Assembly (NCBI GenBank): GCA_002692205.1
Contig: NZJM01000076.1
Location: 1 to 33,965, forward strand
From: Legionellales bacterium
GTDB lineage: Bacteria; Pseudomonadota; Gammaproteobacteria; Eutrophobiales; Eutrophobiaceae
Direction: 5' to 3'
Length of the DNA: 33,965 nt
Made by a program: the position numbers and the translations under genes
Notes under the pieces: model-generated
Told to the model about the DNA's origin: nothing
Database searches by the model: none
Seen by the model: the letters and a program-made list of their open reading frames with translations, nothing else
Shown: positions 1 through 33,965 of the stretch, one piece after another
Position numbering within the stretch: the stretch's first letter is position 1
How the letters are laid out: the number at the start of each line of letters is the position of its first letter

Positions 1-764
1 AGCTCCAAACTAATTCCTTTTTTCTCATATTTAATGTCGATAACTGTATTGTGGATTGGAGTGGTATTCCTGTTGAGATGGTTTACAAAGGCGCTTATCC
101 CTCCCTCGTACTCAAAACGCTCGGTTTTGCCGTCTCTTTCATCGGTTAGCTCAATACAAATGCCCGAATTTAGAAATGAGAGCTCTTGCAGTCTCTTGGC
201 AAGAATATCGTAATGGTACTCAACACGCTTAAAAACGTCGGTACTTGGTAAAAAGCGAACTTCTGTGCCGGTTTTATCTGTGGCGCCCCCTTTCTCTAGC
301 GGGGACACAGGGTCTCCGTTTTTATAGCTTTGGTGGTGGCTGAAGCCTTCTCGGCTAATAATCAGCTCAAGTTCTTCTGAAAGCGCGTTTACAACCGAAA
401 CACCTACTCCGTGAAGCCCTCCCGAGACTTTGTATGAGTTGTCGTCAAATTTCCCTCCGGCATGAAGGGTCGTCATTATGACCTCTGCCGCGGAAACCCC
501 CTCTTCCTCATGAATGCCAACAGGTATGCCGCGGCCATTATCCGACACAGATATTGATTCATTGGCATGAATTACAACCTTAATTTCACTGCAATGACCA
601 GCTAAAGCCTCGTCAATGCTGTTATCAACCACCTCGAAAACCATGTGGTGTAATCCTGTACCGTCTTCCGTGTCGCCGATGTACATTCCTGGCCTTTTTC
701 TGACGGCCTCAAGGCCCTTTAAAACCTTAATTTTGGATGAATCATATGTGTTTTCTTTTGACAT
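1..764 (-). CDS. gyrB: DNA gyrase subunit B, 5' part (cut by window start)
   Basis: This is the ATPase subunit of the type II topoisomerase that introduces negative supercoils. I translated it by hand from ATG at 764; the frame stays open to base 1, giving about 254 N-terminal residues of a protein usually near 800. The GHKL ATP-binding fold is clear: [10 protein letters not shown] near the start, DNSIDEA (catalytic Glu and Mg-binding Asn box), [18 protein letters not shown], and [14 protein letters not shown]. An AGAGG ribosome-binding site precedes the ATG by about 5 bases. It follows recF with a 23-base gap and so belongs to the dnaA-dnaN-recF-gyrB order. The transducer domain begins near the cut end; the TOPRIM part lies outside the window. 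ParE is the paralogue to exclude, but position after recF favours GyrB. Confidence 0.97.
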
Positions 765-787
765 AGCGCCTCTCTTTTGTGATGCTT

Positions 788-1873
788 TTATTTTACCATT
801 TTTTTTATCTTTCCGCGTTCCACGTGGAACGTTGCAATACTGTTTTTATCTTGTTCCGCCCATCGTGGCGGAGCTATAGAACTGACAAACGTTTGTGTTT
901 TGTTGGCCAGCAACAAATTAAGTGTTTTTTCTGATGACTCTTGGTCCAGCTCAGCATAAAGGTCGTCGACCAGCATTATTGGGCTTCCTCCGGTCTCCTT
1001 TAGCTTGTCTAGCTGTGTGGACACCAGCGCTGCTGCAAAAAGTTTTGTTTGTCCTCGTGACAAGTGTTTTCCAACAGACAAGCCCTGATAATCAAAGCTT
1101 ATGTCGGTTCTGTGGGGCCCAAAAGTCGTAAACCCTTTTTTTGCGTCTTCGTTTCTGCTGGCTTTCAAGACATTAAGCAGGCCTTTTTCTTTGTAGTTGC
1201 TGTTTTCATAACAAATTTCTGCGTCCCCCAAAAGCACAACAGGCAAATGTTTGTCGTTGAATTTATTGCTAATCTCTTTTATATACTTGGTTCTCATATG
1301 ATCTATTTGATTGGCTTCTTGTTCTATTTGCCTTTCCCAGCCCTCGATTTCTACAGAATTATAAGACTTCCTTTGTTTCAAAAGCATGTTCCTTTGCCGC
1401 AGCGCCTTGTGGTATTTTTTCCAAATCTCTATGTAGCCCTGTTCCACGTGAAACAACGACCAATCGAGCCAGCGTCTTCTGACTTTTGGAGGTCCCGTAA
1501 AAAGAAGCTGATAGTCTGGGGTTAACACGTAAATGGGTATGTTTTTAGCCTGTTGTGAGGCGGTTTGTACGTGTTCCCCATTAAATTTAATTTGGGTTGC
1601 GCCCGATCCCTTTTCGACACCAACAGAAAAACTTTTGTTCTCTCTCATTCCTTTTGCAAAAACACGGAGCCTCTTATGTTTCTTTGTTATTACATCGCTT
1701 ATTCGTTTGCTTCTAAACGATTTCAGGCACGATAGCAGGTAAATGCTCTCCAAAATGGAGGTTTTTCCGCTAGCGTTTGGACCATAAAAAACATTCAATG
1801 CTGGGTTCGTTTGAAGAGTAAAATCCTTTAGGTTGCGAATCGAATTTACAGTAAGTTCTTCAATATAAAGCAT
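788..1873 (-). CDS. recF: DNA replication and repair protein RecF
   Basis: RecF is an SMC-like ATPase that, with RecO and RecR, loads RecA at gapped DNA and helps restart replication. The 361 residues match the family length (E. coli 357). A Walker A motif GPNASGKTS lies at residues 31-39 right after the N-terminal beta strands. An ABC-type signature LSRGQTKL lies near residue 275, and a Walker B-like segment [12 protein letters not shown] follows it. The start ATG lies three bases beyond the dnaN stop codon, so translation is probably coupled to dnaN. The gene is less AT-rich than genes further right in the window. Identity is secure from motifs plus position. Confidence 0.97.
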
Positions 1874-1876
1874 TTT

Positions 1877-2977
1877 TTAAAGTTTCATCGGCATCACCAC
1901 GTACTGACATTGAAAATCTTTTTCTGGGGTTATCAGGCAACTGCTATTGGGGTTTTGAACGCTTAATTTAACTTTTTCGGTTTTAATCGTCTTAAGCGCC
2001 TCGATGAGATATAGCACGTTAAAGCCGATTTCCATTTCTTCCCCTTGATAATCAACGCCCAGTTCTTCGTCAGCCTCCTCTTTTTCAGGGTTGTGCGCTG
2101 TGATGCTTAGCGTGTTGCTCGCAAACGCGATCCTTACGCCGCGATATTTTTCATTGGATAATATCGACACCCTTTCCAGGCTGTTTTTTAACGCCTCTCG
2201 ATCAGCAACGACAATTGCCTCGCTCGGCTCTGGGATAACCTTTTGATAATCCGGGAATTTTCCATCGATAAGTTTGCTTGTAAACGCCAGATGTCCGGTT
2301 TTTGCCTGTATGTGATTTTTGCTTATTCTTATGCTTGTGGTCTCTTTTGTGGTTTGAAGCAAGCGTATTAGCTCGGTCACGCCTTTTCTGGGGACAATTA
2401 TTTGTTTTGGTTGGTCAATTTTTGTTTTTATTTTCGTTTCATCGAACGCCAGTCTGTGGCCGTCAGTTGCAACTGCAACCAAGGTGTCATTTGCGATCTC
2501 AAGCAATAGTCCGTTTAGATAATAACGAACATCTTGCTGCGCCATCGCGAATTCTGTGTTTGCCAAGAGTTTTGTTAGTTTTTCTTGGTCGATTTCAAAA
2601 TCTGCTGTTTCGTCTGTTATGTCAATTACGGGAAATTCTTGCGCGGGGAGGGTTGCTAACGTAAACCTGCTCTTTCCGCACTTGATAAGTGTTTTATTTT
2701 CTTTGACATCAAATTCCAGTACGGCTCCATCAGGCGATAGACGGCATATGTCCAGTAGTTTCTTCGCGGGTAACGTGAGTCTCGTGCTTTGTCCTAGTTC
2801 GGCCGCAACATCAACAACCAGCTCAACCTCCATATCTGTTGCTGTTATTGAAAAAGATTCTGGTTTTATATTAAAAAGCAGATTCGAAAGAATGGGTAGT
2901 GTTTGACGTCGATCGACAACGCCACTCAAAGCCTGTAGAGGCGACAGAAGATTATCTCTTTTAATATTAAAATTCAT
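1877..2977 (-). CDS. dnaN: DNA polymerase III sliding clamp (beta subunit)
   Basis: This protein forms the dimeric ring that tethers DNA polymerase III and other clamp-binding proteins to DNA. It is 366 residues, the same length as E. coli DnaN. The N-terminus (MNFNIKRDNLLSPLQALSGV), the central ATDGHRLA motif and the C-terminal end YVVMPMKL, which forms part of the hydrophobic partner-binding cleft, are all present. Three clamp domains are expected at about 1-120, 125-245 and 246-366. The ATG is preceded by AAGGTG at good spacing. It sits between dnaA (189 bases upstream) and recF (three bases downstream), with its own likely promoter in the dnaA-dnaN gap. Confidence 0.98.
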   Translation of the reverse strand: MNFNIKRDNLLSPLQALSGVVDRRQTLPILSNLLFNIKPESFSITATDMEVELVVDVAAELGQSTRLTLPAKKLLDICRLSPDGAVLEFDVKENKTLIKCGKSRFTLATLPAQEFPVIDITDETADFEIDQEKLTKLLANTEFAMAQQDVRYYLNGLLLEIANDTLVAVATDGHRLAFDETKIKTKIDQPKQIIVPRKGVTELIRLLQTTKETTSIRISKNHIQAKTGHLAFTSKLIDGKFPDYQKVIPEPSEAIVVADREALKNSLERVSILSNEKYRGVRIAFASNTLSITAHNPEKEEADEELGVDYQGEEMEIGFNVLYLIEALKTIKTEKVKLSVQNPNSSCLITPEKDFQCQYVVMPMKL

Positions 2978-3018
2978 ATATACACCTTATTATTACTATT
3001 ATTAGTCAGTCAATATTT

Positions 3019-3063
3019 TGTGGGTAACTTTTTTTTATAATTAAAATCATATATTTATGTCTA
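3019..3063 (-). promoter_or_regulatory. Probable dnaN promoter with a DnaA-box-like site
   Basis: On the minus strand a -35-like TAGACA (3058-3063) is followed after 18 bases by a -10-like TATAAA (3034-3039), each five of six matches to the sigma-70 consensus. Just downstream lies TTACCCACA (3019-3027), one mismatch from the DnaA box TTATCCACA. The placement suggests that DnaA binds at the start region of dnaN-recF-gyrB transcription. This is inference from sequence alone. The rest of the 2978-3166 gap is AT-rich with no clear hairpin terminator behind dnaA. Confidence 0.4.
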
Positions 3064-3166
3064 AAATGCACCTTAATACGTTTGTTAATAACTCTGTTTT
3101 TTCTGTTAGCATGCTGTTAATCAAAGTGCGCAAAAAACACACACATCTGTTCCCCACAGTTAATTA

Positions 3167-4525
3167 TCAGCTTGTTATTATGTTTGTTAAGTTTGTGTAA
3201 TCCTCGTCCACACGGCTTTCCGTTTCTCTTAGCTCTTTTATTTTTCTGTGGGCGTGTATAACTGTTGTATGGTCTCTTCCCCCAAAAGCGTCCCCTATCT
3301 CAGGAAGACTGTGGGTTGTTAGGTCTTTCGTGATGGACATAGCTATTTGCCGGGGCCTAGTTATCGACCTATTTCTCCTTTTTGACAGCAGATCGGCAAC
3401 CCTTATTTTATAGTACTCCGCCGTTGTTTTTTGTATGTTTTCTATAGTTACTTGTTTATCTTGAATTTTTAATAAATCACGAAGTGCATTTTTTGTAAAT
3501 TCAAGATTTATTGGTTGTTTTGTAAGGTTTGCATTAGCAATTACACGATTCAATGCACCTTCAAGCTCGCGAACATTCGAACGAAAACGCTCGGCTATAA
3601 AAAAAGAAACGTCATCCGGAAGCTCAACAGATGTTTTTAAAGCTTTTTTCCGGACAATTGCCACCCGGGTTTCGAGCTCAGGCGGCTCAATGGCAACAGT
3701 TAATCCCCAGCCAAAGCGCGACTTTAATCGCTCTTCTAGCCCACTAACTTCTTTTGGGTAACGATCGCAGGTCAAAACTATTTGGTGTTGACCCTCTAAA
3801 AGCGCATTGAAAGTATGAAAAAACTCCTCTTGAGAGCGTTCTTTTTTTGCAAAAAATTGAATATCATCAATAAGAAGGGTGTTTAATGAGCGATAATAGC
3901 GCTTAAACTCATTGATTTTATTGTGTTGCAACGCACTGACCATGTCTGCCACAAACCTTTCAGAGTGAAGGTATGCTATTTTTGCAGAAGGGTCGCTTTC
4001 TAAAATCTGCCACCCTATTGCATGCATCAAATGCGTCTTACCGAGACCAACACCCCCGTAAATAAACAAAGGGTTGTATGCGCCACCAGGGTTTGTGGAA
4101 ACCTGAACCGAAGCCGCCCTTGCGAGCTGATTCGAGTTGCCTTCAACAAAAGCATCAAAATTAAATGCCCGATTCAAGCTGTTTGGGGTGCCCCCGACGG
4201 GCTTTTTCACGGCAGGCTTTTCGCCAGACCCAACCAATCGTTTTGGTTGCGAGCTTTGTTCTTCTTCAGATCTTGCTTGCCGGGTTCCTACGCCCAGTTG
4301 CACCAAAACTTTTTCTTGGTTGGGGCGGGTGTTTGAGAGAAGTTCTTCGATTCTTGATAGATAGCGCTCATTTATCCAGTCTTGCACAAAGCGGTTTGGC
4401 GCAAGCAGTTCTACGCTGCCGTTTTTTTCAATTGCGTGTAAAGGGCGAATCCAGGTATCGAACTGCTGGCTTGAGAGCTCAACCTCAAGTTGTTCCAAAC
4501 AGTGTTTCCATGGAGTTGTTTCCAC
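3167..4525 (-). CDS. dnaA: Chromosomal replication initiator DnaA
   Basis: DnaA is the AAA+ protein that binds DnaA boxes and opens the origin. Domain I starts [17 protein letters not shown], then comes a short variable domain II at about 80-115. The ATPase domain follows with Walker [10 protein letters not shown] at about 157-165 and Walker [10 protein letters not shown]. The C-terminal helix-turn-helix has the signature [16 protein letters not shown] place the start at GTG 4525 rather than the TTG one codon upstream (4528): the GAGGG at 4532-4536 lies six bases from GTG but only three from TTG, and a start here puts the domain I tryptophan at position 6 as in E. coli DnaA, which also uses GTG. 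Length is then 452 residues. A DnaA box in its promoter suggests autoregulation. Confidence 0.97.
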
Positions 4526-4585
4526 CAAATGCCCTCGTTGAAAAAAAATACAAAGAAGAGTGGATTTTATACCCGATGAAAATAG

Positions 4586-4594
4586 TTATCCACA
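4586..4594 (+). promoter_or_regulatory. DnaA box (TTATCCACA)
   Basis: The nonamer TTATCCACA matches the high-affinity DnaA-binding consensus exactly. It lies about 60 bases upstream of the dnaA start and overlaps the likely -35 element of the dnaA promoter, the arrangement expected for autorepression of dnaA and possibly for origin function. Confidence 0.75.
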
Positions 4595-4628
4595 ACTACA
4601 AAACATTTTCATAAAATCAGGATATGAA

Positions 4629-4658
4629 TTGACATGATCGACAAGGCAACAGTAACAT
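4629..4658 (+). promoter_or_regulatory. Probable rpmH-rnpA-yidD-yidC promoter
   Basis: A perfect -35 hexamer TTGACA (4629-4634) is followed after 18 bases by TAACAT (4653-4658), four of six matches to the -10 consensus. The predicted transcript would start near 4665, about 37 bases before rpmH, with an AAGG ribosome-binding site at 4689-4692. Confidence 0.5.
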
Positions 4659-4701
4659 ATGCGACCTTTTTAATCTAAATGGTGTCATAAGGTATTTGAG
4701 C

Positions 4702-4836
4702 ATGAAACAAACTTACCAACCAAGCAAACTTAAGCGCAAAAGAAACCACGGTTTTCGTGCAAGAATGCAAACACGTTCCGGAAGACAAATTATAAAAGCA
4801 AGACGAAAAAAAGGAAGGAAACGACTTTCAGCCTGA
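4702..4836 (+). CDS. rpmH: 50S ribosomal protein L34
   Basis: This 44-residue basic protein of the large ribosomal subunit reads [18 protein letters not shown] at its N-terminus, with the conserved RMQTRSGR segment and a C-terminal KGRKRLSA. Length is at the family norm (44-46). AAGG lies nine bases before the ATG. It opens the plus-strand run rpmH-rnpA-yidD-yidC, the most conserved gene order next to dnaA in bacteria. Identity is certain. Confidence 0.98.
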
Positions 4837-4850
4837 ACAACAAAACTCAA

Positions 4851-5204
4851 ATGGTTGCCCCATGTTTAACAGGACGGTTTCGTTTTTATAATAGGCTGCA
4901 AAGCCAAGAGGATTTTGCAGCAGTTTTTGCGTGTAACAACCGATCAAGCGACGAATTGTTTTTATTTTTGTCAAAAAAAAATGGCACAGACATAGCGCGC
5001 CTCGGTCTTGCAATATCTAAAAAATATATAAAAAAATCTGTCGACAGGAACCGTATTAAACGAATTGTAAGGGAGAGTTTTCGTTTGCAAAAAAAGAACT
5101 TAAAAGGAATTGATGTTGTTGTGTTGTTAAAAAAGGAAATTAATAAAAGACGCATTAAAGAAATAAAAATACTCGATACGCACTGGGAAAAAACAACAAA
5201 GTGA
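4851..5204 (+). CDS. rnpA: Ribonuclease P protein component
   Basis: RnpA is the basic protein subunit that helps the RNase P RNA cut 5' leaders from tRNA precursors. The 117 residues show the family hallmarks: an N-terminal NRLQSQEDFAAVF, a central ARLGLAISKKYIKKSVDRNR, and the RNRIKRIVRESFR helix that contacts RNA. It starts 14 bases after rpmH and its stop TGA overlaps the GTG start of yidD (GTGA), which indicates translational coupling. Confidence 0.96.
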   Translation: MVAPCLTGRFRFYNRLQSQEDFAAVFACNNRSSDELFLFLSKKNGTDIARLGLAISKKYIKKSVDRNRIKRIVRESFRLQKKNLKGIDVVVLLKKEINKRRIKEIKILDTHWEKTTK

Positions 5205-5434
5205 AAACAATAATAATAAAGCTGGTTATTTTTTATCAGCGATTTGTTAGTCCTTTCTTCCGTCCGTGTTGCAGGTTTTATCCAACATGTTCCGAGTACA
5301 CGAGAGAGGCTTTGGCAAAACACGGAATTTACAAAGCTCTTTTTTTATCGCTCAAAAGGTTTATAAGATGTAATCCTTTTTTTAAGGGCGGAGTCGACCT
5401 TGTTCCCTCACAAAATAAAAAAAGGAGCGCCTAA
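5201..5434 (+). CDS. yidD: Membrane protein insertion efficiency factor YidD
   Basis: YidD is a small membrane-associated protein that assists YidC/Sec insertion of inner-membrane proteins. The 77 residues contain the family signature: an amphipathic N-terminus (LVIFYQRFVSPFF), the cysteine-containing CRFYPTCSEYTREAL, and the RCNPFFKGGVDLVP motif. The start codon is GTG at 5201 inside the end of rnpA. The stop TAA shares its last A with the yidC ATG, so rnpA, yidD and yidC are translationally chained. Confidence 0.95.
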   Translation: MKTIIIKLVIFYQRFVSPFFRPCCRFYPTCSEYTREALAKHGIYKALFLSLKRFIRCNPFFKGGVDLVPSQNKKRSA

Positions 5435-7077
5435 TGGAGACGCCTCGTTTTTTACTATTAATTTCACTGGGCTTGGTGTTGACCATGATTTATACCACGT
5501 GGATAAATGATTATGGACAAAGCAAGCCAAACTTAGAGTCTACAGGGGCAGCTACTTCTCCACTCGAACAAGACGTGCTTCCCTCTGATGTTCCATCGCT
5601 AAGCATCGACAAGAGTTTGTCGCCAAGTCCAGCGAACAAAGAGCACGACAAAAAAGGGAAAACAATAAATGTAACAACCGATGTGCTCGACATTAAAATT
5701 GATACAGCGGGGGGAAGTATTGTACGTGCAGCATTAAAAGACTATCCGGTTTCGAAAAAAGATCCTGCACGAAAAATAACGCTTTTATATAAAAAAGACA
5801 CAAACTATTTTTATGTATTACAAGGGGGCGTTTTATCAAGGGGAGACGGAGTAAATCCTGATACAGCTTTTAATGCCGAGAATATTAGCTATTCAATTGG
5901 CAATGACGATAGTGTATCTGTCCCGCTATATTTTGATTCCGAGAGCGGCGTCAGGATCATCAAAACCATTACTTTTTATCGAGGTAAATATGTTGCTGAC
6001 ATAGATTATGAAATAAGCAACCAATCTCAAGGTGATTGGACAGGCAGAGCCTACGCAGAAATAAATCGAACGAAACAAAAAGAACAAGAATCAAGATTTA
6101 TATACACATACACAGGCGCAGTTATTTCAACACCGAAAAATCGCTATGAAAAAATTAGCTTCGATGATATTGATGACGAAGACGAAGAGGCTTCGGCAAC
6201 TAATGGCTGGGTGGCAATGCTACAGCACCATTTTTTAACCGCCTTAATTCCCAGCGACAAAGATGAGATGTATACCTACTACACACGCAAAGGAAACACT
6301 AGAAATTATATTGTAGGCGCAGGGCTCCCCACACAAAATATAGCCCCTGGCAAAACATCAACATTTTCTCACAAAGTATATTTCGGGCCAAAGACTCAAA
6401 AAGAAATAGAAAAGATAGCCGAAGGCTTAAGCTTAACGGTCGATTATGGAATTTTTTGGTTTTTAGCAAAACCACTTTACTGGTTGTTGGATTATATAAA
6501 TATGTTTACTAAGAACTGGGGATGGTCAATAGTTTTGGTGACAGTTTTTTTAAAACTACTTTTCTTTAAGTTATCAGCAGCAGGTTATCGATCTATGGCA
6601 AACATGAGAAGAGTGCAGCCTAGACTTGTCGCTATCAAAGAGCGTTATAAAGATGATCGAACGCAACTAAACAAAGCTATGATGGATATATATAAGAAAG
6701 AAAAAATAAACCCTCTGGGAGGTTGTTTCCCGATTCTTGTGCAAATACCAGTTTTTATTTCTTTGTATTGGGTTCTTTTGGAAAGCGTCGAGCTTAGACA
6801 GGCTGAGTTTATTTTTTGGATACAAGATTTATCTATAGCCGATCCATTTTTTGTGTTGCCTCTATTGATGGGCATATCAATGTATTTACAGCAAAAGCTA
6901 AATCCTGCGCCAATGGACCCGATACAGGCAAAAGTGATGGCGATATTACCAGTTGTATTTACAGTATTTTTCGCGTTTTTCCCTGCAGGCTTGGTATTGT
7001 ACTGGGTTGCCAACAACATTCTTTCAATAGCACAACAGTGGGTGATAACACGTAACATAGAGAAAAGTAATTCTTAA
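5434..7077 (+). CDS. yidC: Membrane protein insertase YidC
   Basis: YidC inserts and folds inner-membrane proteins, alone or with SecYEG. The 547 residues match proteobacterial YidC (E. coli 548). A hydrophobic N-terminal anchor at about 6-25 is followed by a low-complexity linker, the large periplasmic domain (about 70-345) and a C-terminal group of membrane segments starting near residue 350. The conserved core includes NWGWSIVLVTV, an arginine in the first core helix region (AAGYRSMANMRRVQPR), and the cytoplasmic hairpin ending in KEKINPLGGCFPILVQIPVF. The start is fixed by the one-base overlap with yidD. An acidic stretch (DDIDDEDEEAS) lies in the periplasmic domain near residue 250. Confidence 0.97.
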   Translation: METPRFLLLISLGLVLTMIYTTWINDYGQSKPNLESTGAATSPLEQDVLPSDVPSLSIDKSLSPSPANKEHDKKGKTINVTTDVLDIKIDTAGGSIVRAALKDYPVSKKDPARKITLLYKKDTNYFYVLQGGVLSRGDGVNPDTAFNAENISYSIGNDDSVSVPLYFDSESGVRIIKTITFYRGKYVADIDYEISNQSQGDWTGRAYAEINRTKQKEQESRFIYTYTGAVISTPKNRYEKISFDDIDDEDEEASATNGWVAMLQHHFLTALIPSDKDEMYTYYTRKGNTRNYIVGAGLPTQNIAPGKTSTFSHKVYFGPKTQKEIEKIAEGLSLTVDYGIFWFLAKPLYWLLDYINMFTKNWGWSIVLVTVFLKLLFFKLSAAGYRSMANMRRVQPRLVAIKERYKDDRTQLNKAMMDIYKKEKINPLGGCFPILVQIPVFISLYWVLLESVELRQAEFIFWIQDLSIADPFFVLPLLMGISMYLQQKLNPAPMDPIQAKVMAILPVVFTVFFAFFPAGLVLYWVANNILSIAQQWVITRNIEKSNS

Positions 7078-7107
7078 ATATAAAACAACTTGCTTCAGTA
7101 GTTTGGA

Positions 7108-8448
7108 ATGTTAGAACACAAAGACACAATAGCAGCAATTTCAACGCCGCCTGGCAGAGCAGGGATTGGAGTAATTCGCGTCTCAGGAAAGAATAGCAGC
7201 AAGATTTACCATGCACTTACGAGCTACAAACCAAAGCACAAACAAGCTCAATACGTTTCTTTTGTCTCATCCACAAACGAAATTATTGATGAAGGGGTTT
7301 CGCTATACTTTAAAGGCCCTTCATCATATACCGGCGAAGATGTAGCCGAGTGTTATGTTCATGGTAACCGGCTCATATTAGACATGCTGCTCGAGGAAAT
7401 TGTTACTCTTGGTGCAAGACTCGCTTTACCGGGAGAATTTACACAGAGAGCTTTTTTAAATGGAAAAATTGATTTAATTCAGGCTGAAGCAGTTGCAGAT
7501 TTAATCGATAGCAACTCAAAAAAAGCAGCAAGGAGCGCTCTTCAATCTGTTCAGGGCGTTTTTTCAGAAAAGATAAAAATTATAAAAACAAAAATAGTCG
7601 AGACGAGGGCGTTAATCGAAGCCTCACTGGATTTTCCTGAAGAAGAAGATGTCATAATAGATTTTGCGCCCGCAATAGAAAATTTAAAATGGTGCACAAA
7701 AGCAATACATGAGTTATTGGCAAAAACTAAAACGGGCAGAATGTTGGACCATGCCCCCATAATAGTAATTGTCGGCAGACCAAATGCAGGAAAGTCTACA
7801 CTTATTAACTCTCTTTCAGGCGCTGACCCAGCAATCGTGTCCGAAGCTCCGGGTACAACACGCGACTTAATAAGAGAGCCAATTCTATTGCGTGAGCAGC
7901 CAACGGTTTTTATAGATACCGCGGGAATACAAAATACGAACGATCCCATAGAAAAAGAGGGTATAGAAAGAACATATAAAGCTATTGCGATTGCAGATCT
8001 TGTCCTATGTTTAATCGATGGCAGTTTTAATAAAAAAGAAACCATTGAGTCAGAAATAAAAAAATATATATCGGACGATGTTGAGTGTATTTTTGTAGCT
8101 AGTAAGATTGATTTGCACCGAGAAAATAATAATGTTTTACCAACGTTTATAGAAATTTCAGCTAAAACCGGCCAAGGGATTGAAAAGCTGATTAATAAGA
8201 TATGTTTAACGCTTGATTTGACGGCAGAGGAGGACATAATCTTTGCAAGAAAGCGCCATATTAATGCGCTTAGTAATGTTGATAGCTACATTAAAGAAGC
8301 ATTATCGAGTATAGAAAGAAAACAGGGCATGGAGATTGTTGTAGAGTTTTTAAGACAAAGCTCGTCCGAGTTTGACGAGATTATTGGGAAGACAACAGCA
8401 GATGATGTTCTAGATAGCATATTTTCAAGCTTTTGTATTGGTAAGTAA
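7108..8448 (+). CDS. mnmE: tRNA modification GTPase MnmE
   Basis: MnmE works with MnmG to add the carboxymethylaminomethyl group at uridine 34 of certain tRNAs. The 446-residue protein has the folate-binding N-terminal domain (DTIAAISTPPGRAGIGVIR), a helical domain, an inserted G domain with G1 GRPNAGKS at 223-230, the PGTTRD switch I (G2), a DTAG G3, an atypical SKID in the G4 position, and the C-terminal CIGK cysteine motif. It lies 30 bases after yidC with only a weak GGA as ribosome-binding site; the frame and the conserved N-terminus support this ATG. Its usual partner mnmG is not in the window. Confidence 0.96.
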   Translation: MLEHKDTIAAISTPPGRAGIGVIRVSGKNSSKIYHALTSYKPKHKQAQYVSFVSSTNEIIDEGVSLYFKGPSSYTGEDVAECYVHGNRLILDMLLEEIVTLGARLALPGEFTQRAFLNGKIDLIQAEAVADLIDSNSKKAARSALQSVQGVFSEKIKIIKTKIVETRALIEASLDFPEEEDVIIDFAPAIENLKWCTKAIHELLAKTKTGRMLDHAPIIVIVGRPNAGKSTLINSLSGADPAIVSEAPGTTRDLIREPILLREQPTVFIDTAGIQNTNDPIEKEGIERTYKAIAIADLVLCLIDGSFNKKETIESEIKKYISDDVECIFVASKIDLHRENNNVLPTFIEISAKTGQGIEKLINKICLTLDLTAEEDIIFARKRHINALSNVDSYIKEALSSIERKQGMEIVVEFLRQSSSEFDEIIGKTTADDVLDSIFSSFCIGK

Positions 8449-8480
8449 TTTAAAAAACTTTGAGTTAAAGGAAGTTATAA

Positions 8481-9416
8481 ATGAACGAAGTATTAAGAGT
8501 TTTAGAAAAGATCCTTAAAAAGTCCGGGTATACTATAAAAAAACACCCAAAATATAATTTATTGCCCTTAAAAAACTTTCAAAACGATCCTTTTCTTAAA
8601 ACCACCTACGATGCTTTTGATAACAAAGATAAGCTTGTGCTAGCTGATGATGTTTCCAAACTAAATGTTTGTTTAAGAACTTGTGTCAGTAAAAAAAGAG
8701 CTGGGGAAAGTTATAGCAAGCTGACAGGAGTTGCTTTGGACCAGCATCTGTTTAAGTGTATACAATCTTTAGTTGTCTCAATAAATGAAGCAGTCGAGCA
8801 TAACAAAAAAATCAAGCTAACTGTTTTTGATGATCGTTCTGATAAAGCTGCATTAGAAAACATAAATAATATATTAGGCAAAGCGAAGTGTGGTTATGAA
8901 GTAATAAAAACCAAAAATGCAGGTCAGGGTGGTTCGCTTTACGAGCACTTTAGTTTTTCTCGGGATAAAAACAGCTTATTTTATTTTTGCGAGGACGATT
9001 ATTTGCATACGCCAAGCGCAATAAATGAAATGATAAGTTTTTATAGAGATATATACGAAGAAGCATCTACACATTTATTAATTCATCCACAGGAACACGA
9101 GCTTATCTATTCACAAATTAATTATCCATCCTATATTCTAGAGGGACAAAATAGAAGATGGCGAACAATAAGTCACTCTACACACACATTCTTTACTCAC
9201 TCATCAATTGTAGACAAATACTGGAGATATTTTGATAATACAAAGTATGTCGGAAACAAAGAAAAACGTCATTTAGGATCTGAAAAGAGAACAACCGATA
9301 AGCTTTTTAACCATATCCCCGGTTTCTCGCCAATACCACCAGTTGCCGTTCATCTCCAGTCTAAAGAGAGTCTGCCACCATTTTTTGATTGGAAAAAAGT
9401 GTGGGACAGTTTTTAA
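8481..9416 (+). CDS. Putative GT2-like glycosyltransferase, unassigned family
   Basis: I do not recognise this 311-residue protein as a named family. It carries a pattern resembling the GT-A fold of family 2 glycosyltransferases: a beta strand ending in TVFDDRSD (about 114-121), then KNAGQGGSLYEHF (about 145-157), then an acidic CEDDYLHTPSAI (170-181) where a metal-binding DxD motif would sit. There is no signal peptide or membrane segment, so it should act in the cytoplasm. A strong AAAGGAAG ribosome-binding site precedes the ATG. It follows mnmE by 32 bases and converges on the glycan gene cluster with a 17-base gap, which supports a role in surface-glycan assembly. Donor and acceptor are unknown. 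Confidence 0.6.
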   Translation: MNEVLRVLEKILKKSGYTIKKHPKYNLLPLKNFQNDPFLKTTYDAFDNKDKLVLADDVSKLNVCLRTCVSKKRAGESYSKLTGVALDQHLFKCIQSLVVSINEAVEHNKKIKLTVFDDRSDKAALENINNILGKAKCGYEVIKTKNAGQGGSLYEHFSFSRDKNSLFYFCEDDYLHTPSAINEMISFYRDIYEEASTHLLIHPQEHELIYSQINYPSYILEGQNRRWRTISHSTHTFFTHSSIVDKYWRYFDNTKYVGNKEKRHLGSEKRTTDKLFNHIPGFSPIPPVAVHLQSKESLPPFFDWKKVWDSF

Positions 9417-9433
9417 AATATCCAAAATAAGAC

Positions 9434-10477
9434 TCATTTTATTGTGTTGTAAACATTATCTGGAGTTATGTTTGCGATATTAATATTGTTTTCAATCACA
9501 ATAGCCCCCTTCCTATTTGGGTACCATTTGGGAGAGAGCTCTCTAGTTGAAAAAAGTCCTATTACATTAGTTCCCGCTGCATCGCAGAGGTGCATAGCCC
9601 CGGTGTCATTGCTTATCGCCATTTGTGAACGTTTAAAAACAAAAAACAATTCTGAAATTGATAATTTATTACAAAGATTATGACTATTTTTTGTTCGAGA
9701 ATTTATATGCTCAGCTTCTTTCACCTCCAATGGGCCGCCTACTATTATAATTTCATAGTCATTTCCAATTAAATTAGCTAGTTTTATCCAGCTATCTAAC
9801 GGCCATTTTTTTGTTTTTAGCTTTCCGCCAATTATAAATACCATTATATTTCTTTTTAACAGTTCAACTATGCCTCTATCCGTAGGCTCTTTTTCTTTTA
9901 TTGGGTAAGCCACATCCCCAATTATTCGTTCATGTTTTAAATTGTTAAGTAATCGCATAGTTTCTGTAGGAATTTGCAAATATTTTTTTTGTGTTTCAAT
10001 GAAAGATTTTATCCTTCCGCTATCCCAACCAAATCCTGATTTGATCTTAAGAAAAAAACGAACAAAAAACATATTTCTAATTGATTTATATAAACCCAGG
10101 TTTTGGGGTAGCTGAATAAAAAGGTCGTATCTGTTTTCTTTGAGTTCATCGAGAGTCTCTTTCCTATTTTTTTTACCTCTTACTAAAATATTGTCGATTA
10201 AGCCATCTTTAAGCCCTAAGTCAGAAAACGTTACTCCACTATCAGAAAAGGTTATCAAATCTATTTTTGCTGATGGAAAGTTTTGCCGAATTATAGATAG
10301 GGATGGTAGCGCTACAACAGAATCACCAAAAGCACCATCACGATTTATTAAAATTTTTGAAAAGGATTTATAGTCTTCCTCTTTAAAGATTATATACCTA
10401 AATATCTTTATAAATAATAAGCGAAATAATATAATTGTTTTTACGTAAAATAATTTTATTTTTTCTAAATTAGTCAT
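9434..10477 (-). CDS. Glycosyltransferase family 9 (heptosyltransferase-like)
   Basis: GT9 enzymes transfer heptose from ADP-heptose to the LPS inner core. The 347-residue protein has a hydrophobic, basic N-terminus (about 1-35) that could associate with the membrane, followed by the first Rossmann domain (INRDGAFGDSVVALPSL). The C-terminal half has the donor-site pattern SNDTGAMHLCDAAGTNVIG and then LFSTRELSPKWYPN. Its ATG overlaps the stop of the upstream GT9 gene (ATGA). It is the last gene of the minus-strand cluster and converges on the plus-strand glycosyltransferase. WaaF/WaaC/WaaQ cannot be distinguished from sequence alone. Confidence 0.85.
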   Translation of the reverse strand: MTNLEKIKLFYVKTIILFRLLFIKIFRYIIFKEEDYKSFSKILINRDGAFGDSVVALPSLSIIRQNFPSAKIDLITFSDSGVTFSDLGLKDGLIDNILVRGKKNRKETLDELKENRYDLFIQLPQNLGLYKSIRNMFFVRFFLKIKSGFGWDSGRIKSFIETQKKYLQIPTETMRLLNNLKHERIIGDVAYPIKEKEPTDRGIVELLKRNIMVFIIGGKLKTKKWPLDSWIKLANLIGNDYEIIIVGGPLEVKEAEHINSRTKNSHNLCNKLSISELFFVFKRSQMAISNDTGAMHLCDAAGTNVIGLFSTRELSPKWYPNRKGAIVIENNINIANITPDNVYNTIK

Positions 10478-11433
10478 ATTAGATTTTGTTTTTTTATTTT
10501 GCTAATAACGTCATCTACAGAAACTGCAGATATATCTTTTGGTTTAAATCCCGCGTCATTTTTTGGAATTACATTATTAGGAAAAATAACGTTTTGCATT
10601 TGCCCGAGCGCATGGGTTCTTCTGGGGTATGTTGGCCCAAAAATTCCGAATACCGGTATTTTTGAGCAGGATAAAATATGCATTGGCGCTGAATCATTAG
10701 TTACCGCGAATTTAGATCTTCTGCCTAGCTCTGCGAGACTTAAAATATCAAAATCACAGGTAGCATTAATGCCGGTAGATTTTGTTAAGTGCGCATTTAA
10801 CATAGAATCATCAACTCCTCCCACCCACACAATTTCAAAATAATTTTTAAGAATTAGCGCAAGCTCTTTAAAGAAGGGCCACCTTTTTTGAGTATGTTTA
10901 TTGCTGGATCCAGCATGCATTATTATAAAATTCTTTTGCGTTAAATTTTTTTCTTTTAACCAGCTAGAAATTTTAGTGATAGTATTTGGCGGAGCAGGTA
11001 GCGATGGCTCAGGTAGCGCAGGACTAATGCCCGCTGATACAATAATTTGATTTAGTCGTTCAAATGAATGACATTCTCCTTTATATATATCATCGGGGTG
11101 CGCCTTATAAGGAAACCTTGGGTGATTTCCAGCACAAAAAGAAACTCCCGATAGCGCGCAATATATTGTACTTCTATCATTGGATTGTAAGTCATATATT
11201 TTGTTAAACCTTGCGCTCCTAATCCATAAAATAGTTTTTATTAAATTAAATAAACCATACCTCATACATTTAATGACCTTAAGGTTTCTTATTTCATTGA
11301 ATAAGTTTTCAAATGCAGGAGTTGTTAGGAGATATACATCATCTTTCTTATGATGAACAAGAATCTTATTAATAATGGATGTTGATATAACAACATCACC
11401 CAGCGCGCCTAATTTTATTATTAAAATCTTCAA
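10474..11433 (-). CDS. Glycosyltransferase family 9 (heptosyltransferase-like)
   Basis: This second GT9 member (319 residues) starts MKILIIKLGALGDVVIST, the classic N-terminus of ADP-heptose:LPS heptosyltransferases. It has the C-terminal nucleotide-sugar pattern VTNDSAPMHILSCSKIPVFG followed by IFGPTYPRRTHALG. The start codon is TTG, overlapping the stop of the O-antigen ligase gene (TTGA), and its stop overlaps the next GT9 start (ATGA), so three genes are translationally chained. The first bases of this gene occur a second time 34 bases upstream. It likely adds a core heptose, but the exact acceptor cannot be seen. Confidence 0.87.
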   Translation of the reverse strand: MKILIIKLGALGDVVISTSIINKILVHHKKDDVYLLTTPAFENLFNEIRNLKVIKCMRYGLFNLIKTILWIRSARFNKIYDLQSNDRSTIYCALSGVSFCAGNHPRFPYKAHPDDIYKGECHSFERLNQIIVSAGISPALPEPSLPAPPNTITKISSWLKEKNLTQKNFIIMHAGSSNKHTQKRWPFFKELALILKNYFEIVWVGGVDDSMLNAHLTKSTGINATCDFDILSLAELGRRSKFAVTNDSAPMHILSCSKIPVFGIFGPTYPRRTHALGQMQNVIFPNNVIPKNDAGFKPKDISAVSVDDVISKIKKQNLI

Positions 11434-11469
11434 GCTGTGTTCTTGGTATTATTATTAAAATCTTCAAGC
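11417..11469 (-). repeat. 34-bp partial tandem duplication at ligase/GT9 junction
   Basis: A perfect 19-base direct repeat occurs at 11417-11435 and 11451-11469, offset by 34 bases (minus-strand unit begins GCTTGAAGATTTTAATAAT). The second copy in reading order contains the TTG start of the GT9 gene and the TGA stop of the ligase gene. The first lies in the ligase C-terminal codons (residues LEDFNN). Because 34 is not a multiple of three, the copies are read in different frames. Confidence 0.9.
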
Positions 11470-12710
11470 GATGCTGTTTTTGCATAACAAAGTGATATTA
11501 ATAGCCAAATAACACTTGCCCAAACGGAGCCATAAAACGCCATATGCGCATTTAGCGGGAATACCGCGACCAGAACAGGAATGAAATATGGCATTATATA
11601 TTTTTTTGATTTTTGATTAAGTATAAATACACACATATATATTATAAAGAGCATGTACCCAATAAATCCAACTACACCAGTTTCACATAATATCTCTAGA
11701 CCCAATAAGTGTGGCTGAGTTGGCGGCAGTTTAGTTTTAACAAAAATATCATCGGGCTTTGCATACTGGTCGTAAATATGTCGAAATCCTCTCGGGCCTA
11801 TTCCAATAACACGATTATCTTTAAATATAGAATACGCCGTATCCCAGATTGATAGCCTTAAAGCAGTAGCATCATTGAAAGACTTGTAGTCACCACTAAA
11901 TATACCTTGAGTAACATTCATTCTAGTTTTCAATGGCTGATGTGAATCAAGCATGATACTAAATATTAGACCAAGTAAAACCGTGATAACACAAACACTC
12001 TTTATAAATAATTTTTTTTCTTTAAAATAAATAAATCCATACAGCAAAAAAGATAAAGATGTGAGAGCGAGCATAACCCAAGCTGCACGACGCCCACTTA
12101 TCAAGACAACAAAAAATAATGGCAACACACTTAATAAAAGATATTTTTTATTAATTAGATTATTGTATATGTATAAAAAGAAAAATGGGGATAGAATTGC
12201 ACAAATATGTGCGATGGTGTTTCTGGGGTAGAACATACCCGTGATTTGACCAGATTCCCATGGGAAACCAAAGATATCTTTTTTGAAAAAAAATTGAATA
12301 GCTCCATCAATTGACCAAAACAAAACGATAAAAAAAATAATTTTTATTATGAAATCTATCTTTTCTTTATCTTTTGCTATGAAATTTATAATAAATATTC
12401 CAGCAAACAAAAATCTCAAATATGGTATAACAGTGTGCAAGGAATGATGTATATCAACCGCATTAAATAAAGATAAGACTTGTGGTATCCAAATACACAA
12501 AAAAATTAATGTAAAGTTTTTTATGATGCGATCAAATATTAGTATTTTTGGATTTGTTGCAACTATGTAAATACCAATTAGGGCCATTACTCCAACGGGA
12601 TAGTTATATAATGCTTTACTGATAAATCCGAAAAACGCAAGAATAACAATGAAGCAGGGCCAATAGTCCTTTAAGAAAATTTTTAAATCTTTATTGTCTG
12701 TAAGAATCAT
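11430..12710 (-). CDS. O-antigen ligase family membrane protein (WaaL/Wzy_C type)
   Basis: This 426-residue polytopic membrane protein would join undecaprenyl-linked glycan to lipid A-core, or polymerise it, on the periplasmic side. Many hydrophobic helices are visible before and after a large periplasmic loop. Family marks are the ISGRRAAWVML segment near the middle and, in the loop, RLSIWDTAYSIF, VIGIGPRGFRHIY and PHLLGLEILCETGVVGF, the His-containing motif typical of the Wzy_C domain. It overlaps the downstream GT9 gene by four bases. Its extreme C-terminus has been altered by a 34-bp duplication. WaaL and Wzy cannot be told apart reliably from sequence; neighbouring heptosyltransferases favour WaaL. 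Confidence 0.82.
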   Translation of the reverse strand: MILTDNKDLKIFLKDYWPCFIVILAFFGFISKALYNYPVGVMALIGIYIVATNPKILIFDRIIKNFTLIFLCIWIPQVLSLFNAVDIHHSLHTVIPYLRFLFAGIFIINFIAKDKEKIDFIIKIIFFIVLFWSIDGAIQFFFKKDIFGFPWESGQITGMFYPRNTIAHICAILSPFFFLYIYNNLINKKYLLLSVLPLFFVVLISGRRAAWVMLALTSLSFLLYGFIYFKEKKLFIKSVCVITVLLGLIFSIMLDSHQPLKTRMNVTQGIFSGDYKSFNDATALRLSIWDTAYSIFKDNRVIGIGPRGFRHIYDQYAKPDDIFVKTKLPPTQPHLLGLEILCETGVVGFIGYMLFIIYMCVFILNQKSKKYIMPYFIPVLVAVFPLNAHMAFYGSVWASVIWLLISLCYAKTASLEDFNNNTKNTA

Positions 12711-12736
12711 TGGGTTTTATAAAGATATTTTGAGGG

Positions 12737-13651
12737 CTAGTATTTATATCGCTCAATAATAATATTTGTTAGTCCAAAAAGATAGCCAATCCCATTTGCT
12801 AGTCTAATAAGTCCTTTTTTGGAATTATCTTTATTTAAAAAAATTATTCCCATAATTAAACTAAAAAAGGCACTCAGTAATTTGCCGATTGTTTTTGGAA
12901 TATATCTGAACCAAGCTGCAACTAGAGAATTATTTTTTCTGTATCTCATGATAAGATTTATTCCGCCCGTGAAATGTCGATAAAGAATATATTTGAGTTT
13001 TTCTCTGTCGGGCGTAATAGTCTCGAAAATCACGGCATCGTCTATCCATGCAGATGATCCTCCTAGTTGACTGGCTTTTGAAAAAAAATCAAAATCTTCA
13101 CCACCCATAAAATCGAAATAGCGATCAAATCTAAGCGAATAATTTTTAATTAGCCCAGCCGTAAACATTACATTTCCAGCAGCAATATTTCTTGGAACAG
13201 CACCTCTTTTATTCTTTCTATCTTGTTTGAAATTTTTAGGCGTAGATGTTTTTTTTGTTGGTATAACTGGCCCTGCTCCAATATCAACTTTATATTCATC
13301 AATACCTTTTACCATATTATTTAGCCAGTTTTCATGGGCAAATTCATCGTCATCGATAAACCCTATTAAATCAGCTTTATGAAGGATAGCTTTTTCTAAT
13401 AAATTGTTTCTCGCCGATGAGATTCCACGCTCTGATTCAATATAATAAAAGCAGTTAACAGCAAAATCATTTTTAATATTATCAAAAGCAATTTTACCAG
13501 ATCCCAATTTATCATTATCTACGACTATAATGATTGGCAAATAACTATCAGGAACTTTGATTTTTGTAAGAGAAAATAAGCAATTTTTTAATAACTCCGG
13601 TCTCATATATGTTGCTATACATATAGTAATTATTTTCTTGTGTGTGACCAT
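12737..13651 (-). CDS. Glycosyltransferase family 2
   Basis: This 304-residue inverting GT-A glycosyltransferase probably adds a sugar to an LPS core or O-unit on the cytoplasmic face. The N-terminus holds ITICIATYMRPELLKNCL, then IIVVDNDKLG, ERGISSARNN and the metal-binding DDD in GFIDDDEFAHENW at about 95-108. The GGEDFDFFSKASQLGG segment corresponds to the catalytic ED region. A hydrophobic stretch near 258-275 (LLSAFFSLIMGIIFL) could be a membrane anchor. It lies seven bases after the GT4 gene and 26 bases before the ligase gene. The sugar specificity is not predictable. Confidence 0.85.
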   Translation of the reverse strand: MVTHKKIITICIATYMRPELLKNCLFSLTKIKVPDSYLPIIIVVDNDKLGSGKIAFDNIKNDFAVNCFYYIESERGISSARNNLLEKAILHKADLIGFIDDDEFAHENWLNNMVKGIDEYKVDIGAGPVIPTKKTSTPKNFKQDRKNKRGAVPRNIAAGNVMFTAGLIKNYSLRFDRYFDFMGGEDFDFFSKASQLGGSSAWIDDAVIFETITPDREKLKYILYRHFTGGINLIMRYRKNNSLVAAWFRYIPKTIGKLLSAFFSLIMGIIFLNKDNSKKGLIRLANGIGYLFGLTNIIIERYKY

Positions 13652-13658
13652 AATCTTT

Positions 13659-14774
13659 TTATTCTTTCTTGTCGTATAGCGAGGTATAGGTTTGTAGTGT
13701 TTTTTCTAACATTGAATCAAGTGAAAAACTATTTATATTTTTAACTTTTGGTGTAGATGTATAAAACTTACTAATTAATTCTACAGCAGAATCAATATTG
13801 AGAGGTATCACTTTGCCCTCTGGAAATAGTTCACTTAATACTTCAGATGCTCCTCCATGATCGTATGCAATGACGGGGACACCAATACTCAATGCTTCTA
13901 ATGCAGTTCTTCCGAATGCTTCTGGGATTTTTGCCAAGGACAATACTAAATCAGATTTTGCCATGATCTCTTTTATATCATCCCTATGCCCAAGAAAGGT
14001 AAAATTTTTACTCATTCCAAAGTTTTCGATTATATTTTTTAATTCATTTAAATATCTTTCTTTTTTCTTATCTATGCCTCCTACAAATAAACCATGTGCT
14101 TTTACACCAGATTTATTTAGTTTCGTTATTATTTCAATAAAGTCATTTTGACCTTTCCATCTTGTTATTCGTGCGGGTAGACAAACTAAAAAATTATTAT
14201 CTGGGATATTATTACTTTTTTCCCATTCCTGTAGCCATTGAGATGTAGGTTGAAAACCAAATTGAAAATTATTCTTATCAACACCTCGATGAATAACGTT
14301 AATATTATTTATGTTGGTGTCTGGGTAGTTTTCTATAATATAATTTTTTATATAATTTGAGATAGCGATAACACGATCGCCTTTAGTCATTATTTTACTG
14401 TAATAATTTACAGAGTATGGGCCATGGACTGTTGTTACAAAATAAGGTTTTTCTTCTCCCTTTATTTTGTTTAAGGCAATATATGATAGCCATGCAGGAA
14501 GACGAGATCGTGCATGAACAATATCAATTTTATTTTCCTTAATTATATTTTGGAGTACAGGTAATAGTTTGAGAGAAAATAAAGATTTTTTACCCACTGG
14601 CAATTCAATATGTTTGCTACCGCCTGCCTGTAGTTTCGGGATTAAGCGCCCCGGCCCTGATATAACAATAGAGTTGAAACCTCTTCTAATAAGTTCATTT
14701 GCGACTTCGACAGTTCCCCGTTCAACGCCACCATAATCGAGATTTGGTAATATTTGTAATATAGTTTTTTTCAA
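13659..14774 (-). CDS. Glycosyltransferase family 4
   Basis: This 371-residue retaining GT-B glycosyltransferase shows the N-terminal acceptor-side motif DYGGVERGTVEVANEL, the inter-domain segment RITRWKGQNDFIEII, and the C-terminal donor-site EAFGRTALEALSIGVPVIAY with the E-x7-E pair of GT4 enzymes. No membrane segment is apparent. The start is TTG (14774), giving MKKTILQILPNL, which matches the expected N-terminal strand; the ribosome-binding site is weak. It sits ten bases after the methyltransferase gene within the glycan operon and likely builds LPS core or O-unit sugars. Confidence 0.87.
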   Translation of the reverse strand: MKKTILQILPNLDYGGVERGTVEVANELIRRGFNSIVISGPGRLIPKLQAGGSKHIELPVGKKSLFSLKLLPVLQNIIKENKIDIVHARSRLPAWLSYIALNKIKGEEKPYFVTTVHGPYSVNYYSKIMTKGDRVIAISNYIKNYIIENYPDTNINNINVIHRGVDKNNFQFGFQPTSQWLQEWEKSNNIPDNNFLVCLPARITRWKGQNDFIEIITKLNKSGVKAHGLFVGGIDKKKERYLNELKNIIENFGMSKNFTFLGHRDDIKEIMAKSDLVLSLAKIPEAFGRTALEALSIGVPVIAYDHGGASEVLSELFPEGKVIPLNIDSAVELISKFYTSTPKVKNINSFSLDSMLEKTLQTYTSLYDKKE

Positions 14775-14784
14775 TTTTCTTAAA

Positions 14785-15525
14785 TTAAAATTTCTTTGAT
14801 AAAAAAATTAATCCAGGTTTCTTATTTTTATAAAACTTTACTATTTGAAAACCATATCTGCTAAATAGCATAGAAACTGTTTTTTTTGTAAAGTGTTGAA
14901 CATGTATTGGTGGGCATAGCACGTCCCACTCTTTAATATTATCGGGTACTTTTGGGTGCCCTAAATCAGGTGTTGTTATGTATAGGTAGCCATTTTTTTT
15001 AACCAATTTTTCAAGAACCTTCATATATAAATTTATATCACTTACATGTTCAATCAATTCCGAAGAATGAACAAAATCATATTGATCTTCGGATTTAATA
15101 AGTTCTGTAAAGTCCGCACAAAAATAATTCACGAATCTAAACCTTCTTTTTGCATATGCAACAGCTTTTGCATTTATATCCACGCCATTTGATGATTTGG
15201 CTATAAAGCTTAATGCATATGCAACAAAGCCACCACCGCAACCAAAATCTAAGCATTTTTTGTTAATTGCATACGGGAGAAACCTAGGTAATTTTATAAA
15301 CGCACGCCTTAGTCGCGAACTTGCTTTTTTATAACCATCTTTAGCTTTAGTATCTTCTTCTGTGTATATTTTATTTAATATAGTTTGATTTGGCATCGGA
15401 TTTAAAAATAGAAATTCACAATTTTTGCAACAGTCAAAACTATAGTCATTTTTTTTCAAAAAGTATGAAATCTCAGAGTCATTGCAAGCGGGACATAAGG
15501 CTGTTTTTTGTGTTTGGTGTTTCAT
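14785..15525 (-). CDS. Class I SAM-dependent methyltransferase with N-terminal Zn ribbon
   Basis: This cytoplasmic enzyme has two parts. Four cysteines in CPAC and CCKNC-type motifs within the first 35 residues form a probable zinc ribbon. A Rossmann methyltransferase core follows with CLDFGCGGGFVAYAL (SAM motif I) and SSELIEHVSD (post-motif), typical of the Methyltransf_11/23 families often found in polysaccharide loci. I place the start at ATG 15525 (246 residues, MKHQTQKTALCPAC); a TTG three codons upstream (15534), right after the ELM1 stop, is an alternative. The substrate is unknown, with a sugar or lipid-linked glycan as the likely candidate from context. Confidence 0.8.
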   Translation of the reverse strand: MKHQTQKTALCPACNDSEISYFLKKNDYSFDCCKNCEFLFLNPMPNQTILNKIYTEEDTKAKDGYKKASSRLRRAFIKLPRFLPYAINKKCLDFGCGGGFVAYALSFIAKSSNGVDINAKAVAYAKRRFRFVNYFCADFTELIKSEDQYDFVHSSELIEHVSDINLYMKVLEKLVKKNGYLYITTPDLGHPKVPDNIKEWDVLCPPIHVQHFTKKTVSMLFSRYGFQIVKFYKNKKPGLIFLSKKF

Positions 15526-15535
15526 AAAATTCAAT

Positions 15536-16438
15536 CTAAACCATTTTATTTAATATGATTGAAGCGCAACGTTGTGCTTCAGCTAAGATTAAATTATTAG
15601 CCGTCAATTTATTTCCTTTTTTCCATGACCTGAAAGACATAACGCTTTTTTCAGTTATTAAGCAGTCAATAGAATCATTTATTCTATTTGCGTGTTCTTT
15701 TGATAGATCAAACAGTCCGACTTTTGCCCCAGAAGTAAGTGATTCATATATCATAGAGATACTATCAGGGCTCACCCATATGTTATCTGCTAGAAAAATA
15801 AGGTCCTTTATTTTTTTGCTATTACCTTTTTCAAAATATGATATATCAACATTCTTATGATTCAATTTTGAAATTTTTGAAATAATATTTTTAGGAGTAC
15901 GTGGTGAATTTGAGATTGTCCAGCGGATTTCATTACACACTGTGACAACCATGTTTACTTGTTTGACGATAGAATTGGTATCCCACCTATAGTGTTTAGA
16001 CGGACCACCAATTAAGATTACTCCCAATTTTTTTTGTTTACTCTTATTGAATTTCAACGCATTTAATGCTCCATTTGATGTAATAACATTTTCCTTTTTT
16101 TTGGGAGCATCATGTTTTGGTATTATGCATAAATCAAAACAACTTAACGGTAAGCTCGGCTTCATCAAAACTATTATTTTCCCCTTCCGCGCCTGTTTAG
16201 CTGAGAGCATTGTTAGATGTGTTTTATGCCCTGCGCCAATAATAAGATCTGGGTCTGGTAAGTGTTCCCCATATGGGAATTTCTTTGAAACATAACTCTT
16301 TATAGACTCGATAAAAGAAACAGCTTCCAAGTCATATTGTTTACATTGCGATAAATTTTTAATTGCTTGACACAATCCAGTGCTCTGAGAATCATGACCA
16401 GACTTCCCATCTGTAATACGCCAAATATTTAATGTCAT
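15536..16438 (-). CDS. Mitochondrial fission ELM1 family protein (DUF1022)
   Basis: Bacterial members of this family are GT-B-like proteins of unknown activity, often in LPS or cell-envelope loci; the family name comes from a plant homologue. The 300 residues begin IWRITDGKSGHDSQSTGL, the characteristic N-terminal motif, followed by PDLIIGAGHKTHL, a central VILIGGPSKHYRWD and a C-terminal WVSPDSISMIYESLTSGAKVG that resembles a nucleotide-sugar-binding region. There is no signal peptide. It precedes the methyltransferase directly and lies 20 bases after the small zinc-finger gene. A glycosyltransferase role is inferred from fold resemblance and context only. Confidence 0.85.
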   Translation of the reverse strand: MTLNIWRITDGKSGHDSQSTGLCQAIKNLSQCKQYDLEAVSFIESIKSYVSKKFPYGEHLPDPDLIIGAGHKTHLTMLSAKQARKGKIIVLMKPSLPLSCFDLCIIPKHDAPKKKENVITSNGALNALKFNKSKQKKLGVILIGGPSKHYRWDTNSIVKQVNMVVTVCNEIRWTISNSPRTPKNIISKISKLNHKNVDISYFEKGNSKKIKDLIFLADNIWVSPDSISMIYESLTSGAKVGLFDLSKEHANRINDSIDCLITEKSVMSFRSWKKGNKLTANNLILAEAQRCASIILNKMV

Positions 16439-16458
16439 GTTAATTTATTTAAACATTA

Positions 16459-16641
16459 TTATTTTTCTAAAATATACTCTGTCCCACAGTAGGGGCACTT
16501 TGCTTTGTTTGATGAATTTATTGGTAAATAGATTTTTGGGTGTTGGCTCCAAAGATTTATGTCTGGAAGTGGGCAATGTAGAGGCAGCTGATTCAACTTT
16601 ATATTCACAACCATCTGATTGTCATCGGTTATTTTTTTCAT
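16459..16641 (-). CDS. CHCC zinc-finger domain protein
   Basis: This 60-residue protein has a CHCC ligand set: Cys23 (LPLHCPLPD), His34 (WSQHPKIYLPI), Cys49 and Cys52 (KCPYCGTEY). That pattern, including HPKIYLPI, defines the zf-CHCC domain also seen in the mitochondrial complex I subunit NDUFS6. Its bacterial function is unknown. It starts eight bases after the ilvE stop and so is co-transcribed with ilvE, an association I know from other gammaproteobacteria. Zinc binding is inferred from the residues. Confidence 0.85.
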   Translation of the reverse strand: MKKITDDNQMVVNIKLNQLPLHCPLPDINLWSQHPKIYLPINSSNKAKCPYCGTEYILEK

Positions 16642-16649
16642 TTAATTTT

Positions 16650-17573
16650 TTAAGCAATGTAATTTAGCCAGTTTTTGTAGTCATCAATTTTACCGCTCAC
16701 ACAGTCGAAGTACTGGTTTTGCAATTTTTCAGTAACAGGACCTTTTTTACCACTTCCAATAATACGATTATCAAGTTCACGAATAGGAGTAACTTCGGCC
16801 GCTGTTCCAGTAAAGAAAGCTTCATCCGCTATGTAAATTTCGTCTCGCGTTATTCTTTTTTCTTTGAATGCAATATTATTTTTATCAGCGAATTGTGCGA
16901 TAGTATCTCTTGTTATTCCTTCAAGTGCTGAGGTTAAATCAGGAGTATATAGAGTCCCATCTCGTACTATAAAAATATTTTCACCACTTCCTTCAGCAAC
17001 ATAACCATCAACATCTAATAATAACGCTTCATCATAACCAGCAGACATAGCGTCTTGAAGAGCAAGCATAGAGTTCATGTAATTGCCGTTAGCTTTAGCT
17101 TTGCACATAGTGATGTTTACATGATGACGTGAAAAAGATGACGTTTTGACTCGGATACCTTTTTCTAATCCTTCATTTCCTAAGTAAGATCCCCAAGCCC
17201 AGGCAGCGATCATCACGTGCACCTTAAGATTATCCGCTCTTAAGCCCATCCCTTCAGAGCCATAAAAACACATTGGTCTTATATAGGCGGTTTCAAGATT
17301 ATTCTTTTTTACCGCCTCTAGGCATGCCGTATTTAATGTTTGTTTATCAAAGGGCATTGGCATATTCAGAATATGTGCAGATGAGAATAGTCTATTTATA
17401 TGGTCTTCCAGACGAAAAATACTCGTACCCTTTTTTGCTTTGTATGCTCGAATACCTTCGAACACACCCATTCCATAATGTAGAGTGTGAGTTAAAACAT
17501 GTACTTTAGCGTCTTTCCAAGGAATAAATTTTCCATCCAACCAAATTACGCCATCACCATTATCCATGCCCAT
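16650..17573 (-). CDS. ilvE: Branched-chain amino acid aminotransferase
   Basis: IlvE is a PLP-dependent fold-type IV transaminase that makes leucine, isoleucine and valine from their 2-oxo acids using glutamate. The 307 residues match the family (E. coli 309). Visible motifs are VIWLDGKFIPW, THTLHYGMGVFEGIRAY, the PLP-lysine region KAKANGNYMNSMLA near residue 160, and the phosphate-binding EGSGENIFIV and EGITRD segments. Two in-frame ATGs lie at the start (codons 1 and 3); either could be used, with GGAAA upstream. It heads the minus-strand run that continues into the surface-glycan genes. Confidence 0.95.
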   Translation of the reverse strand: MGMDNGDGVIWLDGKFIPWKDAKVHVLTHTLHYGMGVFEGIRAYKAKKGTSIFRLEDHINRLFSSAHILNMPMPFDKQTLNTACLEAVKKNNLETAYIRPMCFYGSEGMGLRADNLKVHVMIAAWAWGSYLGNEGLEKGIRVKTSSFSRHHVNITMCKAKANGNYMNSMLALQDAMSAGYDEALLLDVDGYVAEGSGENIFIVRDGTLYTPDLTSALEGITRDTIAQFADKNNIAFKEKRITRDEIYIADEAFFTGTAAEVTPIRELDNRIIGSGKKGPVTEKLQNQYFDCVSGKIDDYKNWLNYIA

Positions 17574-17719
17574 ATTTACATTTCCGATTATTTATTTTCA
17601 ATGAATGGTATAAATTATTATTGATTATATAGGTTTATAATATAGATATTATGTTAATGTTCAAATGAGCCGTAATCAATAAATCTTTGAAAAATAATTA
17701 AAAAAATAGGAAATATCTA
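17574..17719. promoter_or_regulatory. ilvE / rhodanese divergent intergenic region
   Basis: This 146-bp AT-rich gap separates divergent genes. For ilvE (minus) a TTGAAC (17659-17664) and TATTAT (17637-17642) pair with 16-base spacing is a plausible promoter. For the rhodanese gene an AGGAAA (17708-17713) serves as ribosome-binding site. I see no attenuator-like leader peptide with runs of branched-chain codons, and no riboswitch-like structure. Confidence 0.3.
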
Positions 17720-18136
17720 GTGATTAGAGAAATATTATCTGATGAGGCATACGGTATACTAGTAGAATCAAGAGATGCTGTATTGATAGACGTTAGAAGC
17801 ACTATGGAGCATGAGTATGTTGGTCATCCCAAGGGCTCAATACCTATAGCTATTAAGGAGCCGCCCACCTGGGCAACCTCACCAAATTTTTTAGATAATA
17901 TAGACTCAGCATTGAAAAACAAGCTTTCTGGTGCTGATGATATATTAAGCACAAAAATTTTATTAATTTGCAGAAGCGGGAAAAGGTCAGGAGAGGCTGC
18001 GGAAATATTAGAAGCTGCAGGGTATAAAAATATTTTTAATATAGTTGATGGCTTCGAGGGCGATAAAGACGATAATAATCACAGAAATTTAATCAATGGT
18101 TGGAAATTTAACAATTTGCCATGGGAGCAAAGTTAA
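17720..18136 (+). CDS. Single-domain rhodanese-like sulfurtransferase
   Basis: Rhodaneses move sulfane sulfur through a cysteine persulfide. The 138 residues contain the DVRSTMEHEYVGHPKGSIPI motif near the N-terminus and the active-site loop LLICRSGKRSGEAAEIL with Cys84; the loop CRSGKRS has the normal length for sulfur-binding rhodaneses. The stretch EPPTWATSPNFLDN between them is longer than in minimal GlpE-like proteins. The start is GTG, supported by AGGAAA seven bases upstream. No signal peptide is visible, so it is cytoplasmic. It is a lone plus-strand gene facing tatC with an eight-base gap. Sulfur donor and acceptor are unknown. Confidence 0.88.
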   Translation: MIREILSDEAYGILVESRDAVLIDVRSTMEHEYVGHPKGSIPIAIKEPPTWATSPNFLDNIDSALKNKLSGADDILSTKILLICRSGKRSGEAAEILEAAGYKNIFNIVDGFEGDKDDNNHRNLINGWKFNNLPWEQS

Positions 18137-18144
18137 CAATAAAC

Positions 18145-18861
18145 TTATTTCTCAAAAAACTTACCGAGCACTAATCCTATCTCAAACAAAAAACATATTG
18201 GAACCGCAAGTAAAATTTGAGAGATTACATCAGGCGGTGTTAATAACATACCGACAAAGAAAGCAAAAATTATTACATAAGGACGGTTTGAGCTAAGCTT
18301 TTCAGTAGTTATAATTTTAGATTTAACTAATAGTATTGTTGCAATTGGAATTTCAAAGGATACACCAAATGCAAAAAATAGTTTTAGTATAAAATTTAGA
18401 TAATGATTTATATCAGTCATTATCATAATGTTACTAGGCGCTGATGACGTAAAAAAAGAAAATAAAATAGGGAAAACACTGTGATAACAAAATAGTATAC
18501 CTAAGTAAAAAAGGAGTGAACTGCTTATTAATATTGGCAACATTAATCTTTTTTCACTTTTGTATAGACCAGGCGCAATAAATGTCCAAACTTGAAATAG
18601 TATGAAGGGCATAGAAAAAAATATTCCACAACATAGAGTTAATTTAAAGGGAGCAAAAAAAGGTGATGCAACTTCTGTTGCTATCATGCTACTACCATCT
18701 GGTAATTTTGCTATTAGAGGGCTCGCAACAAAATTATATATTTCATTAGAGAAAGGAATTAAAATTAATGTTATAACAAAAATGCATGTAATACTGCATA
18801 AAACAGCTTTTCGTAATTCGAGTAGGTGAGAATAAATTGTTTGTTCCGAGTTGCCTTTCAT
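18145..18861 (-). CDS. tatC: Sec-independent protein translocase TatC
   Basis: TatC is the six-helix membrane receptor that, with TatB, recognises twin-arginine signal peptides. The 238 residues begin with SHLLELRKAVL, the conserved cytoplasmic N-terminus, and contain the periplasmic-loop region SPFFAPFKLTLCCGIFFSMPFILFQVW and the FAFGVSFEIPI segment with the conserved glutamate. Six hydrophobic segments can be traced. It is the last gene of the hisAFIE-tatABC run, 18 bases after tatB. Confidence 0.96.
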   Translation of the reverse strand: MKGNSEQTIYSHLLELRKAVLCSITCIFVITLILIPFSNEIYNFVASPLIAKLPDGSSMIATEVASPFFAPFKLTLCCGIFFSMPFILFQVWTFIAPGLYKSEKRLMLPILISSSLLFYLGILFCYHSVFPILFSFFTSSAPSNIMIMTDINHYLNFILKLFFAFGVSFEIPIATILLVKSKIITTEKLSSNRPYVIIFAFFVGMLLTPPDVISQILLAVPICFLFEIGLVLGKFFEK

Positions 18862-18879
18862 GACTTAGTAAAGCATCAA

Positions 18880-19137
18880 TTATTTTTCTTTGTGTATATT
18901 TTTATCTGGCGCTTCATCCATAAGTTTTTCAACATGGTTTATGCTATTTTGTAACTCACTCACTTCATCAATATTCATTTCATTTGTGAATTCTTTCTTT
19001 GCATTTTGTACATACCTGCGTAGATTTTTTAATAATTTGCCAGTGTCTTTTGTAAATTCAGGCAATTTTTCTGGCCTCACAATAACTACCGTAATTACAG
19101 CAATAGTTATTAATTCCCAAAACCCGATATCAAACAT
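18880..19137 (-). CDS. tatB: Sec-independent protein translocase TatB
   Basis: TatB is the single-span partner of TatC in signal-peptide recognition. The 85 residues start MFDIGFWELITIAVITVVIV, the typical N-terminal helix, followed by RPEKLPEFTKDTGKLLKNLR forming the amphipathic helix, and a short charged tail. It is short relative to many gammaproteobacterial TatB proteins (often well over 100), lacking most of the variable C-terminal tail. It lies between tatA (60-base gap) and tatC. Confidence 0.93.
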   Translation of the reverse strand: MFDIGFWELITIAVITVVIVRPEKLPEFTKDTGKLLKNLRRYVQNAKKEFTNEMNIDEVSELQNSINHVEKLMDEAPDKNIHKEK

Positions 19138-19197
19138 AGGTTAGGTTAATTAATAGTGATTTATTCAAAAAGTTAATTATCACGGCATCACAGAAAT

Positions 19198-19383
19198 TTA
19201 TTTTTCTTTTTCATCGTTTATGCCGCTATCAGGATCACTTTTTTCATCTCCGGAGATCGCATTTTTAAAACTCTTTAGGAAACCTCCTAAATCTTTACCC
19301 ATACCTTTTAATTTTTTTGTTCCAAAAAGTAAGGCCACGATTATCAGAATAATCAATAATTCTTTTACTCCCCAAGCACCCAT
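19198..19383 (-). CDS. tatA: Sec-independent protein translocase TatA
   Basis: TatA forms the protein-conducting assembly of the twin-arginine translocase. From ATG 19383 the protein is 61 residues: MGAWGVKELLIILIIVALLF forms the membrane helix, GTKKLKGMGKDLGGFLKSFK the hinge and amphipathic helix, then an acidic tail. In-frame TTG (19398) and ATG (19389) lie upstream, but GGAGG at 19392-19396 is eight bases from ATG 19383 and overlaps or crowds the earlier starts, so I choose the shorter form, which also matches known TatA N-termini. The 99-base gap to hisE holds an AT-only inverted repeat (19405-19423). Confidence 0.94.
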   Translation of the reverse strand: MGAWGVKELLIILIIVALLFGTKKLKGMGKDLGGFLKSFKNAISGDEKSDPDSGINDEKEK

Positions 19384-19482
19384 GCTCATATCCTCCAAGT
19401 GTTAATTATTATGATTTAATAATAGTTGGTCATAACTATCTAATGTTAAGTAATTTCGAAACATAATCACAGAGGCACGAGC

Positions 19483-19821
19483 TTACTTGGAGCGATTTGC
19501 TTTTTCTTCTATACCAGAGACTCCAAAGCGTTTCTCCAGTTCCTTTAGGATATCGCTAATTTCCAAATTATGGTGTTTTAGTAGGACAATAGTATGAAAC
19601 CACAAGTCAGCAATTTCATGAATTATAGCATCATTATCACCACATTTAGACGCAATTACCGTTTCTGTAGCTTCTTCACTTATTTTTCTTAAGATAGAGT
19701 CACCGCCTTCGTTGAATAATCTAGCCACGTAAGACTCATCAGGGTTTGCAGTTTTTCGTTGTTCCAGAATTGTGCTAAGCGCCTCAAGAATATCATTTTT
19801 TTCATCAAGTTTATTTTTCAT
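19483..19821 (-). CDS. hisE: Phosphoribosyl-ATP pyrophosphohydrolase
   Basis: HisE hydrolyses phosphoribosyl-ATP to phosphoribosyl-AMP, the second step of histidine synthesis. The 112-residue all-alpha protein has the MazG-like signature: LEQRKTANPDESYVARLF, then KISEEATETVIASK with the metal-binding glutamates, and HEIADLWFHTIVLL with the conserved Glu and Asp. It is a separate gene and not fused to hisI, but its ATG overlaps the end of hisI by 11 bases, consistent with translational coupling. Confidence 0.95.
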   Translation of the reverse strand: MKNKLDEKNDILEALSTILEQRKTANPDESYVARLFNEGGDSILRKISEEATETVIASKCGDNDAIIHEIADLWFHTIVLLKHHNLEISDILKELEKRFGVSGIEEKANRSK

Positions 19822-20197
19822 AAATATCTTTTGGGTCTTTCAGTATTTCCCCAGATTCTTCCCAGTTTTTATCAGTTAATTCATTGAAAAAACAATGATG
19901 TCTCCCAGTATGACACGCAATTCCTCCAATTTGCCTAACATTTATCAAAAGAGCGTCATAATCGCAGTCAGTTCGTATTGATTCCACAAATTGGTAGTGT
20001 CCAGATAATTCTCCTTTAATCCAAATAGTTTTCCGAGATCTTGACCAATAAGTTGCTTTGCCACTCTCGAATGTTTTTTTTAACGCATCCCGATTCATCC
20101 ATGCTTGCATCAAAATTTGCTTTGTTTCATTCTCTTGTACGATTACGGGGACTAATCCCTCATTATTCCAGTTAATTTTTTCTAACCACGAGTCCAT
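19811..20197 (-). CDS. hisI: Phosphoribosyl-AMP cyclohydrolase
   Basis: HisI opens the adenine ring of phosphoribosyl-AMP, the third step of histidine synthesis. The 128 residues contain LMQAWMNRDALKKTFESGKA, TYWSRSRKTIWIKGELSGH, the metal-binding DCDYDALLI aspartates and the zinc cysteines in IACHTGRHHCFF. GGTGA lies well placed before the ATG. It is 23 bases after hisF and overlaps hisE. Confidence 0.96.
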   Translation of the reverse strand: MDSWLEKINWNNEGLVPVIVQENETKQILMQAWMNRDALKKTFESGKATYWSRSRKTIWIKGELSGHYQFVESIRTDCDYDALLINVRQIGGIACHTGRHHCFFNELTDKNWEESGEILKDPKDIYEK

Positions 20198-20220
20198 TTT
20201 TCTATCACCCTATCTTTACC

Positions 20221-20994
20221 TTATATGCGAACTTCTATATTTTTTTTTCGTAGGCTTTTTTTTGCATCACCTATTGAATACTCACCAAAATGAAAAATGC
20301 TTGCTGCTAAGACTGCATCTGCCTTACCAGAAATTATACCATCTGCAAGGTGTCCAAGATTGCCTACCCCACCAGAAGCAATTACTGGTATCTTAACAGC
20401 CTCACTAATATTTTTAGTTAATTCGATATCAAAACCATCTTTAGTTCCATCTTTATCCATGCTTGTTAGTAGTAATTCGCCTGCTCCTAAATTAGACATT
20501 CTTTTTGCCCAATTTATCGCGTTTATACCGGTGTTGTTTCTACCTCCATGTGTAAAAACCTCCCAGCAATCCTGAGTATTTTTAGATTCAATTTTTTTAG
20601 CATCTATTGCAACGACTATACATTGAGAACCAAATTGCTTGGAGGCTTCTCGAACAAAACTAGGATCCTTAACAGCGGCAGTATTTATACTAACTTTATC
20701 TGCTCCAGCTTTTAACATACGTTGAATATCTGACAACGTTCTTATTCCGCCACCAACAGTAAGAGGGATAAAAACCTGACTTGCTACATTTTCAACAACA
20801 TCTACTAATGTATCTCGATTATCAGAGCTTGCTGTGATGTCAAGAAAAGCTAATTCATCTGCTCCCTGGATATCATAACGTTTTGCAATTTCAACAGGAT
20901 CACCTGCATCACGGATATTTAAAAACTTTACTCCTTTAACGACTCGCCCGTTATCTATATCAAGGCAGGGGATTATTCTTTTAGCAAGACTCAT
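20221..20994 (-). CDS. hisF: Imidazole glycerol phosphate synthase, cyclase subunit
   Basis: HisF is the (beta/alpha)8-barrel subunit that, with the glutaminase HisH, makes imidazole glycerol phosphate and AICAR. The 257 residues match the family. The catalytic aspartates are visible at Asp12 in [16 protein letters not shown] and in IVVAIDAKK. Phosphate-binding loops [11 protein letters not shown] and [13 protein letters not shown] are intact. It starts two bases after the hisA stop. hisH, its obligate partner, is not adjacent and must lie elsewhere. Confidence 0.97.
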
Positions 20995-20996
20995 TA

Positions 20997-21740
20997 TTAT
21001 GTTTTTTTATTTATTTCATCAGCTAATTTTTGAGCTTGCACAAAATCAAGTGTTCCTTCATATATCGCTCTTCCAGTAATAACACCTAATATACCCTCTT
21101 CGGGTGTTTTGCATAGTAAACGTATATCATCAAGATCGGTTACACCCCCAGATGCAATAACGGGTATACAAATATCTTTTGCAAGATCCTCGGTTGCTTT
21201 TAAATTTAAGCTATTTAACATTCCATCACGACTTATATCTGTGAAAATTATCGCTGCCACACCGTCTTGTTCAAAATGTTTTGCCATATCATTAGCATCA
21301 TGATTTGATAGTTTTGACCAACCATCCGTTGCTAATTTACCATTTTTTGCATCTAGCCCGACAATGATATGCCCGGGGAATTCTAAACATACGTCTGAGA
21401 CGAAGTGAGGAGTTGATATTGCGCGCGTCCCAATAATTACATAATTAACACCAGCATCTAAGTATGTTTGAATTGTGTTTTCATCACGAATTCCTCCACC
21501 AACTTGTATATCTATCGTTGGGTGTGTCTCCGCAATCGAATGTATTATATCTACATTGACGGGCTTACCCTCCATAGCACCATCAAGATCTATTATGTGT
21601 AGTCTCTTAGCGCCTTGCTCAATCCACTTATCAGAAATTTCTAAAGGGTCTTCTGAATAAATTGTTTCTTTATCCATCTTTCCTTGAGAAAGGCGGACAC
21701 ATTTTCCATTTTTAATATCAATTGCGGGGATTATTAGCAT
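20997..21740 (-). CDS. hisA: ProFAR isomerase (HisA)
   Basis: HisA carries out the Amadori rearrangement of ProFAR to PRFAR in histidine synthesis, on a (beta/alpha)8 barrel related to HisF. The 247 residues contain the catalytic Asp8 in [18 protein letters not shown] and the general-acid Asp in [10 protein letters not shown], plus the phosphate loops [10 protein letters not shown] and [13 protein letters not shown]. It is the first gene of the hisA-F-I-E-tatA-B-C run. The 125-base gap upstream, toward the polA stop codon, shows no clear terminator hairpin. Confidence 0.97.
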
Positions 21741-21865
21741 GTGGTTTTTTCGATGAGTATCGACTAATGTAAGAATTTCAAATAAGTTAACTCGATGTTA
21801 CCCAATATATATATTTTGTTAAAGCAATAATTGTAAAATTATATAATAAAGTACTTATAAATGAT

Positions 21866-24586
21866 TTAGTGAGCTTGGTCCCAATTATTCCCAAAACCTA
21901 TATCAATTTCTAAAGGGGTAATAAGGGGATTATTCTTTGTCATCCGCTCTTGAATTTCTGGAATAAATTCATTTAATTTATCTGAATGGACTTCAAAAAC
22001 TAATTCATCATGCACTTGCATAATCATTTTTGCATCATATTTAGTTTCGTTCAGCCATTTATCGATATCTATCATAGCTAGTTTGATAATATCTGCAGCT
22101 GTACCTTGCATAGGCGCATTTATCGCAGTTCTTTCTGCATATTTTCTTCGAGTAGCATTTTTTGAAATTATTTCCGGTAAATATAAACGACGTCCATAAA
22201 CTGTTTCCACAAAGCCGTTTTGTTTTGCTTCTTCTCGAGTATTTTGCATAAAATTTTTAACATCAGGGTATCGGTCAAAATACAAATCAACATATTTTTG
22301 TGCCCTTGATCTTTCAATACCTAATTGTTTAGCCAGACCAAAAGAGGACATACCATATATTAATCCAAAATTAATTGCCTTGGCTGCTCGGCGTTGTTCT
22401 TTTGTAACTTTATCAATATGCTCATCAAATACTTCAGCTGCTGTATTTTTGTGTATATCATGACCTTGTTCAAAAGAATTTAATAAGCCTTGATCTTTAG
22501 ATAGGTGCGCCATAATGCGCAACTCTATTTGCGAATAATCAGCTGCCACTATTAAATAGTTTGCAGGCGCGATAAAAGCTTGTCTTATTTTTCTCCCCTC
22601 ATGTGTTTTTACTGGGATGTTTTGCAAGTTTGGGTTAGACGAGGACAGTCTTCCGGTAGCGGTTACTGCCTGATGATATGATGTATGAACTCGTCCCGTG
22701 TCTTTATTTATTATTTTTGGTAGTTTTTCGGTATATGTTGAGCACAGCTTGCTCACACTTCTGTATTCGAGAATAAGTCTTGGAAGCTCATATTCTTCAG
22801 ATAATTCTAGCAGAACAGACTCAGCAGTTGATGGTTGGCCTTTTGGTGTTTTTGAAAGAACTGGAAGATTCATTTTATCTTCATCGTAAAGCACAGATTG
22901 TATCTGCTTTGGAGAACTTATATTAAATTCCTCATTTGCTATGGAATATGCTTGAGTCTGAATTTCAAGCATACGCTTCTTTAAATCGATAGTTTGTTCT
23001 GCTAGCATTTTGGTGTTAATTACAACACCATTTCTTTCAATATGACTTAGAACGGGTAAAAGCGGTATCTCAATAGAGGTGTATACTTTTTCAAGCGTCG
23101 GTATTTTTTTTAATTTTGAGATTAAGTTCTCGTAAAGTTTTATTGCAATATCTGCATCTTCAGCAGCATACGGTGCTGCTTCCTCAATAGGAACTTGATT
23201 AAATGTAATTTGGTTTACACCTTTTCCTGCAACATCTTCGTAATGTACTGTCTCGATATTTAAGTAATTACGTGCAAGCGCATCTAAGTTGTGGCGCGTC
23301 GCTGTACTGTTTAATACATATGAAGCTAACATTGTATCATTCTTAATACCCTTTAAATTTATTTTATAATTAGCAAAAACTTCCTTGTCATATTTAAGAT
23401 TTTGACCAACTTTACTAATGTTTTCGTCTTCGAGAATTGGTTTTAATTTCTTTAGAGTTTCTTTTAATGATAATTGTTTTGGAGCACCAATGTAATTATG
23501 TTCAAGAGGTATATAAGCAGCATGATTAGGAGCAACCGCAAAAGAGATCCCAACTATTTTAGCTATCATATAATCAAGACTAGTTGTTTCTGTGTCGATA
23601 GAAATCAATTCAGCATTCTTAAGTTTATCTAACCAATAATCTAACTCTGATGCCTTGTAGATTATTTCATATTTCGGCTTACTGGAGTCAGAGGATTTTT
23701 TAATCTTCGATTTTTTATTTTTTTCTTTGCTATCTTCTTGATTAAGCTGAGCTAACCATGATGTAAAATTCCATTTTGCATAAATTTTACCGAGTAAGTC
23801 ATTATTAGCTTCGGTAATAACTAAATCCTCAGGACTTACAGCTAGCTCTACATCACATTTTAGAGTAACGAGTTCCTTTGTTAATGGTATTTTTGGCAAA
23901 AAGTCTCGTAAATTTTCACCAACCTTACCTTTTATTTTATCGGCATTTTTAACAATTCGCTCAAGGTTCCCAAATTCGTTTAGCCATTTAGCAGCTGTCT
24001 TAGGCCCAACTTTTGGAACGCCCGGTATATTGTCAACGCTATCACCAACAAGGGTAAGGTAGTCAATAATCCTTTCCGGCGGGACTCCAAATTTATCCTT
24101 AACTCCACTCGGATCGAGCTTCAAATTGCTCATTGTATTAATCAAGTGAATATTTTTATTCACAATTTGTGCTAGATCTTTATCGCCTGTTGAAATGATG
24201 GTTTTAATATTTTTTCCCGCTGCTTTTATCGCAAGAGTTGCAATCACATCATCAGCTTCAACACCATCGATGACTAAAAGCGGAATTCCTAGTGCCTGAA
24301 TAAGCTCATGCAATGGTTGTATTTGTACCGCAAGCTCCTCTGCCATTTCAGGCCTATTTGCCTTGTATTCTTCATATAAATTATTTCTAAATGTCTTACC
24401 TTTTGCATCAAAAATAACTGCAAAATAATCAGGCCCACCCTCAGTCAGGTGTTTTTTTATCATATTAATTACACCAAAAATAACCCCAGTTGGTTCCCCA
24501 GAGCTATTAGTAAGAGGAGGCATTGCATGGTAGGCTCTAAATAGGTAATAAGAGCCATCAACAAGCACTAAAGTATTATTGGTCAT
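21866..24586 (-). CDS. polA: DNA polymerase I
   Basis: PolA removes RNA primers and fills gaps in replication and repair. The 906 residues contain three domains: the 5'-nuclease (about 1-290; LVDGSYYLFRAYHAM, GVEADDVIATLA), a 3'-5' proofreading exonuclease (about 310-490), and the polymerase. The exonuclease residues appear intact: SIDTETTSLD, NLKYDKEVF and YAAEDADIAI. The polymerase motifs are DYSQIELRIMAHLS (A), RRAAKAINFGLIYGMSSFG (B) and QVHDELVFEV (C). A lysine-rich linker lies at about 290-305. It is transcribed alone, divergent from the DUF2782-thrB pair. Confidence 0.97.
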   Translation of the reverse strand: MTNNTLVLVDGSYYLFRAYHAMPPLTNSSGEPTGVIFGVINMIKKHLTEGGPDYFAVIFDAKGKTFRNNLYEEYKANRPEMAEELAVQIQPLHELIQALGIPLLVIDGVEADDVIATLAIKAAGKNIKTIISTGDKDLAQIVNKNIHLINTMSNLKLDPSGVKDKFGVPPERIIDYLTLVGDSVDNIPGVPKVGPKTAAKWLNEFGNLERIVKNADKIKGKVGENLRDFLPKIPLTKELVTLKCDVELAVSPEDLVITEANNDLLGKIYAKWNFTSWLAQLNQEDSKEKNKKSKIKKSSDSSKPKYEIIYKASELDYWLDKLKNAELISIDTETTSLDYMIAKIVGISFAVAPNHAAYIPLEHNYIGAPKQLSLKETLKKLKPILEDENISKVGQNLKYDKEVFANYKINLKGIKNDTMLASYVLNSTATRHNLDALARNYLNIETVHYEDVAGKGVNQITFNQVPIEEAAPYAAEDADIAIKLYENLISKLKKIPTLEKVYTSIEIPLLPVLSHIERNGVVINTKMLAEQTIDLKKRMLEIQTQAYSIANEEFNISSPKQIQSVLYDEDKMNLPVLSKTPKGQPSTAESVLLELSEEYELPRLILEYRSVSKLCSTYTEKLPKIINKDTGRVHTSYHQAVTATGRLSSSNPNLQNIPVKTHEGRKIRQAFIAPANYLIVAADYSQIELRIMAHLSKDQGLLNSFEQGHDIHKNTAAEVFDEHIDKVTKEQRRAAKAINFGLIYGMSSFGLAKQLGIERSRAQKYVDLYFDRYPDVKNFMQNTREEAKQNGFVETVYGRRLYLPEIISKNATRRKYAERTAINAPMQGTAADIIKLAMIDIDKWLNETKYDAKMIMQVHDELVFEVHSDKLNEFIPEIQERMTKNNPLITPLEIDIGFGNNWDQAH

Positions 24587-24715
24587 TTGAAAATAACTAG
24601 CTTCATATTATTTTTTAAAAAATCTACATTATCTGCGTATAAATTGTTCTACTTTATATGGCTAAAATGAGATGGTAAAGTATGCAGCAGATGCTCGTAA
24701 AGGACTAAGGTAAGT
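24587..24715. other. polA / DUF2782 divergent intergenic region
   Basis: This 129-bp AT-rich gap must hold the promoters of polA and of the DUF2782-thrB pair. It contains a 14-base perfect palindrome of A and T (24610-24623). AAGG at 24707-24710 is the ribosome-binding site of the DUF2782 gene. I could not assign a convincing -35/-10 pair. Confidence 0.3.
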
Positions 24716-25060
24716 ATGAATAAATTCTTTAAATTTTTCGTGCCATTTTTCATTTATTTGGGATTAATTCAGCATGTCAATGCTGGAGATGCAGAACTTT
24801 CTACTATTGATTCGCCAGAAATAGACAGCTCCTTTGAGTCTGGACAGGCAATCGAGCCCCAAGTTACGATTATACGAAAAGAAGATAATATAATCGAAGA
24901 ATATAAAAGGAATGGTAATGTATATATGGTTAGGATCACACCAAAAGTCGGTTTACCGTATATTCTTCTTGATTACGACGGAGACGGTCAGTTAACCCTA
25001 AGAAAAGATGAGCTTGATGATGTGCTAGTGCCTCTATGGGTACTATTCGCATGGCAATAA
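24716..25060 (+). CDS. DUF2782 family exported protein
   Basis: This 114-residue protein of unknown function belongs, by its C-terminal pattern and by its position between polA and thrB, to the DUF2782 family of gammaproteobacteria. Residues 1-23 form a signal peptide with a likely cleavage after HVNA, so it is probably periplasmic. The conserved C-terminal part includes NVYMVRITPKVGLPYILLDY followed by DGDG and the ending VPLWVLFAW. Asp86, Asp88 and Asp90 in DYDGDGQLTL resemble a calcium-binding loop. It is followed by thrB after 82 bases. Confidence 0.8.
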   Translation: MNKFFKFFVPFFIYLGLIQHVNAGDAELSTIDSPEIDSSFESGQAIEPQVTIIRKEDNIIEEYKRNGNVYMVRITPKVGLPYILLDYDGDGQLTLRKDELDDVLVPLWVLFAWQ

Positions 25061-25083
25061 TAAATTACTTTATTGATCTCAAA

Positions 25084-25128
25084 ACTAAAAATAACTTTTT
25101 TAGTAAGTCATAATTTAAATCTAAATTA
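25084..25128 (+). repeat. Two AT-rich inverted repeats between DUF2782 and thrB
   Basis: ACTAAAAA (25084-25091) pairs with TTTTTAGT (25097-25104) around a five-base loop, and TAATTTA (25111-25117) pairs with TAAATTA (25122-25128) around a four-base loop. The first has T-rich sequence on its 3' arm and could be a weak terminator or attenuator; AT-only stems are weak and may be chance in DNA this AT-rich. Confidence 0.3.
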
Positions 25129-25142
25129 GTAAAAAATTATCT

Positions 25143-26099
25143 ATGTCGGTTTATACAAACGTACTTCCACATGAGCTCGACGAGTTTCTAAAAAACTACT
25201 CGCTTGGCCAGCTGCAGCAATTCACTGGGATAAGTGATGGTATTGAGAATACAAATTATTTTGTTACAACGAGCAAAGGGCAGTATGTGCTCACAATATT
25301 TGAGCAACTTACTTCGAAGGAACTTCCTTATTTTCTTGAATTAATGGCTTTCTTTTCAGAAGCAGGCATACCAACAGCTCATCCAGTATCCAATAATAAT
25401 GGAAAATATATCTCTTTACTTAAAAATAAACCAGCAGCTTTAGTAAAAAGATTAAATGGCGCTAGCATTGATATCCCTAATGTTAAACAATGTCAGGAAA
25501 TAGGCTTTCAGATGGCTAAAATGCACCTTTCGGGAGAAAGATTCAAACACTCACGTGATTCGTCTCGAGATAAAGTATGGCGAACAAAAATCGCAGCACT
25601 TGTGATGCCAAAGCTAAGTGAAGCAGAGCAAGTTTTGCTAAATACCGAGCTTACATATTTAAAGTCTATAAATGTTAATGCTCTGCCTATTTCCATCATA
25701 CATGCAGATTTATTTCGTGATAATGCTTTATTTATAGATGATGAATTAACGGGAATAATAGATTTTTATTATGCTTACAATGGTCACGCCATATATGATC
25801 TGGCGGTTACTGTTAATGATTGGTGTACAAGTGGCGACAAAAACCGAGATAAAGATAACATGGTAGCATTATTAAATGCTTATCAAGGCACACGCCTAGT
25901 AAGCGAAAAAGAGAGAGACAGCTGGATTTACGCTTTACGCTTGGCCGCATTAAGATTTTGGCTATCAAGATTACAAGATAAATATTTCCCACGCAGCGGA
26001 GAAATTACTCACACAAAAAATCCAGATAGGTTTAAAGAAATTATTAAACACCGTTCCAATAATCAAGATGAATTGATGAGTGTTTGGGATACTTATTAA
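25143..26099 (+). CDS. thrB: Homoserine kinase, ThrB type II (APH fold)
   Basis: This enzyme phosphorylates homoserine for threonine synthesis. It is the aminoglycoside-phosphotransferase-like form used by Pseudomonas and related bacteria and is unrelated to the GHMP-type ThrB of E. coli. The 318 residues begin MSVYTNVLPHELDEFLKNY and contain GIENTNYFVTTSKGQYVLT, the catalytic Brenner-like motif IIHADLFRDNALF and the metal-binding IIDFYYA. The family usually ends with a short helix, as here. It follows the DUF2782 gene and converges on mgtE with a 14-base gap. Confidence 0.94.
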   Translation: MSVYTNVLPHELDEFLKNYSLGQLQQFTGISDGIENTNYFVTTSKGQYVLTIFEQLTSKELPYFLELMAFFSEAGIPTAHPVSNNNGKYISLLKNKPAALVKRLNGASIDIPNVKQCQEIGFQMAKMHLSGERFKHSRDSSRDKVWRTKIAALVMPKLSEAEQVLLNTELTYLKSINVNALPISIIHADLFRDNALFIDDELTGIIDFYYAYNGHAIYDLAVTVNDWCTSGDKNRDKDNMVALLNAYQGTRLVSEKERDSWIYALRLAALRFWLSRLQDKYFPRSGEITHTKNPDRFKEIIKHRSNNQDELMSVWDTY

Positions 26100-26113
26100 A
26101 ATTTTTTGAAAAT

Positions 26114-27463
26114 TTAACTTAAAAGAAAGATTGTTGCTAACCCTAAGAATGTTACAAAACCAACAACATCAGTGATTGTTGTTAAAATTACACTTCCAGC
26201 GATTGCCGGGTCAATACCATAATGTTTAAGAACAATAGGTATTGTTGCTCCTGCTAATGCGGCGATAACAAGATTTATGATCATTGATGCTCCAATTATT
26301 AGGCCAAGCGAGAGTTTTTCAAACCATAAAATAACAACCAAAGTTACTATGCATGACCAAAAAACACCGTTTAATACTCCAACAGATAATTCTTTGATAA
26401 GAAGAGGTTTTATATTAGTCTTTGCAATTTGACCTAGCGCGATACCCCTTATCGCTATTGTTAATGTTTGGCTTCCCGCGATACCCCCCATTCCAGCAAC
26501 AACAGGCATAAGAACAGCAAGTGCTACAAGTTGTTGAATTGTATCCTCGAAACGACCAATAACCCATGCCCCAAGAAATGCTGTTAGCAAGTTAATCCCA
26601 AGCCATATCGCCCTACGTTTGGTGCTAGTAAGAATTGGCGAAAACATATCTTCATCACTTAGCCCCGCCATGCTTCTTAAGGCCTGTTCAGCTTCTTTCT
26701 GAATCACATCTACTACATCATCGACAGTTATTCGACCAAGTAAGAAACCTTTTTCATCAACGACAGCTGCGGAAAGTAAATCCCTTTGTTCAAATGTTTT
26801 TGCAATTTCTGTAGTTGGCGTATCAACAAATATATAAGGTTCTTCTTCCATCCATTGGCTTACTTTTGTGTCTTGATCTCGAATCAATAATTCTGTTAAG
26901 GGAAGTACACCTAGATACTTATTTTCTCTGTCTACAACCATTATGTTATCTGTTTTTTCTGGGATATTACCCAAAAGACGCAAATAACGACTAACAACAT
27001 CTAGAGGCACATCAGCACGTATTGCAATGACGTCAACATTCATTAGCCCGCCAGCTGTGTCCTCTGGATACGTTAAGATGGAAGATAATCTGTGACGATT
27101 TTGTTCATCCATTGATTGAAGAATTGCGCCTGCGATATCTTCAGGCAAGTCTTGCAATATATCCGCAACATCATCCGCCTCTAGATCTTTTGTTGCATCA
27201 ACAACCTCATCTGGACGCATGTGTTCAAGTCGTTCAGTTCTTACCGCATCTTGCATATGAGAGAGAACATCACCCTCAATTTCTGTATCAACAAGCGCCC
27301 ATAATTCTTCTCGCTCGCGACCAGGAACACTTTCCAATATATCAGCTATTTCTGAAGGATGAAGAGAAGCTATAAATGTGCTTGCCGTTTTGCGATCATC
27401 TTTTTCTAGTGCCTCATGTAGCGCATCTATAACAGAGGTTTTTTGTTTCGATCTCTTACTCAT
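26114..27463 (-). CDS. mgtE: Magnesium transporter MgtE
   Basis: MgtE is a homodimeric Mg2+ channel gated by cytosolic magnesium. The 449 residues have the N-terminal alpha-superhelical domain (about 1-130, with HPSEIADILESV and AGAILQSM), two CBS domains (about 135-255; ending RITVDDVVDVIQKEAEQA), and a C-terminal five-helix membrane domain from about 285 with GIAGSQTLTIAIRGIALG, ASMIINLVIAALAGATIPI and the terminal TDVVGFVTFLGLA. It lies 137 bases after ptsI, so it may have its own promoter although the order is conserved. The gap holds a 6-bp inverted repeat (27503-27518). Confidence 0.96.
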   Translation of the reverse strand: MSKRSKQKTSVIDALHEALEKDDRKTASTFIASLHPSEIADILESVPGREREELWALVDTEIEGDVLSHMQDAVRTERLEHMRPDEVVDATKDLEADDVADILQDLPEDIAGAILQSMDEQNRHRLSSILTYPEDTAGGLMNVDVIAIRADVPLDVVSRYLRLLGNIPEKTDNIMVVDRENKYLGVLPLTELLIRDQDTKVSQWMEEEPYIFVDTPTTEIAKTFEQRDLLSAAVVDEKGFLLGRITVDDVVDVIQKEAEQALRSMAGLSDEDMFSPILTSTKRRAIWLGINLLTAFLGAWVIGRFEDTIQQLVALAVLMPVVAGMGGIAGSQTLTIAIRGIALGQIAKTNIKPLLIKELSVGVLNGVFWSCIVTLVVILWFEKLSLGLIIGASMIINLVIAALAGATIPIVLKHYGIDPAIAGSVILTTITDVVGFVTFLGLATIFLLS

Positions 27464-27600
27464 ATTAATAGCATCATTTTTAATGTTTTGAAGTTTAACA
27501 GCGCTTTAGATGTAAAGCTAAATTATGTTATTTGGCTAGATGTGATATGTATAAAACTACACAAAGATTAAGTGTTTTAATAAAAAATATGCAGGCAATA
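27464..27600 (-). other. ptsI-mgtE intergenic region
   Basis: This AT-rich gap contains GCTTTA (27503-27508) and TAAAGC (27513-27518), a small stem-loop with a four-base loop. No T-run follows, so it is not a convincing terminator. The region is too short for an M-box magnesium riboswitch, and I see no such structure. Confidence 0.3.
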
Positions 27601-29304
27601 TCAGACGTTGTTGTTCATCAGTGCTTTTTTAGTTAGTTCTTCTAGTTCACTAATATTTGTTTGATTTATAATTTCTTTAACTTCAAGCATTGTTGCGGGG
27701 TGTATGCTAAATTCCTTGAGACCTAATCCTAATAATAATTTGGTGTGTTCTTTTTCACCAGCCATTTCTCCGCACATAGAAACAGGTATATTAGCCTTTT
27801 CGCCAGCATTTATTGTTATTTGTATCAGTCTTAAAACAGCAGGGTTAAGAGGATCATACAAATAATTAACTTCATCATTTATCCTGTCTATGGCCATAGT
27901 ATATTGAATTAAATCATTCGTTCCGATTGATAAAAAATCAAGTTGTTTAGCAAAAATATCAGCACAAATTGCAGATGCAGGAACTTCAATCATTCCACCG
28001 ATTTTTATCTTTTTGTCATATAGAATTGATCTATTATCGAGCTCATTTTTTAATTCATTGATCATATGAAGCACTTGTTGCATTTCATTTAAATTTGTAA
28101 GCATTGGAATCATGATGCGAATCGGTCCAAATGCTGATGCCCTCAAAATTGCTCTCAATTGTGGTCTAAAAAACTCAGGTTCTTTTAAACACAATCTAAC
28201 AGCACGTAAACCAAGCGCTGGATTTGACCTCATGTGTGTTGAGCGACGACCCATACCATCCACTTCTTTATCTGCCCCTAAATCAACAGTTCTAATTGTC
28301 AGAGGCAGCCCTCGAAGTGCTTTTATAACATCTATATAAGTTTCGTAGTGCTCTTCCTCGCTAGGCGGGCTTTTTCTATTCATGTATAAGAACTCTGTTC
28401 TGTATAATCCGACTCCCGCAGCACCAACATCTCTAACAGTTTCGAAATCACTTGGGAGCTCAATATTAGCCATCAACGTGATATTTATTCCATCTATTGA
28501 TTTAGCGGGGGCATCTTTAAGTTTTTCAAGTGATGTATGGTATTTTTTTACTTCTTTTTGTTTATTTTTGTAATGGTTTAATACAGTTTCATCAGGATTA
28601 ATTAATATTATTCCTGAGTCGCCATCCAGTATCGCATAGTCATCATTTTTAATAAGTTTTTTCGCTCCATGCAAACCGACAACTGCAGGAATTCTTAAAT
28701 TACGCGCTAAAATTGCTGTATGTGATGTTGAGCCACCAAATTCAGTTGCAAAGGCAGCGATACCATAATGCTGCATTAATACAGTGTCTGCAGGTGTTAA
28801 GTCGTCAGCTACAACTAATTTATTTTTTAAATGTTCATGTGGTAATTCATCTAGTATCGGTTTTTGTTTTAGGAGTATACGTAATATTCTATTTACAACA
28901 TGTTCAATATCATCTTTTCTTGTGCTTAGATAAGTATCAGCCATTTCATCAAAGACATTAACTAGCGCATCACATTGTAGCTTTAAAGCCCATTCTGCAT
29001 TACATAAATTTTCTTTAATTATCCTTATTGGCTCTTCTGTTAATGCATTATCTTCAAGCATTAGTAAATGTGTATTTATAAATTCAGCTATATTTTTTGA
29101 GGTTGAAGTTGGTATTCGGTCTCTAATTGCGCGTAACTCTTCTCTAGCATTTTTCATTGCATCATTAAGTCTAGATATTTCATCCGTAACCTGCTTTTTT
29201 TGTATAATATATTCGGGCGCGTCAATTTGATCATCTTTTATACGATGAACTTTTCCAATGGCAATTCCTCGAGATACGCTGATACCTTGTATAGAAATAG
29301 TCAT
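27601..29304 (-). CDS. ptsI: Phosphoenolpyruvate-protein phosphotransferase (enzyme I)
   Basis: Enzyme I takes phosphate from phosphoenolpyruvate and passes it to HPr. The 567 residues match plain EI; there is no N-terminal GAF domain, so this is not PtsP/EI-Ntr. The phosphorylated His195 is in TEFGGSTSHTAILARN. The C-terminal PEP-binding domain has GVGLYRTEFLYMNR, RTVDLGADKE, FLSIGTNDLIQYTMAIDR and PVSMCGEMAG, with the catalytic Cys in the last motif. Its ATG overlaps the HPr stop by four bases (ATGA). With no sugar EIIC nearby, the phosphate flow probably serves regulation through EIIA-Man and PtsN. Confidence 0.95.
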   Translation of the reverse strand: MTISIQGISVSRGIAIGKVHRIKDDQIDAPEYIIQKKQVTDEISRLNDAMKNAREELRAIRDRIPTSTSKNIAEFINTHLLMLEDNALTEEPIRIIKENLCNAEWALKLQCDALVNVFDEMADTYLSTRKDDIEHVVNRILRILLKQKPILDELPHEHLKNKLVVADDLTPADTVLMQHYGIAAFATEFGGSTSHTAILARNLRIPAVVGLHGAKKLIKNDDYAILDGDSGIILINPDETVLNHYKNKQKEVKKYHTSLEKLKDAPAKSIDGINITLMANIELPSDFETVRDVGAAGVGLYRTEFLYMNRKSPPSEEEHYETYIDVIKALRGLPLTIRTVDLGADKEVDGMGRRSTHMRSNPALGLRAVRLCLKEPEFFRPQLRAILRASAFGPIRIMIPMLTNLNEMQQVLHMINELKNELDNRSILYDKKIKIGGMIEVPASAICADIFAKQLDFLSIGTNDLIQYTMAIDRINDEVNYLYDPLNPAVLRLIQITINAGEKANIPVSMCGEMAGEKEHTKLLLGLGLKEFSIHPATMLEVKEIINQTNISELEELTKKALMNNNV

Positions 29305-29570
29305 TCGTCTTCTCCAAACTTATTAATTATTAAGTTTTCAAGAGATCCTATAGCGTCATTTTCATCAGCTCCAATTGCTACGATATCGATTTCAGTTCCT
29401 ATGCCTGCGGCCAACATCATTATTCCCATTATACTTTTTCCATTTACTTCACGATTCCCCAATCGTATCATTATTTCTGATTTAAACCCGGAAGCAATAC
29501 CCACAAATTTAGCGGCAGCACGTGCATGTAACCCGAGTTTATTATTGATTGTCAGTTTTCTTTTCTGCAT
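29301..29570 (-). CDS. ptsH: Phosphocarrier protein HPr
   Basis: HPr carries phosphate from enzyme I to EIIA proteins. The 89 residues have the phosphorylated His15 in NKLGLHARAAAKFVGIA and the regulatory Ser46 in NGKSIMGIMMLAAG, exactly at the canonical positions. The presence of Ser46 fits with hprK nearby, whose product would phosphorylate it. The gene begins directly at the EIIA stop codon with no gap, and overlaps ptsI by four bases. Confidence 0.95.
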   Translation of the reverse strand: MQKRKLTINNKLGLHARAAAKFVGIASGFKSEIMIRLGNREVNGKSIMGIMMLAAGIGTEIDIVAIGADENDAIGSLENLIINKFGEDE

Positions 29571-29972
29571 TCAGAGCACACCTTGGCTATCATTAATATT
29601 AATACCGTCAATACCACCACTGTATGCTTTTTTTGTCATTTCTTTTAAATTTAATTTTGGATAGTTCACTATGCGTATTAGCATGGATAAATTTACACCA
29701 CTAACAATACTTATATTTTCTTTCTCAATTAATTTACACGCGATATTACTTGGTGTTGATCCAAAAAGATCTGTTAAGACAAGAACACCATCACCTTTGT
29801 CAAGGTTATGAATGAGTGATATTGCGTTTTTATACAATTCATCAGTAGTCGATTCCAAATGAACAGATAAAGATTTTATTTCTAACGGGCTATCTTTAAT
29901 CATTTGAGAAGTTGTATTAACAAGAGATATACCAATATCATTATGTGAAATTATCAAAATACCCACACTCAT
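29571..29972 (-). CDS. PTS mannose-family EIIA protein
   Basis: This 133-residue single-domain EIIA of the mannose/fructose family has the phosphorylation site His10 in GILIISHNDIG and the conserved VLVLTDLFGSTPSNIACKL and VSGVNLSMLIRI segments. There is no EIIB, EIIC or EIID gene near it, so it is likely a regulatory or orphan EIIA as found beside hprK in many proteobacteria. It lies 11 bases after hprK and abuts the HPr gene. In comparable clusters I know, rapZ sits between hprK and this gene; here it is absent. Confidence 0.9.
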   Translation of the reverse strand: MSVGILIISHNDIGISLVNTTSQMIKDSPLEIKSLSVHLESTTDELYKNAISLIHNLDKGDGVLVLTDLFGSTPSNIACKLIEKENISIVSGVNLSMLIRIVNYPKLNLKEMTKKAYSGGIDGININDSQGVL

Positions 29973-29983
29973 TTCTTTACCGC

Positions 29984-31003
29984 CTATTTTTTTTCAGACT
30001 GAATTAATTTTTCTTGCCTTCGCGCAAATATCTCAGTGGCATTGTAACCATGCTCACGAAGAATATGATTACGAGCAGCACACTCCATCATTACAGCAAG
30101 ATTTCGTCCTGGTGCAACAGGCAGAGTAATTTCTGGGATATCCATATCGAGTATATTTCTTGTATCATAGCTACCTTCAAGACGATCTATTAAGGCATAA
30201 TTTTTCTCATCCATTGGCTGCAAATTAATAATTAACCTCAGGTATTTATTTTTTTTAATTGCGCTATCACCAAATAATTCACGAACATTCATAATACCTA
30301 GACCTCTAACTTCTAAGAAATCTTGTAATGATTTTGGGCAGGTACCATTTATTATATCAGGCGCTATTTTTGAAAATTTAGGTGCATCATCAGCGATCAA
30401 GCGGTGACCGCGTGAAATCAACTCCAATGCTAATTCACTCTTACCAATACCACTTGGTCCAGTTATTAAAACTCCAATCGCCATAACTTCCATATAAACG
30501 CCATGTAACGTAAGCATGTCAGCAAATAAATTTGTCAAAAAGTAATGTAAAGTGTCAGCTAATTTATTTCCACTTATTGGTGTTGAAAATAATGGAACAT
30601 TATATTTATTACTTTTTTCTTTGAGCGACGTAGGAATATCACAGTTATCCGAAACAATTATGCAGGCAGTTTGTTTACTAAAAATTTGCTCAATTGCATC
30701 TTGCATAGATATATCCCTTAGCCCATCTAAGTATTTAATTTCCATGCTACCAATAATCTGTATTTGCTGCGGGTGGATTAAATTTAAATGCCCGATAAGC
30801 GAAGTATCTTGTGATAAATTTTCTTTTTTTTGATTTTCGCCATCTTTAGTATCCTCATCATTTTTATTTGTTTTAGGTAGAGAAACCTCTCGCATTATTA
30901 TATTTGCTTGTCCTTCCTTACCGGCCACCCACTTGAGCCGTAACCTTTCATGTTGAACATTAAAAAGTTCTTCTATTGTAAGTTTGTTATTTATATCCAA
31001 CAT
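29984..31003 (-). CDS. hprK: HPr kinase/phosphorylase
   Basis: HprK phosphorylates Ser46 of HPr using ATP or pyrophosphate, and dephosphorylates it. The C-terminal catalytic domain is intact: His167 in LTLHGVYMEVM, Walker A GPSGIGKS at 182-189, ELISRGHRLIADDA, the signature EVRGLGIMNVRELFG, and PVAPGRNLAVMME. The N-terminal domain starts IEELFNVQHERLRLKWVAGKEG and continues with SLIGHLNLIHPQQIQIIG at about 68. Between them lies a charged low-complexity stretch (about 43-66, rich in K, D, E, N, Q) that makes the protein 339 residues, longer than typical proteobacterial HprK. It starts three bases after ptsN. Confidence 0.93.
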   Translation of the reverse strand: MLDINNKLTIEELFNVQHERLRLKWVAGKEGQANIIMREVSLPKTNKNDEDTKDGENQKKENLSQDTSLIGHLNLIHPQQIQIIGSMEIKYLDGLRDISMQDAIEQIFSKQTACIIVSDNCDIPTSLKEKSNKYNVPLFSTPISGNKLADTLHYFLTNLFADMLTLHGVYMEVMAIGVLITGPSGIGKSELALELISRGHRLIADDAPKFSKIAPDIINGTCPKSLQDFLEVRGLGIMNVRELFGDSAIKKNKYLRLIINLQPMDEKNYALIDRLEGSYDTRNILDMDIPEITLPVAPGRNLAVMMECAARNHILREHGYNATEIFARRQEKLIQSEKK

Positions 31004-31006
31004 TAT

Positions 31007-31459
31007 TTAATTTGTTAAGATCGAGAACATTTCTTCAGAGGATGTTGCTTTTCTAAGTGAATCAACTGTTTTTTTCTCACTTAGCATTCTTGCGAGTATG
31101 GCTAATATTTCTAGATGTTCATCAGTTGATTCTTCCGGCACAATCAAAGCAAATATCAAATCAACCGGAATATCATCGATTGACTCGTAATCTATGCTGT
31201 TATGAAGCTGAATAAAAGTCGCTATTGTTTTTTTACAATGTTTTAATCTGCCATGAGGTATTGCAATTCCATTACCTATACCGGTGCTTCCCAGTCTTTC
31301 GCGTGCTACTAAGCAATCAATGACATCAGTTTGCGATATACCATTATCATGATTAGCTATATTTTTTGCTAATAGTTCCATTGCTGCTTTTTTACTATTA
31401 CACTTAATATTTGAAAATATATTTGATAGAGAAAGGATGTCAGAAATTTTCATATTCAT
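31007..31459 (-). CDS. ptsN: PTS IIA-like nitrogen regulatory protein PtsN
   Basis: PtsN is an EIIA of the fructose/mannitol family that acts in regulation, for example of potassium uptake and nitrogen metabolism in other proteobacteria. The 150 residues contain the phosphorylation site His69 in GIGNGIAIPHGRLKHCKK, preceded by VARERLGSTG, and the C-terminal EHLEILAILARMLSE. Two in-frame ATGs (codons 1 and 3) are possible starts, with no strong ribosome-binding site before either. It follows hpf by 28 bases. Confidence 0.94.
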   Translation of the reverse strand: MNMKISDILSLSNIFSNIKCNSKKAAMELLAKNIANHDNGISQTDVIDCLVARERLGSTGIGNGIAIPHGRLKHCKKTIATFIQLHNSIDYESIDDIPVDLIFALIVPEESTDEHLEILAILARMLSEKKTVDSLRKATSSEEMFSILTN

Positions 31460-31487
31460 TAATAATTTTTATTTGTATTTTTTTTAG

Positions 31488-31787
31488 TTAATCTTTTCTA
31501 CGATAATCTTTATTTTTTTCTTTTTGTTTTTTCAGTTGTCTATCGAGTTTATCGATAACATCATCAATCGCAGCATACATATTATCACTCTCATTTTCTG
31601 CGAATAAATTATCATTTTTTATAACTAGTAAAGCTTCAGCTTTCATCCTTTCTTTTTCGACTGTCAGAATAAAATGAGTATCGATAATATTTTCAAAATG
31701 ACTTTCCAATTTCTTGAATTTATTTTCTATATGTAGCTGCATGGCATTGGTAATGTTTACATGCCTACCAGTTATATTTATTTTCAT
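31488..31787 (-). CDS. hpf: Short ribosome hibernation promoting factor
   Basis: HPF binds the ribosome decoding region and promotes inactive dimers in stationary phase. The 99-residue protein is the short type without the C-terminal dimerisation domain. It starts MKINITGRHVNITNAMQLHI and has the EKERMKAEALLVIKN and DNMYAAIDDVIDKLDRQLKK segments, followed by a basic tail. Its start is five bases after rpoN. RaiA is the paralogue, but the rpoN-hpf-ptsN order favours HPF. Confidence 0.94.
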   Translation of the reverse strand: MKINITGRHVNITNAMQLHIENKFKKLESHFENIIDTHFILTVEKERMKAEALLVIKNDNLFAENESDNMYAAIDDVIDKLDRQLKKQKEKNKDYRRKD

Positions 31788-31792
31788 TATTA

Positions 31793-33268
31793 TTAAATTG
31801 AAAGCCTTTTTCTCTCATTTGAAGGTGGTATTGCCATTGCTTCTCTATATTTTGCGACAGTTCTTCTAGCTATAATTATCCCTTCTTTTTTTAATAATAA
31901 CGAGATTTTTTCATCACTAAGTGGTTTCTTTGATGGCTCATTATCAATTAAATTTTTTATCATTGCTCGTATTGCCGTCGATGATCTTGAGTCACCTTGA
32001 TCTGTATTAATATGGCTTGAAAAAAAATATTTAAGTTCAAATACTCCTCTTGGTGTTTGCATATATTTTTTTGTTGTAGCTCGAGAAATTGTTGATTCAT
32101 TCATATCTAGAGAGCTTGCGACATCCTGTAAAATTAAGGGTTTCATCGCTTTATCACCATGTTCGAGAAAATCACTTTGATGTTCAACGATACATTTAGC
32201 GACACTTAATAATGTGTCATTTCTATGTCGTAAACTTTTGATAGTCCATTCCGCATCTTGAAGATGTGATTTTAGTGTTTTGTTATCATTACTATTATCA
32301 CCCCTATGGATCATTTTTTTGTAAATAGTATTTATTCTAAGCATTGGTATCGCATGTTGGTTTAATTTAACGACCCATTTTTTGTTTTCTTTTTTCACAT
32401 TAACATCAGGTATAGTATATTCTACCCGCGAGTTATTTATTTGGCTTCCTGGGCGTGCATTTAATTTTTTTTGAATAAAAACCAATATTTTTTTTAACTC
32501 ATTCTCACTTAATTTGAGCTTTTTTAGTATTTTTTTGTAATCGTGATTTACCAAATAATCAAAATAATTCTCTATTACCTCTTTGGCTTTTTTTACCTCA
32601 GGAATTTTTTGGTCAAATTGGCACAGTTGGATGAGAAGACTTTCCTTTGCACTTCTTGCTCCTACACCTGCCGGCTCCAAAGATTGAATTATTTTTAACA
32701 CAGCTTCAACTTCCTCTAGAAAAATATCTTCCAATGATTCTTTCACTGTTTCTAATACATCATTAAGCGAATTTTCCAGAAAACCATCATCATTTAGTGA
32801 ATCAACAATAATTTCAGCAATAACTCTGTCATTATCTGATATTGACATTAAGTTAAGCTGCCATCTCAACTCTTCATGTAGCGACTTATACTTATCATCT
32901 TCCTCTTCAATCCTAGTTTTATCTACTCCACTTTCAAGATTATTTTTTTTCTGTGTAGTTTTGACGCTATTAACTTCATTCCATACATAATCTGCTTCGT
33001 TATATTCTATATCACTTTTACTTGATTCTTCGTTGGGGTCAAATTCGTCATAATTAGATCCATTAGCATTTATCTTTTCTATTTCCGTTGAACTTAAATC
33101 TTCATTTGAATCTGCTTCTTCTATTTCAAGCATCATATTAGAATCTAGTTGCTCTTGTATTATCGCATTCAATTCTATATTAGATAGTTGCAACAAATGT
33201 ATTGCTTGTTGTAGTTGAGGGGTCATTCTAAGCCCCTGCGTTATTTTAAATTGTAATGATGCCTTCAT
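31793..33268 (-). CDS. rpoN: RNA polymerase sigma-54 factor
   Basis: RpoN directs RNA polymerase to -24/-12 promoters that need enhancer-binding ATPases. The 491 residues have all regions: the glutamine/leucine-rich region I (ITQGLRMTPQLQQAIHLLQL), an acidic linker (about 50-115), the core-binding domain, a helix-turn-helix (LQDVASSLDMNESTISRAT), and the RpoN box ARRTVAKYREA near the C-terminus. It starts 46 bases after lptB with no clear ribosome-binding site; an AGACT/AGTCT dyad (33301-33312) lies in that gap. No enhancer-binding protein is in the window. Confidence 0.96.
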   Translation of the reverse strand: MKASLQFKITQGLRMTPQLQQAIHLLQLSNIELNAIIQEQLDSNMMLEIEEADSNEDLSSTEIEKINANGSNYDEFDPNEESSKSDIEYNEADYVWNEVNSVKTTQKKNNLESGVDKTRIEEEDDKYKSLHEELRWQLNLMSISDNDRVIAEIIVDSLNDDGFLENSLNDVLETVKESLEDIFLEEVEAVLKIIQSLEPAGVGARSAKESLLIQLCQFDQKIPEVKKAKEVIENYFDYLVNHDYKKILKKLKLSENELKKILVFIQKKLNARPGSQINNSRVEYTIPDVNVKKENKKWVVKLNQHAIPMLRINTIYKKMIHRGDNSNDNKTLKSHLQDAEWTIKSLRHRNDTLLSVAKCIVEHQSDFLEHGDKAMKPLILQDVASSLDMNESTISRATTKKYMQTPRGVFELKYFFSSHINTDQGDSRSSTAIRAMIKNLIDNEPSKKPLSDEKISLLLKKEGIIIARRTVAKYREAMAIPPSNERKRLSI

Positions 33269-33314
33269 TTTTTTTATTTAATTGTTTTTAAATATATATC
33301 AGACTCTAGTCTTA

Positions 33315-33965
33315 TTAGAGCGTGAATTTTTGGCCTAAATAAACATCTCTTACTTTCTTATTTTTTAAAATCTCTTCAGATGTTCCTTTAGCAAGAATTT
33401 TACCATTATTTACAATGTATGCTCGATCACAAATTCCAAGTGTTTCTCTAACATTATGATCAGTAATAAGTATCCCAATTCCATGGCCACACAGTTCTCG
33501 TATCAGATTTTGTATATCTCCGATTGAAATAGGATCAATGCCCGCGAAAGGCTCATCCAATAGGAGAAACTTTGGTTTAGTGGCAACAGCCCTAGCAATT
33601 TCAACACGGCGTCTTTCGCCCCCAGATAGACTTGAACCCAAGTTATTACGAAGATGACTAATACGAAACTCGTCAAGTAGCATATTAACGCGCTGTTTGA
33701 CAGAAGTTTTATGTGATGAATTATGTGTTTCTAGAATCGCTATTATATTTTCTTCTACCGTTAATTTTTTAAATATTGAAGTTTCTTGCGGCAAATAACT
33801 AAGTCCCAAACGTGAACGTTTATCCATACTCAAATTATCAATTTCAAGATCATCAATACGTATGCTTCCAGCACCTGATTTAATGAGACCAACTATCATA
33901 TAAAAACTAGTAGTTTTGCCTGCACCATTGGGACCAAGTAATCCTATTATTTCTCCGTTTTCTAC
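33315..33965 (-). CDS. lptB: LPS export ABC transporter ATPase LptB, C-terminal part (cut by window end)
   Basis: LptB is the cytoplasmic ATPase of the LptB2FGC complex that extracts LPS from the inner membrane. The frame is open to the window end, giving 216 residues of about 240. Walker [11 protein letters not shown] is seen near the cut end (about 33903-33935), the Q-loop in [18 protein letters not shown], the signature [14 protein letters not shown], Walker [14 protein letters not shown] and the H-loop [10 protein letters not shown]. Identity rests on the [11 protein letters not shown] and [13 protein letters not shown] segments and the position before rpoN. It ends with two tandem stop codons (TAATAA). 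LivF-type ATPases are less likely. Confidence 0.94.

Follow-up and report, generated by a model that had tools for sequence, protein, structure and literature searches.

A stretch of 33,965 nucleotides from a Legionellales bacterium (contig NZJM01000076.1, hereafter the window) carries an open reading frame resembling a glycosyltransferase between the housekeeping gene mnmE and a cluster of lipopolysaccharide (LPS)-type genes. Which enzyme could this gene encode, and how did it come to lie at such a junction?

GTX lies between mnmE and an LPS-type cluster

The gene, named GTX here, occupies positions 8481..9416 of the + strand and would encode, from an ATG start, a GT-A/GT2-like glycosyltransferase of 311 residues. 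It contains the three motifs named in a preliminary description of this DNA, FDDRSD (116-121), KNAGQGGS (145-152) and CEDDYLH (170-176), and its core residues are R66, D117-D118, G148-Q149-G150, E171-D172-D173, H176, W227, P286, H291 and W304. As that description also stated, it closely follows mnmE (7108..8448, + strand; MnmE_helical 2.4e-45, TrmE_N 8.7e-39), whose stop codon ends at 8448 and leaves 32 bp before GTX. A probable ribosome-binding site, AAAGGAAG (8467..8474, + strand), can be read from the sequence at Shine-Dalgarno distance. Upstream on the same strand are yidC (5434..7077), identified by domain search, and three ORFs that we take, from their translations, to be rpmH (4696-4836), rnpA (4851-5204) and yidD (5201-5434).

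The + strand genes from 4696 to 9416 are tightly spaced: two pairs overlap, and the remaining gaps measure 14, 30 and 32 bp. Between mnmE and GTX no terminator-like site was found on the + strand. This spacing and the lack of a terminator make co-transcription of GTX with the rpmH-rnpA-yidD-yidC-mnmE unit plausible. The earlier proposal that GTX is fused into this transcription unit thus agrees with the spacing and the missing terminator, but gains nothing from a promoter scan of positions 4500-17000, which gave 47 sites against 53.2 expected. No Rfam family matched between 4500 and 17700.

On its other side, GTX converges on LPS genes, as had been noted: a GT9 (heptosyltransferase-family) gene on the - strand (9434..10477; PF01075, 1.7e-18) leaves 17 bp between its end and that of GTX. 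This strand then carries a second GT9 gene (10474..11433; PF01075, 1.4e-12), a Wzy_C family membrane protein resembling O-antigen ligases or polymerases (11430..12710; PF04932, 2.8e-20), an ordinary GT2 glycosyltransferase (12737..13651; PF00535, 8e-14), a GT4-type glycosyltransferase (13659..14774; PF00534, 6.9e-27), a class I methyltransferase (14785..15534; PF13489, 5e-24) and an ELM1-like protein (15536..16438; PF06258, 3e-61).

A scan of genome contigs found full-length GTX homologues with 42-80% identity in 12 contigs, titled uncultured Legionellales, Thiotrichaceae, other proteobacteria, one Thermodesulfobacteriota and Methylocapsa aurea. The dN/dS ratios of GTX against its three nearest relatives (G003, G004 and G001) were 0.093, 0.128 and 0.087, rough values with synonymous change near saturation; under the same saturation, mnmE gave 0.090 against the nearest relative, similar to the 0.093 of GTX. 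Because it has full-length homologues and a low dN/dS, GTX is, judged from these comparisons, a real ORF rather than a chance one, and it is under purifying selection. Its GC content is 0.341 for 0.353 in the window, so that it bears no foreign base-composition signature.

GTX is predicted to adopt a GT-A fold

We then considered the sequence family. The Pfam model PF00535 (Glycos_transf_2) matches residues 96-238 of GTX with 24.5 bits, for a cut-off of 23.3, and matches 11 of the 15 aligned homologues, GTX counted, at E <= 1. With 18.9 bits the G143 homologue falls short of this cut-off, and PF00535 finds no match in the G181 homologue; the GT9 model PF01075 does not match GTX at E <= 1. Three other candidates were set aside: the best PHROGs match (0.038) is not credible, the best NCBIfam match, obtained with the GTX sequence only as query, reaches 0.017 and 14.4 bits for a cut-off of 500, and a stretch of a HIT-family hydrolase found by sequence in the PDB (E 0.4) was rejected as chance. 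With the GTX profile, the closest solved structure is TarS (E 0.017). The opinion that GTX matches no family that can be named has thus to be amended, since PF00535 is just passed; it keeps its force for the closest wider family, described below, for which we found no model of its own in Pfam or PHROGs.

A first structure model, built from 13 close sequences, reached a pLDDT of 51.6 and was too weak to be interpreted alone; its Foldseek matches were already mostly GT-A enzymes. A second model, built from 42 sequences of which 29 are from phages, is confident (pLDDT 85.1, pTM 0.87), and became so only after the phage relatives were added. With this model Foldseek returned 147 chains at E <= 0.001, among them SpsA (5.8e-8), TarP (1.8e-6) and GnT-I (9.9e-6). 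VIA-align 2, run on Foldseek's candidates, gave K4 chondroitin polymerase (Z 14.9, rmsd 3.4 over 207 residues), GnT-I (Z 14.3, 2.9 over 189), RmlT (Z 13.6, 3.4 over 193), TarP (Z 13.6, 3.0 over 182), TarS (Z 13.5, 2.8 over 182) and SpsA (Z 13.2, 3.4 over 187). Going by their titles, the structural matches shown are all glycosyltransferases or proteins with a glycosyltransferase domain. The GT-A/GT2-like pattern perceived in the preliminary description is therefore borne out by both the PF00535 score and the confident model, and the comparison of folds that it called for yielded GT-A and not an unrelated architecture. Altogether, GTX is predicted to have a GT-A fold, which by itself does not prove activity.

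In the model, the first core strand (60-67) terminates at R66, the next one (110-117) at D117-D118 and strand 166-171 at the EDD motif (171-173). An arginine, an acidic pair and an EDD motif at strand ends form the layout of a GT-A donor site. GTX contains no membrane-type stretch, its highest 19-residue hydropathy mean being 1.08. Searched against a viral structure library, the model comes closest to a phage protein whose sole annotation is a methyltransferase domain (2.4e-21); an uncharacterised protein of Synechococcus phage S-SRM01 ranks third (4.5e-12).

Profiles relate GTX to an unnamed family common in phage contigs

Searches with the GTX protein gave no match in 50,697 phage records and none in plasmid records, and with the GTX profile 34 stretches of viral contigs fit a pattern, none of which was confirmed. 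Two bacterial proteins, from G690 and G551, share with GTX the EDDYLH motif, WRT and a late histidine. In viral contigs, an alignment of these two rows led to 156 loci that were confirmed, and 80 of them (L090-L169) were retained; the G551 protein matched four phage records, including Synechococcus phage S-SRM01. When the GTX profile was compared by hhalign with a profile of 34 phage proteins, the two matched over 221 columns with a probability of 99.2% and an E-value of 1.2e-19. The phage-only profile, built without any GTX sequence, detects GTX in the window's genome (2.2e-15) and matches four of the 398 phylum genomes in all.

The residues R66, Y168, E171, D173, H176 and W304 are invariant in 42/42 aligned sequences, while D172 and W227 are present in 90% or more of them, and GTX carries the R, YF.EDDYLH, W, DW signature of the phage and bacterial EDDYLH proteins, of which the uncharacterised protein A0A879R2R5 of Synechococcus phage S-SRM01 is an example. 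E205, E207 and E268, considered as possible catalytic bases of an inverting enzyme, are invariant among close GTX homologues and not in the wider family. The phage members used are about 220-280 residues long, are devoid of the N-terminal extension of GTX and mostly have YDH.D.Y where GTX has HPQEHE. PF00535 recognises only 5 of the 34 phage members at E <= 0.1, and a PHROG match at E <= 0.001 was obtained for only one of the 34. On the strength of these profile comparisons, GTX is related to, and longer than, the members of an unnamed GT-A family that is common in phage contigs.

GTX is concentrated in four genera

Sixteen of the 53 genomes of the window's family possess GTX, all of them in four of its 18 genera (in the collection used, family and order searches returned the same 53 genomes). 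These four genera count 21 genomes. The five without GTX (G002, G005, G018, G068 and G071) also have no full mnmE match, which indicates that the region is unassembled and makes them uninformative. Among 369 class genomes there were five matches: the own genome, one family member, G143 (8.6e-121), G181 (6e-37) and a weak partial match in G099 (1.9e-6) that looks like an ordinary GT2 and was set aside. The GTX profile matched three of 398 phylum genomes, the own genome and, weakly, G690 (1.9e-8) and G551 (7.2e-6). In these searches GTX is rare outside the window's family.

Several individual copies deserve mention. A contig labelled Thermodesulfobacteriota, DHS20C13 (L014:1-3310), bears a GTX 60-61% identical, in the gene order of the gammaproteobacterial genomes, and is likely a mis-binned contig or a mislabelled assembly. 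The full-length G143 homologue (L050:8635-9603) stands alone among metabolic genes, presumably, from reading the ORFs, a glutathione-transferase-like gene on one side and acyl-CoA-dehydrogenase-like genes on the other. The Methylocapsa aurea homologue (L021:1-13050; 42% identity) is surrounded by phage-type integrase, MobA/MobL and replication-like HTH genes, which suggests that it sits in a mobile element. Neither of these two loci is LPS-type. In G181, outside the order, the arrangement is GT9 / DUF6165-GTX homologue / GT9 (L051:7060-10477), and DUF6165 seems to be tied to LPS-type loci. Finally, the G073 orthologue is split into two fragments that lie on a single contig at a distance of about 340 kb (L052:9937-10455; L053:8076-8264), with mutator-family transposase genes near each piece (L052:8864-9850; L053:9263-9919), which suggests an insertion-sequence-linked rearrangement or an assembly join. 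This fragmented copy implies that GTX can be lost and is not indispensable.

Loss of neighbours as the probable origin of the junction with mnmE

We compared 16 intact loci, those of the 15 family genomes with an unbroken gene and that of DHS20C13. The check at mnmE in relatives proposed in the preliminary description showed that, as far as the contigs reach, orthologues are at the same locus in all 16. The usual order is mnmE - (DUF6165) - GT9 - GTX, converging on the LPS-type cluster. A GT9 gene is directly upstream of GTX in 11 of these loci, and in all 11 its stop codon and the start of GTX share 4 or 8 nt; DUF6165 precedes the GT9-GTX pair in 8 of the 16. Among the genes searched for, mnmE is the next one upstream, at 10 to 210 bp, in five loci only (window, G001, G066, G070 and G029). 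An FkbM methyltransferase gene follows GTX in four of the 16. In two loci the contig begins before mnmE. The downstream convergent run GT9-GT9-Wzy_C-GT2-GT4-methyltransferase-ELM1-ilvE is largely common to the GTX loci.

Genomes without GTX were also informative. Of 13 such family genomes found to have mnmE, 12 were compared: mnmE is followed in 10 by a match to the GT9 gene that lies upstream of GTX elsewhere, and in 6 by DUF6165, while GT4, ELM1 and ilvE point toward mnmE from the opposite strand in 11, the contig ending in the twelfth. In one of them (G025) the GT9 gene meets the convergent GT9 gene with no ORF of 100 residues between them. Since relatives without GTX mostly keep the arrangement, the LPS-type cluster lies beside mnmE independently of GTX, and the link between mnmE and LPS genes is old. 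A search of titles and the opening parts of abstracts found no description of mnmE/trmE beside LPS or glycosyltransferase genes, and a search by name found no literature on DUF6165.

In the window's own genome, whose assembly is 87% complete so that a copy elsewhere is not fully excluded, no remnant of DUF6165 was found, and the only trace of the GT9 partner was a 24% match (E 3.8e-4) to the convergent GT9 gene. The bare mnmE-GTX junction is explained by the absence of these two genes. A yidC+mnmE tree groups the window with G003 (L010) and G001 (L012), the window and G003 being closest. This group is recovered in the GTX tree, as are the pairs L018/L019 and L013/L015. The GTX tree is poorly supported at its deeper nodes (37-59), some of which differ from the yidC+mnmE tree, for example in where L017 and L018/L019 are placed. 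Because the GT9 gene persists in G003 but is missing from the window and G001, at least two losses of it have probably taken place within the genus, with GTX retained each time.

The preliminary description had seen here a gene inserted under a strong housekeeping promoter. This account is not sustained, as the LPS-type cluster lies by mnmE in nearly all family members examined, with or without GTX, and as direct adjacency to mnmE accompanies the absence of DUF6165 and the GT9 gene. Read from the comparison of gene orders, the arrangement in the window is one of neighbour loss and not of recent insertion.

Proposed role of GTX

We propose, as a likely though not certain reading, that GTX is a soluble, metal-dependent GT-A glycosyltransferase that contributes one sugar to the LPS core or outer core as it is assembled. 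The nucleotide sugar would be bound by R66 and D117/D118, and the metal coordinated by the EDD motif, at D173. The acceptor could be held by the C-terminal part, with its WRT, PIP..H.Q and LPPFFDW motifs. Since GTX has no membrane-type stretch, it would act in the cytoplasm on the lipid-linked core. It may work beside GT9 enzymes, whose frames overlap its own in most relatives; in the window's genome, from which DUF6165 and the partner GT9 gene would have been lost, it is probably read from the mnmE unit. The assignment to the LPS core comes from the link to GT9 genes, including the independent case of G181. The gene context, an LPS-type cluster with GT9 neighbours, likewise favours the surface-glycan role first suggested for this gene. 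Against the proposal as a whole count the lack of a close solved relative (best PDB sequence match at E 0.4, TarS at 0.017 by profile), the marginal PF00535 score, a structure model that gained confidence only with the phage relatives, the G143 and Methylocapsa aurea copies outside glycan loci, and the broken G073 copy.

A comparison with known enzymes is instructive. Like the GT2 enzymes of PF00535 (SpsA, TarP, TarS and K4 chondroitin polymerase), GTX displays a GT-A fold, an acidic pair in the nucleotide-sugar half and an acidic metal motif. Unlike them, it scores only marginally, its motif is EDD followed by YLH, it has an N-terminal extension of about 60 residues, and its C-terminal half, with PQEHE, WRT, PIP..H.Q and LPPFFDW, has no solved relative found by sequence. 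GnT-I (GT13), which also carries an EDD metal motif, is a close structural match, but it is a eukaryotic N-glycan enzyme with 8-10% identity, and its Z lies within about 1 of those of the GT2 enzymes. The GT9 heptosyltransferases share the locus of GTX; they form a different sequence family and have a GT-B fold.

One could also assume that GTX glycosylates another target, such as a capsule or exopolysaccharide precursor, a protein or an O-antigen side branch. We regard this as rather unlikely. The nearest solved folds do act on many acceptors, among them chondroitin, teichoic acid and N-glycans, the Wzy_C protein of the cluster could be a polymerase or a ligase, and homologues occur away from LPS-type loci. 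However, the adjacent cluster has two GT9 genes, which are typical of the LPS core, and an additional GT9 gene overlaps the start of GTX in 11 of the 16 loci.

The relationship with phage proteins leads to a wider hypothesis, which we advance tentatively and hold to be possible at best: GTX and its phage cousins could be a GT-A family in its own right, characterised by an EDDYLH metal motif and a C-terminal WRT / PIP..H / LSP..DW acceptor module and lacking a solved structure; its members would have passed between phages and the surface-glycan loci of bacteria, and would determine the chemistry of LPS receptors. That GTX itself derives from a phage and was retained because it modifies a surface receptor, with a function in superinfection or phage resistance, seems to us improbable. 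The profile homology to a family with 156 loci in viral contigs, the uncharacterised phage proteins among the best viral structural matches and the mobile context of the Methylocapsa homologue could be taken in its favour; yet direct searches of phage records and viral contigs confirmed no GTX, identity to the phage proteins is only 15-24%, so that any transfer would be ancient, and GTX is otherwise inherited with its locus. Lastly, a recent insertion behind mnmE for the benefit of strong expression, as its position directly after mnmE with a good ribosome-binding site could suggest, is very improbable given orthologues at the same locus in all intact loci as far as contigs reach, a base composition that is not foreign, and relatives that still have the intermediate genes DUF6165 and GT9.

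In place of insertion under a housekeeping promoter, the analysis puts a simpler history, that of an old LPS-type locus beside mnmE which is losing genes. It also links an enzyme of a bacterial LPS locus to a phage family labelled 'uncharacterised' in databases, and the phage EDDYLH genes gain by this a predicted fold and an activity that can be tested.
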